NCBI RefSeq assembly: GCF_000092645.1
Contig: NC_014165.1
Location: 434,001 to 498,000 of the forward strand
Reading direction: 5' to 3'
Length of the DNA stretch: 64,000 nt
Origin: Thermobispora bispora DSM 43833
GTDB taxonomy: Bacteria; Actinomycetota; Actinomycetes; Streptosporangiales; Streptosporangiaceae
The notes under the pieces were generated by a model, which was not told where the DNA came from, searched no databases, and saw only the letters and a list, made by a program, of their open reading frames with translations. Position 1 is the stretch's first letter. Every line of letters starts with the position of its first letter. This document shows positions 1-64,000 of this stretch, in pieces. The position numbers were made by a program, and so were the translations under genes.

Positions 1-2
1 TG

Positions 3-1037
3 TTCATCTGCACCGGCGACCGGACCGTCAAGCGGTTCAGCGCCGACGAGCGGGCCATGCGCCTGCTCCCGTTGCTGACCGGCCGGAAGACCGTGGCCGA
101 GCTCGCCGAGGCCGTGGGCGCCGCCTCGGTGGAGGAGATCCGGCCGGTGCTGCAGGTGCTCGAGGAGGAGCGCCTGCTGAGCAAGGCGTCCGACTTCGAC
201 GGCGACTTCCTGACGCTGGGCAGCCGCCGCGCCTACTACTACGACCGGCAGCTCCGCCTCTTCCAGGACTTCTGCGACGAGGAGCTGCTCGCGGACCTCA
301 GCGGCGTCGACGTGCAGCGGCGCCTCGATGGGGCGACGGTGGTGATCTGCGGTGTCGGCGGGCTCGGCGGCTGGATCGCCCACCTGCTCGGCCTGGCCGG
401 GGTGGGGACGCTCCGGCTCTGCGACTTCGACCGGGTCGAGCTGACCGATCTCGCCCGGCAACCGCTCTTCACGGTCGAGGACGTGGGCAGGTCCAAGGTG
501 GACGCGGCGGCCGCCCGCATCGGTGACCTGAACCCGCACGTGACCGTCGAGCAGTTCATGCGGAAGATGAGCGGCCCCGATGACCTCGGCGACCTGGTCG
601 CCGGGGCCGACCTGGTGATCGCGGCGGCCGACGAGCCGAGCCCGGTCGACGTGGCCACCTGGATCTCGGAGGCCTGCCGGGAGGGCATCCCGCACATCAT
701 CGGCGGCGGGTACGCCTACCACCTCGGCGTGGTGGGGACCACGGTGATCCCCGGCCGCTCGGCGTGCTGGGAGTGCGTGCGCTCGGTGACCCTCGCCGAG
801 CACGGCCGGGCGCAGGCCATCACCCTGATCCCGAGACGCCAGCGCACCGGCGGGCTCGGGGTGCTGAACGGCCTGGTCGCCAGCGTGCTGGCCTGGGAGG
901 CGATCCGGGTCGTGGTCGGGCTGCCCCCGGCGCTGACCGACCGCTGGCTCGAGATCGACCTCTGGTCGCTCACCAAGCGGGTCCGCTCCATCGAGCGGCG
1001 GCCGGACTGCCCGGCGTGCGGGGACGCCGGGGCCTGA
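3..1037 (+). CDS. E1-like (ThiF/MoeB/HesA) adenylating protein, 5' end outside window
   Basis: The reading frame is open to the left edge, so the true start probably lies upstream; the internal ATG at 57 would cut into a conserved N-terminal part. The first ~75 residues look like a small winged-helix leader-binding domain of the kind found in RiPP maturases. They are followed by a Rossmann ATP-binding core with the glycine-rich GVGGLGG, a DFDRVE acidic motif and an RQPLF segment. Cys pairs CWEC and CPAC near the C-terminus look like a structural zinc site. E1-like proteins adenylate a C-terminal carboxylate; here the substrate is unknown. The partners that would decide between RiPP azoline formation, thiopeptide-type chemistry and cofactor synthesis lie outside the window. 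Family call confident, pathway not. Confidence 0.8.
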   Translation, partial: FICTGDRTVKRFSADERAMRLLPLLTGRKTVAELAEAVGAASVEEIRPVLQVLEEERLLSKASDFDGDFLTLGSRRAYYYDRQLRLFQDFCDEELLADLSGVDVQRRLDGATVVICGVGGLGGWIAHLLGLAGVGTLRLCDFDRVELTDLARQPLFTVEDVGRSKVDAAAARIGDLNPHVTVEQFMRKMSGPDDLGDLVAGADLVIAAADEPSPVDVATWISEACREGIPHIIGGGYAYHLGVVGTTVIPGRSACWECVRSVTLAEHGRAQAITLIPRRQRTGGLGVLNGLVASVLAWEAIRVVVGLPPALTDRWLEIDLWSLTKRVRSIERRPDCPACGDAGA

Positions 1038-1106
1038 GCCGCCGGCGACGCCCGGCATCCGGTCCCCGCCGCAGGCCCGGTATCCGATTCCCGCCCGGAA
1101 ACAGGC

Positions 1107-1146
1107 GCCGCTCACCACCGTGCGACGGTGCGCGGTGGTGAGCGGC
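1107..1146. terminator. Bidirectional hairpin terminator between convergent genes
   Basis: A perfect 14-bp inverted repeat, with arms at 1107-1120 and 1133-1146 and a 12-nt loop, sits between the stop codons of the E1-like gene (1037) and the convergent esterase (1192). There is no U-tract, which is common for actinomycete terminators. It could serve both genes. Confidence 0.7.
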
Positions 1147-1191
1147 TTCGGCAGTGTCTCCGTCGGTGGTGGCGGCGGGGACGTCGCTACG

Positions 1192-2520
1192 TCAGCTCAC
1201 CGCGCAGGACACGCCGTTGAGGCTGAACGAGGCCGGCTTCCCGGTGTTGCCGGTGTGGACGCCCTGGAAGCCGAAGCTGGTGGAGCCGCCGGGCGGGATC
1301 AGCGCGTTATAGCTGACGTTCCGCGCGGTCACCTGGCCGCTCGACGGCGAGATGGTCGCGTTCCACGCCGAGACGACGGACTGGCCGCTCGGCAGCGTGA
1401 ACGTCAGCTCCCAGCCGTTGATCGGGGAGCTCCCGGTGTTGGTGATGGTCACGGACGTGGTGAAGCCCGTGTTCCAGGCGTTCATGTCGTACTGAACCCG
1501 GCAGGTGCCGGACGGCTGCGGGCTCGGCGACGCGGGCGTGGACGGCGAGGGCGACGGCGATGCCGGCGTGGACGGCGAGGGGGACGGGCCGGGGCCGGTC
1601 TGGTCGAGGCCGAAGAACGCGATGGCCATCTGGGCCATGCCGGCCTGCGGCAGGTCGTGCCCGGCGCCCTGGATGCTGATCGCCTCCACCGGGACCTGGA
1701 CGCCGGTGCCGCCGTACCGGGTGCGCGTCCAGTTCCACTGCGGCCGGTCGGTGTACGAGGGGGTCTGGCTCAGCCCGTGGACGTTGGTCCACTGCTTGAT
1801 CTGCTCCTGGAAGTTCGGGTAGCGGAGGATGTTGTCCTCGGTGCCGTGCCAGATCTGGATGCGCGGCCACGGGCCCTGGTACCCGGGGTAGGCGGCGCGG
1901 ACCAGGTCACCCCACTGCTGGGGCGTCCTGATGAGCTGGCCGTTGGCGCAGGCGCTGTTCCAGCTCGAGCCGTCCGTGGTGGCGAAGCAGCCGAACGGCA
2001 CGCCCATGAACGCCGCCCCGGCCTTGAACACGTCGGGGTAGGCCCCGAGCAGGACGTTGGTCATCATCGCGCCGGAGGAGGCCCCGGTCACGTAGACCCG
2101 GTCGGGGTCCGCGTTGTAGCGCTGCAGGACGTAGCGGACCATCGACACGATCGCCAGGGAGTCACTGCCGCCGTTGTGGCGGAGCGTCTCCGGGGAGGAG
2201 ACGTCGAAGCACTGCCCGCTCCGCGTGGCGGACGGGTAGATCACGATGAAGCCGTAGCGGTCCGCCAGGGAGGCGAACTCGGTGCCCGCGTAGAAGGCGG
2301 GGCCCGATCCGGTGCAGTAGTGCACCGCCACGAGGACCGGCGGCCGCTGCTGGACCCGGTCCGGCACGTAGAGGTGCATGCGCAGGTTGGTCGGGTTGGG
2401 GCCGAAGTCGGTCACCTCGACCAGGGACGCCGCCGAGGCGGGCAGCGCCAGGATCGCTCCCGCGACGGCGAGCAGCGCCGCGATGACCACGGCGACCAAC
2501 CGTCCGGCTGTGCTCCGCAT
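1192..2520 (-). CDS. Secreted CE1/PHB-depolymerase-type esterase with C-terminal CBM2
   Basis: The 442-residue protein has a signal peptide (about 1-30, ending ALPASA), an alpha/beta-hydrolase domain of the poly(3-hydroxybutyrate) depolymerase/feruloyl or acetyl-xylan esterase type (about 32-305), a Pro/Ser/Thr linker (about 310-337) and a family-2 carbohydrate-binding module (about 338-442, bounded by Cys). The catalytic triad is visible: Ser149 in GASSG, Asp229 in HGTED and His288 in GAGHD. The CBM suggests the true substrate is acylated plant-wall polysaccharide rather than storage polyester. The gene stands alone, with a terminator downstream and GAAA-n-TTTC dyads upstream like the one near the GH11 xylanase at 56-57 kb. 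Exact ester specificity cannot be read from the sequence. Confidence 0.88.
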   Translation of the reverse strand: MRSTAGRLVAVVIAALLAVAGAILALPASAASLVEVTDFGPNPTNLRMHLYVPDRVQQRPPVLVAVHYCTGSGPAFYAGTEFASLADRYGFIVIYPSATRSGQCFDVSSPETLRHNGGSDSLAIVSMVRYVLQRYNADPDRVYVTGASSGAMMTNVLLGAYPDVFKAGAAFMGVPFGCFATTDGSSWNSACANGQLIRTPQQWGDLVRAAYPGYQGPWPRIQIWHGTEDNILRYPNFQEQIKQWTNVHGLSQTPSYTDRPQWNWTRTRYGGTGVQVPVEAISIQGAGHDLPQAGMAQMAIAFFGLDQTGPGPSPSPSTPASPSPSPSTPASPSPQPSGTCRVQYDMNAWNTGFTTSVTITNTGSSPINGWELTFTLPSGQSVVSAWNATISPSSGQVTARNVSYNALIPPGGSTSFGFQGVHTGNTGKPASFSLNGVSCAVS

Positions 2521-2589
2521 CGCTGTCCTTTCCGGTCTCGCGCGGAGACCCTCGCGACTGGCGGGTCAGAAACTATCGGCATGATCTGC

Positions 2590-2691
2590 GAAACATTTCT
2601 GACCGGGAAGGACCCGATGATCGCGGGGTGGACGCCGGTGAGCTCAGCTGCTGATCTGCGCACGTGACGCGGACGGTGCGATGAAAGTTTC
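2590..2691. promoter_or_regulatory. Candidate GAAA-n-TTTC operators of the CBM2 esterase
   Basis: GAAACATTTC (2590-2599) and GAAAGTTTC (2683-2691, within ATGAAAGTTTCG) lie 70-171 bp upstream of the esterase start. The second differs by one central base from ATGAAAATTTCG at 57373-57384, upstream of the GH11 xylanase. Dyads of this kind occur in promoters of xylan-induced genes in actinomycetes; the regulator is not in this window. Confidence 0.5.
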
Positions 2692-2901
2692 GTGCACGCC
2701 TGTCCGGTGGTGCCGCCTACGGCCCGGATGGAGCGCCTCCGCGGCCGGCCGCGGAGTGGGCCAGGGCGCCGCCGGTCCCTTGGTACCGCCTCTATCCGGC
2801 GCGGTGCCTGCCTTTTCGGATATCTCTCCAGTCGCAGATGCGGTCCCCTATATCAGCGGTGCCGGCCGGGTCGAACGCGCAATCTTTTATGATCGAATTT
2901 T

Positions 2902-2918
2902 GTTGCGATTTTCGCAAC
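2902..2918. promoter_or_regulatory. Probable XRE autoregulatory operator
   Basis: A perfect dyad, GTTGCGA-TTT-TCGCAAC, ends 19 bp before the ATG of the XRE-ImmA gene. Its position between promoter and start fits autorepression, usual for XRE proteins paired with a toxin-like gene. Confidence 0.55.
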
Positions 2919-2937
2919 CGAGGCTTAGGATCGAGGC

Positions 2938-4119
2938 ATGGCCGGTGACATCACAGCAGCGCGAGTGCGGCAACTCATCAAAGAGAGCGGCCTCACGCAA
3001 GCGGAGTTCGCCGGCAGGGTCGGCCTTGACGCCTCCAAGATGTCCAAGTCCCTCTCGGGCGTCAGGCGATTCACCTCACTCGACCTGGCGCGGATCGCCG
3101 ACCTGTGCGGGGTCACCGTCGACTGGCTGCTGGGCGTGGATTCCCTCACACCATCCCTGGCCACGCGCACGGCGCCCCTCTCGTCCTCGGCCGACGCCGC
3201 CATCAAGGAAGCGGAACGCCTCGCTCGCATGCGCGCCGACCTCGCGTTCCTCGGTTACCGGCGCGAGGTGCCCGCCTTCGAGCTCACCGGTGGGTCCCTC
3301 ATCGACCAAGGAACGGATCTCGCCCGCAAAGCGGCCGAACACGCCGCACGCGAGCGGATCAATTTCTGGGAGACGAGAGACCTCGCGGACGCGGTGGAAA
3401 AGGCATTCGGTGTGGATGTTCGTATTTATGAGTGTCCGAATGCCTTCGATGGCCTCGTATGGTCCGATGAACATTCCCCGCTGATCGTCGTCAGCACATC
3501 ACGGCTCTCTGCGCAAAGACTCCCGACGCGGCAGCGTTTCACCATCGCCCACGCGCTGGGTCACCTGCTCGCCCGGGACGACCGGCGGCTCATCGTGGAC
3601 GAGAACATCCACGATCGCGAGCACAAGTCGACGAAGCAGGAGATGCTGGCGAACGCCTTCGCCGCCGAGCTGCTCCTACCCGCACGGCTGCTTCGCGACG
3701 AGGCCGCGCGCACCCGCTGGACTCGCGAGGATTTCGCCGCATTGGCGTGCCGGCTATGGGTGGCGCCTAACACGCTCGCCTGGCGGCTCTTCAACCTCGG
3801 CCTCATCGACCGCAACCGCTGCGAGGATTTCGGGCGATTGACGGCATGGGACGCCGCGTCCATTGCCGGAGTGGCGGGAACGTTCGGGGAATGGCTTCAG
3901 TCCGCATCTCGCGCCCGCATGCCGTTTATGCTCGTGCGTGATGCGTTTCAGGCGTACGCTGATGGGAAGTCCACACTGCGCCCACTCGCGAACCTGCTCG
4001 GAGTTGACACGGATCTGCTCCGGCAGGTGATGCACGGGAAGAAAGAGGACTCTCCCCTCGCGTCATGGCCTATTACTGGTTCCCCGACACCACTGTGCTC
4101 TGCAACTTCGCCGCCGTGA
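2938..4119 (+). CDS. XRE-family regulator with ImmA/IrrE (M78) domain, metalloprotease motif degenerate
   Basis: The 393-residue protein has an N-terminal XRE helix-turn-helix (about residues 6-62, ending in DWLLG). A middle and C-terminal ImmA/IrrE-type domain follows (about 125-290). The M78 signature normally reads HExxH; here it is H205-A-L-G-H209, with GCG at 3553-3555 where GAG would be expected. The downstream QEMLANAFAAELLLP segment is otherwise typical. In known M78 proteins the glutamate is catalytic, so this copy is predicted to bind metal poorly or be proteolytically inactive and to act as a DNA-binding antitoxin or repressor. Its last 55 bp overlap the PIN-domain gene in another frame, an arrangement seen in toxin-antitoxin-like pairs. 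Confidence 0.82.
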   Translation: MAGDITAARVRQLIKESGLTQAEFAGRVGLDASKMSKSLSGVRRFTSLDLARIADLCGVTVDWLLGVDSLTPSLATRTAPLSSSADAAIKEAERLARMRADLAFLGYRREVPAFELTGGSLIDQGTDLARKAAEHAARERINFWETRDLADAVEKAFGVDVRIYECPNAFDGLVWSDEHSPLIVVSTSRLSAQRLPTRQRFTIAHALGHLLARDDRRLIVDENIHDREHKSTKQEMLANAFAAELLLPARLLRDEAARTRWTREDFAALACRLWVAPNTLAWRLFNLGLIDRNRCEDFGRLTAWDAASIAGVAGTFGEWLQSASRARMPFMLVRDAFQAYADGKSTLRPLANLLGVDTDLLRQVMHGKKEDSPLASWPITGSPTPLCSATSPP

Positions 4120-4597
4120 GCGAGCTGACGCTCTTAGCGCGGATTCTGCGCGGGCGCGGCCGCTGGACAGAGGCGATCGCCTATGAGGTGAGCAGATCCG
4201 CCAAGGTCTATCCGGAGCTCAACACCATCGCGTCAGACGGGTGGCTCGGGGAGCCGATCGAGATCGACAATGACGACGAAATAGAACAGATCGAGCGGGT
4301 GCGGCGCGCGGTGTTCGGCGGCACGGTGCACGAGCCCCTCAAGCACCTCGGCGAAGCGCGACCTGCTACGTGATCCTCAACCGGCCGGAATTCCGTGGTT
4401 CGTACTGGATCACCGATGACCGTGACGCCCGGGAGTACGCCCAGTTCCAGGGGATCACCACGCTGGACACCGCGGATCTGCTCGCCGAGGGCGTGATCGA
4501 GAACTGCTGCGGGACCAGCGAGGCGCTCAGGTTGCTGCGGCGCATGCAGCAGGAGGGCCGGAACGTCCGGATCCCGCGGGATCTGGGCCAGCGGTGA
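4065..4597 (+). pseudogene. PIN-domain nuclease-like gene, frameshifted
   Basis: Two consecutive frames together make one PIN-like protein. Frame 1 (4065-4373) gives FPDTTVL near the start, with the first PIN aspartate, and runs to HLGEA. Frame 2, from about 4358 to 4597, continues with ATCYVILNRPEF, the acidic WITDDRDA and LDTADLLAEGV. The break lies at GAAGCGCGACC (4353-4363), where removing one of the two tandem GC dinucleotides restores a continuous ~176-residue protein with all four PIN acidic residues. As read, translation stops at 4373 and lacks the last two acidic residues. It overlaps the upstream XRE-ImmA gene, so the pair looks like a toxin-antitoxin-type module with an inactivated effector. 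A sequencing error is possible. Confidence 0.72.
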
Positions 4598-4899
4598 CGC
4601 CGGTGCCGGGGTTGCGATGACGCCGGTGCCGGGGCCGCGAACGGCCGCGGCCTGGGCGGCATCGGTGCGAGAGCCGCTCCGGGACGCGGAGCATGCAAGC
4701 CGCAGGTACGCCGGGAACCGGCGCGTGCCCGGCGCGGAGGCGCGGTAAGGCCGAGAGCCCGGCTCCGGCGCGCTCGGACGTCTCGGGCGAGGCGCATCAC
4801 CCCGGGCATCAGGGGTACGGCTACGCGGAAAAGGCAGGCACGGTCCAGGAAGGACGCCTGGACGGCCTGATCGCATCCGACCCCGAGACAGGAGCGACC
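4598..4899. other. Gene-free spacer before DUF2267 gene
   Basis: An open frame runs in phase into the DUF2267 gene, but its Ala/Gly/Pro/Arg-rich sequence has no domain character and the domain starts with its own well-spaced RBS and ATG. I see no RNA gene; a promoter for the DUF2267 gene must lie here but is not clear. Confidence 0.5.
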
Positions 4900-5349
4900 A
4901 TGACCACTTCCGTGGCTCACGTGCACAGCATCGAGCACACGATCCACACCACGAACCGCTGGCTCAACCACCTGTCCGAGGCCATCGGCACCTCGGACCG
5001 GGAGTTCGTCCACGGATTACTGCGAACGTGGCTGCACGCCGTACGGGACGCCCTCACCGTGCAGGCCAGCGCCCATTTCGCCGCCCAGCTCCCCGACCTG
5101 ATCCGTGGCATCTACTACAACGGCTGGAACGCGAGCGCCGTGCCGATCCGGCGGGACAGGCAGGAGTTCATCGACCACTTCGCCACGTCCGGCCGGATCG
5201 CCCACTCGGACGTGCCGAAGCTCGCCCCCCTGGTCACCGAGTTCCTGTGCCGGGAGCTCTCCGAGCCGGTGGTGAAGCAGGCGCTCGCCCAGCTTCCGCA
5301 GGACGTCCGCGCCCTGCTGCGGCCGAAGGCCATGGCCGGGACGGGATGA
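4900..5349 (+). CDS. DUF2267 family protein
   Basis: A 149-residue, mostly helical protein. It begins with the usual DUF2267 segment containing TTNRWLNHLSEAI and later NGWNASAVPIRRDRQEFIDHF. The ATG at 4900 follows AGGAG by a short spacer; longer in-frame starts add only low-complexity sequence. Function is unknown; in actinobacteria such proteins often sit with CBS, universal-stress and hypoxia-regulon genes, and here two CBS-BON genes follow immediately. It converges on the first of these with a 44-bp gap. Confidence 0.8.
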   Translation: MTTSVAHVHSIEHTIHTTNRWLNHLSEAIGTSDREFVHGLLRTWLHAVRDALTVQASAHFAAQLPDLIRGIYYNGWNASAVPIRRDRQEFIDHFATSGRIAHSDVPKLAPLVTEFLCRELSEPVVKQALAQLPQDVRALLRPKAMAGTG

Positions 5350-5393
5350 CGCGGGACCGGTCCGGCCGCCCGGCCCGCCCGGCTCCGGGCCGT

Positions 5394-5975
5394 TCAGCCG
5401 GCCCGGGTCACCCGGACCACCCCCGGAACGGTCCGGATCAGCTCCTCGGCCTCCCTGCTGTCCCACTCGCCCAGGCCGCCGCGGAGCTCCACCTCGCCGT
5501 CGCGCACGACCACGTCGCAGGACGCGGCGGCCGGGCACTCCCGGCGCAGCAGCTCGACGATCACGTCGCGGAGGGTCTCGTCGGGCGTGGCGAGCATCGC
5601 CATGAGATCGCGGCGGGTGACGATGCCGACCAGTTCGAAGCCGCGGATCACGGGCACGGTCTTCACCCGCATGTTGATCATGAGGTCGAGGAGGGCGGAA
5701 ACCTCGGTGTCCTCGGTGACCGTGACCACGGTGCGGCTCATGACGTTGGCGACGCGCAGCGACGTCTCCGGGAAGTTCCGGTCCAGGGTGTTCGCCGCCC
5801 TGAGCTCCGCGGTGAGCAGATCGATCTCGCTCACCATGCCGGCCAGCTCGCCGCGCTCGCCCACGACCGGGGCCGCGGTGATGTGGTTGCCGTACAGGAC
5901 CCGGATCGCCTGCCGCACCGTGTCGTCCGGGCGCAGCGTGATCACCGGGGTGCGCATCACCTCGTAGACGAACAT
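5394..5975 (-). CDS. CBS-CBS-BON domain protein (divergent copy 1)
   Basis: A 193-residue cytoplasmic protein with two CBS motifs (about 1-55 and 75-130) and a C-terminal BON domain (about 135-193). Key segments are EVMRTPVITLRPDDTV, HITAAPVV, VMSRTVVTVTEDTEV, VKTVPVI and VVVRDGEVELRGG. The ATG at 5975 is preceded by AGAGG; upstream in-frame codons give only low-complexity sequence. CBS pairs bind adenosine nucleotides; with a BON domain they probably act as stress or energy sensors. It is paralogous to the divergent gene at 6338, and the shared spacer carries DosR/DevR-like boxes. Confidence 0.87.
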   Translation of the reverse strand: MFVYEVMRTPVITLRPDDTVRQAIRVLYGNHITAAPVVGERGELAGMVSEIDLLTAELRAANTLDRNFPETSLRVANVMSRTVVTVTEDTEVSALLDLMINMRVKTVPVIRGFELVGIVTRRDLMAMLATPDETLRDVIVELLRRECPAAASCDVVVRDGEVELRGGLGEWDSREAEELIRTVPGVVRVTRAG

Positions 5976-6081
5976 GGCCACCTCTCGGAGCGGAGTCCGC
6001 GGACGCAGACCGCCGGGGAACCCGGCATAGGGCTTGCTGCTCGCTGCCGCCGAGGTTATGCACGCCGCCGTCGCCCGCCCA

Positions 6082-6095
6082 GGGACCAAGGTCCC
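6082..6095. promoter_or_regulatory. DosR/DevR-like box 1
   Basis: GGGACCAAGGTCCC is a perfect 14-bp palindrome resembling the mycobacterial DosR core GGGACTWWAGTCCC. It lies 107 bp upstream of the left CBS-BON start. Confidence 0.55.
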
Positions 6096-6250
6096 CGCCG
6101 GTCCCGCGGACGTCCCGGGTGCGCCGGCCTCCGCATCGCCGGGCCCCGGTGCCGAGCCGCGGTCCGGCCGGAGGTTCGCGCCCGCGGGCGAGGCCGGGCG
6201 GGCGCCCGCGCCTCCGGGCCGGACCATCACCGGTCCCGGGCCGGGCCGCC

Positions 6251-6285
6251 GGGACTTTCGGCCCACGGCGATGGGCTTTCGTCCC
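6251..6285. promoter_or_regulatory. Two further DosR/DevR-like boxes
   Basis: GGGACTTTCGGCCC (6251-6264) and GGGCTTTCGTCCC (6273-6285) are imperfect dyads in opposite orientation, 53-87 bp upstream of the right CBS-BON ATG. In mycobacteria paired boxes of this form recruit phosphorylated DosR under hypoxia or NO. No DosR/DosS genes are in the window. Confidence 0.5.
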
Positions 6286-6337
6286 TTGGGACGCGCGCCC
6301 GCACGGTGTGGAATTCGGACAGGGAGGGGTGATCCCG

Positions 6338-6943
6338 ATGCTCGTTCGCGAGGTGATGACCTCGCCGGTGGTGACCGTTCCGGTCTCCTGGTCGGTCCGG
6401 CAGGCGATCCGCCTGCTGTACGACAAGGACATCACCGCGGCGCCAGTCGTCGACGAGCAGGGCCGGATGGTCGGGATCATCAGCGAGATGGACCTGCTGC
6501 GCGGGGAGTTCGACACGGACCGGAGGGTCTTCCTCCGCCCCAGCGCCCCGGTCGATCTCGCGCCCTCGCCGGGCATCGAGGAGGTCATGACGCCGAACGT
6601 CCGGACGGTCCAGGAGGACGACGACGTCATGGCCGCCGTGGACCTGATGATCACAATGGGGGTGAAGAGCGTCCCCGTTCTGCGGGGCGAGCAGCTGACG
6701 GGCATCGTGAGCCGCCGGGACCTGATGGGGATGGTCGCGTACGGCGACGCGAGGATCCGCGACGACGTGCTGGCGGCGCTGCGTGACTCGGACGAGACGT
6801 CGGCCTGGCGGGTGGCCGTGCACGACGGGGTCGTCGAGCTGTACGGCGATGCGGCGGACGCGAGTGCCGCCCGCAAGGCCGAGATGATCGCCCGCTCGGT
6901 GCCGGAGGTGGTGGATGTCGTCCTCCGCGGCGGCGGGTGGTGA
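6338..6943 (+). CDS. CBS-CBS-BON domain protein (divergent copy 2)
   Basis: 201 residues with the same architecture as the divergent neighbour: CBS 1 (about 1-58, VREVMTSPVVTVPVSW, DITAAPVV), CBS 2 (about 83-137, EVMTPNVRTVQEDDDV, VKSVPVL) and BON (about 140-201, VAVHDGVVELYGD). The ATG at 6338 has AGGGAGGGG eight bases upstream, which overrides a longer frame from 6119. The two divergent paralogues probably arose by inverted duplication and may form nucleotide-sensing oligomers. The convergent FluC gene ends 27 bp downstream. Confidence 0.87.
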   Translation: MLVREVMTSPVVTVPVSWSVRQAIRLLYDKDITAAPVVDEQGRMVGIISEMDLLRGEFDTDRRVFLRPSAPVDLAPSPGIEEVMTPNVRTVQEDDDVMAAVDLMITMGVKSVPVLRGEQLTGIVSRRDLMGMVAYGDARIRDDVLAALRDSDETSAWRVAVHDGVVELYGDAADASAARKAEMIARSVPEVVDVVLRGGGW

Positions 6944-6969
6944 AGGGGGAAAACGGCGGGGCGGTCGGC

Positions 6970-7344
6970 TCAGCCGAGCACACCGGCGAGCAGGAGGCCG
7001 GTGACGGCAGCCGGCACTCCGAGCAGGAGGCCGGCGAACGCGTTGACGCCGGCCGCCCACGTCGACCCTTCTTCGAGCAGCCGCACGGTCTCGTACCCGA
7101 AGGTGCTGAACGTGGTGAACGCCCCGCAGAAGCCGGTCCCCAGCAGCGTGGTCACTCCATCGGGGAGGCCGCGGGCGAACTGCAGCCCGAGCAGGCACCC
7201 GAGGAGGAACGAGCCGGTCACGTTGACGGTGAGCGTGCCCCAGGGGAAGACGCCGCCGAGGCGCCGCTGGACGAACCGGTCGGTGAGGTAACGGGCGGGC
7301 GCCCCGATCGCCCCGCCGGCGAAGACGAGCAGGATCGTCGTCAT
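6970..7344 (-). CDS. crcB: Fluoride channel FluC/CrcB, subunit 1
   Basis: A 124-residue protein with four hydrophobic helices and the Fluc family motifs: [11 protein letters not shown] near the N-terminus, [14 protein letters not shown] with the conserved Asn, and [12 protein letters not shown] carrying the phenylalanine-box region. FluC exports fluoride through dual-topology dimers. The ATG overlaps the stop of the DUF190 gene upstream (7341-7344). With the second crcB at 7685 it forms a paired set, so a heterodimeric channel as in several Gram-positives is likely. No fluoride riboswitch was recognised upstream of the operon. Confidence 0.9.
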
Positions 7345-7688
7345 GCCCTCTCCTCCGCCTGCCCGGCCGCGGGGTAGCGGCGGACCTCCACCGGGTCGCA
7401 GACGACCAGGCCCTCGGTGATGAGCTCGTCGAGGACGAGGCGGAACGCCTCGATCCGCTCCGCGTCGTCGACGATGATGATCGTGACCGGCTGCGCCTCG
7501 CTGAGCGAGAGCAGCCTGCTGGTGTGGATCTGGGATGAGTGCCCGTAGCCCTCGATCCCGCGGAGCACGGTCGCCCCGGCCAGCCCCATCCGGTGGGCGC
7601 GGTCCACGATCTCCGCGTACAGCGGCCGGTGGTGGTACTGGTCGTTCTCGTTGATGAAGATCATCAAGCGCCGGGCCTGCTGCCTCAT
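7341..7688 (-). CDS. DUF190 family protein between two crcB genes
   Basis: 115 residues; a PII-like small alpha/beta fold is expected for DUF190. Visible features are an N-terminal basic stretch, [17 protein letters not shown], the [14 protein letters not shown] segment typical of the family, and VTIIIVDD. The start has AGGAGG just upstream. It overlaps crcB copies on both sides by four bases, so all three are co-translated. DUF190 proteins commonly accompany CrcB, and a regulatory role on the channel is plausible but unproven. Confidence 0.87.
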
Positions 7689-8185
7689 GGTGCTCCTCCT
7701 CTGCGCCGCCGGTGCGCGGCCCGCCGGATGGCCGCGCCGGCCGCGTCCTTCCCGAGCCGGACCGCGGCGAGCCCGGCGAGGATGCTGCCGAGCGCATACC
7801 CGCCCGCGACCGCCCATGCGCCGTGGTGGACGAGGGTCACGAGCTCGTTGGCGTAGGTGGAGAACGTCGTGTATCCGCCGAGCAGGCCGACCCCGGTGAA
7901 CGGGCGCAGGTAGCGGCGGCCCGGCAGCGCGTCCACCACGGCCATGAGCCCGCCGATCGCGAGGCAGCCGGTGACGTTGACGAGGAAGGTCGCCCAGGGG
8001 AACCCGTACGGGTGGGCCGGGATGGCGGCCCCGGCGAGGTGGCGCGCCACGCTCCCGATGCCGCCGCCGAGCCCGATCACCGCCAGCACGTCCCAGGTCC
8101 GGGCCGGTGCCGTGCCGGCCGCACGCCGCGGCGACGGTACGGCACGCCGGATGCGGCCGCCCGATCGATGGGCTCGCCTCCTCAT
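7685..8185 (-). CDS. crcB: Fluoride channel FluC/CrcB, subunit 2
   Basis: 166 residues: a basic N-terminal extension (about 1-30) before the Fluc core, with [15 protein letters not shown], the [18 protein letters not shown] membrane segment and [15 protein letters not shown]. The start at 8185 follows GGAGGAGAGGAG, chosen over an upstream in-frame start that only adds a disordered arginine-rich stretch. It is the first gene of the crcB-DUF190-crcB operon. The two channel subunits differ in sequence, which favours a heterodimer over simple redundancy. Confidence 0.88.
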
Positions 8186-8457
8186 GCGGCGGCTCCTCTC
8201 CTCCTCGGGGTTCGCGGGAGCGGGGTGGCCGAAGCGGTGAGCACGCCGTCCTCGGCCCGCCCCTTCCGGCGGCGGTGACCGGTCCATTCTCCGGTCTGCC
8301 CGGTGCCTCGCCCTCCCGGGGATGGGCCGGGGTACGGATCACGGCGCGCGGCCGGGAATCGCATCGGCGGCCGGGGAATCCCAGTGGTGTGGACCCGCGG
8401 GAATGCGGGGACAACGCCATACACCGAATGGTGCATTTCGGGACATAGCGTGGGGTT

Positions 8458-9306
8458 ATGGACGCCGCATACGTTGGCGACATCTATGCAGAGCATCTCA
8501 CCGAGGCTGATCTGCAGTTGCTCGCCGAAGCCGCGGGTCACCAGGGCGGAGCGGCGGAGTTACGGCGCGACCCGGCGATCATCCCGGATCTGCTCGATCA
8601 CCCGAGGGTCTTCGCCGTGCTGTTCGGGCGATCCGGATCGGCGTCCCGGGATCTCACCGCGATCTCGCCGTTCCTGTTGTTCGCCGCCGCCGTGCACCGG
8701 GCGGCCGCCGAGCTCGCCGTACGGGGCGCGGTTCCGTATCCGCGGGTGCCGGCGGCCGACGTCCGGCAGATGTCCGGGTTCCTGGAGTCCCCGTCGCGGC
8801 GGCTGTTCCTCGCCGAGCTGCTCTCCTCCTTCGTCCGGGTCACCGGCGGCCGGTACTGGGTGCGGACCGAAGAAGGGGAGCGGCTGCGCGAGCTGACCGA
8901 GCTGGACCTGCCGCGGCTCGCCGAGATCCTCGACGCGGTCCCGGAGACCGACCGGCCGGGGGTGCTGCGCCGGCTGGGTGACGTGGCGCTCTTCCTCGCC
9001 GGGGTCCTGCCGGGATACGCGATCCGGCACGTCTTCGGCGGGGTCGACGCCACCGCGCTGTGGTTCACCGTCCGGGGCGCGGCCGAGCCGTGGGCCGGGG
9101 AGCCGGCCGGGACGGCGGCCGAGGAGCCGGCGGTGGAGATGCTCGAGTACCTCGGCTCCCACTGGTACCGCCGGGCCTGGGAGCTCGCGCCGGTGCGCTC
9201 GGCGCGGCTCGCGGTGCTGCCCGAGGTGGCCGAGGGCTTCCGGCCCGCCCGGCGCGTCCTCAACTACGTGGCGGGCCGCTACCTGTTCGCCGCGTCCGGC
9301 CGCTGA
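8458..9306 (+). CDS. Conserved hypothetical helical protein beside the rRNA operon
   Basis: 282 residues, largely helical, no signal peptide or membrane segment. I do not recognise a family. Recurrent Leu/Ala/Arg heptad-like segments, an [20 protein letters not shown] segment and a C-terminal [15 protein letters not shown] segment are visible. The composition and third-position GC bias look like genuine coding sequence, and the ATG directly follows an AT-richer promoter-like region around 8410-8455. It is monocistronic, ending about 240 bp before the 16S gene. Confidence 0.65.
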
Positions 9307-9374
9307 GCCGTGACACACGGTGCCGGCGTTTCCCCAGGTCATCGAGGGAATCGCCGCGACGCGCCCGGCTCGAT

Positions 9375-9402
9375 TTGCATCTTGCGCGGAGATGATTACC
9401 CT
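9375..9402 (+). promoter_or_regulatory. Candidate rRNA operon promoter
   Basis: TTGCAT (9375-9380), a 16-bp spacer and TACCCT (9397-9402) lie about 150 bp before the 16S gene in an otherwise gene-free leader. The leader also carries CTTGAGAACT (9511-9520), repeated in the 16S-23S spacer, a typical actinomycete rRNA processing or antitermination element. The promoter call itself is tentative. Confidence 0.4.
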
Positions 9403-9548
9403 CTTCTACTGACAGCGCGCGGGGAACGCGCGGAGGAACCCCCAAGGAGATCGATCCGAGAGGGTGTTCCGCACGGGCCCTGCGGGCGACGAGGCGAGAG
9501 CCTCCCGCACCTTGAGAACTCAACAGCGTGCCCTGTGTTACGAGACCT

Positions 9549-14299
<4,751 letters not shown>

Positions 14300-14340
14300 C
14301 CGCACCGCGACACCCTATGCGTTCTCAAAAGGCGTCATAA

Positions 14341-14371
14341 AAGGCCCCACATCGTGGGGCTTTTTATTTTT
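14341..14371 (+). terminator. Intrinsic terminator of the rRNA operon
   Basis: A 7-bp GC stem (GCCCCAC/GTGGGGC, 14344-14360) with a 3-nt loop is followed by TTTTTATTTTT. It lies 42 bases after the 23S 3' end, leaving no room for a 5S gene in this transcript. One of the few classical U-tract terminators in the window. Confidence 0.93.
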
Positions 14372-15012
14372 GCCCGCACATCGCGCATCGTGCGTAGTGC
14401 GGCATCGCACCATCCTGGGCATTGCCCACAGCCGCTGCTCCGGCACCGACGCTGTCTGATCACCCCACCGATCGTTCACCTGATCCACCTCGCCGGTCCT
14501 CGGCACCGGGGGACCGACGCCTCGGCAGCGCTCGGCCGATGCGATGGCGCTCGCGTGCAGGCCATCCCGGTTCGCCCCAGGGTGTACAAACGCCGATCGG
14601 TATCCGGTGACGAGCCGCTGAGCGGCCGCGTCCGATACGCGGGAGAGCATGCCGGCGAACACGAGCCCACAGCCGCCTTGGACGCCGCGATCGAGTATGC
14701 GTTCGTCGAGCGTTACGCCGGCGCAGCCCGGGCCGCCGCGGCGGTATCACGCTGCCGGTGACCCACCGCTTCGCCACAGTCGTCACGGCGGACCTTGTCG
14801 TCGTCCTCGAACCGCGGCCGTGTCGTCGAGGTGGGCGGCCGCGCCGGGCTGATGGCTGCCCGCGGCCACTACGCAGAGCCGTACGAGCTCCAGGGCTTGG
14901 GTTTCCGCTGACACGCGGTCACGACGTGGGCGGCCGCCCTCAGCATGGACCGCTTGACCGCCCCGGGGCGATCTCCTAGTCGGCACCGCGGCGGGGCTGG
15001 GACGATACAGGG
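14372..15012. other. Gene-free region with an MFS gene fragment
   Basis: No 5S rRNA and no convincing gene. Bases 14596-14663 copy 17997-18064, the C-terminal part of the DHA2 transporter gene, with 65 of 68 identical bases; see the separate entry. The rest shows no recognisable structure. Confidence 0.55.
14596..14663 (-). pseudogene. Fragment of the DHA2 MFS transporter gene
   Basis: On the minus strand this encodes VFAGMLSRVSDAAAQRLVTG, matching VFAGTLSHVSDAAVQRLVTG of the intact transporter at 17848-19374. Homology stops abruptly on both sides. Only 68 bp are retained and no start or regulatory sequence accompanies them, so it is a duplication scar rather than a gene. Confidence 0.75.
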
Positions 15013-15312
15013 ATGACCACAGAGAGCCCGCCTGATGTGAACGTGACCGCGCTGGCGATCAACGTCGAGATCCCGGAGCCCTTGCGGTGGACGGACTCCC
15101 GGCGCGACGTGGAGTACGTCCTCACCACGCTCAACGTGCGGCTGCTGCCGGACGGTCGGCTTGCCGCCAAGGCCTACGGCCGTCCCGTCGCGGGCGGCCC
15201 GGGCGCGTACACGTCCTTCCGGGTCCCCGGCCGCCCCGAGCTCGCCGACCTGATCAAGCGGGCGGCCGACCGGGCGGCGCAGCTCTGGGCGGCCCACCGC
15301 GGCTTTGACTGA
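15013..15312 (+). CDS. Hypothetical protein, 99 aa
   Basis: A small soluble protein with beta-strand-rich N-terminal two thirds (VTALAINVEIPEPLRW, YVLTTLNVRLLPDGRLAAKAYG) and a helical C-terminus. No family recognised. Codon usage is strongly biased to G/C third positions as in neighbouring genes, supporting expression. It stands alone, with gene-free DNA on both sides. Confidence 0.6.
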   Translation: MTTESPPDVNVTALAINVEIPEPLRWTDSRRDVEYVLTTLNVRLLPDGRLAAKAYGRPVAGGPGAYTSFRVPGRPELADLIKRAADRAAQLWAAHRGFD

Positions 15313-15797
15313 GGCGCCATCCGGCGCGACCCAGAGGTCTTCGGCCGCGTGCAACGCGTCAATGCCGATGCCTCCGCATGGCTCGGCCGATGTGTTGTCG
15401 CTCCCTTGCGGGCCGTATCGTGGTCCGCCCCCGGGGTGGGGAAGTGCCGATCCAAGGCATGGAGCCGGCGATGGTACCGGGTCCGGCAGCCCGGGCACCC
15501 CCCGGGACGGTGGCCCCGAGCCGAGGACATGGCCCAGTGGCCCGCGCCTACCGTTCAGCGCGTCGTCCGAGCGGGCGAACCCGCTCGGCCCGTTCCTGTG
15601 GATGGTCAGGAGATCGGCGCGCCGCACTCGTCCTGCTCGTCTGAGTGACGACGGCGGGCGGTGAGCCTCCCACGGCTCGCAGACCGGCTGAGGACCCCCT
15701 TCGTTAGCCTGGCACCAGGCCGTCGGTGCGTTCGGCCACCGGCCGAGCGCACCCGGCGCGACGAAGGCGCGCATCTCCACGGATCACGGAGCGCACC
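15313..15797. other. Gene-free spacer
   Basis: Short overlapping open frames exist on both strands but none has recognisable domain content or an RBS. A promoter for the YwiC-like gene is expected near 15690-15760. No RNA gene seen. Confidence 0.45.
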
Positions 15798-16583
15798 ATG
15801 GACCATGCTGCATCCGCGCCCGATAGGACCGGTAAGGCGTCCCGCTCCGCGGCGGAACGCCCCATGGCGGGACGCCGTCTGCGGCGGTTCGTGCCACCCC
15901 AGCACGGCGCATGGGCGATGCTCGCCGTGCCGTACCTGGCCGGGCTCCTCACCGCCGGGTTCCACTGGCCCGCCGTGCCCCTGCTCGGCGCCTGGATCGC
16001 CGGGTACCTGCTGTCCTACTTCGTCTTCCAGGCCCTCAAGTCCCGCCGCCCTCGGCGGTACCGCGACCAGCTCCTCGGCTACGGCCTGATCGCCGCGCCG
16101 CTGTTGCTCGTCGTCGTGGTCGCGGCGCCGCGCGTGCTCTGGTACGCCCCGGCCTACGCCGTGCTGTTCGCGATCAACGCCTGGTACGCGTGGCGGCGCC
16201 GGGAACGCGATCTCGCCAACGACCTCGCCTCGATCGCCGAGAGCTGCCTCATGGTGTTCGTCGTGGCCACGATCGCGGACACGCCGCCGTCCGCGGTGCT
16301 CGTCCCGTTCCTGCTGTGCGCCGCATACTTCGCCGGCACCGTGCCGTACGTCAAGACCATGATCCGCGAGCGCGGCAACGTGGCCTACTATCGCTGGTCG
16401 ATCGGCTACCACGTGGTCGCGCTCGCCGTCGCCGCGTACCTGAGCCCGTGGGCCGGTGTGCTGTTCGCCTGGTTCCTGGCCCGCGCGGTCCTGTTCCCCC
16501 GGCACGGCCTCACCGCCAAGCAGATCGGCGTCACCGAGGTCGTCAACTCGGTGCTGCTCCTCACCTGCATCGCCCTGATCTGA
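15798..16583 (+). CDS. YwiC-like integral membrane protein
   Basis: 261 residues with about seven membrane segments. The family hallmark is the N-terminal VPPQHGAWAML followed by hydrophobic helices, an interior NAWYAWRRRERDLANDLASI loop and a PYVKTMIRERGN segment. Members of the YwiC-like family are membrane proteins of unknown function, distantly reminiscent of UbiA-type topology. The ATG at 15798 has GGAG at proper spacing; an upstream in-frame start adds only Arg-rich sequence. No operon partner. Confidence 0.8.
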   Translation: MDHAASAPDRTGKASRSAAERPMAGRRLRRFVPPQHGAWAMLAVPYLAGLLTAGFHWPAVPLLGAWIAGYLLSYFVFQALKSRRPRRYRDQLLGYGLIAAPLLLVVVVAAPRVLWYAPAYAVLFAINAWYAWRRRERDLANDLASIAESCLMVFVVATIADTPPSAVLVPFLLCAAYFAGTVPYVKTMIRERGNVAYYRWSIGYHVVALAVAAYLSPWAGVLFAWFLARAVLFPRHGLTAKQIGVTEVVNSVLLLTCIALI

Positions 16584-16814
16584 GGCCCGGACGGCCATGC
16601 CGGCGGCGGCCGGAGACGCCGTGGCCCGCCTGTCCGACCGCCTGGGTGCCCGGCCGGCCCGCCCGGCCGCGGCCTCCGGGCACACCGCCGTGACCCGTAC
16701 CCGGGGGAGACGCTGGCCGGTCACCATTCGGGATGGATCACCGCGCGGGCGAGCCGCGGAGCCCGAGGAATCCGCGCCGGCGCGGCTTCGTGATCCGTGT
16801 GGTAGGAAGGCAGC

Positions 16815-17495
16815 ATGATCAAGAGTCAGCGAGCTGATCGGTTGCAGGGATCCTCGCGTGCGGTCCGCATCCTGGGCTCACTGGCGGGCGCCCTGGCGAT
16901 CGGAGCGGGCTTCGGCGCGGCGACCGCGTTCATGAACGCGCTCTCGCTCAGCCACGCCGATCTCGAGAGTCGCGCCTACACCGAGAGCGGCTGGTCGTAC
17001 GCGGAGATCATCAGCGTGCTGCTCGACTCCGGCTGGGCCTGGGCAGGCTGTGGAGTCGTGGTGGGCTGGGCGGTCACGCGCGGTGACGGCGGCCGCCGTT
17101 CGGGACTGGCGCTCGGTGCCACCGCCGCCGCGCTGGCCCTGATCGCGGCCACGATCGCCTACGGCATCGGGGAGGCCATCGCCGACGGCGGGCAGACGCC
17201 CTGGTTCGGCGCGGACGAGCTCGTGTGGGGGACCGCGGCCATCGTGCTCGGAGCGCCCCTGGGGGCGATCGGCGCCTGCGCCAGGTGGCCCGGGGCCCTC
17301 GGCCTGCTCGCGCGGCTGACCGTGCCGGTCGGCGCCGCCGTACAGATGATCGTGCTCCCACCCGGCAGGAACGAGGTCGTCCAGGCCATAGGGAAGACGA
17401 TCGTGTGGACCGCGGCGGCGGTGAGCATCGCCCTCATCGTCGCCCACTTCGTCGTCACGCGGCGCCGCAGCCGACCGGCCGCCGAGACGCCGTGA
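16815..17495 (+). CDS. Hypothetical multi-pass membrane protein
   Basis: 226 residues with five to six predicted hydrophobic helices (for example 19-40, 72-86, 95-117, 132-150, 160-178, 193-213) and a basic C-terminal tail. No family recognised with confidence. AGGAAGG lies six bases before the ATG, a strong RBS. It converges on the degenerate end of the transporter gene downstream. Confidence 0.65.
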   Translation: MIKSQRADRLQGSSRAVRILGSLAGALAIGAGFGAATAFMNALSLSHADLESRAYTESGWSYAEIISVLLDSGWAWAGCGVVVGWAVTRGDGGRRSGLALGATAAALALIAATIAYGIGEAIADGGQTPWFGADELVWGTAAIVLGAPLGAIGACARWPGALGLLARLTVPVGAAVQMIVLPPGRNEVVQAIGKTIVWTAAAVSIALIVAHFVVTRRRSRPAAETP

Positions 17496-17847
17496 CCTCG
17501 GCGGCGACGCCGGCAGCCGGTGCGCGAGCGGGTCACCCGAGGCGACCGATCACCACAGGCCGTCACGGCGACAGGCCGGGTACGGCCCTCCGGCCGTGCC
17601 CTGCGGGTGATGGGCGGGTGTTCGGCGTCGCCGGGCGCGGCCGGCTCCGATGCCCGTGACCCGTACGGCGTTGACATCGCCCCGGCGCGGATCTTCGGTT
17701 CCCTTCCGCGGGTCCGCGACCCGTACGGCGTCGGCGCCGCTCAAGTGGCGCCGCCGGAATTCGACGGCCCGGATTCCTCGCTCGCCGTACGCACCGAGGC
17801 ACGGTGGTCGGCGTGTTCCGTGAGCACCGGGCGCGGGTCGCTCCTTC
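17496..17847. other. Spacer containing half of a duplicated segment
   Basis: No gene. From 17711 onward it copies the spacer and 3' end of the TetR gene at 19517-19769 (see the repeat entry). A 14-base motif GACCCGTACGGCGT also occurs twice, at about 17659 and 17719. Confidence 0.5.
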
Positions 17848-17939
17848 TCACCCGGCCACAGGGCGGCGAGCCGCCGGATCAGCGTGACCGCCGCCTCGAT
17901 GACCTCGCCGATCGCCTCCCGGTTCTCCCAGGTGGCCAC
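17711..17939. repeat. Direct repeat copy B (TetR 3' end plus spacer), other copy 19517-19769
   Basis: Aligned by eye, this copy matches 19517-19769 at roughly 85-90% identity outside a block of about 27 bases missing here. On the minus strand it encodes REAIGEVIEAAVTLIRRLAA, against REEADEVIEAAVTLIRRLAA at the C-terminus of the intact TetR protein. The repeats bracket the DHA2 transporter gene and could mediate its deletion or amplification. Confidence 0.8.
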
Positions 17940-19374
17940 GCCAGAGGCAGGTGAGCGTGGCGAGGGCGGAGATGCCCACCAAGCAGGCGAGCGCCCATCG
18001 GTATCCGGTGACGAGCCGCTGAACGGCCGCGTCCGATACGTGGGAGAGCGTGCCGGCGAACACGTGATCGTGCATTGCCGGCGGCAACGGAGCCGTGATG
18101 ATCGACAGGCTGAGCGCGGTGCCCACGACGATGCCGACGCTCTGCAGCATGAGCCGCATCGCGTTCATGATGCCCAGCCGGTTGGACGGAAGCTCACTGA
18201 GCAGCACGGTGGCATTGGACGGCAGGAACGTTCCCGAGCCGAAACCGAGTACCAGCAGGCCGGCCATGATGGCGAGTGCCGGCGCATCGGCGCCGATGAC
18301 GAGAAGCAGCGTGCCCAGCCCGGCGGTGCTCAACGACGAACCGAACATTGCCAGGGAACGCGGGCTGAACCGGCGCTGCAGGAAGCCCGACGTCACCGAG
18401 GCGATCATCGCGGCGATCGAGAGCGGGAGCAGCTTCAGGCTCGCCTCCACCGCGGTATCGCCGTGCACGGCCTGGAAGAACAGCGCGATGAGAATCACCA
18501 CCCCCATCCGCGCGATCGAGCTGAGGAAGGACGCCAGCGTGCCCAGGCCGAACGTGGGGTCACGGAACATCCGGATGTCGACCACGGGGTGCGGGCTGCG
18601 CAGCTCCCAGGCGATGAACACCGGAAGCAGCACGACGAAGAACGCGAGCCCGGCCAGGATCACCGGATGCGCCCACCCCAGCCGGGTCACCTCGGAGAGC
18701 GCGAGGAGAAGCCCGCCCAGGCTGAGCAGGATCATGAAGCTGCCGGGCAGGTCGAGCCGCTGACCGTCCTCGCCGGGAGCGGGACGCCGCAGCACGATCG
18801 CGCCCCATATGAGGCATGCCATGCCGAGGGGCACGTTGTACCAGAACAGCCAGCGCCATCCGAGATGCTCGACCAGAAGACCGCCGAGGGTGGGGCCGGC
18901 GAGCTGGGAGATCGAGAAGGACGCGGTGTACACCCCCATGCCCTCGCCGAGCCGGTGGCGGGGAAAGGCATCGCTGATCAGCGCCGCGCTATTGGTGAGC
19001 AGCATGGCCATGCCGGCCGCCTGCACGACCCGCATCCCCACGATCAGCCAGGGATCGGGCGCCATGCCGGCGAGCAGGCTGGCGAGCGTGTAGACGCCCA
19101 GGCCGCACAGGTACATGGTGCGCCGGCCGAACATGTCGGCGAGCCGCCCGAAGATCACCGTCAGGACGGTGGTGGTGAGCTGGAAGGCGAGCAGGATCCA
19201 GCTCGCCGCCGCGGCACTCGCCTTGGTCTGGTCGACCAGCTTGGGAAGCGCGACGTTGAGGGCGTTCCCCCCGATCGTGGCGAGCACGCTCGCCATGCAG
19301 ACGACCGACAGGGCGCGCCACGCATACCGGAGCTGTTCGCGCTCCTGGCCGGCCGGTAGGCCCGCCGAGCTCAT
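17848..19374 (-). CDS. DHA2-family (14-TM) drug/H+ antiporter
   Basis: 508 residues, with membrane helices throughout. MFS motif A is GRLADMFGRRTMYL after helix 2; DHA2 motif C is in the LAGPTLGGLLVEHLGWRWLFW region. It resembles EmrB/QacA-type multidrug exporters. The last ~35 residues, Gly/Arg-rich and hydrophilic, are translated out of frame from the duplicated TetR fragment, so the original C-terminus has been replaced. It lies directly downstream of the TetR gene on the same strand, with a candidate operator (19436-19448) in front, so TetR-controlled, drug-inducible expression is likely. The substrate is unknown. Confidence 0.87.
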   Translation of the reverse strand: MSSAGLPAGQEREQLRYAWRALSVVCMASVLATIGGNALNVALPKLVDQTKASAAAASWILLAFQLTTTVLTVIFGRLADMFGRRTMYLCGLGVYTLASLLAGMAPDPWLIVGMRVVQAAGMAMLLTNSAALISDAFPRHRLGEGMGVYTASFSISQLAGPTLGGLLVEHLGWRWLFWYNVPLGMACLIWGAIVLRRPAPGEDGQRLDLPGSFMILLSLGGLLLALSEVTRLGWAHPVILAGLAFFVVLLPVFIAWELRSPHPVVDIRMFRDPTFGLGTLASFLSSIARMGVVILIALFFQAVHGDTAVEASLKLLPLSIAAMIASVTSGFLQRRFSPRSLAMFGSSLSTAGLGTLLLVIGADAPALAIMAGLLVLGFGSGTFLPSNATVLLSELPSNRLGIMNAMRLMLQSVGIVVGTALSLSIITAPLPPAMHDHVFAGTLSHVSDAAVQRLVTGYRWALACLVGISALATLTCLWRGHLGEPGGDRRGHRGGGHADPAARRPVAG

Positions 19375-19435
19375 CCGGCTCTCAGCATGACCCGGGACGC
19401 CTTGGACACCGCGCCTCCTCTTGGACCCTGATATC

Positions 19436-19448
19436 AGAATCCAATTCC
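19436..19448. promoter_or_regulatory. Candidate TetR operator before the MFS gene
   Basis: AGAATCCAATTCC matches AGAATCCGATTCC at 20329-20341, upstream of the TetR gene, with one difference at the dyad centre (GAAT-n3-ATTC). It lies 62 bp upstream of the transporter start. Confidence 0.55.
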
Positions 19449-19516
19449 AAGATCCGAGGTCAAGCGGCTGGCCGCCGCAGCGCCGAGCGCTTTTCCCACA
19501 GGCGCCGGCGATACCG

Positions 19517-19769
19517 GTCCGCGGCCCGTACGGCGTTGGCGCCGCTCATGTGGCGCCGCCGGAGTTCGGCGGCCCGAATGCCTTGCACGCCGTACTCACC
19601 GAGGCGTGGCTCGCCGTACGCACCGAGGCGCGGTGGTCGGCGCGTTCCGTGTGCACCGGGCGTGGGTCACTTCGTCTCACCCGGCCACGGGGCGGCGAGC
19701 CGCCGGATCAGCGTGACCGCCGCCTCGATGACCTCGTCGGCCTCCTCCCGGGTCTCGCAGGTCGCCACC
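19517..19769. repeat. Direct repeat copy A (TetR 3' end plus spacer)
   Basis: The parental copy of the segment repeated at 17711-17939. It covers the end of the TetR gene (from 19667) and about 150 bp of the spacer to the MFS gene. Order and orientation of the copies fit an ancient tandem duplication of TetR end, spacer and transporter followed by loss of the second transporter. Confidence 0.8.
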
Positions 19770-20311
19770 TCACGGCCGGCCTCGCCGATCACCGTGGTCA
19801 GCACCGAGACCGTCATGCGGTCGAGCGGACCGGTGCCCGCGCCGAGCAGCACCGCGTTCTGCCGGACCCACTCCCGGCCGCGGGTGCGCCGCATCAGCTC
19901 GAAACCGGGCGGCCCGTCCCCGTCCATGAACATCCGTACCAGGTCGCGCCGCTCCCAGGAGCCCTCGAGGACGGCACGCGCCCCGGTGATGAACAGCTCG
20001 ACCGGGTCGGTCACCCCTGATGCGCGGGCCTCGGCCACCGCGGAGGCCGCGGCCTTCTCATGCGCGGCCTGATGCTCCTCCCACAGCGCGAGGAACAGCT
20101 CGCTCTTCCCCCCGAAGTGGTGGTAGAGGCTGCCCACGCTGGAGCCCGCCCGGGACACGATGTCCGCGACGCTGGTCTCGGCGAAGCCCTGCTCGCAGAA
20201 GACCTCGCGGGCCGCGCGCAGCATGTTCTTCCGCGTCTCGGCGGTGCGGCTCCACTCCCAGGAGCCGCTCTTCCGTGCCATCGGGTTCTCGCTTCCGTGA
20301 CCGCCTTTCAT
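19667..20311 (-). CDS. TetR-family repressor of the DHA2 transporter
   Basis: 214 residues. The N-terminal HTH (about 25-70) reads TRKNMLRAAREVFCEQGFAE, then SVADIVSRAGSSVGSLYHHF, a canonical TetR fold; the C-terminal ligand-binding half is unremarkable. Either the ATG at 20311 or the one at 20281 (MARKSG, with GGAAG upstream) may be used. The candidate operator 20329-20341 directly precedes it, and a near-identical one precedes the transporter gene, which suggests repression of both. Confidence 0.87.
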   Translation of the reverse strand: MKGGHGSENPMARKSGSWEWSRTAETRKNMLRAAREVFCEQGFAETSVADIVSRAGSSVGSLYHHFGGKSELFLALWEEHQAAHEKAAASAVAEARASGVTDPVELFITGARAVLEGSWERRDLVRMFMDGDGPPGFELMRRTRGREWVRQNAVLLGAGTGPLDRMTVSVLTTVIGEAGREVATCETREEADEVIEAAVTLIRRLAAPWPGETK

Positions 20312-20328
20312 TGCTCGCCATCGATCCT

Positions 20329-20341
20329 AGAATCCGATTCC
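20329..20341. promoter_or_regulatory. Candidate TetR autoregulatory operator
   Basis: AGAATCCGATTCC contains the perfect dyad GAATC-C-GATTC, 17 bp upstream of the TetR ATG; its sister site is at 19436-19448. Confidence 0.55.
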
Positions 20342-21209
20342 GGTGCCCCTTCCGCCCGGCCGTCCGCGGCCGCCGGGCGTCCGGAGCGCGATTCCCGGAT
20401 ATCGGCCGGGAAAGTGACCGCGCCGTTTTCGCTAAACATTTTCCGATCAGTATCTGGCGGATCACCGCCGGCCGGAGCGACGCATCGCAGCACCGGCCTC
20501 GGCGGCCGCGATCACCGTGAGCCGGATCCCGCTGCCGCGTCCCGGGATCACCGGGCCGATGCGTCACCGCACCGCCCGGCCGGTCACCGGTCCGGGGTCT
20601 CCAGATCAGGCCCCGCGCGGGCGGACGGCGGTTCCGGCGTTCCGCTCTCGCGGCCGCCACCCGCCGCAGCGGTGGGCCATGGCATCCGGTCCGGGACAGG
20701 CGCCGGGATGAGGCGGGAGAAGGCCGCCGTACCTCTCGGGCTCCCGCGCGCCGGGTCGGGCCCGCCCGCGAGATCAGCACGCGGCCCTGTCCCGTGCCAC
20801 GCTCGCAGAGGCATGGCCGGGTACGGCACGGCCGGGAGACCGCCGCGCGGCCGAGGACCGCGCGGACCGTGCGTGAGCGGGCAGGCGTTCCCGACCGCGG
20901 GCCTGGCATACCGCCCGCGTGCCGGGCCCCGCCCGCCCACCGGCTCGGCCCACCGGTCCGCCGCGCGCACCGCGGGAACGGCCGCCCGGACGCGGGTCTC
21001 AGCCGGCGATCAGGCCGGGTGCCGTACCCGGAGAGCGCGGGGAATGACGATCGGCGCTCACCCGGAATCGGCCGGCATCCGATCACAACAACGCCGGTAA
21101 GGAAATCCGACGATGCCGTTTCGGATTTCGCTTCCTGAGGAGTTCCTGAGCGTGGCTCGTGTCCTGGTCAGCGGGATCTACCAGCACGCTAACGGTTAGA
21201 TTGCGAGTC
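20342..21209. other. Long gene-free region
   Basis: About 870 bp. Long open frames on both strands are Arg/Pro/Gly-rich without domain content or RBS and look like GC-composition artefacts. A 9-bp inverted repeat GAAATCCGA/TCGGATTTC (21102-21110, 21121-21129, 10-nt loop) and the dyad CTAACGGTTAG (21189-21199), just upstream of the livK promoter, are the only structures I can point to. Confidence 0.5.
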
Positions 21210-21237
21210 TTGACGCGTTGCCGCAGTGACTTATGCA
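21189..21237 (+). promoter_or_regulatory. Promoter and operator-like dyad of the first Liv operon
   Basis: TTGACG (21210-21215), a 16-bp spacer and TATGCA (21232-21237) form a plausible sigma-70-type promoter. The dyad CTAACGGTTAG (21189-21199) ends 10 bp before the -35 hexamer and may be an activator or repressor site. Confidence 0.5.
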
Positions 21238-21289
21238 ATGGCACGGCCACGAGCAAACAAAAGCACACTTCGCAATGGAGTACCACAAA

Positions 21290-22462
21290 ATGGTCAAGGT
21301 ACGTAAAGTTGCCATCTTCTCGCTGGCCGTGGCCGTGACCATGCTGTCGGCCGGGTGCAGCCAAGGGCTGCTCGGCAGCGGCGGCGACTCGGGATCGGCG
21401 GCGGAGCAGGGCCCGATCGTCCTCGGCATGCTGATCCCGCAGTCGGGCAGCGAGGCCGCGGTGGGCCCGTACATGCAGAACGCCGCCCAGATGGCCGTGG
21501 ACGAGATCAACGAGCAGGGCGGGGTGCTCGGCCGCAAGCTGGAGCTGAAGGTCGCCGATGACGCGTGCGACCCGCAGACCGCGGTGGCCGGTGCGAACAA
21601 GCTCGTCACCGAGGGCATCGCGGTCTCGGTGGGCGGCTACTGCTCCGGGGCCACGCTGCCCACGCTGCCGGTCTTCGGCAAGGCGAACATCCCGATGATC
21701 ATCCCGGCGGCCAACTCGCAGGAGCTCGTGGACCAGCGCCTCAAGCACGTCTTCCTCATCAACGGCACCGGGGCGCAGCAGGCGGCCGCCGCGGTGAAGT
21801 GGATCACCAAGCGCGGGGCCAAGAACGTCGCGCTGGTGCACGACAACACCAGCTACTCCAAGGACATCGCGGTCCGCACCCAGCAGATCCTCGACGAGCC
21901 CGGCGGCCCCGAGACCGCGATCGTCGAGGCGGTGACCCCCAAGGAGAGCGACTACAGCGCCAACGTCACCAACATCCTGGCCAAGAAGCCGGACTTCGTG
22001 TACTGGACCGGCTACTTCCAGGAGGGCGGCCTGCTCACCCGGCAGCTCCGCCAGGCCGGCTACAAGGGCGACATCATGGTCGCGGATGGCGCGGTCTCCG
22101 AGAAGCTCGTGGAGATCGCCGGCGGCGAGCACGCCGAGGGCGTGTACGCCACGATGACCTACACCCCCGACACCATCGAGGGCGCCGAGGGCTGGATCGA
22201 GAACTACAAGAAGAAGTTCGGCACCGCCCCCGGCCCGTACTCGAACCAGGCCTACGACGCGGTGCGGCTGGCCGCCGAGGCGATCAAGCGCGCCGGGTCG
22301 ACCGACGGTGACAAGATCATCGCCGCGCTGGAGGGCATCGACGGGTTCCCCATGTTCTCCGGACCGCTGAAGTTCACCCCCGAGCACACCCTCGCCACCG
22401 GGGGCTTCCAGATCCTGGTCGTCAAGTCGGGCACGTTCGTCCTGCAGGACTCGCTTCAATGA
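21290..22462 (+). CDS. livK: Branched-chain amino acid-type ABC substrate-binding lipoprotein
   Basis: 390 residues. The ATG at 21290, nine bases after GGAG, gives a classical lipoprotein signal (MVKVRKVAIFS, LSAGC with Cys23 lipidated); a longer frame from 21233 would put the promoter inside the coding region. A Leu/Ile/Val-binding fold follows (VLGMLIPQSGSEAAVGPYM, VGGYCSGATLPTLPV, DAVRLAAEAIKRAG). It tethers to the outer face of the membrane and feeds the LivHMGF transporter encoded next. The ligand could be an amino acid or another small carboxylate or amide. The 118-bp gap to livH holds a hairpin covering the livH RBS. Confidence 0.9.
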   Translation: MVKVRKVAIFSLAVAVTMLSAGCSQGLLGSGGDSGSAAEQGPIVLGMLIPQSGSEAAVGPYMQNAAQMAVDEINEQGGVLGRKLELKVADDACDPQTAVAGANKLVTEGIAVSVGGYCSGATLPTLPVFGKANIPMIIPAANSQELVDQRLKHVFLINGTGAQQAAAAVKWITKRGAKNVALVHDNTSYSKDIAVRTQQILDEPGGPETAIVEAVTPKESDYSANVTNILAKKPDFVYWTGYFQEGGLLTRQLRQAGYKGDIMVADGAVSEKLVEIAGGEHAEGVYATMTYTPDTIEGAEGWIENYKKKFGTAPGPYSNQAYDAVRLAAEAIKRAGSTDGDKIIAALEGIDGFPMFSGPLKFTPEHTLATGGFQILVVKSGTFVLQDSLQ

Positions 22463-22519
22463 TCGGCAGGGTTGATCGACCGGTGACGGCCGGCGCCCTG
22501 CGCCCCGGGGACCGCTCCG

Positions 22520-22575
22520 CTCCCCCGGTGGATGACCGTTCCGGCGGGGTCCGCCGCCCCGGAGCACCGGGGGAG
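22520..22575 (+). promoter_or_regulatory. Hairpin sequestering the livH ribosome-binding site
   Basis: CTCCCCCGGTG (22520-22530) pairs perfectly with CACCGGGGGAG (22565-22575). The right arm contains GGGGGAG, the Shine-Dalgarno of livH (ATG 22581). The loop holds a smaller CGGCGG/CCGCCG hairpin. Such an element can lower permease translation relative to the abundant binding protein. Confidence 0.6.
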
Positions 22576-22580
22576 CCGAG

Positions 22581-23474
22581 ATGACGCAGCTGATCTGGAA
22601 CGGGCTGTTCGTCGGCTCGTTCTACGCCCTGGTGGCGCTCGGCTACAGCATGGTCTACGGGATCATCAAGCTGCTGAACTTCGCCCACGGCGACATCTAC
22701 ATGCTCGGCGCGTTCGCCGGCTTCGCCATCCTCGGCGCGACCGGCGGCGTCTCGCCGGACATGCAGCTCCCCCTGCTGCTCGGGGTGCTGGTCGTCACCA
22801 TGGGCTTCACCGGGATGTGCGGGGTGCTGCTCGAGCGCATCGCCTACCGCCGGCTGCGCTCCGCCCCCCGCCTCTCCCTCCTCATCACCGCGGTCGGCGC
22901 ATCGTTCTCCCTCGAGTACGGCGTCCGCGTCATCGCCGGGCCGGATCCCCAGGTCTACCCGGTACGGCTCGGCGGCACCACGATCCACGTGCTCGGCGCG
23001 TCGATCACGGTGCAGCAGATCGTGCTGATGGTCGTGGCCGTCGCCCTGATGGTGGCGCTCAACCTCCTCGTCACGCGGTCGCGCGAGGGCCGCGCCATGC
23101 GGGCCATCGCGCTCGACCCGCGGACCAGCGCGCTGATGGGCATCAACGTCAACGCCGTGATCGCCCGGACGTTCTTCCTCGGCTCGGCGCTCGCCGGCGC
23201 GGCCGGGGTGATGGCCGGGGCGTACTACGGAAAGATCGACTTCATGATGGGGTTCCTCATCGGGCTCAAGGCGTTCACCGCCGCGGTCATCGGGGGCATC
23301 GGGAACATCCCGGGCACCATGCTCGGCGGGCTGCTGCTCGGGATGCTCGAGTCCTTCGGCACCTACTGGCTCGGTGGGGAATGGCGTGACGTGTTCGCCT
23401 TCGGCGTGCTCATCCTGTTCCTGACCGTGCGGCCGACGGGCCTGCTCGGCGAGCGTGTGACGGAGCGGGTATGA
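22581..23474 (+). CDS. livH: Liv-type ABC permease (LivH)
   Basis: 297 residues, eight or so membrane helices. Family signature segments include ALGYSMVYGIIKLLNFAHGD near the N-terminus and the cytoplasmic RAIALDPRTSALMGINVN coupling region, then IGGIGNIPGTMLGGLLLGM. It forms the transmembrane heterodimer with LivM. The stop overlaps the livM start (ATGA). Confidence 0.93.
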   Translation: MTQLIWNGLFVGSFYALVALGYSMVYGIIKLLNFAHGDIYMLGAFAGFAILGATGGVSPDMQLPLLLGVLVVTMGFTGMCGVLLERIAYRRLRSAPRLSLLITAVGASFSLEYGVRVIAGPDPQVYPVRLGGTTIHVLGASITVQQIVLMVVAVALMVALNLLVTRSREGRAMRAIALDPRTSALMGINVNAVIARTFFLGSALAGAAGVMAGAYYGKIDFMMGFLIGLKAFTAAVIGGIGNIPGTMLGGLLLGMLESFGTYWLGGEWRDVFAFGVLILFLTVRPTGLLGERVTERV

Positions 23475-24454
23475 GCGTGCAGACCCCGACATCCACCCCC
23501 ACCCGCAGGAGGCGCAAGGGCACGGCGCTCGGCCGGGCCATCACGCGGACCTTCGACAACCGGTGGGCGGGCCTCGCCGCCCTGGCCATCGCCCTGCTCG
23601 CCCCCTTCGTGATCGCCACGCCGTACGCCCTCTCGGTCATGACCAGCGCGGCGATCTTCGTCATGCTGGCGGCCGGGCTGAACATCGTGGTCGGCTACTG
23701 CGGCCTGCTCGACCTGGGGTACGCCGCGTTCTTCGCGGTCGGCGCCTACACGAGCGGGGTGCTCAGCACCCGGTTCGACCTGCCGCTGCTGGCGACCCTG
23801 CCCGCGGTCATCGTCGTGACGATCATCGCGGGCATCGTGATCGGCGCGCCCACGCTGCGGCTGCGGAGCGACTACCTCGCCATCGTCACCCTCGGGTTCG
23901 GCGAGATCATCCGCATCACCGCCAACAACCTGGAGATCACCGGCGGGCCGTCGGGGATCTACGGCATCCCCGGGCTCACCGACAACGCGGTGGTCTTCTA
24001 CTACCTGACCGTGGTGGTCGTCGCGGTGGCGGTCGCCGGCGCGGCCCGGCTCGGCCGCTCCCGGCTGGGGCGGGCCTGGCGGTTCATCCGGGAGGACGAG
24101 GACGCCGCCGAGGCCATGGGCGTGCACACCTACCGGGTCAAGCTCGCCGCCTACATCGCCGGCGCGATCTGGGGCGGCCTCGCCGGGGTGCTGTTCGCCG
24201 CCCACCTCTCCGCGATCTCCCCGGGGAGCTTCACCTTCCTGCAGTCGGCCCTCGTGCTCATGGCCGTGGTGCTCGGCGGGATGGGCTCCACCCCGGGCGT
24301 GGTCCTCGGCGCCATCGTGATCAGCCTCCTGCCGGAGGTGCTGCGCGACTTCGCCGACTACCGGTACTTCGCCTTCGGCGTGCTGCTGATCATCTTCATG
24401 CTGGTCCGCCCGCAAGGCCTGTGGCCCCACCGCTCCAGGGAGGCGTCGGCATGA
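23471..24454 (+). CDS. livM: Liv-type ABC permease (LivM)
   Basis: 327 residues with a basic N-terminal tail and about nine helices. Typical LivM segments are GYCGLLDLGYAAFFAVGAY and the LGFGEIIRITANNLEITGG loop. The RFIREDEDAAEAMGVHTYRV coupling helix would contact the ATPases. Start and stop overlap livH and livG by four bases each, implying coupled translation. Confidence 0.93.
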   Translation: MSVQTPTSTPTRRRRKGTALGRAITRTFDNRWAGLAALAIALLAPFVIATPYALSVMTSAAIFVMLAAGLNIVVGYCGLLDLGYAAFFAVGAYTSGVLSTRFDLPLLATLPAVIVVTIIAGIVIGAPTLRLRSDYLAIVTLGFGEIIRITANNLEITGGPSGIYGIPGLTDNAVVFYYLTVVVVAVAVAGAARLGRSRLGRAWRFIREDEDAAEAMGVHTYRVKLAAYIAGAIWGGLAGVLFAAHLSAISPGSFTFLQSALVLMAVVLGGMGSTPGVVLGAIVISLLPEVLRDFADYRYFAFGVLLIIFMLVRPQGLWPHRSREASA

Positions 24455-25272
24455 CCCTGCTGTCGGTCGAGAACCTCAGGCTCTCCTTCGGCGGCCTCCT
24501 CGCCATCGACGACCTGTCGTTCTCGGTGGGCGAGGCGGAGATCGTCTCGGTGATCGGGCCGAACGGCGCCGGGAAGACGTCCGCGTTCAACTGCGTGACC
24601 GGGTTCTACAAGCCGACCGCCGGGCGGATCCTGTTCCGTGGCCGCGACATCACCGGCCTGCGGCCGTCGAAGATCGCCGGGCTCGGGGTGGCGCGGACGT
24701 TCCAGAACCTCCGGCTGTTCGGCGAGATGTCCGTGCTCGACAACGTGCGCGCGGGCGCCCATCTGTGGCTCAAGCAGAGCGTCTTCGACGCGCTGCTCCA
24801 CACCCCGCGGTACCGCCGGAGCGAGCGCGAGTGCACCGAGCAGGCGCACCACTGGCTCGACTTCGTCGGCCTGCGCGGCGACCGGTACGGCCCGGCCCGG
24901 GCCCTGCCGTACGGCGAGCAGCGCCGGGTGGAGATCGCCCGGGCGCTCGCCCGCAAGCCGGATCTGCTGCTCCTCGACGAGCCGGGCGCCGGCCTCAACC
25001 ACGGCGAGAAGGCCGAGATGCGGGACCTGATCCGCAGGATCCGCCATGACCTCGGCATCGCCATCGTGCTGATCGAGCACGACATGGGACTGGTCATGGA
25101 GGTGTCCGAGCGGGTGGTCGTGCTGAACTTCGGACGCAAGATCGCGGACGGCAGGCCGGAGGAGGTGCGCCGCGACCCCGCGGTCATCGAGGCCTACCTC
25201 GGCAAGGACGAGGACGAGACCCCGGCGGGGGAGCAGATGGAGGTCGGCGGGGGGCACGATGCCGGCGCTTGA
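24451..25272 (+). CDS. livG: Liv-type ABC ATPase (LivG)
   Basis: 273 residues. Walker A GPNGAGKTS (36-44), signature LPYGEQRRVEIARAL (from 152; LPYGEQ in place of LSGGQ, common in LivG), Walker B LLLLDEP (172-178), and EHDM as switch. The long helical insertion near residues 105-130 is a LivG trait. The C-terminal ~20 residues are acidic and extend past livF's start (14-bp overlap). Confidence 0.93.
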   Translation: MTLLSVENLRLSFGGLLAIDDLSFSVGEAEIVSVIGPNGAGKTSAFNCVTGFYKPTAGRILFRGRDITGLRPSKIAGLGVARTFQNLRLFGEMSVLDNVRAGAHLWLKQSVFDALLHTPRYRRSERECTEQAHHWLDFVGLRGDRYGPARALPYGEQRRVEIARALARKPDLLLLDEPGAGLNHGEKAEMRDLIRRIRHDLGIAIVLIEHDMGLVMEVSERVVVLNFGRKIADGRPEEVRRDPAVIEAYLGKDEDETPAGEQMEVGGGHDAGA

Positions 25273-25972
25273 GATCGACTCGCTCCACGTCCACTACGGC
25301 GGGGTGCACGCCCTGCGCGGGCTCTCCCTCACCGTCGAGGAGGGGGAGATCGTCGCCCTGCTCGGCAACAACGGCGCGGGCAAGACCACCACGCTCTCCG
25401 CGGTCTCCGGGCTGGTACGGCCCAGCGCCGGCCGGATCGTCTTCCAGGGCCGGGACGTGACCCGGGCCAGGCCGGAGGAGATCGTCAAGGCCGGGCTGGT
25501 CCACGTGCCCGAAGGGCGCCGGGTGTTCAGCACGCTCACCGTGCACGAGAACCTCCAGCTCGGCGGCTACCTCGTCCGCGACCACGCCGAGCTCCGCCGG
25601 CGGATCGACCGGGTGTACACCCTGCTGCCCCGGCTCGCGGAGCGGCGCGACCAGCAGGCCGGCACGCTCTCCGGCGGCGAGCAGCAGATGCTCGCCATCG
25701 GCCGGGCGCTGGTCACCGGCCCCCGGCTCCTGCTCCTGGACGAGCCGTCGATGGGCCTGGCCCCGCTGGTGGTCGCCTCGGTCATGGAGCTGGTCCGGGA
25801 GGTGAACTCCCAGGGCGTGTCCGTGCTCCTCGTCGAGCAGAACGCCAAGGCGGCGCTGAAGATCGCCCACCGCGGCTACGTGATCGAGAACGGCGAGTGC
25901 GTGCTCGGCGGATCGGCCGCGGAGCTGCGGGGCGATCAGCGGGTGGTCGCGGCATACCTCGGCGGAGCCTGA
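25259..25972 (+). CDS. livF: Liv-type ABC ATPase (LivF)
   Basis: 237 residues. Walker A GNNGAGKTT (36-44), signature LSGGEQQMLAIGRAL, Walker B LLLLDEPSMGLAP and the LVEQN switch are all intact. It completes the five-gene transporter and is followed by a strong hairpin terminator. Confidence 0.94.
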   Translation: MPALEIDSLHVHYGGVHALRGLSLTVEEGEIVALLGNNGAGKTTTLSAVSGLVRPSAGRIVFQGRDVTRARPEEIVKAGLVHVPEGRRVFSTLTVHENLQLGGYLVRDHAELRRRIDRVYTLLPRLAERRDQQAGTLSGGEQQMLAIGRALVTGPRLLLLDEPSMGLAPLVVASVMELVREVNSQGVSVLLVEQNAKAALKIAHRGYVIENGECVLGGSAAELRGDQRVVAAYLGGA

Positions 25973-25975
25973 TCG

Positions 25976-26007
25976 GGCGGCGGATCCCGCGGCCGGGGTC
26001 CGCCGCC
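25976..26007 (+). terminator. Hairpin terminator after the first Liv operon
   Basis: A 13-bp stem with one G-U pair (25976-25988 with 25995-26007) and a 6-nt loop starts four bases after the livF stop. No U-tract. Confidence 0.65.
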
Positions 26008-26104
26008 TTCTCCTCCCGGCCCATGGGCGCCCGCCTTCTCCTCCCGGTCCACGGGCACCCGCCATCGCCACCCGGGCCAGGAGCGCCCGCCATCCCCCGC
26101 CGGG
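26003..26104. repeat. 28-bp tandem repeats, about 3.6 copies
   Basis: Units at 26003-26030, 26031-26058 and 26059-26086, with a partial fourth, each begin CCGCC(T/A)TC. The first two share most positions; the third is more diverged. They lie in the otherwise gene-free 305 bp between livF and Spo0M. There is no spacer pattern, so not a CRISPR array. Confidence 0.7.
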
Positions 26105-26277
26105 CTCTGGCCCGGCCTGAGATGGCCGCCCGGCGGGGGTGGTTCCCGGCGAAGCACCGCCTTTCCCGCGAATCCCCGCTTTCTCCCGTTCGTCCTCTCG
26201 GCCGGTGCGCGGAACCGTACCGTACGCCGTGATCGTTTCCGCTTAGACCGACAACTTCGCGATCAACGGGAGAGACC

Positions 26278-27285
26278 GTGGTCTTCAAACGGATGCTGGG
26301 AGCCCTCGGCGTCGGTGCCCCATCGGTGGACACCGTGCTCGCCAACCCGCGGGTCCAGCCCGGCGGGACGCTGACCGGTGAGGTCCGGCTCAAGGGCGGC
26401 GACTTCGACGCGGAGATCGAGCACATCACGCTGAGCCTGGTCGCCCAGGTCGAGATCGAGCACGGCGACCGCGAGCGCCGCGGGGTCGGCGAGTTCTACC
26501 GCTACCAGGTCTCCGGCCCCACCGTCCTGCGCAAGGGCGAGAACCGGGTGCTCCCCTTCCAGATGTCGGTGCCCTGGGAGACGCCGATCACCGAGGTCGA
26601 CGGGCAGCACCTGACCGGCATGGCGGTCGGCGTGCGCACCGAGCTCGCCATCGCCAAGGCGGTCGACAAGGGCGACCTCGACCCGATCGCGGTCATGCCG
26701 CTCCCGTCCCAGCGGGCCGTGCTCGATGCCTTCCCGCGGCTGGGCTTCGCCTTCAAGGGCGCCGACCTGGAGGCGGGGCACATCTACGGCGTGCAGCAGA
26801 TGCTGCCGTTCTACCAGGAGATCGAGTTCTACGCGCCGCCCCAGTACGCCGGAGTGGTGAGCGAGGTGGAGCTCACCTTCGTCACCAACCCCGGCGGCAT
26901 GGACGTCGTGCTCGAGGTCGACGGCCGCCGCCTCGGCGACGCGATCGGCCGGTTCACCGTCAGCCACGACGAGGCGCTGCGCACCGACTGGGTCGCGGAG
27001 ATCGACCGCTGGGTCGCCTCCCTCGGCCAGTATGGGGCGCCCGCCCCCGGGTACGGCGCCTATGGGGACCCGCACGGGTACGGCCCTTACGGGCACCCCG
27101 ACCCGCACGCGTACGGCCCGCACGGGCACCCGTACCCGCCGCACCACAGCAGCGGACCGGGCTGGGGCACGGTCGCCGCGGCCGGGGCCGCCGGCCTCAT
27201 CGGCGGCATGATCGCCGGTGAGGTGGTCGAGGAGATCGTCGAGGAGATCTTCGAAGACGACGGAGGCGACGGGGGAGACTGGTGA
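26278..27285 (+). CDS. Spo0M-like sporulation-control protein
   Basis: 335 residues beginning at GTG behind GGGAGAG. The N-terminal 250 residues form the arrestin-like Spo0M domain (MLGALGVGAPSVDTVL, GGTLTGEVRLKGGDFDAEIE, LPFQMSVPWETPITEVDG). The C-terminal part is rich in Gly/Tyr/Pro/His repeats (about 253-292), then has a Gly/Ala helix (about 298-317) and an acidic end. Spo0M homologues affect sporulation and cell division in Bacillus; in actinomycetes the role is less clear. A CBS protein gene follows 69 bp later. Confidence 0.85.
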   Translation: MVFKRMLGALGVGAPSVDTVLANPRVQPGGTLTGEVRLKGGDFDAEIEHITLSLVAQVEIEHGDRERRGVGEFYRYQVSGPTVLRKGENRVLPFQMSVPWETPITEVDGQHLTGMAVGVRTELAIAKAVDKGDLDPIAVMPLPSQRAVLDAFPRLGFAFKGADLEAGHIYGVQQMLPFYQEIEFYAPPQYAGVVSEVELTFVTNPGGMDVVLEVDGRRLGDAIGRFTVSHDEALRTDWVAEIDRWVASLGQYGAPAPGYGAYGDPHGYGPYGHPDPHAYGPHGHPYPPHHSSGPGWGTVAAAGAAGLIGGMIAGEVVEEIVEEIFEDDGGDGGDW

Positions 27286-27354
27286 GTGCCAGCGACCGGG
27301 CGCCCCGCTGACGGGCGTCCGGCTCATCCGGCCGCATGAGCATTGGAGAGAGCG

Positions 27355-27729
27355 ATGCGTATCGGCAATGTGTACCGTCCGGACGTCTTCGGCTGCTGGG
27401 TCGACGAGCGGCTGCCGGACGTGGCGCGGCGCATGGCGGAGAAGGACGTCGGCGCCCTGGCCGTGCTCGACGGCAACGAGGTCGTCGGGGTCATCACCGA
27501 GCGGGACCTGGTCCGGGCGCTCGCCGAGTCGCCGGACGTCTACTCGGCCCGGGTCTCCGAGTTCGCGACCACGGATGTGGAGACGGCGGACGTGGAGGAC
27601 GACTCCCGCGAGGTCGCCGAGCGGATGCTGGAGGCCGGGTTCCGCCACATGCCGGTGACCCAGAACGGGGAGATGGTCGGCATGGTGTCGATGCGCGATC
27701 TGCTCGCCCTGGAGACGTGGTCCGGCTGA
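27355..27729 (+). CDS. Single-pair CBS domain protein
   Basis: 124 residues with two CBS motifs (about 8-60, ALAVLDGNEVVGVITERDLV; about 72-122, FRHMPVTQNGEMVGMVSMRD). The ATG at 27355 follows GGAGAGAG closely. Likely an adenine-nucleotide-sensing regulator; its partner cannot be told. It may be transcribed with the Spo0M-like gene. Confidence 0.85.
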   Translation: MRIGNVYRPDVFGCWVDERLPDVARRMAEKDVGALAVLDGNEVVGVITERDLVRALAESPDVYSARVSEFATTDVETADVEDDSREVAERMLEAGFRHMPVTQNGEMVGMVSMRDLLALETWSG

Positions 27730-28335
27730 CCCCGTCCGGGCACGTCCATCACGTCCATCGCGGACACCGAGACATCCCGCGCGTCCAGCGCGGACGGCAG
27801 TGGGCTCGCCGGGCCGCCGCCGGACGGGCCGGCGGCTCGGCCCCCACCGAGCCGATCACATGACGGCCGATCGCCCATGACGGGCGAGTGAGAACGCATC
27901 CCCGCGCCGCCGGGCTCTCCGCTCCGCACCGCGGCGGGGCCGCTCCCGCCGCCGGGCCGCCGGACAGATTCCGGTCCGGTGCTCGAGGCGCTGATCCGCC
28001 CGCGCCCGGTTTCCGGCGTGTGCGCTGTCCGTGAGCTGCAGGGCGAGGGTGAGCACGAGCGAGCCGAGGAAGGGATTCATCTGCCCCCTGCCGCCGCACC
28101 GGGCCGATCTCAGATCCCCGCCGGTGCCGGGTTCATCGGGATCCCCGCCGCTGCTCCGGGTTCACCCGGGATTCCGGCCCGGCACGCTCCGCCCCTGGAT
28201 CAGCCCTCATCGCGTGCGCCCTCGGGTGACGCCTTGCCGGTGCGCCCTCGGATGGCGCGGCCCGTGATCGGGATGCGCCTCACCTCATCCGGGGCCATGG
28301 GCACTCGTCGCGCGGCGTCCGGCCCGCGGGCGGTG
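27730..28335. other. Gene-free region
   Basis: About 600 bp between the CBS gene and a convergent TetR gene. Several short frames occur, the most protein-like being 27856-28080 on the minus strand, but none has supporting signals. No RNA gene or terminator stands out. Confidence 0.45.
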
Positions 28336-28974
28336 TCACGCGGTGGCGCCGAGGCCGCGGGTGATGAACCGGTGCATCTCCTCGAACACGTCCTCCGGGA
28401 CCTGCCGCGGCGGCTGCTTGTCGTCCCACAGGATCCAGCGCATGCCGATGAGCTCGCCGATCCCCATCAGGGCGTAGGCCAGGACCTCCGGGTCGGCGCG
28501 GACGATCTCGCCGTCGTCCATCGCCTGGCGCAGGCCCTCCATGTACCCCTCGGCGATCTTGGCGTAGTGGCGGCGCATCGCGTCAGGGGAGACGAACTCG
28601 GCCTGGCGGATGATCCGGTAGAGGGCGGGGTGCTCGGCGGTGAACCGGAAGTACCCGGCGAAGCCGAGCCGCTCGCGCTCGGCGCGGGTGCGGCCCTTCT
28701 TCGCCGCCTCCGACATGGCGTGCCGTACCCGGCGGTTGAGGTCGGCGACCAGCTCGTCGAAGATCTGCTGCTTGCTCTCGAAGTAGATGTAGAAGGTGCC
28801 CTGGGATACCCCCGCCGCCTCGGTGATCTTCACGATGGAGGCCTCGTAGTAGCCGAGCTCGGCGAAGACCTGCTCCGCGGCGTCCAGCAGCTTGCGCCTG
28901 GTGCGTTCCCCCCGCTTGGAGAGCGGGGCTCCGCGCGCGTTGGTGGGGACCTCGGCCTCAGGGGTCGCGGTCAA
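28336..28974 (-). CDS. TetR-family regulator of the acyl-CoA/ABC operon
   Basis: 212 residues from a TTG start with GGGAGG six bases upstream. The HTH (about 25-68) includes LDAAEQVFAELGYYEAS and GVSQGTFYIYFESK. The all-helical C-terminal domain resembles fatty-acid or CoA-thioester-responsive TetR proteins. It is transcribed away from a ten-gene operon across a 139-bp spacer that contains two copies of a TGAATCA-centred site and a clear promoter for the operon. An acyl-CoA or the transported compound is the likely inducer. Confidence 0.88.
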   Translation of the reverse strand: MTATPEAEVPTNARGAPLSKRGERTRRKLLDAAEQVFAELGYYEASIVKITEAAGVSQGTFYIYFESKQQIFDELVADLNRRVRHAMSEAAKKGRTRAERERLGFAGYFRFTAEHPALYRIIRQAEFVSPDAMRRHYAKIAEGYMEGLRQAMDDGEIVRADPEVLAYALMGIGELIGMRWILWDDKQPPRQVPEDVFEEMHRFITRGLGATA

Positions 28975-29022
28975 GCTGGACCTCCCTCGCGTCTGCGCTG
29001 GTGAGCCAAGCCAAAGATAACA

Positions 29023-29095
29023 GATGAATCACCACTCATATTGCTCTTGACCTTCGCATGCCCCGGCCCTAATTTGCGAGGTGAATCACGTCTCA
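29023..29095. promoter_or_regulatory. Promoter and paired TetR operators of the 29-40 kb operon
   Basis: TTGACC (29047-29052), a 17-bp spacer and TAATTT (29070-29075) make a strong promoter. GATGAATCACCACTCA (29023-29038) and GGTGAATCACGTCTCA (29080-29095) share 13 of 16 bases. One lies upstream of -35 and the other over the expected transcription start, a classic repression layout. Confidence 0.65.
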
Positions 29096-29113
29096 ACTTT
29101 CGGAGGTGCGCGG

Positions 29114-29869
29114 GTGCAGGGGCTCATCCTCACCCAGGTCGACGGGCCGGTGGCGACGATCGTCCTCAACCGTCCCGAACGGCACAACAGCCTCGTCCCC
29201 GAGCTGCTCAGGGACCTGCTCACCGCACTGGAGAAGGTCGCGGACGCCCGCGCCGTGGTGCTCGCGGCCGAGGGGCGCTCCTTCTCCACCGGCGGAGACG
29301 TCCGCGCCTTCGCCGAGCGCGACGGCGACGCGCTCCGCGACTACGCCAACGAGCTCGTCGGTCTGCTGGGCGAGACCATGCTCGCCATCATGCGCCTGCC
29401 CGCCCCGGTCATCGCCGCCGTGCACGGCATGGTGACCGGTGGCTCGCTCGGCCTGCTCCTCGCCTCGGACATCGTGCTCATCCACCCCTCCGTGACCATC
29501 GCGCCCTGGTACACCACGGTCGGCTTCGCCCCGGACGGCGGCTGGACCGCGCTGCTGCCGTACCGCATCGGGGCGTCCCGCGCGGCCGTGGTCCAGTACA
29601 CGAACACCCCGATCGACGCGGAGACCGCGGTCGCCTGGGGGCTCGCCACCAGGGTCGAGTCCGACGTACGGCGGGCCGCCGCGGAGCTCGCCCGGACCAT
29701 CGCCGGCCAGCGCCCGGGTGCGGTCCGGGCGACCAAGCGCCTGATCAACGGCGACCTCGACGCGATCGCCGCCCGCCTCGACGCCGAACGCGAGGCGTTC
29801 GTCCGGCAGATCACCACCCCCGAGGCCCGCGAGGGCATGACCGCCTTCCTGTCCAGAGCCGCCCGATGA
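29114..29869 (+). CDS. Enoyl-CoA hydratase/isomerase family protein
   Basis: 251 residues from GTG at 29114, seven bases after GGAGG; the longer frame from 29081 would start inside the operator. Crotonase-fold features: LNRPERHNSL, the first oxyanion-hole loop GRSFSTGGD, and the second MVTGGSLGLLLASD. The usual hydratase glutamates are not obvious, so isomerase or hydrolase chemistry is possible. First gene of the operon; its stop overlaps an upstream ATG candidate of the next gene. Confidence 0.87.
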   Translation: MQGLILTQVDGPVATIVLNRPERHNSLVPELLRDLLTALEKVADARAVVLAAEGRSFSTGGDVRAFAERDGDALRDYANELVGLLGETMLAIMRLPAPVIAAVHGMVTGGSLGLLLASDIVLIHPSVTIAPWYTTVGFAPDGGWTALLPYRIGASRAAVVQYTNTPIDAETAVAWGLATRVESDVRRAAAELARTIAGQRPGAVRATKRLINGDLDAIAARLDAEREAFVRQITTPEAREGMTAFLSRAAR

Positions 29870-29889
29870 GCACCGTCCGGAGGGGTCCC

Positions 29890-32301
29890 ATGAGAAAGCG
29901 CCCGGCCGCGGCGTTCGCCGCGGCGCTCTTACTCGCGGTGGCGGCGGGCCTGGTCCGGCCCGCCGCCGAGGCCGGCGCGGCCACCGTGCTCACCTTCGCC
30001 GACGAGGACCGCTCGTCCGAGCTGACCGGGCACGTCGTCCACCAGCGGTACCAGTTCAACACGCCCACCACGGTCACCTACGACCGGGACACCATCACCG
30101 GCAACCCCGCCGCGGCCCGGGTCTACGTGGCCGACATGGGCAACCACGTGATCCGCGTCTTCGACCTCAACGGCAAGCAGATCGGCCGGCTCGACGACGC
30201 GGACACCCAGCTGGCCCCGGACAGCCCGGCGAGCTCGGTGCCGCAGATCACCGCGCCGCTCGGCATCTACTTCCTCTCCAAGAGCGAGGCCGTCGACGAC
30301 CGGCTGGCCGGGCTCTACATCAACGACGTCGGCGTGCACAAGCTGCACTTCTTCCGCACCGACCCGTCCAACCCGGACCGGTTCTACTACGTGACCTCCT
30401 TCGGCCAGGAGGGCCACGGCGGCGGCGCCGACCTGAAGCTGCCGCGGAACATGACGGTCACCCCGGACGGCCTGCTGTACGTCTCCGACGAGTTCAACCA
30501 CCGGATCAAGGGCTTCCGGATCGACCCGGACACCTGGACCGCGACCCTCGTCACCACGGTCGGCTCCCAGGGCGGCCCCATCATCCCCGGCACGGACAAG
30601 GACTACGGCACCGACTCCACCCACTACGACGACTACGCGGGCGAGCCGCTCAAGCGGGACGGCTTCCGCATCCCGCAGGGCATGACCTACTGGCGGACGC
30701 CGGACGGCTCCCGCACCTACCTCTACGTCGCCGACAACGGCAACAACCGCGTCAAGATCTTCGAGGTCGCGGCGAGCGGCACGCTCACCCTCGTCGACAT
30801 CCTCGGCCGGTTCACGCGGAACGGCACCGCCGACCACCTCAAGCGCCCCCGCGGCGTCCGGGTCGACGTGAACGGCAACCTCTACGTCGCCGACACCTAC
30901 GGCGGCCGGATCATCCGCTTCCCGAACCTCGGCACCAACACCGCCAAGTACCGCACCTCGCTCAGCGCGGACGCCGCCGCCTCCTGGGTGTACGGCCGGC
31001 TCGGCATCCACCAGGTGGAGATGCGCACCCCCGCCACCGCGCTCACCGAGGACGAGGCGTTCCAGCTCCCCAACGACGTGGTCCCGGTGGAGACCCCGAG
31101 CGGCGCCCGGTACACCGAGAACATCTGGTCGTGGGGCGTCTACTACCCCGGCGCGCGGGTGCTGCTGGTGAGCGACACCGGCAACCACCGGATCAAGAAG
31201 TGCTGGGAGCACCCCACCCAGAACACGATCCTCCGTTGCTCGGTCTCGGCCGGCGTCGGCGGGGTCACCGCCCACGAGTTCTGGGGCCACCCGCGCACGC
31301 TCGCCGGCCAGCTCCACGCGGTGGGCGGCATGGACCTGCTGCCCGGGCAGGGGAGCGACCCCGACACCCTGCTCGTCAGCGACACCCCCAACACCGTCAT
31401 CTACCGCTACGGGCTCGACGGGTCGTACAAGGGCAAGTTCACCGGCGGCTCGATCTCGTACGGGGTCACCGGGCTGAGCGTCTACCCGGTCTCCGGGAGC
31501 CACCACGTCGGCGTGCTCGTCGCCGCCGACGCGACCCTGCCCTACCCGTACACCGGGGACAGCTCGCTGCGCATCTACAACCGCGCCGGCGGCTCCGTCA
31601 ACGTCTTCAACCTCACCACCCGCACCTCCGGCGCCTCGAAGATCAGCTACACCGGCGGGAACTTCCCGGTGGCGATCGACATCGTGCCGGAGGGCGGCTC
31701 GTACGGGGTGTTCATCAGCACCTCCGGCAACCGGCTCTACCGGTTCACCCTGAGCGGCTCCTCGCTCACGCTCAACTGGGTGACCGGCGGCCCCGACCCC
31801 AGCAAGGGGTCCGACTCCGGCTCGACCTGGAACCTCGGCCCGAACTTCTACGGCGAGGGCGCGGCCGGCACGTTCGACCAGATCCAGGACGTCACCGCCG
31901 GCGGCGGCCGGGTCTACGCGGTGGACCGGCGCAACCAGCGGATCCAGGTCTTCAACGCCTCCACCGGCGCCTACATCGCCAAGATCGGCAAGGGTGGCGG
32001 CACCTACGACCACCCGGCGTCGATCACCCCCGACGAGTTCTTCCTCCCGCACGGCGTGCGGCTCGACGGCGGCCTGCTGGTCGGCGACGGGTTCAACATG
32101 ATCGTCCGCGACTACGACGACCCGACCGGGCTGACGCCCGACTCCTCCGGCCGGCTGCCGGTGACCATGCGCGGCTACTGGGTCGACCCGCACCTCGGCA
32201 CCCGCAAGGGCGGCCTGTTCGCCACCCAGCACGTGCTGCGCGCCGGGCCGTACGTGTTCGTGGACTCCCTGATCTCGAATCGCATCACCCGGATCTCATA
32301 G
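29890..32301 (+). CDS. Secreted NHL-repeat beta-propeller protein
   Basis: 803 residues from ATG 29890, preceded by GGAGGGG. A signal peptide (about 1-31, ending AEAGA) leads to a long repeat region with NHL-type units: YVADMGNHVIRVF, YVSDEFNHRIKGF, YVADNGNNRVKIF, LYVADTYGGRIIRF, LVSDTGNHRIKKC and YAVDRRNQRIQVF. Six or more blades, perhaps two propellers, are likely. There is no obvious catalytic motif, membrane anchor or lipobox, so it should be extracellular or wall-associated. Its place between CoA-metabolic genes and the ABC transporter suggests it captures or processes the substrate outside the cell; this is inference. Confidence 0.82.
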   Translation: MRKRPAAAFAAALLLAVAAGLVRPAAEAGAATVLTFADEDRSSELTGHVVHQRYQFNTPTTVTYDRDTITGNPAAARVYVADMGNHVIRVFDLNGKQIGRLDDADTQLAPDSPASSVPQITAPLGIYFLSKSEAVDDRLAGLYINDVGVHKLHFFRTDPSNPDRFYYVTSFGQEGHGGGADLKLPRNMTVTPDGLLYVSDEFNHRIKGFRIDPDTWTATLVTTVGSQGGPIIPGTDKDYGTDSTHYDDYAGEPLKRDGFRIPQGMTYWRTPDGSRTYLYVADNGNNRVKIFEVAASGTLTLVDILGRFTRNGTADHLKRPRGVRVDVNGNLYVADTYGGRIIRFPNLGTNTAKYRTSLSADAAASWVYGRLGIHQVEMRTPATALTEDEAFQLPNDVVPVETPSGARYTENIWSWGVYYPGARVLLVSDTGNHRIKKCWEHPTQNTILRCSVSAGVGGVTAHEFWGHPRTLAGQLHAVGGMDLLPGQGSDPDTLLVSDTPNTVIYRYGLDGSYKGKFTGGSISYGVTGLSVYPVSGSHHVGVLVAADATLPYPYTGDSSLRIYNRAGGSVNVFNLTTRTSGASKISYTGGNFPVAIDIVPEGGSYGVFISTSGNRLYRFTLSGSSLTLNWVTGGPDPSKGSDSGSTWNLGPNFYGEGAAGTFDQIQDVTAGGGRVYAVDRRNQRIQVFNASTGAYIAKIGKGGGTYDHPASITPDEFFLPHGVRLDGGLLVGDGFNMIVRDYDDPTGLTPDSSGRLPVTMRGYWVDPHLGTRKGGLFATQHVLRAGPYVFVDSLISNRITRIS

Positions 32302-32313
32302 GAGCCGAAAGAC

Positions 32314-34172
<1,859 letters not shown>

Positions 34173-34176
<4 letters not shown>

Positions 34177-34562
34177 GCGACTGGTGGGAGCAGGCGGTGG
34201 GGCGGTCCGCCACCCTGGAGCGGACCTTCACCGCGGAGGATCTCGCCGAGTACCGCAGCCTCAGCGGCGACACCACCGAGGACCCCGCGGGCGGGGAGAG
34301 CGTGCCCGAGCCGCTGATCGCCGGGCTGTTCTCCACGCTGCTCGGCACCGACCTGCCGGGCAACGGGACCATGTACCTCAAGCAGGAGATGCGGTTCCTC
34401 GGCCGGGCCAAGCCGGGCGAGACCGTGCGCGCCGAGGTGACCGTCACCGCGGTCCGCCCGGAGAAGGCGCTGGTCGACCTGGACACGGTCGCCAAGGTCG
34501 GGGATCGCGTGGTGTGCGAGGGCAAGGCGCTCGTCATGGCCCCGCAGTACGGCCACCGCTGA
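34173..34562 (+). CDS. MaoC-like hot-dog protein lacking the catalytic dyad
   Basis: 129 residues. The fold is suggested by FTAEDLAEYRSLSGDTTEDP, PEPLIAGLFSTLLG and the strand segment MYLKQEMRFLGRAKPGETV. Compared with the MaoC domain in the preceding fusion protein, the D-x-N-P-x-H motif is replaced by TEDPAGG, so no His is available. It may be the non-catalytic half of a heteromeric hydratase with the fused MaoC domain, as in some two-chain MaoC enzymes of actinobacteria. Confidence 0.75.
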
Positions 34563-34580
34563 CCCCGTCCCCGTTCCCTC

Positions 34581-34730
34581 GGCCGGCCTCAGCCGTCCCC
34601 CTGAGCCGGCCGGTGGGTGGTCTCCCCGAAGGCCGGCCTCAGTCGTCCCCCTGAGGCCGGCCCCCTGGGTCGTCTCACCGAAGGCCGGTTCCGTCGCGTC
34701 CCCATGGCCGGCCCTCGGCTCGTCCCCGAA
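34581..34730. repeat. Three tandem ~50-bp hairpin repeats inside the operon
   Basis: Units 34581-34630, 34631-34682 and 34683-34730 each start GGCCGG and end CCCCGAA or CACCGAA. Each folds on itself (GGCCGGCCTCAG against CTGAGGCCGGCC in copy 2). They separate the MaoC-like gene from the binding-protein gene and are likely transcribed; partial termination or mRNA stabilisation is plausible. Confidence 0.75.
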
Positions 34731-34751
34731 CCCTCGAAGAGGAGAGTTCTC

Positions 34752-35933
34752 ATGAAACGATACGGCGTCGCCCTTTCGGCGCTGCTCGCCCTCACCCTCA
34801 CCGCGTGCGGATCATCCGGCGGCGAGGACACCTCCGCCTCCGGCTCGTCCGGCGGCGGATCGCCGGTCAAGGTCGGCGTGCTCACCTCCACCAGCGGCCT
34901 GGTCGCCGGGTACGGCAAGCAGTTCATCGAAGGCTTCAAGGCCGGGCTCGACCACGCCACCAAGGGCACCGGCGAGGTGGCCGGCCGGAAGATCGAGGTG
35001 ACCTACCACGACGACGCCGGTGACCCGGCGAAGGCGACCGCCGAGGCCACCGACCTGATCGGCAAGGGCTACAAGATCCTCACCGGCACGGTCTCCTCGG
35101 GCGTGGCCATGCAGCTCGCCCCGCTCGCCGGGCAGAACAAGGTGCTCTACATCGCGGGCGCGGCCGCGGCCGACGGGGTGACCGGCAGCAACGCGTACAC
35201 GTTCCGCTCCGGCCGGCAGACCTGGCAGGACGTGAAGGCCGCCGAAGGGCTCGCCGGCGGCGTGCAGGGCAAGAAGGTGATGGTCTTCGCGCAGGACTAC
35301 GCCTTCGGCCAGGCGAACGTGGACGCGGTCAAGGCCGTGCTCGGCGAGGCGGGCGGCGCGACCGTCACCCCGGTGCTGGTGCCGCTCAAGACCACCGACT
35401 TCACCCCGTTCGCCCGGCAGATCGTGGACGCCAAGCCCGACCTGGTCTTCGTCGCCTGGGCGGGTGACACCGCGCCGAACATGTGGCGCACCCTCGCCCA
35501 GCAGGGGGTCTTCGACGTCACCAAGGTGGTGACCACCCTGGCCGACCGGGCCACGTTCGGCTCGTTCGGCCCCGCCGGCGACAAGATCGACTTCGTCGCG
35601 CACTACTTCGCCGAGGCGACCGACAACGAGCCCGCCAAGGCGCTGGCCTCCGCGCTCGGCACCACCGCGGACATCTTCCACACCGACGGGTTCACCGCCG
35701 CCCAGATGGTGGTCCGCGCGATCGAGCAGGGCGGCGACGACGTGGAAAAGATGATCACCGCGCTGGAGGGCTGGACGTTCACCTCGCCCAAGGGCGAGAT
35801 GACCATCCGCGCCGAGGACCACGCGCTGCTCCAGCCGATGTTCCACGCCACCTTGGAGGGCGAGAAGCCGCGGGCGGTCGCCACGCTCGGCCCCGAGCAG
35901 GTGGCCCCGCCGGCCAACCCCATCAAGCGATGA
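34752..35933 (+). CDS. Liv-type ABC substrate-binding lipoprotein, second system
   Basis: 393 residues; ATG 34752 behind GGAGAG. Lipoprotein signal (MKRYGVALSALLALTLTAC, Cys19) and a periplasmic-binding type-1 fold (VKVGVLTSTSGLVAGYGKQF, VVTTLADRATFGSFGP, HTDGFTAAQMVVRAI). It is only distantly similar to the protein at 21290, so a different ligand is expected. Genomic context with an acyl-CoA ligase suggests a carboxylic acid, for example an aromatic or branched acid. It overlaps the ATPase gene by ATGA. Confidence 0.9.
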   Translation: MKRYGVALSALLALTLTACGSSGGEDTSASGSSGGGSPVKVGVLTSTSGLVAGYGKQFIEGFKAGLDHATKGTGEVAGRKIEVTYHDDAGDPAKATAEATDLIGKGYKILTGTVSSGVAMQLAPLAGQNKVLYIAGAAAADGVTGSNAYTFRSGRQTWQDVKAAEGLAGGVQGKKVMVFAQDYAFGQANVDAVKAVLGEAGGATVTPVLVPLKTTDFTPFARQIVDAKPDLVFVAWAGDTAPNMWRTLAQQGVFDVTKVVTTLADRATFGSFGPAGDKIDFVAHYFAEATDNEPAKALASALGTTADIFHTDGFTAAQMVVRAIEQGGDDVEKMITALEGWTFTSPKGEMTIRAEDHALLQPMFHATLEGEKPRAVATLGPEQVAPPANPIKR

Positions 35934-36682
35934 GCGCCATCCTCGAAACCCACGGCCTCGGCGTCGCCATCGGCGGGGTGCGGATCCTCAGCGACGTCTC
36001 CCTGTCGGTGCGGCGCGGCGAGATCATGGCGGTCCTGGGGCCGAACGGGGCGGGCAAGACCACCCTGTTCAACCTGCTCACCGGGCTGCGCAGGCCGAGC
36101 GCCGGGCGCATCGTCCTCAACGGCACGGACATCACCGGTGCGCCGGTGTTCCGCCGCGCCCGGCTCGGCCTGGTCCGGAGCTTCCAGATCACCAGCCTGT
36201 TCCCGTCGCTGACGGTCCTGGAGAACGCCCGGCTCGCCGCGCAGGTCCACCTCGGCGGCAGCCTGGCGCTGTGGCGGCGGGTGCGACCCACCGACGCCGC
36301 CGTGGCCATGGCCCGGGCCGCGCTGGAGACGGTCGGCATCGCCGAGTACGCGGACGAGCCGGCCGGCTCCCTCTCCCACGGGGCCAAGCGCAAGCTGGAG
36401 GTCGCGCTCGCCATCGTCGGGAAGCCCGCCGTGCTGCTCCTCGACGAGCCCACGGCCGGGATGAGCGCGGAGGACGTGCCCGAGCTGACCGAGGTGATCC
36501 GGCGGGTCCGGGACCGGCACGGCACGACGATCCTCCTCGTCGAGCACCGCATGGACGTCGCGATCGGCCTCGCCGACCGGATGGCCGTCATGCACCACGG
36601 AACCCTGCTCGCCTGCGACACCCCCGACGCCGTGATGGCCGACCCGCTCGTGCAATCCGCGTACCTCGGGGAGGCACTGTGA
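35930..36682 (+). CDS. Liv-type ABC ATPase (LivG-like), second system
   Basis: 250 residues. Walker A GPNGAGKTT (37-45), a signature relaxed to LSHGAKRKLEVALAI, Walker B VLLLDEPTAGM and the VEHRM switch. The signature resembles transporters for urea or aromatic acids more than the first operon's LivG. Overlaps neighbours by four bases at both ends. Confidence 0.92.
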   Translation: MSAILETHGLGVAIGGVRILSDVSLSVRRGEIMAVLGPNGAGKTTLFNLLTGLRRPSAGRIVLNGTDITGAPVFRRARLGLVRSFQITSLFPSLTVLENARLAAQVHLGGSLALWRRVRPTDAAVAMARAALETVGIAEYADEPAGSLSHGAKRKLEVALAIVGKPAVLLLDEPTAGMSAEDVPELTEVIRRVRDRHGTTILLVEHRMDVAIGLADRMAVMHHGTLLACDTPDAVMADPLVQSAYLGEAL

Positions 36683-37401
36683 CCAAGGCAACCGAGGGCA
36701 CGATGCTCTCCGTCCGGGGCCTCCACGTCCACCTCGGCGAGTCGCACGTGCTCCAGGGCGTCTCGTTCGACGTGCGGGCCGGCGGCGTCACCGCGCTGCT
36801 CGGCCGGAACGGCGCCGGCAAGACCACCACCATGCGCGGCCTGCTCGGGCTGGTGCCCCGCCGCGGCGAGGTGATCCTCGACGGCGAGGACATCTCCCGC
36901 CTCCCCACCCACGAGGTGGTCCGGCGGGGCATCGGCTACGTCCCGGAGAACCGGGAGGTCTTCGCCGGCCTCACCGTGCAGGAGAACCTGCTCCTGGCCG
37001 AGCGCCCCGGCAGCCCGCACCACTACGACCTGGTCTACGAGCTCTTCCCCCGGCTCAAGGAGCGCCTCAAGCAGCGGGCCGGGACCATGTCCGGCGGCGA
37101 GCAGCAGATGCTCGCCCTCGCCCGGGCGCTGCTCAACGACAACCGGCTCCTGCTCATCGACGAGCCCAGCCAAGGGCTGGCGCCGTACCTGGTGGCCGAG
37201 CTCACCGAGGCGCTCGCCCGGGCCGCCGAGCTCGTGACCATCGTCCTCGTTGAGCAGAACCTCCGCATGGTCCAGCGCCTGGCCAGGGACGCCGTGGTCC
37301 TGGACCAGGGCCGCGTCGTCTGGTCCGGCGGGGCGGCCGACCTGCTCGGCGACGGCGAGCTGACCCGCCAGTACCTCGGAGTGGGGGTGGCGAAGGCGTG
37401 A
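36679..37401 (+). CDS. Liv-type ABC ATPase (LivF-like), second system
   Basis: 240 residues from GTG. Walker A GRNGAGKTT (42-50), signature MSGGEQQMLALARAL, Walker B LLLIDEPSQGLAP, VEQN switch. The glycine after the first Walker residue is followed by Arg, as in several LivF proteins. Coupled to the next permease gene by a GTGA overlap. Confidence 0.93.
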   Translation: MTKATEGTMLSVRGLHVHLGESHVLQGVSFDVRAGGVTALLGRNGAGKTTTMRGLLGLVPRRGEVILDGEDISRLPTHEVVRRGIGYVPENREVFAGLTVQENLLLAERPGSPHHYDLVYELFPRLKERLKQRAGTMSGGEQQMLALARALLNDNRLLLIDEPSQGLAPYLVAELTEALARAAELVTIVLVEQNLRMVQRLARDAVVLDQGRVVWSGGAADLLGDGELTRQYLGVGVAKA

Positions 37402-38264
37402 GCACCTTCATCCTGCTGACCGTCACCGGGCTCGGCCTGGCCGCGCTCTACTTCCTCGTCGCCTCGGGGCTGTCGCTCATCTACGGCCTCATGGACGTGC
37501 TGAACTTCGCCCACGGCGCCTTCCTCACCCTGGGCGCGTACACCGCCTGGGTGGTGGTGGACGCCACCGGCAGCCTCCTCCTCGGGGTGGCGGTGGCGAT
37601 CGCCGTCGGCGCCGTGCTCGCGGTGCTCATGGAGACCGCGCTGCTGCGGCGGATGTACGGCTCGCACGTCCCCCAGGTGCTGCTCACCGTCGGCCTGCTG
37701 CTCGCGATCACCGCGCTGATCCGGTCGATCTTCGGGACCGACGCCCTGCAGCTCGCCACGCCGGAGTGGATGAACGAGGTCACCGAGATCCTCGGCGCGC
37801 CCATCCCGAATAACCGGTTCGTGCTCATCGTCACGGCCGTCCTGGTGTACCTGGCGATGTCCGCCTTCCTGGCCAAGACCCGCTATGGGCTGATCATCCG
37901 GGCCGGGGTGGAGAACCGCGCCATGGTCACCGCGCTCGGGATCGACGTCCGGCGCGCGTTCACCCTGGTCTTCGCGATCGGCGGGGCGCTCGCCGCGCTC
38001 GCCGGCGCGCTCGCGGGCGTGATCAACAACGCGGTCTCGCCGGAGCAGGGCATGAGCCTGCTGATCTTCGCGTTCATCGTGGTGATCATCGGCGGCCTGG
38101 GGTCGTTCCGCGGCTCCGCGCTCGCCGCCGTCCTCGTCGGCCTGCTCCAGCAGTACGCCAACTTCTACGGGGCCGTCGGCGCCGGCGACCTGATCGTCGT
38201 CCTCATGCTCGCCGCGATCCTGCTCGTCCGCCCGCAGGGCCTGCTCGGGAGGGCCGCCTCGTGA
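37398..38264 (+). CDS. Liv-type ABC permease (LivH-like), second system
   Basis: 288 residues with about eight helices. SLIYGLMDVLNFAHGAFLTL near the N-terminus and IGGLGSFRGSALAAVLVGLL near the C-terminus are family-typical. The cytoplasmic loop IRAGVENRAMVTALGIDVRR would dock the ATPases. GTG start overlapping the previous stop. Confidence 0.93.
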   Translation: MSTFILLTVTGLGLAALYFLVASGLSLIYGLMDVLNFAHGAFLTLGAYTAWVVVDATGSLLLGVAVAIAVGAVLAVLMETALLRRMYGSHVPQVLLTVGLLLAITALIRSIFGTDALQLATPEWMNEVTEILGAPIPNNRFVLIVTAVLVYLAMSAFLAKTRYGLIIRAGVENRAMVTALGIDVRRAFTLVFAIGGALAALAGALAGVINNAVSPEQGMSLLIFAFIVVIIGGLGSFRGSALAAVLVGLLQQYANFYGAVGAGDLIVVLMLAAILLVRPQGLLGRAAS

Positions 38265-39319
38265 CCGACCAGATGATCCGCACCCGCCCGGCCGTCGAGC
38301 CCCGCACCCGGCGCGGCCCGCGCGCCTGGGCCAAGCCCGTGGTGCTGGCCGCCCTGCCGCTGCTCGCCGCGGCCCTGCCGTACCTGGACGTCCAGGTGCC
38401 GCTGCTCTTCGACGGGCCGCTCGGCAGCCCCGGCGTGCTCCACGTGCTCTCCCTGATGTGCGTGATGGCCGCGGTCGCGGTCACCTACGACCTGCTGTTC
38501 GGGTTCACCGGGCTGCTCTCCTTCGGCCACGGCCTGTACGTCGCCCTCGGCATGTACACCACCGGGATCGTGCTCACCCACACCGACCTCGGCTTCGCCG
38601 GGGCCGTCGCCTGGGTGGCCGTGCTCGGCCTGGTCGTGCCGCTCGTGCTCGGCGCCATCTGCCTCCGGGTCGGCGGCATCGCCTTCGCCATGGCGACGCT
38701 CGCCTTCGGCCAGGCCGGGGCCATCTTCGTGGTCCGCGACCCGCTCCGGATCACCGGCGGCGAGCTCGGCCTCGCCCTGCCGTACGAGAAGCTCCCGGAG
38801 CCGCTCGTCGGGGTGATCAACGCCGGGAACCGGTACTGGCTCGCCCTCGCCCTCCTCGTCGTCACCTACGCCGTGGTGCGCTGGGCGCTCGCCTCGCGGC
38901 CCGGCCGGGTGTGGCGGGCCATCCGGGACAACGAGACCCGGGTGCTCGTGCTGGGGCTGCGGCCGTACGCGTTCAAGCTGATGGCCTTCGTGCTCTCGTC
39001 GTTCCTGGCGTCCCTCGCCGGCCTGGTCTACGCGCTGATCGCCGGCGGCGCCCACGCCGAGGTGACCGAGGCGACCTTCACCCTCGGCCTGCTCGTCATG
39101 GTGGTGCTCGGTGGCAGCGGCCACCCGTACGGCGCGCTCATCGGCGGTCTCGTCTACACCTACCTCAACCACCGCCTGGGCCAGCTCTCCACCACCCTCG
39201 GCGGGCCGCTCAGCGAGCCGCTGTTCATCCTCGGCGTGCTCTTCGTCGTCCTGATCCTGTTCCTGCCCGGCGGCATCGTCTCCCTCGTCCGCCGTACCGA
39301 GTCCAAAGGAGGAGCGTGA
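38261..39319 (+). CDS. Liv-type ABC permease (LivM-like), second system
   Basis: 352 residues, Arg/Pro-rich N-terminus then about ten helices. FGFTGLLSFGHGLYVALGMY, LAFGQAGAIFVVRDPLRITGG and the IRDNETRVLVLGLRPYAFKL coupling segment are diagnostic. Its stop overlaps the GTG of the KASIII-like gene, so the enzyme is encoded as part of the transporter transcript. Confidence 0.93.
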   Translation: MTDQMIRTRPAVEPRTRRGPRAWAKPVVLAALPLLAAALPYLDVQVPLLFDGPLGSPGVLHVLSLMCVMAAVAVTYDLLFGFTGLLSFGHGLYVALGMYTTGIVLTHTDLGFAGAVAWVAVLGLVVPLVLGAICLRVGGIAFAMATLAFGQAGAIFVVRDPLRITGGELGLALPYEKLPEPLVGVINAGNRYWLALALLVVTYAVVRWALASRPGRVWRAIRDNETRVLVLGLRPYAFKLMAFVLSSFLASLAGLVYALIAGGAHAEVTEATFTLGLLVMVVLGGSGHPYGALIGGLVYTYLNHRLGQLSTTLGGPLSEPLFILGVLFVVLILFLPGGIVSLVRRTESKGGA

Positions 39320-40332
39320 CCGTCTGCATCGCCGGTACCTCGAGCTACCTGCCCAGCCGCTGGATGACCGCGGCCGAGATCTCGGCCGCGAGCGGGGTGC
39401 CGGAGGACGTGATCATCGAGAGGTTCGGGCTGCGCGGCAAGCACATCGCGGCACCCGATGAGCACGTGACCGACATGGCGGCCCGGGTGGGCGCGCAGGT
39501 GCTCGCCGAGACCGGGACCGACCCCGCCGACGTGGACGCGGTGGTGTACTTCGGCTCCACGTGGAAGGAGCACCCCGTCTGGCACGCCGCTCCCAAGATC
39601 GCTCACATGCTCGGCACGCACCGCGCGTTCGCCCTCGAGCTCGACTACGTCTCCTGCGGCACCCCGGTGGCGATGCGGGTCTGCCGGGACATGATGCTCG
39701 CCGAGCCGCACCTCAACCGCGTGCTCGCCGTCGCGGCCAGCCGGGAGTCGTACCTGCTCGACTACACCAACGTGCGCTCCCGGTTCGCGTTCAACTTCGG
39801 CGACGGCGCCGCCGGGGTGCTCTTCACCCGCGACCAGGGCGTGGCCGAGGTCTACGAGACCGAGATGATCACCGATGGGAGCTTCGCCCACCAGGTGCGG
39901 GTGCCCGCCGGGGGCAGCGTCGAGCCCGCCAGCGAGGAGACCGTCCGCAAGGGGCGGCACAAGCTCGACGTGTACGACCCGGCGTCGATGAAGGAGGGCC
40001 TCGACCGGGTGTCGCTGCCCAACTTCGTGCGGGCCGCCGAGGGGGCGCTCAAGCGCTCCGGGCTCGGGCTCGGCGACGTCGACCACCTGTGCGTGCTGCA
40101 CATGAAGCGGTCGATGCACCTCGGGCTGCTCGACGCCCTGGGGATCCCCGCCGACCGGGCGCTCTACCTCGACGACACCGGGCACATGAGCGGGGTGGAC
40201 CCGCTGCTCGCCCTCGACCGGGCCGCCCGGGCGGGCCGGCTCTCCGAGGGCGACATCGTGCTCCTGCTCGCCGCGGGCACCGGGTACACCTGGGCCGCGA
40301 CCGCGCTCCGCTGGATCGGACCCCGGTCCTGA
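39316..40332 (+). CDS. KASIII-like (3-oxoacyl-ACP synthase III family) thiolase-fold enzyme
   Basis: 338 residues; GTG at 39316 after AGGAGGA. The nucleophile is Cys114 in DYVSCGTPV and the first catalytic His is His262 in VLHMKR. The third position, Asn in FabH (in the GNTSAAS-type loop), is here occupied by DDTGHMSG with His290. The substitution and distant sequence argue against housekeeping FabH; a Claisen condensation, thioester transfer or retro-Claisen step on the CoA intermediate is possible. Last gene of the operon, about 200 bp before a long hairpin. Confidence 0.85.
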   Translation: MTVCIAGTSSYLPSRWMTAAEISAASGVPEDVIIERFGLRGKHIAAPDEHVTDMAARVGAQVLAETGTDPADVDAVVYFGSTWKEHPVWHAAPKIAHMLGTHRAFALELDYVSCGTPVAMRVCRDMMLAEPHLNRVLAVAASRESYLLDYTNVRSRFAFNFGDGAAGVLFTRDQGVAEVYETEMITDGSFAHQVRVPAGGSVEPASEETVRKGRHKLDVYDPASMKEGLDRVSLPNFVRAAEGALKRSGLGLGDVDHLCVLHMKRSMHLGLLDALGIPADRALYLDDTGHMSGVDPLLALDRAARAGRLSEGDIVLLLAAGTGYTWAATALRWIGPRS

Positions 40333-40858
40333 CCGGCCGCGGGTCCTCACCGGCCCCGGACGTCCCGGCCTGACCGGCTCCGGCGTCCCGGGGATGTCGT
40401 CGGTGGCGGTGACGCCGCCACCGGATGCGCCCGGCCCGGCCGCCCATGGGCGCCGGCGTCCGGTGGCGCCGCGCTCGGCGGCCGGGCTTGCCCGCCATAG
40501 GAGAGACCAGGTCACCGCCCACACCCACACGCGAGGGCCCTCACCCCGGAAAACCCGGGGTGAGGGCCCTCGGCCGTGATCGCCCGGCGGCTCCCGGTGC
40601 CGGTTCCGTCGCCCGCGCCGCGGCATCGACCTGGCCTCGGCGAGGTCGCCGTCTGCGCACGCACGCTCCTCGGGTCTCAAGCCCGGCCGTCGTGGCGGGC
40701 GGAGGGGGATGAGACAGACCCGACGGTGACAGCGGTGCGTTACGCGCACTAGGGCATGAATAGCCCTATATGTGAATTACTACTTACGAATATTTACAAC
40801 TCAGGAATACGGGCAGAAATCACCATGGTGCCGTAGAGCGGAGTGCTGGTGAAGGGCC
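40333..40858. other. Gene-free region with terminator and an AT-rich promoter
   Basis: No gene. It contains the long hairpin at 40533-40571. At about 40745-40815 lies an AT-rich stretch unusual for this genome, with a 6-bp dyad TAGGGC/GCCCTA (40750-40768); this probably holds the archease promoter. Confidence 0.6.
40533..40571 (+). terminator. Long hairpin terminator after the 29-40 kb operon
   Basis: A perfect 17-bp stem (40533-40549 with 40555-40571) and a 5-nt A-rich loop. No U-tract. Stability alone suggests an end of transcription or an mRNA 3' cap for the operon. Confidence 0.75.
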
Positions 40859-41287
40859 ATGGTGAGCAGCGGTTATCGGGCGATCCCGCGCGCGGCCGGC
40901 CTCGTGGTCGAGGCATGGGGGGACAGCCGGGAGGAGTGCCTCGCCGAGGCGGTGCGGGCGGTGGTGGACAGCTTCGCCGAGATCGGCGATGCCGTACCGG
41001 ACGGCAGCGTCGAGTTCGCCCTGGCCGTGCGGGACGACGACGCGCTGCTCCTCACCGTGCTCGACGAGGTCATCGACCAGATCCAGGTGGAGGAGCGCGT
41101 GCCGGTCGACGTGTCGATCGACGAGGGGACGGGCATCGCCATGGGGGAGTTCGAGATCCGGCTCGCCACCGTCCCGCTGGAGGCGGTGCGCGAGGTGGGC
41201 GCGCTCCCCGAGGCGGTCCAGCCCGCCGGGTCGTGGTTCCGCCGGGAGTCGGGGGTGTGGCGGGCGCACGCCCTGATCGAGGTTTAG
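40859..41287 (+). CDS. Archease-like protein with a degenerate active-site motif
   Basis: 142 residues. The fold is recognisable from AWGDSREECLAEAVRAVVDS and the C-terminal EAVREVGALPEAVQPAGSWF region. Archease normally begins with an H-T-A-D motif whose Asp binds metal and supports RtcB RNA-ligase guanylylation. Here the corresponding segment is IPRAAGL, so His and Asp are both missing. No rtcB gene is present in the window. Either a divergent actinobacterial subfamily or a protein that has lost the metal-dependent role. Confidence 0.75.
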   Translation: MVSSGYRAIPRAAGLVVEAWGDSREECLAEAVRAVVDSFAEIGDAVPDGSVEFALAVRDDDALLLTVLDEVIDQIQVEERVPVDVSIDEGTGIAMGEFEIRLATVPLEAVREVGALPEAVQPAGSWFRRESGVWRAHALIEV

Positions 41288-41456
41288 TGTTGGATTTCCG
41301 TAAATCGGCCTTTGGGTATGCCCGGCGGGTGGGCTGCCGCGGTCTTTCGTCGCGGTGCCGGGAGATTTCCGGCTGAATCACCGCAATTCTCTTGACGCGC
41401 GGCCGCGTCGCGGGGAGCATCGCGCGGAACGCAGCCGAGCGCACGAGGAGCCCGCC

Positions 41457-41948
41457 ATGGCGGTCACGCTGTTTCACCGGGGCCCGTCCCTTGCGGCCCT
41501 GCACGACGAGTACGCCGCCCGCGGGCGGATCGACCACGAGGCTCCCGTGCGCTCCTCGTCCGGCACCGTGGTGGCGGCACCGGCGGAGCGGGTCTGGGCG
41601 ATCATGGCCGATGTCGCCTCCTGGCCGTCGTGGGCGTCGAACCTGCAGGTTCTCGAGCTCGGCGAGGTACGGCCGGGGGAGACGTTCCGGTGGCGGCTCG
41701 GCCCGGTCACCATCCGCTCCCGGTTCGCCCGGGTCGATCCCGGGCGGGAGCTCACCTGGACCGGGACCTTCTTCTGGTACCGGGCGGTGGACCGGCACGT
41801 GCTCGAGCCGCCCGGCGACGGCACGACCCGGGTAACGATCGAGGAGTCGCTCGCCATGCCCCTGCTGCCCCTCCTGTACGGCGAGGCCCGGCTCCGCGCC
41901 AACCACGAACGGTGGCTCGCCGAGCTGAAGGCCGTGGCGGAGGCCTGA
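41457..41948 (+). CDS. SRPBCC (polyketide cyclase/START-like) family protein
   Basis: 163 residues, ATG 41457 with GAGGAG upstream. A hydrophobic-ligand-binding helix-grip fold is indicated by SSGTVVAAPAERVWAIMADV and SWPSWASNLQVLELGEV. Further on come LTWTGTFFWYRAVDRHVLEP and the long C-terminal helix. Such proteins bind or transform lipophilic ligands; nothing here tells which. Monocistronic. Confidence 0.82.
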   Translation: MAVTLFHRGPSLAALHDEYAARGRIDHEAPVRSSSGTVVAAPAERVWAIMADVASWPSWASNLQVLELGEVRPGETFRWRLGPVTIRSRFARVDPGRELTWTGTFFWYRAVDRHVLEPPGDGTTRVTIEESLAMPLLPLLYGEARLRANHERWLAELKAVAEA

Positions 41949-42029
41949 GCCGGCCGGGCCGTACCGGCGCATGAAGCGCGGCCGGGCGGGAAGCGGGTAC
42001 GCCGTAGCGGTGGGCGCGACCCCGCGGGG

Positions 42030-42060
42030 TTGACCCTGACACAGTGTGAGGCCCTAGACC
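42030..42060 (+). promoter_or_regulatory. MerR-type promoter with 19-bp spacer
   Basis: TTGACC (42030-42035), a 19-bp spacer and TAGACC (42055-42060). The spacer contains CTGACAC-A-GTGTGAG (42036-42050), a near-perfect dyad, the classical target of MerR activators. The following ATG (42071) lies almost at the expected start point. Confidence 0.65.
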
Positions 42061-42070
42061 GGACGGCGTC

Positions 42071-42247
42071 ATGTTCAACATCGGAGAATTCGCCCGCCTT
42101 GGCCGGGTGTCCGTGCGGATGCTGCGGCACTACGACGCGCTCGGCCTGCTCCGGCCCGCCCGGGTCGACCCCGTCACCGGGTACCGCTACTACGAGGCCC
42201 GGCAGCTCTCCCGGCTCAACCGGCTGCTCGCCCTCAAGGACCTCGGC
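42071..42247 (+). pseudogene. Truncated MerR-family regulator (DNA-binding half only)
   Basis: Residues 1-59 form a complete MerR winged helix: MFNIGEFARLGRVSVRMLRH, YDALGLLRP, GYRYYEARQLSRLNRLLALK. Immediately after DLGL homology ends and the frame continues with GRRGTADERGRPG-type low-complexity sequence to 42469, lacking the dimerisation coiled coil and effector domain. The promoter is intact. Most likely a deletion remnant. Confidence 0.72.
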
Positions 42248-42250
42248 CTC

Positions 42251-42916
42251 GCTGGACGGCGCGGCACCGCTGACGAGCGCGGCCGGCCCGGCACAACCGC
42301 CCATCCCGATGCCGGTGACCACCCGATAAGGGGGACGCTGACCTCCGGCGTGCCGGGTGTTTCCGGCTGTCGCTCAGGGTGGATTTCGCGGACCAGGCCT
42401 CGCCATGCGGTCGCGAACGGCATCCCCTCTGGGCGGCGATGTGCGGGCCGATCACGGTGTCCGCGCTGACCAGAAAAGAATGAATTTCACAGGTCGAGGC
42501 TGTGAGCACGGTGATGCGGCACGACCGATCGATATCTGCCCGGGCGATCCCGGACCTTCCACCGAACGTGTGCTCGTCTACGCGCGATCGGTAAAGGGCA
42601 GAACTGATTTCGGAGACCGTACTCCGGTTCAGCCTGATCGGCATCGAGTGAATGCCTAGACGACGGCTCGGCCGCGCGGGCCACGGATCGTGCATCCGAT
42701 CGGCCGGCGCGGCCACGCCGGAGAGTCATGCCGTGGCCTGATCAGCGCCATCCCATGCGGATCTTCAGCGTTCACTCCGCTGTGCATCCGGCATAAGCGG
42801 AGCGGGCCAACTGTGCGCATCGCACCGTGACGGGGGACTTGTCCGGTTTCTACCCTCTGTGGCCATCAGCACGTCCGGCCTGGTCACAGGCACTCCGGCC
42901 CCCCACGGAGGATTCC
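42251..42916. other. Degenerate, gene-free region
   Basis: About 660 bp with lower GC and no credible gene, although open frames exist on both strands (for example 42234-42716 minus). Possibly decayed sequence of the lost regulator's operon. The permease promoter should lie in the last 150 bp. Confidence 0.45.
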
Positions 42917-44263
42917 ATGGCATCAGCTCTCGGCAACGACGACTACGCGATATCCCGTGTGCCGCTGCAGGCCCGCTACTCGTGGTGGTCCGTGGCCGTC
43001 CAGCGGTTCGGCCAGCTCTCCGCGCTCAGCCAGTTCCTGCTCGGCGCCACCCTCGGCTTCGGCATGACCTTCTGGGAGTCCTTCTGGGCGATCACCTTCG
43101 GCGCGGTCATCCTCGAAGTCGTGGCGATCGCGCTGGGCGTGATCGGCATGCGGGAGGGCATGTCGACCTCCATGCTCGCCCGGTGGTGCGGGTTCGGCCA
43201 GGCCGGCTCCGCGCTGATCGGGCTGGCGATCGGGATCAGCCTCGTCGGCTGGTTCGGCATCCAGTCCGGGGTGTCGGCGGAGGGCCTGTACCAGCTGCTC
43301 CCCGTGATGCCCGTGTGGGCGTGGTCGCTGGTGTTCGGCCTCGCGGTCACCGCCATCGTGGTGAAGGGCTTCCACTCGATGGCGTGGACCGCCTACCTGA
43401 CCGTTCCCGCGTTCATGCTGCTGGTCGCCTGGTCGATCGGCAGCGAGCTGGCGAACCACTCGCTGGCGGATCTCGTCGCGTCCGCGCCCGCCGGGCCGCG
43501 GCTGTCCCTGCTCGAGGGCACCACCCTGGTCGCGGGCGGGTTCATCGTGGGCGCGGTGATCACCCCGGACATGACCCGGTACAACCGGTCGGTGGGTGAC
43601 GTCATCAAGCAGACCCTGGTGGGGATCACGCTCGGGGAGTACGTGATCGGCCTGGCCGGTGTGCTGCTCGCCCACGCGGTGAAGTCGGCGAACATCGTCA
43701 CCATCGTCACCTCGACGGTCGGCTTGATCGGTGTCCTCGTCATCGTCACCGGCACGCTGAAGATCAACGACTGGAACCTGTACTCCTCCGGCCTCGGCGT
43801 GGTGAACTTCATCGGCACCGTCTTCGGCCGGCAGGCGAACCGCGCGGTGGTCACCCTATGCGTCGGGGTGGTGGGCAGCGTGCTGGCCGCCGCGGGGATC
43901 CTGGAGCGGTTCACCGACTTCCTCACCCTGCTCGGGGTCACCTTCCCGCCGATCGCCGGGATCATGATCGCCGAGTACTTCGTGGTGCGGACCTGGCGCC
44001 GGCAGCTCACCGCCACGAACAAGGCCGGCACCATGCCGGCCGAGGCCCCGCGCTGGGTCCCGGCGACCCTGGTGATCTGGCTGATCGCCAGCGCGATCGG
44101 CAAGTTCGTGACCTGGGGTCTGCCCAGCATCAACTCCCTGGTGGCCGCCTTCGCGCTCTACGTGATCGCCGGCTGGCTCGGCCTGATCCGCGGGTACGGC
44201 ACCGCGCACACCGAGTCCGTGGAATCCGGCGCGGCCCAGACCTCGGCGCCGTCGGCCTCCTGA
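42917..44263 (+). CDS. NCS1-family permease (purine/cytosine/allantoin/hydantoin type)
   Basis: 448 residues; ATG 42917 five bases after GGAGG. About 12 helices. NCS1 features are the first helix region YSWWSVAVQRFGQLSALSQF, VGAVITPDMTRYNRS in helix 6 and LTLLGVTFPPIAGIMIAEYF in helix 9-10. A secondary transporter for an N-heterocycle or cyclic ureide. It heads a cluster with a hydantoinase-like protein, three DUF917 proteins and PucR. Confidence 0.9.
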   Translation: MASALGNDDYAISRVPLQARYSWWSVAVQRFGQLSALSQFLLGATLGFGMTFWESFWAITFGAVILEVVAIALGVIGMREGMSTSMLARWCGFGQAGSALIGLAIGISLVGWFGIQSGVSAEGLYQLLPVMPVWAWSLVFGLAVTAIVVKGFHSMAWTAYLTVPAFMLLVAWSIGSELANHSLADLVASAPAGPRLSLLEGTTLVAGGFIVGAVITPDMTRYNRSVGDVIKQTLVGITLGEYVIGLAGVLLAHAVKSANIVTIVTSTVGLIGVLVIVTGTLKINDWNLYSSGLGVVNFIGTVFGRQANRAVVTLCVGVVGSVLAAAGILERFTDFLTLLGVTFPPIAGIMIAEYFVVRTWRRQLTATNKAGTMPAEAPRWVPATLVIWLIASAIGKFVTWGLPSINSLVAAFALYVIAGWLGLIRGYGTAHTESVESGAAQTSAPSAS

Positions 44264-44289
44264 ACCGTCGGCCTCCTGAAAGGACTGAC

Positions 44290-45849
44290 ATGCGCATCGG
44301 AATCGACGTCGGCGGAACCAACACCGACGCCGTGCTCATGGACGGGCAGCGGGTCCTGGCCGCGGTGAAGACCGCGACCACCCGCGACGTGACCAGCGGG
44401 ATCAACACCGCCCTCGCCGAGCTGAAGCGGCAACGGGCCTTCGACCCGGTGGCGATCCAGGCGGTGATGATCGGGACCACCCACTTCATCAACGCGCTGG
44501 TCGAGGCCGAGCGGCTCGCCCCGACCGCGGCGATCCGGCTCGGCCTGCCGGCCACGGCCTCGCTGCCCCCCATGGTGGACTGGCCGGAGCGCCTGGTGCG
44601 CGCCATCTCCGGCCGGTACTACCTCTGCCATGGCGGCCACGAGTTCGACGGCCGGCACATCTCCGAGCTCCGCGAGGACGAGATCCGCCGGGTGGCGGAG
44701 GACCTGCGGCGGCACGGCATCCGCAGTTTGGCGATCTCCAGCGTGTTCTCCCCGGTGAACGCCGAGTTCGAGCAGCGGGCGGCGGAGATCCTCAGCGAGG
44801 AGCTCCCGGACGTCGCGATCTCGCTGTCGTCCGAGATCGGCCGCATGGGCCTGCTGGAGCGGGAGAACGCGACCATCATCAACGCCTCGCTCCGCGAGCT
44901 CGCCTCGCAGATCGTCGACGGGCTGGCCGGCTCCCTGGAGAAGGCGGGCATCACCGCGCCGCTCTACCTCAGCCAGAACGACGGCACGCTCATGGACGTC
45001 GAGTTCGCCCGCCGCTACCCGGTCGCCACCTTCGCCTCCGGCCCGACCAACTCGATGCGCGGGGCCGCGTTCCTCTCCGGGGTGGAGACCTGCGCGGTGG
45101 TGGACGTGGGCGGCACCACCAGCGACATCGGGGTGCTCCGGCACGGCTTCCCCCGGGAGGCCACCACCGAGGTGAGCGTGGCCGGGATCCGCACCAACTT
45201 CCGGATGCCCGACGTGCTGAGCCTTGGCATCGGCGGTGGCAGCCGGGTCCGCTCCGGCGACGACGGGGTGACCGTGGGCCCGGACTCGGTCGGGTACCGC
45301 CTCACCGAGGAGGCGCTGGTCTTCGGCGGGTCCACGCTCACCGCCACCGACGTGGCCGTGGCGGCCGGCCGGGCCGAGATCGGCGACCCGTCCCTGGTCC
45401 GCGGGCTCGACAGGTCCCTGGTGGAGGCGGCGCTCCGCCGGATCGCCAAGGACGTCGAGGACGCGATCGAGCGCATCCGCACCTCGCCCGAGCCGCTCCC
45501 GGTGATCGCGGTCGGCGGCGGGTCGATCGTGCTGCCGGACGAGATCGGCGACTCCGGGCCGATCCACCGGCCCGATCACTTCGCCGTGGCCAACGCCATC
45601 GGCGCGGCCATCGCCCAGATCGGCGGCGAGGTCGACCGGATCTACCCGGTGGAGCCGGGGCGGCGGCAGGCCGTGCTCGACGAGGCCAAGCAGGAGGCGG
45701 TGGACCGGGCGATCGCCTCCGGGGCCCGGCCGGGCAGCGTCCGGATCGTCGAGGTCGACGAGGTCCCGCTCGCCTACCTGCCGGGCAACGCGACCCGGAT
45801 CCGCGTCAAGGCGGTCGGCGAGCTGCAGCTGGAGGCGGCCGATGCCTGA
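44290..45849 (+). CDS. Hydantoinase/5-oxoprolinase (HyuA-type) subunit
   Basis: 519 residues from ATG 44290. The actin-like ATP site is seen in MRIGIDVGGTNTDAVLMDG and VVDVGGTTSDIGVLRHG; IGTTHFINALVEA and SEIGRMGLLERENATIINAS are conserved in the HyuA family. These enzymes hydrolyse cyclic amides (5-oxoproline, N-methylhydantoin) with ATP. The expected HyuB partner is absent; the three DUF917 genes that follow may supply the second component. A four-codon-scale overlap with the first DUF917 gene (8 bp) implies coupling. Confidence 0.88.
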   Translation: MRIGIDVGGTNTDAVLMDGQRVLAAVKTATTRDVTSGINTALAELKRQRAFDPVAIQAVMIGTTHFINALVEAERLAPTAAIRLGLPATASLPPMVDWPERLVRAISGRYYLCHGGHEFDGRHISELREDEIRRVAEDLRRHGIRSLAISSVFSPVNAEFEQRAAEILSEELPDVAISLSSEIGRMGLLERENATIINASLRELASQIVDGLAGSLEKAGITAPLYLSQNDGTLMDVEFARRYPVATFASGPTNSMRGAAFLSGVETCAVVDVGGTTSDIGVLRHGFPREATTEVSVAGIRTNFRMPDVLSLGIGGGSRVRSGDDGVTVGPDSVGYRLTEEALVFGGSTLTATDVAVAAGRAEIGDPSLVRGLDRSLVEAALRRIAKDVEDAIERIRTSPEPLPVIAVGGGSIVLPDEIGDSGPIHRPDHFAVANAIGAAIAQIGGEVDRIYPVEPGRRQAVLDEAKQEAVDRAIASGARPGSVRIVEVDEVPLAYLPGNATRIRVKAVGELQLEAADA

Positions 45850-46930
45850 GCGGCTCATCACCGAGGCGGACCTCGACGACATCGCGGTCGGCGCGGCGAT
45901 CCTCGGCACCGGCGGCGGGGGAGACCCGCACATCGGCCGGCTCCTCGCCCACGCCGCGGTCCGCGCGCACGGCCCGGTCCGGCTGGTCGGCCTCGACACC
46001 GTGCCCGATGACGCGGTCACCATGGTGGTCGCGATGATGGGCGCCCCCACGGTGATGCTGGAGAAGGTGCCCTCGGCCGAGCAGGCGTCCCGGGCCGTGG
46101 AGGCGCTCGCCGCCTACCTCGGCCGCACCCCCACCCACCTGGCGTGCGCGGAGGCCGGCGGGGTGAACGCGCTCGTCCCGGTGGTCGCCGCGGCCCAGCT
46201 CGGGCTGCCGCTGATCGACGCCGACGGCATGGGCCGCGCCTTCCCCGAGCTGCAGATGGTGATGCCCACCCTGTACGGCATCGGCGCCACCCCGATGTCG
46301 ATCGCCGACGAGAAGGGCAACAGCGGGGTCTTCGCCACCATCGACAACCACTGGGCGGAGCGGCTCGCCCGCTCGGCCACGATCGACATGGGCTGCTCCG
46401 CGATGATCAGCCTGTTCCCGATGAACGGCGAGCAGGCGCGCAAGGCCCTGGTCCCCGGCACCCTCTCCCTCTGCGCCGAGCTGGGCCGGCTGGTCCGCGA
46501 GGAGCGGGCCGCGCACCGGGACCCGGTCGCGGCCGTCACCGAGCGGCTCGGCGGGGTGGAGCTGTTCCACGGCAAGGTGGTGGACGTCAGCCGCCGGACC
46601 GAGGGCGGGTTCGCCCGCGGCGAGGCCGTCCTCGACGGGCTGGGCGGCTGCACCGGGGAGCGGATGGAGCTGCGGTTCCAGAACGAGAACCTGGTCGCGG
46701 AGCGCGACGGCACCGTGGTGGCGTCCGTGCCCGACCTGATCTGCGTGCTCGACGCCGAGGCCGGCACCGCGATCACCACCGAAACCCTCCGGTACGGCCA
46801 GCGGGTGCGGGTGATCGCCGCGCCGTGCGACCCGCGCTGGCACACCCCGGAGGGGATCGAGCTGGTCGGCCCACGGTACTTCGGTTACGACCACGACCCG
46901 GTCCGGGTCGGAATGGGAGTGGGGGCATGA
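45842..46930 (+). CDS. DUF917 family protein 1 of 3
   Basis: 362 residues. Family features: GAAILGTGGGGDPHIGRL at the N-terminus, AEAGGVNALVPV, LPLIDADGMGRAFPELQM, GKVVDVSRRTEGGFARG and FQNENLVAERDG. Homologues are regularly found beside HyuA-like proteins; the biochemical role is not established. Ends in a 4-bp overlap with copy 2. Confidence 0.88.
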   Translation: MPERLITEADLDDIAVGAAILGTGGGGDPHIGRLLAHAAVRAHGPVRLVGLDTVPDDAVTMVVAMMGAPTVMLEKVPSAEQASRAVEALAAYLGRTPTHLACAEAGGVNALVPVVAAAQLGLPLIDADGMGRAFPELQMVMPTLYGIGATPMSIADEKGNSGVFATIDNHWAERLARSATIDMGCSAMISLFPMNGEQARKALVPGTLSLCAELGRLVREERAAHRDPVAAVTERLGGVELFHGKVVDVSRRTEGGFARGEAVLDGLGGCTGERMELRFQNENLVAERDGTVVASVPDLICVLDAEAGTAITTETLRYGQRVRVIAAPCDPRWHTPEGIELVGPRYFGYDHDPVRVGMGVGA

Positions 46931-48030
46931 GCTACACGCTCGAGCGGGAGGACCTCGCCGACCTCGCCCGCGGCGCCGCGCTGCTCGGCACCGGGGGCGG
47001 CGGCGACCCGTACATCGGCCGGCTCCTCGTCGAGCAGGCGCTCCGCGAGGGAGACGGGAAGATCACCGTGCTCGACCCGTCCGATCTGCGGGACGACGAC
47101 CTGGTCATCCCGACCGCGCAGATGGGCGCCCCTACCGTGGTGGTGGAGAAGATCCCCCACGGTGACGAGCCGGTCGCCGCGCTCCGGGCGCTGGAGGAGC
47201 GGCTGGGCCGCCGGGCCGACGCGACCATGCCGATCGAGTGCGGCGGGATCAACTCGATGATTCCGCTGCTCGTCGCGGCGCGGACCGGGCTGCCGGTGGT
47301 GGACGCGGACGGCATGGGCCGCGCCTTCCCCGAGCTGCAGATGGAGACCTTCTCCGTGTACGGCGTGCCGGGGTCGCCGCTCGCGATCGGCGGGGAGAAC
47401 GGCGAGACCGTGATCATCGACACGGGGGCGGACAACAAGCGCATGGAGTGGCTCGCCCGCGGGGTCACCATCCGGCTCGGCGGGGTCGCGCACATCGCCG
47501 AGTACGCGATGAGCGGTGCGGAGGTCCGGCGGACCGCGGTGCCGAACACCCTCACCCTGGGCCTGCGGATCGGCCGGGCGCTGCGCACCGCCCGCGAGCG
47601 GCACGGCGACTTCATCGAGGCGCTCGCCGGCGCCCTCGAGGGCAGCGGCTACGACAACATCCGGGTGCTGTTCCGCGGCAAGGTGGTGGACGTCGAGCGG
47701 AGGACCGTGGGCGGGTTCGCCCGCGGGCACGCCACGTTCGCCGCGTTCGACGGGCCGGAGCGGCTCGAGCTGACCTTCCAGAACGAGAACCTGGTCGCCC
47801 GGGTGGACGGCGAGGTCCGCTGCGTGGTCCCCGACCTGATCTGCGTCCTGGAGGCCGAGACCGGGGAGCCGATCACCACCGAAGGGCTGCGCTACGGCCA
47901 GCGGGCCGTGGTCGTGGGGATCAGCACCCCCGAGCTGATGCGCACCCCGGAGGCGCTCGCCGTGTTCGGGCCGCGCGCATTCGGTCTCGACGTGGAGTTC
48001 GAGCCGGTGGAGCGGCTTGTGTCACCCTGA
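46927..48030 (+). CDS. DUF917 family protein 2 of 3
   Basis: 367 residues, colinear with copy 1: GAALLGTGGGGDPYIGRLL, IECGGINSMIPL, LPVVDADGMGRAFPELQM, GKVVDVERRTVGGFARG, FQNENLVARVDG, PDLICVLEAETG. The long identical blocks around DADGMGRAFPELQM mark the probable active or binding site. Likely a heteromer with copy 1. Confidence 0.88.
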   Translation: MSYTLEREDLADLARGAALLGTGGGGDPYIGRLLVEQALREGDGKITVLDPSDLRDDDLVIPTAQMGAPTVVVEKIPHGDEPVAALRALEERLGRRADATMPIECGGINSMIPLLVAARTGLPVVDADGMGRAFPELQMETFSVYGVPGSPLAIGGENGETVIIDTGADNKRMEWLARGVTIRLGGVAHIAEYAMSGAEVRRTAVPNTLTLGLRIGRALRTARERHGDFIEALAGALEGSGYDNIRVLFRGKVVDVERRTVGGFARGHATFAAFDGPERLELTFQNENLVARVDGEVRCVVPDLICVLEAETGEPITTEGLRYGQRAVVVGISTPELMRTPEALAVFGPRAFGLDVEFEPVERLVSP

Positions 48031-48034
48031 ACGC

Positions 48035-49099
48035 ATGCCGTACCACCTGGGGGAACGGGACGTCGACCACCTGGCGCGGGGCGTCACCCTGCTCGGCTCG
48101 GGCGGCGGCGGGCAGACCGACACGGCGGGCCGCCTGCTCCGGCGGACCCTCGCCGGTGACCGGGTCGCGCTGCTGCGCCGGGACGAGCTGCCCGGCGGCG
48201 ACATCGTCCCGGTCGGGATCGTCGGCGCGGTCTCCGCGTTCACCGAGCGGCTCCCCGCGGGCGGGGAGTGGGGGCCGGTGGTCGCGGCGGTAACCGAGCG
48301 CACCGGGGTCCGCCCGGCCGGGCTGATGTCGATCGAGGCGGGCGGGGTCAACGGCATCCTCGTGTTCGTCGCCGCCCGGGAGCTCGGCCTCCCGGTGATC
48401 GACGCCGACCTGATGGGCCGGGCCCTGCCCCGCCTCGACCAGACGTCCACGGCCGCGGCGGGGGAGCCGCTCACCCCGCTCGCCATCGGCGACGCCACCG
48501 GCCGGCTGCTCATCCTCGACGGCCTGTCACCCACGGCCGCGGAGCGGATCGTCCGCTCCGCGCTGAGCGAGTTCGGCGGGTGGGCGGCGGTGGCGCTGCG
48601 CCCGCTCCCGGCCGGCCGGCTCGACCGGGTGGCGATCCCCGGGTCGTTCGCCCGCGCCCTCCGGCTCGGCGCCTGCCACGCGGCGTGGCACCGGGCCGCG
48701 GACCCGTACGCGATGGCCGCCGCGCTGGGCGCGCGGGTGCTGGTCCTCGGCCGGGTGGTCGAGGTGGTCCGGCACCGCGCCGGGACCGGGTTCGGTCGCG
48801 GTTCGGTGATCATCCGGGCGACCGGCGGGCGCACGCTCGTCCGCCTGGAGATGGAGAACGAGTACCTGCTCGCCCTCGCCGACGGGCGGCCGGTCGCCTC
48901 CACCCCGGACATCCTGTGCGTGCTCGACCGGGCCACCGGGGTGGCGATCTCCTGTGACTCGGTGCGCGGCGGGGCCGAGGTGGTGGTGCTCCACCTGCCC
49001 GGCCCCGCGTTCTGGTGGCGGCCGGAGGCCGTGGGGGCGGTGGCGCCGCGCGCGTTCGGGCTCGACATCGACCCGGTCGGGCCGGAGGACCGGCGATGA
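48035..49099 (+). CDS. DUF917 family protein 3 of 3, diverged
   Basis: 354 residues from ATG 48035, chosen because MPYHL aligns with the MSYTL start of copy 2; an in-frame GTG at 48017 is possible. GVTLLGSGGGGQTDTAGRLL and IEAGGVNGILVFV are kept. DADGMGRAFPEL has become DADLMGRALPRL, and FQNENL is MENEYL, so this copy probably has a different role, for example structural or with an altered substrate. Overlaps the PucR gene by four bases. Confidence 0.84.
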   Translation: MPYHLGERDVDHLARGVTLLGSGGGGQTDTAGRLLRRTLAGDRVALLRRDELPGGDIVPVGIVGAVSAFTERLPAGGEWGPVVAAVTERTGVRPAGLMSIEAGGVNGILVFVAARELGLPVIDADLMGRALPRLDQTSTAAAGEPLTPLAIGDATGRLLILDGLSPTAAERIVRSALSEFGGWAAVALRPLPAGRLDRVAIPGSFARALRLGACHAAWHRAADPYAMAAALGARVLVLGRVVEVVRHRAGTGFGRGSVIIRATGGRTLVRLEMENEYLLALADGRPVASTPDILCVLDRATGVAISCDSVRGGAEVVVLHLPGPAFWWRPEAVGAVAPRAFGLDIDPVGPEDRR

Positions 49100-50640
49100 G
49101 GCGCGGCGCGCCCACCCTCCGGGAGCTGCTCGGCCACCCCCGGCTCGCCGCGGCCGTCCCGCTCGCCGGGGAGGACGACCTGGACCGGCCGGTCACCGGG
49201 GTCACGTTGATCGACCCCGCGGACACCTCCCCGGTGCAGGCCGGGGACATCGCGCTCTGCCCCGCCGTACCGCCCGGGTTCCTCAGCGGCTGGCGGCTCG
49301 ACGCCACCCTCCGCCGCCTCCACGACCAGCGGGCGGCCGCGCTCGCCGTGCCCGTGGGGGAGAACGGCGCCCTGCTCGACTCCACCCGGCAGCTCGCCCG
49401 GCACCTCCACCTGCCGGTCCTCGGCCTCCGTACGGCGCCGCTGCGCTGGGCGGGCGAGGCGATCGCCCTGGTGCACGCGCCCGAGGTGGACGCGGCCGAG
49501 GTGCTGCGCCGGGCGCACCGGGCGCTCACCCGGGAGCCGATGAGCCCGCAGGAGGTCGCCCGCGCGCTGAGCGGGATCCTCGACCGGCCGGTGGGGGTGT
49601 TCTCCCCGGACGGCACCCCGACCGGGGTCACCCCGGAGCCGTCGCCCCGGTTCAACCCGCGGGCCACGGTCGCGCAGATCGTCACCGAGCACGGCCGGAC
49701 CACGGTCGCCGTCCCGGTGCCCGGGACCACGGTCGGCGCCGTGGACCTGTGGCTGGCCGCCGCCCTCGGCCAGGCCCCCGCCTACTGGGCGGCCGCCGTC
49801 CGGGACGTGCTGCAGGCCGGCGCCCTGGCCGTCCAGCGCTGGCAGGCGGTCCGCCGGGTGGTGCTGGAACGGGACGCCCGGTTGCGCGCCGGGCTCTTCA
49901 GCGACCTGCTCGAGGGCCGGCTCGGGACCGGCGACGTGCCGCGGGAGCGCGCCAGCGAGATCGGCTGGCGGCTGGACGGCTGGCACGTGGCGTTCCACAT
50001 CGCCGCCCTGGGGCAGGTCGACCTGCTCCGGCACACGGACGCGGTGAGCGCCGCCATCGCCGCCGAGGGGATCGACGCGGCCGTGGTGGAGCGCGGTGAC
50101 GGCTGGTCCGGGTGGACCACCACCCGGGACGAGCCGGACCAGGACGCCGACCGGGAGCTGCTCGCCGCGCTCCGGCGCGTCCGGCGCCGGCTCGCCACCC
50201 GGTTCGACTGCGCGATCGGCGTCGGCCGCGCGTACCTCGGCCCGGCCGGGCTCACCCGGAGCCTCGCCGAGGCGTGGGACGCGGCCCGGCTCGCCCGGGG
50301 CCGGCCCCAGGCCGGGCGGCTGGCGCACATCGACCGGCTCGGGCTGGCCCAGCTGCTGGTGGCGTGGGCGAGCACCGAGACGTTCGCGCCGACCGCGGCC
50401 CGGCTGCTCAAACCCCTGGAGTCGCAGCCGGGCGACCTGATCGCCACGCTCACCGCCTACCTCGACGCCGGGGGATCGGTGGCCGAGACCGCGGCGGTCC
50501 TCGGCGTGCACCGCAACACGGTCACCGCCCGGCTGCGCCGGATCGAGGAGCTGCTCACCGTGGACCTGGCCAACCCGGACGACCGGCTCGCCCTGCACCT
50601 GGCCTGCCGGGTCACCCAGGGCCGGCAGTCCGGCGGGTGA
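49096..50640 (+). CDS. PucR-family transcriptional regulator
   Basis: 514 residues. An N-terminal PucR purine-catabolism-type domain (about 5-120, TLRELLGHPRLAAAVPLAGE), a GGDEF-like middle region (about 320-430) and the C-terminal PucR HTH (about 455-505: SVAETAAVLGVHRNTVTARL, then RRIEELL). Encoded as last gene of the permease-hydantoinase-DUF917 operon, it probably senses the substrate and controls the cluster. Confidence 0.9.
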   Translation: MRRGAPTLRELLGHPRLAAAVPLAGEDDLDRPVTGVTLIDPADTSPVQAGDIALCPAVPPGFLSGWRLDATLRRLHDQRAAALAVPVGENGALLDSTRQLARHLHLPVLGLRTAPLRWAGEAIALVHAPEVDAAEVLRRAHRALTREPMSPQEVARALSGILDRPVGVFSPDGTPTGVTPEPSPRFNPRATVAQIVTEHGRTTVAVPVPGTTVGAVDLWLAAALGQAPAYWAAAVRDVLQAGALAVQRWQAVRRVVLERDARLRAGLFSDLLEGRLGTGDVPRERASEIGWRLDGWHVAFHIAALGQVDLLRHTDAVSAAIAAEGIDAAVVERGDGWSGWTTTRDEPDQDADRELLAALRRVRRRLATRFDCAIGVGRAYLGPAGLTRSLAEAWDAARLARGRPQAGRLAHIDRLGLAQLLVAWASTETFAPTAARLLKPLESQPGDLIATLTAYLDAGGSVAETAAVLGVHRNTVTARLRRIEELLTVDLANPDDRLALHLACRVTQGRQSGG

Positions 50641-50976
50641 GGCGGCCGGGCGGTTCTCCCGTACGGCACCGCGGGCGGTGGGGTGGCGCTCCGCCGGGAT
50701 GCCGCCGCGACGGGAGCCACCCGGCGTCCGGCCTCGGCGGGCCGGGACCGGTCGCCGCCGGGGCGCGTGCGCGGGTGATGCCGCGGGCCCGTCCCGGCGG
50801 ACGTCATATCGGCGCCGCGGGCCCGGCGTCACGGGTCCGGCCGGGCACGCCGGGCGGCATCGCGGAAGTGCCGGAGGCGGCGGGTACACCGCGGGAGCGT
50901 AAGGAGAAGGGCGAGGTTTCCTCGATCGTCCGTGCACGCCCGGGTGGTGGACGGTAGCGCTCCGTAACGTGGAGCC
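50641..50976. other. Gene-free spacer
   Basis: 336 bp; only GC-artefact frames. A promoter for the methyltransferase gene is expected near the end but no clear hexamers are visible. Confidence 0.4.
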
Positions 50977-51990
50977 ATGACCCGGACCCCCTATGTGGCG
51001 CGCCACCGGTCGCGCCTCGGCTACCGGCTGGCCTACGCGCTGCGCCACCCCGGCAAGGTCTGGCCGTACCTGAGACGGCTGACCCGTGACGCGCGGCTGC
51101 GGCTCACCACGCGGGACCACATCTCCTACTACCGCGCGGTGATGCGCGCCGACATCAAGGAGATGGGACCCGACGCCGCGATCGGCAGCCACAGCCGCCG
51201 GAGCTGGCTCCGGGTCGGCAAGATGCAGTTCGACTACCTCATCGCCCACGGGCTCTCCCCGCAGGACCGGGTGCTCGACATCGGCTGCGGCAACCTGCGG
51301 CTCGGCTGGCGGCTCATCCACTACCTGGAGCCCGGGCACTACTACGGGATCGACATCTCCCCGGAGATCCTGCTCGCCGCCGCCGACACCGTCGCCTGGT
51401 ACGGCCTGCAGGCCAAGCTGCCCTACCTGGCCCTGGTGGACGACCTCACCTTCGCCGCGCTGCCGGACGCGTACTTCACCGTGGTGCACGCGCACAGCGT
51501 GTTCTCGCACAGCCCCATCGAGGTGATCGACGAGTGCCTGCGCCACGTGGGCCGGATCCTCCACCCCGATGGCTTCTTCGACTTCACCTTCGACCGCACG
51601 GAGAAGGAAGAGCACCACGTGCTGCGGGAGGACTTCTACTACCGCACCGAGACCCTGGTGGAGCTCGCCGCGCGGTACGGGCTGCGAGCCGAGTTCATGG
51701 CGGACTGGGAGCGGTACCGGCACAAGCAGTCCCGGATCCGCGTCCGGCACGCGCGCCGCCGGGCCGTCGGCCGTGGCGAGGGCGGCAGACGCCCCGGCGG
51801 GCGGGCGGTGAGGTCACCGGTGAGCCGGCCGGCGGTCACCGGGCGGGCGCGGGAGGCCGCCGTGGGCGGGCGCGGGAGGCCGCCGTCCCGCAGCCGGTCG
51901 GCCGCTCTCCCGGGCATCCCGCGCAGGCGGGTGATCAGACCCGCCGGAAGAGGGCGGCGAGGGCCTGGCCGCCGCCGATGCACATGGTGA
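50977..51990 (+). CDS. SAM-dependent methyltransferase (class I)
   Basis: 337 residues as read. Motif [13 protein letters not shown] (99-110) and motif [11 protein letters not shown] establish a Rossmann methyltransferase; [16 protein letters not shown] is the motif-III strand region. Residues after about 255 are Arg/Gly/Pro repeats without domain character and run 56 bp into the opposite-strand thiolase gene, so the functional protein is probably about 255 residues and the tail results from a lost stop codon. Substrate unknown. Confidence 0.8.
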
Positions 51991-53116
51991 CCACGCCGAG
52001 CTCCTTGTCGTGGCGGACCAGGTGCTTGGCGACCCGGAGGGTGAGGATCGCCCCGGTCGCCCCGACCGGGTGGCCGAGGGCGATCGCCCCGCCGTACGGG
52101 TTGGTCTTCTCCGGGTCGAGCCCGGCGTCGCGGATCACCGCGACCGCCTGGGCGGCGAACGCCTCGTTCACCTCGAAGACGTCGATGTCCTTGGGGCCGG
52201 TGCCGGTCCGCTCGAACAGCTTGCGGAGGGCGAGCACGGGGGCGTAGCCCATCAGCTCGGGCTCCATCGCGGCGGTGACCACGGCCTCGAGGCTCACCAG
52301 CGCGCGCAGCCCGCGCTCGGCGGCGACCGACTCCCGGGTGAGCACCAGCGCGGCCGCGCCGTCGTTGATGCCCGAGGCGTTGCCCGCGGTGACCGTGCCG
52401 TTCTCCTCGAAGACCGGCTTCAGCCGGGCGAGGGCCTCCAGGGTGGTGTCCGGCCGCGGGTGCTCGTCCGCCTCGACCGTGTACGGCTTGCGGCCCTTCA
52501 CCTCGACCGGGGTGATCTCCTCGGCGAACGCGGCCTTCGCCTCCGGGCTTGCCGCGCGGCGCTGGGAGCGGAGCGCGAACTCGTCCTGCTCCTGCCGGGA
52601 CACCCCGTACTTGCGGGCGACGGCCTCGGCGGTGCGGCCCATGTGGATGTTGTGGAACGGGTCGGTGAGCATCATCACCGTGCCGTCGTAGAGGGTGCGG
52701 TCGCCGAGCTTGTAGCCGGAGCGGGCGCCGAAGTCGTAGAACGGCATCCGGCTCATCGACTCGTCGCCGCCGGCCACCGCGAAGTCGATGTCACCCCAGC
52801 GGAGCTGCATGGCCGCCGACCACACCGCCTGCAGGCCGCTGCCGCAGAGCCGGTTGACCGTGTACGCGGGGGTGCCGACCGGCAGGCCGGCCGCGACCGC
52901 CACCCGCCGGGCGTTGTAGGCGTCCGGGCCCACCTGGCCGATGCAGCCCATCACCACCTCGCCGACGTCCGAGCCGTCCACGCCGGCGCGGCGCAGCGCC
53001 TCCCGCACCGCGATGGCGCCGAGCTCGTGCGCAGGCACGTCCTTCAGCGCTCCACCGAAGCTGCCGACCGGAGTCCGCGCCCCGTCGATCACCAGGATCT
53101 TCTCGCCAGATTCCAT
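51935..53116 (-). CDS. Acetyl-CoA acetyltransferase (thiolase)
   Basis: 393 residues from ATG 53116; an in-frame ATG at 53131 is too close to its RBS. Nucleophile Cys91 in [10 protein letters not shown], His349 in GHPVGATG, Cys379 in CIGGGQA: a complete thiolase site. Catalyses reversible Claisen condensation of two acetyl-CoA or degradative thiolysis. No obvious beta-oxidation partner adjacent. A 40-bp AT-rich dyad lies about 95 bp upstream. Confidence 0.92.
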
Positions 53117-53211
53117 CGCCGAACCCCTCATCTCCTTCAGCCCGCGAGGTGGCCGTGCCGTACGGCCGGCCCGGGTGGGCCGTGCGCCCGACCGACGTGA
53201 ACCATGGGGAA

Positions 53212-53251
53212 TTACTTTGACATCCTATTAATTAGTAGGACGTCAAAGTAA
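53212..53251. promoter_or_regulatory. AT-rich 16-bp inverted repeat upstream of the thiolase gene
   Basis: TTACTTTGACATCCTA (53212-53227) and TAGGACGTCAAAGTAA (53236-53251) are complementary at 15 of 16 positions around TTAATTAG. The sequence is strikingly AT-rich for this genome. Its position (96 bp before the start) fits an operator for a dimeric regulator; a promoter within it is also possible. Confidence 0.6.
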
Positions 53252-53853
53252 AGAGCGCCAGGGCCATGCCGGCGCCGGCCTCCCAGCCGCGGTGCCGATA
53301 ACAAGGTGCACCCCGGCAGTATCCGCCGCCGGTCCCCGCCGGGATCGACCGGGGTTCGGTTTCGCGCGCGCTCGTGTTCCCCTGCCCGGTGGCCACTCCG
53401 CGGGCGGCCATCCGGTTTCCCATGGCGGTTCTCTTCAGGGCTCGATCGTCCGGTCCGGTGCGGCGAGTCTTCGCGACCGGGGATCCGGTACGCATGCCCG
53501 GTGATCCGGGTTTCGCACTCGGCACGGTTCCGGTGCCCCGGCGCTCCGGACTCGTGGCCGCCGACGATGCGCTGGGCCCGGTCCGGGTGCCGGGCGGCGA
53601 CGTGCGCCCACGCCTTGATCAGCATGTCGTGGTCCTTGGCGTAGGAGACGGCCGCCGTCGCCGGCCGGGCACGAGCGCGGGCCGGCGTCGTGCCCGGCGC
53701 CTCGGCCGGGCGTCCGGGCACAACGCTCCCGGCGGGCGCGGCTCTCGCCGATCGCTCTTCCGGATGGATCGGCCGTGGCGGCGGAACGCCGCCGGAGGCC
53801 CGAGCGGGGTGGGCGTCGGGCCCCGGGGGATCAGCGCGCCGCGGGGGAGGCGC
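53252..53853. other. Gene-free region
   Basis: About 600 bp between the thiolase promoter and the ArsR gene end. Open frames are low-complexity and unsupported. No structure stands out. Confidence 0.45.
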
Positions 53854-54225
53854 TCACGCGGTCCCGGCCTGCACCGCGGGCGCCGGGCCGATCACGGCGG
53901 CGAGCTTGGCCAGCACCTCGGGGTTGGCCCGGTAATACACCCAGGTGCCCCGGCGATCGCCCTCGATGAGCCCGGCCTGCCGGAGCACCTTCAGGTGGTG
54001 GCTGATCGTCGGCGGGGTGACGTCGAAGGCGACGGTCAGGTCGCACACGCACACCTCCCCGCCCTCGTGGCTGGCGATCAGCGACAGCAGGCGGAGCCGT
54101 ACCGGGTCCGCGAGCGCCTTGAAGAGCGGCGCGATCTCGGCCGCCTCGTCCTCCGAGAGCGGCTTGCAGGTCAGCGGTGCGCACCAGGTCGCCGCGCCCG
54201 CCGCTAACCGGTCCTGTATCGACAT
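53854..54225 (-). CDS. ArsR/SmtB-family metalloregulator with CxC motif
   Basis: 123 residues. The winged helix is VRLRLLSLIASHEGGEV, then VCVCDLTVAFDVTPPTISHH. Cys59 and Cys61 form the alpha-3 C-x-C thiolate site for As(III)/Sb(III) or soft metals, with extra Cys15 and Cys20 near the N-terminus. No arsenate reductase or ArsB/Acr3 gene lies nearby, so the regulon must be elsewhere or the protein regulates the divergent amidohydrolase, which is unlikely. Start ATG 54225. Confidence 0.87.
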   Translation of the reverse strand: MSIQDRLAAGAATWCAPLTCKPLSEDEAAEIAPLFKALADPVRLRLLSLIASHEGGEVCVCDLTVAFDVTPPTISHHLKVLRQAGLIEGDRRGTWVYYRANPEVLAKLAAVIGPAPAVQAGTA

Positions 54226-54618
54226 ATCGCTGACTCGTCTCCCATCTCTGTCATGCTCTGCGTCGTCGTTCGACGCTCGTGTGATCGGTCGCCCGGGTGC
54301 CCCCGCCCCGGGCATGAGAGGTCCATCTCCGCGCTCCGTCCACCCGGCGCCCCGCCTGAAGGGCGGTGGAGTCCCGGTCCACGCCGCCCGCGCCACGCCG
54401 TACGGCCGCCTGGCCCGCCGAGCCGTGCCAGGCCGCGCCGGGCTCCGCTGGAGACCGCCCGCCCTCGCCGCCCGGGGAACCTGATAGGCCTCGCCTGCGA
54501 TCACGCAGGGCGATCCGCCGATCACCGAACAAGATCGTGACCAGCGGGCCGGGCACCGGCATGATGCGGGCATGAGAGATCCGTGGACCCCCATGAGAAA
54601 GGGACCGGAGGTGCGGCG
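54226..54618. other. Divergent spacer ArsR/amidohydrolase
   Basis: 393 bp with no supported gene. Promoters for both flanking genes must be here; none is clear. Confidence 0.4.
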
Positions 54619-55872
54619 GTGAGCGCCTTCGTCCTCGAGAACGCCAACCTCCTCGACCTGGAGAGCGGCGAGTTCCGGCCCGCCACCAGCGTGCGCGTGG
54701 AGGGCGACCGCATCGTCGAGGTCTCCGAGCCCGGCGCCACCCTCACCGCGCCGGACGACGTGCCCCGCCTGGCCGCCGGTGGCCGCACGCTCCTGCCCGG
54801 GCTCATCGACGCCCACGTCCACGCCGCCATCACCACGATGGACTTCGCGGCCTTGGGCCGCCGGGCGTACACCCGCATCGGCATCGAGGCCAAGGCGATC
54901 CTCGAGCGCATGCTGCGGCGGGGCTTCACCACCGTGCGCGACGCGGGCGGCCTCGACGCCGGGCTCAAGGAGGCGCTCCAGCTCGGCCTCATCAGCGGCC
55001 CCCGGGTGTTCCGCTCGGGCCGGGTGCTCTCCCAGACCGGCGGGCATGGCGACACCATCCCCCCGAACCCGGCGGCCGAGCCGCACCTGTGCGCCTGCTC
55101 GATCCACTCCACCGGCTTCGCCCACATCGCCGACGGGCCCGACGCCGTACGGCGGGCCGTCCGGGAGGAGCTGAAGGGCGGCGCCGACCAGATCAAGGTG
55201 ATGGCCGGCGGCGGGGTGGCCAGCCCCAGCGACCCGATCGACATGGTGCAGTACAGCGAGGAGGAGATCCGGGTCGCGGTGGAGGAGGCCGCCCGCCGGC
55301 GCACCTACGCCTTCGCCCACGCCTACGTCCCCGACGCCATCGTCCAGGCGGTGCGGGCCGGTGTCCGCTCGATCGAGCACGGCAACCTCATCGACGCCGA
55401 GGCCGCCCGGGTCATGGCCGAGCACGGCTGCTACCTCGTCCCCACCCTCGTCACGTACGACCAGCTCGTCGAGCTCGGGCGGCAGCTCAGCCTGCCGCCC
55501 GAGAGCATGGCCAAGCTCGACGCGGTGGTGAACGCCGGCAAGAGCGCCATCGAGACCGCGCTCGCCGCCGGGGTGCGGATCGGGTTCGGCACCGACCTGC
55601 TCGGCGAGACCCACGACGCCCAGTCGAAGGAGTTCCTGCTGCGCGCGGAGGTGCAACCGCCGCTCGACGTGCTCCGCTCCGCCACCCTCGTCAACGCCGA
55701 GCTCCTCGGCAAGACCGGCGAGCTCGGGGTGATCGCGCCCGGCGCCTACGCCGACCTGCTCCTGGTGGACGGCGATCCCCTCGCCGACATCTCCGTCCTC
55801 ACCGGCCAGGGCGAGCGCCTCGACCTCATCGTCCGGGGCGGCGAGATCGTGGTGAACCGGCTGCCGGGGTGA
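54619..55872 (+). CDS. Metal-dependent amidohydrolase (imidazolonepropionase/prolidase-like)
   Basis: 417 residues from GTG 54619, seven bases after GGAGG. The composite barrel has HVH metal ligands (66-68, LIDAHVHAAI), a lysine-bearing ADQIKVMAGGG strand, AFAHAYV and IEHGN histidines, and GFGTDLLGE with the final Asp. The group includes Xaa-Pro dipeptidases, carboxypeptidase-like and imidazolone-type hydrolases; the sequence does not fix the substrate. It ends 200 bp before the terminator shared with the GH11 gene. Confidence 0.87.
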   Translation: MSAFVLENANLLDLESGEFRPATSVRVEGDRIVEVSEPGATLTAPDDVPRLAAGGRTLLPGLIDAHVHAAITTMDFAALGRRAYTRIGIEAKAILERMLRRGFTTVRDAGGLDAGLKEALQLGLISGPRVFRSGRVLSQTGGHGDTIPPNPAAEPHLCACSIHSTGFAHIADGPDAVRRAVREELKGGADQIKVMAGGGVASPSDPIDMVQYSEEEIRVAVEEAARRRTYAFAHAYVPDAIVQAVRAGVRSIEHGNLIDAEAARVMAEHGCYLVPTLVTYDQLVELGRQLSLPPESMAKLDAVVNAGKSAIETALAAGVRIGFGTDLLGETHDAQSKEFLLRAEVQPPLDVLRSATLVNAELLGKTGELGVIAPGAYADLLLVDGDPLADISVLTGQGERLDLIVRGGEIVVNRLPG

Positions 55873-56074
55873 GCGGGCAGCTCCGCGGAGCCGGATCCCC
55901 AGCGCGTGGCACGCCTCGGGCGGTCGTCCTCGCGCCGCTCGCGCTTCGCACCTCCTTCCGCATGTCACTCGGGCCGGCACCTCGTCGAGGCGATCACCGC
56001 CGGCGGGGAGAGGTCACCGCGTCCGCGGGCAGATGGCGCGACGCGGTCGCCGGGTGATCGCCGGACGGCAGCGC

Positions 56075-56106
56075 GTGGCGCGGCGGTCGGCGGACCGCCG
56101 CGCCAC
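56075..56106. terminator. Bidirectional terminator between amidohydrolase and GH11 xylanase
   Basis: A perfect 14-bp stem (56075-56088 with 56093-56106) with GGCG loop, 24 bases after the xylanase stop. No U-tract. Confidence 0.75.
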
Positions 56107-56129
56107 GGTGCGGTGGACGGGCTGAACCG

Positions 56130-57134
56130 TCAGGCCACCCGGCAGGTCACGCTCGGCCAGCTCCAGTTGCCGTTGTGCATGATCGTGAAACCGAACGTGT
56201 TCCCGCTGCCGTTGGGCCTCATGGTCATCACGTTGCCTGTGTAATCCCAGGTCGGATTGCCGTTCCAGGTGGCGATGATCTTCTGCGGCGGGGTCACGGT
56301 GACCGTGACGACCCAGTTGTCGGTGCCGGTGACCTGGACCGACAGGTTGAACCGGTCGGCCCACACCTGGCCCGGGATGATCGTGGCCTGGCAGCCACCG
56401 CCGCCACCGCCACCGCCGCCACCGGGCGGAGGCGTGGTGCCGCCACCGCCGCCGGTGCCCAGGGTGACGTTGGAGTTGCCGCTGCTCTGGTAGCCCTCGG
56501 TGGCCATGATCATGTAGTCGAAGCTGCCGAGCTGCATCCCCGCGCGGGCCCAGGCGTCGAAGTGGTTGCCGGTGGTGATGGTGCCGCTGGTCCGCTTCGA
56601 CTGCCGGACGCTCCAGAACTGCTTGAAGGTCCGGGTGCCCTCGATGGAGGGGGCGTTGTACCGGGTCGTCTCGTAGATGTCGTAGGTGCCGCCGTCGGTG
56701 GTGACGGTGCCCTTGTAGGTGCCCGTCGGCCGGTAGGTGCCCCAGCTCTCGACGATGTAGTACTCGACGAGCGGGTTACGGGTCCACCCGTACAGCGCCA
56801 GGTAGGCGTTGCCGGACGGGTTGAAGCTGGCCGAGTAGGTCACCGTCCGGCGGCCGCCGGTGGCCCAGCCCTTACCCGCGACGAAGTTCCCGGTGTTCCA
56901 CCACGAGGTGCTGTAGTTCCCGCCCGATCCGAGGGTCATCGAGACCGTGCCGGGGGCATCGGTCCAGAAGGAGTAGAAGTAGCCGTCGTGGTAGCCGGTC
57001 TGGTTCGAGCTGATCGTCTGGGCGTGGGCGGTGCCGACCGACATCGTCAGCCCGGTGATCACCGCCACGGCTAAGGCGCAGATCCGGCCGATGAACCTAC
57101 GGCCGCGCCCGTGGCCTCTCGGGGACCTGAACAT
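56130..57134 (-). CDS. Secreted GH11 endo-beta-1,4-xylanase with CBM2
   Basis: 334 residues from ATG 57134, preceded by GAGGAGG; a longer in-frame start adds 36 residues before the signal peptide and is unlikely. Signal peptide 1-38 (ends GTAHA), GH11 jelly roll (about 40-225), Gly/Pro linker (about 226-247) and a CBM2-type module (248-334, Cys-bounded). Nucleophile Glu124 in PLVEYYIVE and acid/base Glu213 in [10 protein letters not shown] are intact. It hydrolyses the xylan backbone outside the cell and would cooperate with the CBM2 esterase at 1.2 kb, with which it shares an upstream dyad. Confidence 0.94.
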
Positions 57135-57710
57135 GAGCGCTGCTTCCCTCCTCGTGAGGTTGCGGAGGTGCGTTGGCGTGCGTGCCACGCGTCCGGGGCC
57201 GGCGGTCGCGTGCTCCGCGACCGGCCGGCCGAACCGCGGCACCGGATCGGTGTGGCGTCAGTGTTCGATCGGCCCCGACAGGCCGTCAACGAACGTGTCA
57301 GCTCGTGAAGATCTTCGGAACCGTCGTCCCTGGTCATCGGGGATATGTGACCGATCTCGCGTGCGGATTGCCATGAAAATTTCGGAAACATATCGAAACA
57401 GATGGGTGTGGGCGATGTCCACCCGTTGAGCGAGATCGGCGCTGAGCAGGGCGAGGCGCGCCACACCCGCTCTCGGAAGGGATCGGCCGGTCGAAACCGG
57501 TGGCGGTCCACCGCCCGGGTACGCCGAGCCGACCACCTCGGGATGAGCACTCCACCCTTGGGCAAAGCACTGTGGATCACGGGCCAGACCGGTCGGCACC
57601 CGCATCGGCCGGAGCCGATCTCTCGGCCGGCCGCCATGTCCGCCCACTACCCCTAGGGGGATGGGGAACCGGGGCGTCCGAGGTGCTGACTCAAGGTCCC
57701 TCGGTCCCGG
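57135..57710. other. Promoter region of GH11 gene and gene-free DNA
   Basis: 576 bp without a supported gene. It includes the GAAA-n-TTTC site at 57375-57383, a run of GAAAC repeats to 57399 and a CCCCTAGGGG palindrome at 57650-57659. Confidence 0.5.
57373..57399. promoter_or_regulatory. Candidate xylan-regulon operator upstream of GH11 gene
   Basis: ATGAAAATTTCGG followed by GAAAC and CGAAAC half-sites, about 240 bp upstream of the start. The core matches the esterase-upstream site at 2681-2692 in 11 of 12 bases. Confidence 0.5.
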
Positions 57711-58013
57711 TCAGCTGTGGAGCCAGCGGTCGTCCTGGTACTCGGGAGGGATCTCGTCCGTCCAGGGGTCGATGCCGCGTTGCTCCAGCTCCGCGAACCA
57801 GCGGTCCCGCCGGGACTCGGGCAGGCGGCTTCCGCACCACGGGCAGTAGTGGATCTCAATGAACGAGCGCCCGCCGTCGCGGACGATCAGGCCGTACTCC
57901 TGGAACCTGGCATCGAAGATCACGACGGCGTCCGGGCAGTCGAACGGGTCGTCATGCTCGGCGCAGCGCCACGCCACCCGGCGGGTCATCTCGGCACAGC
58001 AGTGCTCGCGCAT
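57711..58013 (-). CDS. Small Cys-rich conserved protein (DUF6980-like)
   Basis: 100 residues from ATG 58013. N-terminal HCCAEM and the zinc-ribbon-like YCPWCGSRLP near residue 70 suggest a metal site; between them lie strands (VVIFDARFQEYGLIV). The C-terminal segment ends in IPPEYQDDRWL. From memory it resembles DUF6980; function unknown. Probably co-transcribed after the MerR gene. Confidence 0.7.
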   Translation of the reverse strand: MREHCCAEMTRRVAWRCAEHDDPFDCPDAVVIFDARFQEYGLIVRDGGRSFIEIHYCPWCGSRLPESRRDRWFAELEQRGIDPWTDEIPPEYQDDRWLHS

Positions 58014-58178
58014 GCGCACCAGGGTCTCGCAGCGCGCGCTCCGCGTGCCGCGCACAGCGCGCATCCCGGGCGCGCCGGCTCCGCGCCGCCATCCGCCCGG
58101 GCGGAGCCGCCGGGGCAGGGGAGCGAGCGCGCCGCCGATCCGGACCCGTGGCCCGCGAGGGCCGGGCCGTCCCGCCGG

Positions 58179-58865
58179 TCAGCCCTGCCGGGCGCGCAGG
58201 AAGGCCTCGAGGTCGGCGGCGCCAGTGAGCATGGCCCGTCCCCGGGCGGCCAGCCGCTCCCGCCAGGAGCGGATCGCCGATTCCAGCGGCTCCACGCCCC
58301 CGGCCGCCCGCACCTGGGCGATCAGCGGGGCGATCTGCGCCAGCAGGTAACCGCCCCGCCGTAGCTGGTGCACCAACCGGGCGTCCCGGACGTCGGCCGC
58401 GCCGTACACCCGGTAGCCGGTGCGCGGATCGCGGCGCGGCCGGACCAGCCCGGCCTTCTCCCATTTGCGCAGCGTGGCGGGCCGTACGCCGAGCCGCCGG
58501 GCGAGCGCGCCGATGTGCACCCCGCCCGGCTCCGGCGGCGGGGCGGGCGCGAGGTCGCGCAGCGCGGCCTCGACCGCCTCGAGCGTGCGGCGGTCCTCCA
58601 GCAGCCGCGCGTGGCTCTCGTCGATGAGCCGCAGCGCCTCGTCGACCGCGCCCCGGTTCACCGCCTGCATGATCGCCGTCGCCATGGCGTGCCCGTGCCC
58701 GGCCACCAGGGAGAGGAACGCCCGCAGCGCCGCGGCGTGCACCGGGGTGTAGACGCGGTAGCCCGCGGCGGTGCGCCCGGCGGGCGGGAGGATGCCCGCG
58801 CTCTCGTAGTTCCGCACCGCCTGCGTGGACAGGCCGTGCTCGCGCGCCAGGTCCACCGGCCTCAT
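58179..58865 (-). CDS. Double-HTH MerR-family regulator (TioE-like)
   Basis: 228 residues. An N-terminal MerR HTH (1-40, AREHGLSTQAVRNYESAG) and a second MerR-type HTH (about 116-160, ALARRLGVRPATLRKWEKAG) around a helical middle, an arrangement seen in TioE-like proteins. It is divergent to the erythromycin-esterase-like gene, and TTGAAGGTTCA sites lie in both promoters, so it most likely controls itself and that gene in response to a drug. Confidence 0.87.
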   Translation of the reverse strand: MRPVDLAREHGLSTQAVRNYESAGILPPAGRTAAGYRVYTPVHAAALRAFLSLVAGHGHAMATAIMQAVNRGAVDEALRLIDESHARLLEDRRTLEAVEAALRDLAPAPPPEPGGVHIGALARRLGVRPATLRKWEKAGLVRPRRDPRTGYRVYGAADVRDARLVHQLRRGGYLLAQIAPLIAQVRAAGGVEPLESAIRSWRERLAARGRAMLTGAADLEAFLRARQG

Positions 58866-58879
58866 GGCTGCCCCGACGG

Positions 58880-58952
58880 TTGAAGGTTCACCGTATGAAT
58901 CGCCTGGAAAGGCGCGAAAAGTTTACATTGAAGGTTCAACGATACCGTAAAA
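58880..58952. promoter_or_regulatory. MerR operators and 19-bp-spacer promoter
   Basis: TTGAAGGTTCA occurs at 58880-58890 and, as the palindrome TTGAAGGTTCAA, at 58928-58939. The second lies between TTTACA (58922-58927) and GTAAAA (58947-58952), a 19-bp spacer, the hallmark of MerR-activated promoters. Confidence 0.65.
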
Positions 58953-58955
58953 GGT

Positions 58956-60131
58956 ATGGAAATCAGGGACGCGGCCCGGCCGCTCGACGGCGCGGCCGTA
59001 TCGGCCTTCCTGCGCTCACTGCCCGCCCGGCCAGACCTGCTCGGCCTGGGCGAGGCCATGCACTTCGTGACCGAGCTGGGCGAGGCGCGTAACGCGATCT
59101 TCCGGCACCTGGTCGAGCACGAGGGCTTCCGCGCGTTCGCCATCGAGAGCGACTGCCTCAAGGCCCTCCTGGTCGACGAGTACGTCACCACCGGCGCCGG
59201 CGACCTCGACGAGGTCATGGAGCGCGGCTTCAGCCACGGCTTCGGCGCCTTCCCCGCCAACCGCGAGCTGGTGCGCTGGATGCGGGAGCACAACGAACGG
59301 CACGGCGACCGGCTCAGGTTCTTCGGGATCGACGGCCCGCTGGAGTACTGGGCGGCGAGCCCGCGGGAGGCGCTCGCCGGCCTGTACGCGCTGGTCGACG
59401 GCCCGCCGTGCTCCTGGGAGACGATCGACGAGCTGCTCGGCCCCGACGCGCGGTGGTCGGACGAGGCCACGGTGCTGGACCCCTCCCGGTCGATCGGCCA
59501 GAGCGACGACGCCCGGCGGCTGCGGCTGATCACCGACGACCTGATCACGCTGCTGGAGACCCAGGCGCCGCGGCTGAGCCCGGCCGACCGGGAGCGCGCG
59601 GAGCTGTACGCGCGGACCGCCGTCGGCCTGCTGCGCTACCACCACTGGATGGCCGACACCTCCCCGGCTCGGGTGTCCCGGCTGTCGGCGGTGCGGGACG
59701 CGCTGATGGCCGCCAATCTGCGCGCGATCGCCGCCCACGGCCCGGTCCTGGTCTTCTCCCACAACCTGCACCTGCAGCGGAGCGGGAGCACGATGACCTT
59801 CGGTGACCAGGAGCTGGCGTGGTGGAGCGCGGGCGCGCTCGTCTCCGCGCACCTGGGCGACCGGTACGCGTTCATCGCCTCGGCCCTGGGCGCGCTCGGT
59901 GACGATGGCCCCCCGCCGGGCACCCTCGAGGGCGCGCTCGCCACCCTCCCCTGGGAGCGCGCGCTCGCCGATGCCCGCGCCCTCGCCGCGGCGGTCCCGG
60001 GCGCCGCCCCGCGCACGTCACCGCACTACGCCTACTTCCCCCTCGACCCCGCCCAGATCGGCACGGCCGACGGCGTCCTCTTCCTCGGCAGGGTGCGCGT
60101 CCCGGACTGGCCGCGCGGTCCGCGCGAATGA
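58956..60131 (+). CDS. Erythromycin esterase-family protein
   Basis: 391 residues. The Ere-type site is GLGEAMHFVTE (Glu33, His36), with AIESDCLKALLVDEYV and, later, VLVFSHNLHLQRSG and DRYAFIASALG. Known members hydrolyse the macrolactone ring of erythromycin; many homologues have other, unknown activities. The ATG at 58956 lies at or just before the predicted transcription start, implying a leaderless mRNA. Under control of the divergent MerR regulator. Confidence 0.85.
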   Translation: MEIRDAARPLDGAAVSAFLRSLPARPDLLGLGEAMHFVTELGEARNAIFRHLVEHEGFRAFAIESDCLKALLVDEYVTTGAGDLDEVMERGFSHGFGAFPANRELVRWMREHNERHGDRLRFFGIDGPLEYWAASPREALAGLYALVDGPPCSWETIDELLGPDARWSDEATVLDPSRSIGQSDDARRLRLITDDLITLLETQAPRLSPADRERAELYARTAVGLLRYHHWMADTSPARVSRLSAVRDALMAANLRAIAAHGPVLVFSHNLHLQRSGSTMTFGDQELAWWSAGALVSAHLGDRYAFIASALGALGDDGPPPGTLEGALATLPWERALADARALAAAVPGAAPRTSPHYAYFPLDPAQIGTADGVLFLGRVRVPDWPRGPRE

Positions 60132-60319
60132 CGGCTCTTCCCGATGGTTTCCGGCTCCGCCGCCGATCGTCTCCTTCTTGGGTCAGCGGAGAAATCGAGT
60201 TGATCGACATAGGCGGCGAAGGCCACGATTCGGTGCAGGCCGTCCTGGACGCGCGTGCGGTGAGCACACGGGGATCCGCCGGTCGGGCCGGCGAGTGCCG
60301 AGCAGGAAGGCGAGCGGAA

Positions 60320-60907
60320 GTGGTCGACACGGCATTGGCGACCGATCCCGCGGCGATCGAACGCGCGGTGCGCGACGAACCGGTGGGCACGACGTGGCCG
60401 TGGAACAGCGGCCCGAAGGCCATCGAGGCGTTCCTGCACCGGGTGGTCGACGCGATGAACGGCATGCGGGAGCTGTGCGTCGTGGAGGCCGAGTTCGGGC
60501 ATTACGGCTCCGGATACGCGTCCTTCGTCGACGTCTTCCTCACCAAGCGGGACGGGTCGCTGCGCGAGACCTTTGCGGACGGCTGGACGAGGTTCACGGG
60601 ATGGACCCTGGCCCTGTGCCGGCTCGCGCCGTTCGCGGTGCTCTTCGGCAACAGCCGCGTGTGGTATGGGCCGCGCCCCGGGACCCGGTCCTCCAGCATT
60701 CCCCACCGGGACCGGTTGCCGGAGGACACCGTGCCGGCCTCGCGGACGGAGCTCTGGGAGCTCGCGGAGCTGCTCGAGGGGTACGGCTTCGCCTTCCTCG
60801 ATCCGGAGATCCTCATGCTGCCCATCGATCCCACGCTCGAGATCGACACCACGCTCGGCGAACGCCCGTATCGCGTGTGGGACGCCTGGTTCCACTGGGC
60901 GGACTAG
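60320..60907 (+). CDS. Conserved hypothetical protein
   Basis: 195 residues from GTG 60320 (AGGAAGG upstream). An in-frame ATG at 60128, overlapping the esterase stop, is possible but adds a poorly conserved-looking stretch. Mixed alpha/beta: FLHRVVDAMNGMRELCVVEA, YASFVDVFLTKRDGSLRETF, LEGYGFAFLDPEILMLPIDP. No family recognised. The added N-terminal part contains IELIDIGGEGHDSVQAV, similar to the start of the DUF4440-like gene at 61420. Confidence 0.62.
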   Translation: MVDTALATDPAAIERAVRDEPVGTTWPWNSGPKAIEAFLHRVVDAMNGMRELCVVEAEFGHYGSGYASFVDVFLTKRDGSLRETFADGWTRFTGWTLALCRLAPFAVLFGNSRVWYGPRPGTRSSSIPHRDRLPEDTVPASRTELWELAELLEGYGFAFLDPEILMLPIDPTLEIDTTLGERPYRVWDAWFHWAD

Positions 60908-60937
60908 CGGCTCACCCGGGGGTCCGGGCGGCCGGGG

Positions 60938-61252
60938 TCAGTGGAGCAGCTTCAGCCCGACGACCCCGCTGATGATCAGTGCCAGGCAGATCAGCCGCCC
61001 GGCCGTGGCCGGCTCGCCCAACACGACCATCCCGTACACGGCGGTGCCGACCGCCCCGATGCCCACCCACACGGCGTACGCGGTGCCGACCGGGATCGAG
61101 CGCAGGGCGTAGCCGAGGCCGAGCATGCTCGCCGCGAGGGAGAGCACGAACAGCGCGGTGGGTAACGGCCGGGTCAGGCCCTTGGACTCGGCGAGCGCCA
61201 CGGCCCACGCCGTTTCGAGCATGCCGGAGACGATCAGGACGACCCACGCCAT
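60938..61252 (-). CDS. sugE: SMR-family guanidinium exporter (Gdx/SugE)
   Basis: 104 residues, four helices. Essential Glu13 in helix 1 (SGMLETAWAVAL), the Gdx-type ALRSIPVGTAYAVWVGIG segment and GMVVLGEPATAGRL. Gdx proteins export guanidinium in exchange for protons. The 5' leader contains a guanidine-III riboswitch-like sequence, which supports this over a multidrug (EmrE-type) assignment. Confidence 0.88.
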   Translation of the reverse strand: MAWVVLIVSGMLETAWAVALAESKGLTRPLPTALFVLSLAASMLGLGYALRSIPVGTAYAVWVGIGAVGTAVYGMVVLGEPATAGRLICLALIISGVVGLKLLH

Positions 61253-61280
61253 GGCTCAGGGACCTCCACGAGACGGCCAT

Positions 61281-61326
61281 CTCCCGCCTCATCTTCTCCC
61301 GCCGGGTACGACGCACTCGTACCGGC
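61281..61326 (-). promoter_or_regulatory. Guanidine-III (ykkC-III) riboswitch candidate
   Basis: Read on the minus strand from 61326: GCCGG-UACGAGUGCGUCGUA-CCCGGC, then GGGAGAAGAUGAGGC. The hairpin with its UGCGUCGU loop region, the CCCGG arm and the following GGAgAAGA segment match the guanidine-III consensus as I remember it from the Thermobifida riboswitch (ACGAG, UGCG, CGUACCCGG, AAGA). It lies 28-74 bases before the sugE start. GAUGAGGC can pair partly with the loop to close the pseudoknot. The RBS follows at about 61264. Confidence 0.7.
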
Positions 61327-61419
61327 CCGTCCGGCATGAATGATCGCGTGTTGTCCGTTGTCTCCGGCTCCGGGCTGACGGTCATGGTCCGGGAGCCGCC
61401 GGGGAATAGGTTGATCGAC

Positions 61420-61815
61420 ATGGGTGGCGAGCACGACGATCCGGTGCAGGCGGCGATCACGGGGGAGATGCGCCTGCTCGAGTGGGAGGTCCGCTCGTCC
61501 GCGGTGCTCCTGGGCGAGCTCCTCGACCCGGAGTTCACCGAGATCGGGGCGTCGGGGCGCCTCTGGGACCGGCATTCGCTGATCAACGCGCTGACCCAGG
61601 AGTCCGATGCGCCGCCGTACCGGATCACGGTGAGCGAGATGAAGGGCAGGCTGCTCGCCCCCGGGATCGTCCACCTCACCTACGTCTCGGACGAGAACGG
61701 CCGGCGGGCCCGGCGCAGCTCCATCTGGCGGCGCTCCGAACAGGGGTGGCGGCTCTACTTCCACCAGGGGACGCTGCTCCCGCCGCAGGAGCCGATGCCC
61801 GCCGACCTGGGCTGA
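61420..61815 (+). CDS. DUF4440/SnoaL-like NTF2-fold protein
   Basis: 131 residues from ATG 61420; an upstream ATG at 61336 would extend into the riboswitch-bearing leader of the divergent gene. NTF2-like features: LLEWEVRSSAVLLGELLDPE, FTEIGASGRLWDRHSLINAL, TYVSDENGRR and WRLYFHQGTLLP. Small cone-shaped domain of unknown ligand. Confidence 0.8.
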   Translation: MGGEHDDPVQAAITGEMRLLEWEVRSSAVLLGELLDPEFTEIGASGRLWDRHSLINALTQESDAPPYRITVSEMKGRLLAPGIVHLTYVSDENGRRARRSSIWRRSEQGWRLYFHQGTLLPPQEPMPADLG

Positions 61816-62016
61816 CCGCCGGCGCGCGGCGGAGGCGCCCCCTGCCGGCCGTACCGGGGCGGACGTGCCGGGATCACCGGCCCGGCCGTACCGGCGGGCG
61901 TCGATCCGGGAAGGCGAAGGCTGGCCGGGGCGGGAGCCGGCCGCGGTCGTGCTCTGCCCGGCGGCCGCTCACCCAGCCCGGCCCCGGACCGCGCCTTGTT
62001 CGAACACGAATCCGAG

Positions 62017-62031
62017 ATATCATCACGATAT
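62017..62031. promoter_or_regulatory. Metalloregulator operator
   Basis: ATATC-ATCAC-GATAT, within a longer AATC..GATT dyad, two bases before the ATG of the CmtR-like gene. ArsR/SmtB repressors bind such AT-rich dyads over the start. Confidence 0.55.
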
Positions 62032-62032
62032 T

Positions 62033-62434
62033 ATGATTGATTCCGAGACTGGAATGATCTCCCGGGAAGCGCTGGCACCCGCCGCCGCGCTGTTCCGGTC
62101 GCTGGCCGACCCGGTGCGGCTGTCGATCGTGCAGCGGCTGGCGCGCGGCGAGGCCCGGGTCGTGGATCTCACCCGCGAGCTGGCGCTGCCGCAGTCCACG
62201 GTCTCCAAGCACCTGGCCTGCCTGCGCGACTGCCGGCTGGTGGACTACCGGGCCGAGGGCCGGCAGTCCTTCTACTTCATCGCCACCCCGGAGCTGCTCG
62301 ACCTGCTGCGCTCGGCCGAGGCCCTGCTCGCCGCGACCGACCAGGCGGTGGCGCTGTGTCCCACGTACGGCACGGCCTGCGCGGGCTCCCGGCCCGCGGA
62401 GGCCCCGGCGGTGGGGGAGGGGACGGCCGGATGA
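62033..62434 (+). CDS. CmtR-like Cd/Pb-sensing ArsR repressor
   Basis: 133 residues, ATG 62033 with no leader RBS (probably leaderless). The winged helix includes VRLSIVQRLARGEARVVDLT and LPQSTVSKHLACLRDCRLVD. Cys63 and Cys67 in the recognition-helix region plus Cys109 in the C-terminal ALCPTYGTAC match the C57-C61-C102 site of mycobacterial CmtR. It overlaps the CDF transporter gene by ATGA and presumably represses it until Cd or Pb binds. Confidence 0.88.
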   Translation: MIDSETGMISREALAPAAALFRSLADPVRLSIVQRLARGEARVVDLTRELALPQSTVSKHLACLRDCRLVDYRAEGRQSFYFIATPELLDLLRSAEALLAATDQAVALCPTYGTACAGSRPAEAPAVGEGTAG

Positions 62435-63153
62435 CCGCGCTGACCGTGGGGCCGTCGCCGGAGCGCCGGGCCGTGCTGATGCGCCGGGTGCGGCTGCTCG
62501 TGGCGGCGACCATCTCCTACAACGTCATCGAGGCGGTGGTGGCGATCGCCGCCGGGTCCGTGGCCTCCTCCGGCGCGCTGGTGGCGTTCGGGCTGGACTC
62601 GGTGATCGAGGTGGCCTCGGCCGCGGCGGTGGCCTGGCAGTTCTCCGCGCGCGACCCGGAGGTGGTGGAGCGCCGGGAGCGGCGGGCGCTGCGGATGATC
62701 GCGCTGTCCTTCTTCGCCCTCGCGCTGTACGTCTCCGTGGACTCGGTGGCCGCGCTGCTCGGGGGCGGCGAGGCCGAGCACTCCACGCCGGGGCTGATCC
62801 TGGCGGCGCTCTCGCTGGTGATCATGCCGGTGCTGTCGTACGCCCAGCGGCGGGCCGGCCGGGAGCTCGGCTCGGCGAGCGCCGTCGCCGACTCCAAGCA
62901 GACCCTGCTCTGCACGTACCTGTCGGCCGTGCTGCTGGCCGGGCTGGCGGTGAACAGCCTGTTCGGCTGGGCGTGGGCCGACCCGGTCGCGGCGCTGGTC
63001 ATCGCGGGCGTGGCGGTCAAGGAGGGCCTGGAGGCCTGGCGCGGCGACGCGTGCTGCCAGCCGCCGCTCCATCCCGCGGCGGCCCTGTCCGGGCGGGCGG
63101 ACGGAGAGCCCGGGTGCTCGGCCTGCGGGCCCGGCTGCGCGTGCTGCTCATGA
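62431..63153 (+). CDS. Cation diffusion facilitator with Cys-rich tail
   Basis: 240 residues, six helices. CDF signatures are NVIEAVVAIAAG in helix 1 and VAFGLDSVIEVASA in helix 2; SVDSVAALL and ASAVADSKQTLL supply further metal ligands. The C-terminal end contains CC, CSACGPGCACC (six of the last 12 residues Cys), a likely metal-binding tail. Coupled to the CmtR-like gene; likely exports Cd, Zn or Pb. Confidence 0.87.
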   Translation: MTALTVGPSPERRAVLMRRVRLLVAATISYNVIEAVVAIAAGSVASSGALVAFGLDSVIEVASAAAVAWQFSARDPEVVERRERRALRMIALSFFALALYVSVDSVAALLGGGEAEHSTPGLILAALSLVIMPVLSYAQRRAGRELGSASAVADSKQTLLCTYLSAVLLAGLAVNSLFGWAWADPVAALVIAGVAVKEGLEAWRGDACCQPPLHPAAALSGRADGEPGCSACGPGCACCS

Positions 63154-63187
63154 CCCGCGTCCCGCTCGATCGTGGTGAGGTGACCTC

Positions 63188-63814
63188 ATGGCGCTGACCG
63201 CGCTGGCCGTCTATCTGGTCTCGCTGGCGCTCGCGTTCGGCGTGCGGACCTGGGTGCAGTGGCGCCGGACCGGCGACACCGGGTTCCGCGGCGGCGGGCT
63301 GCGGCCGGGCAGCGTGCAGTGGTGGGCGCGGCTGCTGTTCATCGCTGCCCTGGTCGCGGTGGCGGCCGGCCCGGTGGCCGAGCTGGCCGGCCTGGCCGCG
63401 GTGCCCGCGCTGGACGTGCCGGTCGTCCGCGTGTCCGGCCTGATCCTCGCCCTGCTCGGCACGGCCGCCGTGCTGGCCGCGCAGGCGTCCATGGGCGCGT
63501 CCTGGCGGATCGGGGTGGACGAGTCCGAGCGCACCGACCTGGTGACCACCGGGGCGTTCGCGATGGTGCGCAACCCGATCTTCACCGCGATGATGATCAC
63601 CGCCGCGGGCCTGGCCGCCATGGTGCCGAACGTCGTCTCGCTCGCCGCCCTGGCGCTGACCGTGGTGTCGATCGAGGTCCAGGTGCGCGCGGTCGAGGAG
63701 CCGTACCTGCTGCGGGTGCACGGCGAGGCGTACGCGCGGTACGCGGCCAGGGTGGGCCGGTTCCTGCCCGGCCTGGGGCGCCTGCGCCGGTCCGGGGCGC
63801 CCGCCGGGCGCTGA
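63188..63814 (+). CDS. Isoprenylcysteine carboxyl methyltransferase-family membrane protein
   Basis: 208 residues, about five helices. The C-terminal ICMT/PEMT-like SAM site reads VRNPIFTAMMITAAG, then RAVEEPYLLRVHGEAYARYA and VGRFLPGLG. Such bacterial proteins are often found with metal-resistance operons; the substrate is unknown. 34 bp after the CDF gene, probably the same transcript. Confidence 0.85.
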   Translation: MALTALAVYLVSLALAFGVRTWVQWRRTGDTGFRGGGLRPGSVQWWARLLFIAALVAVAAGPVAELAGLAAVPALDVPVVRVSGLILALLGTAAVLAAQASMGASWRIGVDESERTDLVTTGAFAMVRNPIFTAMMITAAGLAAMVPNVVSLAALALTVVSIEVQVRAVEEPYLLRVHGEAYARYAARVGRFLPGLGRLRRSGAPAGR

Positions 63815-64000
63815 CCTGGGCGGGAGCAGGACCGGAAGTCGCAGGTCTCCGCCCCAGGCGGCCGAGGTGATCTTGCACCGACCGGCGGCGCGGCCGTACG
63901 GCCGGCCGGTGGCGGAGGGGCGTTCCCGGCGGTGACCGTCGACGTCGCCGCCCGCCGGAGCGCCGACGCGAGTGGTCAGTGCGGGCGGGGGAGCAGGCCA
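63815..64000. other. Right end of window, no gene seen
   Basis: 186 bases after the methyltransferase gene; no supported gene or structure. Confidence 0.5.

Follow-up and report, generated by a model that had tools for sequence, protein, structure and literature searches.

A degenerate guanidine-III aptamer homologue upstream of gdx in Thermobispora bispora, and its probable loss of switching

The gene gdx of Thermobispora bispora DSM 43833, which encodes a small multidrug resistance (SMR) protein, is preceded by a degenerate homologue of the guanidine-III (ykkC-III) aptamer, and the reading that we favour, with somewhat better than even confidence, is that this leader goes back to a translational ON switch of the guanidine-III class that once controlled gdx, and that it has probably ceased to switch. 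The homologue covers 40 nt (61286–61325, minus strand) of the window, the whole 64,000-nucleotide stretch of DNA that was analysed (bases 434001–498000 of a genome assembled as one contig, 4,189,976 bases long), and was recognized by covariance model RF01763, by a model built for this lineage and by alignment to a related genome, G056. At the level of sequence its homology to the guanidine-III aptamer is secure, and the leader is a variant that departs from several defining features of the class and is not classed here as a functioning member.

Detection, homology and gene context

A cmscan search of window positions 60900–62000 matched the leader to RF01763 at 61340–61283 on the minus strand with 23.3 bits (E 0.019 over 4227 families), below the gathering score of 36 bits for that family. 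The match is accordingly missing from a scan of the whole window at gathering thresholds; it is also missing from a search of the genome itself at E <= 0.001, and at E <= 1 the leader is the top one of five RF01763 matches in the 4.19 Mb (E 0.0176). Our lineage model, R1, which was built from the leaders of 53 relatives with the window sequence left out, scored the leader at 28.1 bits (a rough E of 0.0055), the best match in the genome, with the runner-up at 22.2 bits. Over-threshold RF01763 matches occur in 64 of 100 genomes of the host's taxonomic family, and weak ones of 23–27 bits are common across the family genomes searched, so that the covariance-model score alone is unconvincing. What lifts the leader above chance is its position on the correct strand, just upstream of gdx, and its alignment from P1 onward with the canonical aptamer of G056, which occupies the same place before gdx and scores 46.5 bits with RF01763. 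Along this alignment, which opens at the first C of P1 and takes in the rest of the leader and gdx, the two DNAs are identical at 360 of 401 positions. The likeness to guanidine-III proposed in a sequence-only reading of this DNA is thereby borne out, and the Infernal search named there as a check did return the family, albeit beneath its gathering score. If the favoured reading is right, the case shows that a homologous, correctly placed, sub-threshold match need not be a working switch. Our literature search found no paper joining ‘Thermobispora bispora’ with ‘riboswitch’. For guanidine-I the genome yields a single 32-nt match, which at 19.8 bits falls short of the cut-off of 63 and was disregarded.

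The placement before a Gdx-type exporter, also part of that reading, holds as well. The 104-codon gdx/sugE gene (60938–61252, minus strand) has its start codon 33 nt downstream of the end of the aptamer homologue, and its product matches PF00893 at 75.9 bits, with SugE as the best NCBIfam model (112.7 bits, below the cut-off of 126). Among solved structures its best relatives are 6wk5 and 8vxu (E about 1e-24), both of which we take to be Gdx-Clo; the molecule name given for 6wk5 is ‘Multidrug resistance protein, SMR family’. Judged by these matches, the product belongs to the SMR family and is a candidate member of the Gdx type, with guanidinium export as a putative function. In a protein search, gdx-like matches at E <= 1e-15 were found in 267 of 341 genomes of the host's family, the best outside the host's own genome being that of G056 (92% protein identity), and the divergence from this orthologue (dN 0.048, dS 0.172) indicates that gdx is under constraint and that the gene appears to have been kept. 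Between gdx and an erythromycin-esterase-like gene lies an open frame of 259 aa (60128–60907) that matches nothing in Pfam or NCBIfam at E <= 0.001; G056 does not have this stretch at the corresponding place.

Structurally, the leader retains much of the guanidine-III architecture. Residue numbers follow T. fusca (Thermobifida fusca) as given in PMC5696562, which also describes guanidinium as bound by G7 and G17 and stacked on C6, G17 as contacting the ligand through its Hoogsteen edge, an A5–A19 contact, and a core between P1 and P2 that is >97% conserved. All elements of the leader lie on the minus strand. The P1 helix is present, formed by a 5' strand CCGG (61322–61325), whose bases are the first to align with G056, and the pseudoknot partner CCGG (61302–61305). 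The conserved ACGA (A5–A8, 61317–61320), which holds the pocket residues C6 and G7, does not follow P1 directly: one U (61321), inserted relative to G056, stands between them. P2 would be formed by GCGUCGU (61308–61314), which holds the pocket residue G17, and AUGAGGC (61286–61292), which contains C36U (61291) and C39G (61288), and a Shine-Dalgarno-like GGAGG, assigned on sequence alone, lies at 61263–61267, 10 nt before the start codon. Conserved in the leader are P1, A5-C6-G7-A8, G17, U18-A19-C20, UACCCGG, G29, A32–A35 and G37, and against G056 the changes are the U between G4 and A5, A27G, C31G, C36U and C39G, together with a downstream linker that is also unlike that of G056. C36U turns the pocket pair G17–C36 into G.U and C39G turns G14–C39 into G.G, leaving P2 with six of its seven standard pairs, one of them a G.U; the imperfect pairing of the 3' strand noticed in the sequence-only reading is real.

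Compared with the guanidine-III riboswitch of T. fusca (RF01763, crystal structure 5NWQ), the leader has in common P1 CCGG/CCGG, ACGA, GUACCCGG, AAGA and a downstream SMR exporter gene, and differs in the extra U between P1 and A5, in G17.U36 and G14.G39, and in its sub-gathering score. The distance from aptamer to Shine-Dalgarno is 18 nt in the window, and from aptamer to ribosome binding site 16 nt in T. fusca, according to PMC5696562.

Folding calculations and a proposed mechanism for loss of switching

In the folding calculations, which take no account of pseudoknot, triplex or ligand, the window leader is the most hostile to the aptamer of the 76 distinct leaders compared (14 of the 100 collected loci, including those of G093 and L101, were off-pattern and dropped, the remaining difference being duplicates), and its Shine-Dalgarno is exposed. 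The inserted U is predicted to pair with A19 and to close a 7-bp hairpin, GGUACGA-gugcg-UCGUACC (hairpin 1, 61305–61323, minus strand, whose exact form stands at one place in the genome), that occupies C6, G7 and G17. C39G disrupts P2, whose 3' strand is then free, in the predicted fold, to pair along its full length with CCGUCUCGU. The resulting second hairpin, AUGAGGCGG-gagaugg-CCGUCUCGU (61268–61292, minus strand), has 9 bp and a predicted −12.7 kcal/mol, against −9.4 kcal/mol, with mismatches, for its equivalent in G056. Energetically, P2 minus hairpin 1 comes to +7.5 kcal/mol in the window leader, whereas the other leaders have a mean of −1.1 (sd 2.6, maximum +4.0), and forcing P2 to form costs the whole leader 21.7 kcal/mol, against a mean of 10.3 (sd 4.0, maximum 20.5) in the others, so that the margin over the next leader is only 1.2 kcal/mol for this second quantity. 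The Shine-Dalgarno is unpaired with probability 1.00, against a mean of 0.52 in the others, of which two of 75 reach 0.95 or more. At 55 C the folding result is the same.

Single changes introduced into the G056 leader shift its P2 probability from 0.645 to 0.002 (the insertion), 0.000 (C39G), 0.063 (A27G), 0.202 (C36U) and 0.93 (C31G, an increase), and the downstream tail of the window copy alone also takes it to 0.002; the starting value is itself sensitive to the bases included, being 0.974 with six more 5' bases. Since 36 of the 75 other leaders likewise have a P2 probability below 0.01, this measure cannot tell dead from working leaders.

We set out the favoured reading as a sequence of conditional steps. 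A guanidine-III translational ON switch would have controlled gdx in the ancestral state; in this class, according to the review PMC12186494, guanidine stabilizes a pseudoknot, with the result that the Shine-Dalgarno is freed and the mRNA protected. Once a U had entered between P1 and A5, it could pair with A19, P1 and the ACGA pocket strand would become a single hairpin, and its pairs A5–U18, C6–G17 and G7–C16 would use up the guanidine-binding residues. C39G, for its part, would break P2 and strengthen the hairpin of the P2 3' strand with CCGUCUCGU just upstream of the Shine-Dalgarno. Such a two-hairpin fold would leave the Shine-Dalgarno unpaired whatever the ligand, and gdx would consequently be translated constitutively, with no response to guanidine. 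From this computed fold we infer that guanidine binding has probably been lost and that gdx expression is probably constitutive. The riboswitch candidate of the sequence-only reading thus stands in its class and its gene context, but the sequence does not support a working switch: the inserted U, C36U and C39G fall in the conserved core and in P2, and the predicted fold consumes pocket residues. A stronger claim, which we put forward tentatively and think rather unlikely, is that the leader was rebuilt and not merely broken, the insertion and the P2 change each favouring a non-aptamer fold and together giving a fixed, translation-permissive leader.

Regarding how an intact switch turns on, the calculation is uninformative, since forcing P2 in nine leaders raised Shine-Dalgarno exposure in three (L039, L046, L054); exposure did not change in L036 and fell in five (the window leader, G056, L035, L037 and L048). 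In L035, L036, L037 and L046 the P2 3' strand could form 9 bp with the bases that separate the Shine-Dalgarno from the start codon, and in L046 both sides have changed in step, which makes this complementarity a possible expression platform in that subgroup. As a general platform it was rejected: across the 76 leaders own pairs were no better than swapped ones, and 28 of 200 shuffles were as good or better. The window leader is without it (−5.5 kcal/mol, rank 55 of 76).

Alternative readings of the leader

The most serious competitor, to which we give roughly half the credence that we give to loss of switching, is that the leader is a weaker but working guanidine-III riboswitch, in which the inserted U is bulged, G17.U36 leaves the Hoogsteen edge free and the G.G of P2 is tolerated. 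Most pocket residues are indeed retained, and a wobble partner need not abolish the ligand contact that G17 makes through its Hoogsteen edge (PMC5696562). Position 36 is C in 43 of 44 distinct leaders and U only in the window's own, and when the genome collection was scanned with a U36 pattern, 103 stretches came back. One stretch, that of Blastococcus sp. TF02-09 (L190), has a gdx match at E <= 1e-5 in the fetched DNA (gdx context was followed for that one stretch, some matches sit close to the edge of the fetched stretch, and the scan may omit the window's genome). This leader, at L190:6319–6367, precedes gdx with G17.U36 in an aptamer that is otherwise intact (48.4 bits with R1), which speaks for the wobble being tolerable; a class of U36 variants was discarded as a candidate, a gdx match in the fetched DNA having come from this one of the 103 stretches.

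Mismatches in P2 also occur among relatives, where G14–C39, the pair that is G.G in the window leader, is absent in two of 53 (L019 and L067, both A.C) and C15–G38 in 12 of 53, and by P2 probability the 36 of 75 other leaders noted above are equally unfavourable. Two further changes are likewise not confined to the window: C31G is found in five other leaders, and a third strand one nt shorter (GU for GGU) is common to the window leader, G056 and several other relatives. P1 CCGG/CCGG is invariant in the 53 relatives, partly by construction, since the pattern used to pick them already prescribes some of the motif; the aptamer of L101 has GCGG in place of CCGG. Against a working variant stands the insertion, which sits between G4 and A5, at the A5–A19 contact and in a core that PMC5696562 gives as >97% conserved. 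An insertion of 1–3 bases between P1 and ACGA is found in the window leader alone among the 100 collected loci (two of them the window's), and the predicted advantage of hairpin 1 over P2 is larger than in any of the 75 other leaders. Scored with R1, the window leader is the lowest of the 51 loci with a match (28.1 bits against 43.9–72.5, many of the latter being training rows).

That the palindrome GGTACGAGTGCGTCGTACC, which lies between gdx and a divergent DUF4440 gene, is instead a DNA operator for a repressor seems to us improbable. Its perfect 7-bp arms, its 5-bp spacer and the divergent genes on either side would suit an operator, and sites with two or fewer mismatches are in excess in the genome (23, against 5 for a reversed control pattern); at least six of those 23, though, belong to another palindrome, the exact palindrome is found at one genomic place only, its arms are, but for one base, riboswitch sequence that G056 has too, and a scan for the sigma-70 consensus returned no promoter-like site nearby. 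The other palindrome, GGTACGGC-nnn-GCCGTACC, appears among these near matches at six places in G000 C1 (658038, 970129, 2950856, 2990107, 3038393 and 3703408).

That the aptamer has changed its ligand specificity is just as improbable: changes at the pocket pair G17–C36 and at C31 are what such an aptamer might display, but the gene still encodes an SMR exporter whose nearest relatives are of the Gdx type, this set of changes recurs in no other collected leader, and the insertion is predicted to favour a hairpin over any pocket. Chance resemblance, which the abundance of RF01763 matches of about 23 bits in family genomes might suggest, is contradicted by homology with the canonical aptamer at the orthologous place in G056 and can be given next to no weight.

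Related leaders and the DNA upstream of P1

Evolutionarily, three leaders of gdx orthologues carry the aptamer in three states, intact in G056, altered in the window and eroded in G093, a genome of the same genus as G056. With the G056 leader (L033, L205) the window leader shares the orthologous gene, the two-nucleotide GU third strand and CCGUCUCG before the Shine-Dalgarno; the canonical 7-bp P2 and core belong to G056, and the DNA upstream of P1 is unrelated. Like the window genome, G093 (L034, L206) retains gdx (87% identity) behind an altered aptamer, one that has eroded past recognition by R1 (no match at E <= 1) in the same surroundings as in G056. The DNA upstream of P1 in the window genome aligns with neither G056 nor G093, and the upstream region was therefore exchanged on some branch. 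The DNA that lies upstream of the gdx leader in G056 has a single long counterpart in the window genome, 70% identical and far from gdx, besides short matches, and two outgroup stretches (L207 and L208) match around gdx only.

If the leader has indeed been rebuilt, it would, together with the intact copy of G056 and the eroded one of G093, mark steps in the loss of a riboswitch whose gene is retained: orthologous gdx genes at 87–92% protein identity would carry intact, altered and eroded copies of one riboswitch, and switch loss with gene retention could be dissected change by change. A damaged guanidine riboswitch before a retained gdx has a parallel in the gdx leader of E. coli ZX-1, for which PMC13064478 reports a 20-bp deletion together with constitutive gdx expression; that case differs in being a deletion in a resistant strain, in belonging to another riboswitch class and in having its expression measured, by RNA-seq with n = 1. 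Within the host's family, gdx without a guanidine-III switch is not rare, since 13 of 64 gdx loci have no leader match to R1, the remaining 51 having one. Leaders that lack the riboswitch before gdx paralogues at L041, L043, L044, L049 and L055 have a similar sequence of their own, like GATCCAATCTGATTATGAAAAyCATT, which we take to resemble a metal-regulator box of the Zur/Fur type.
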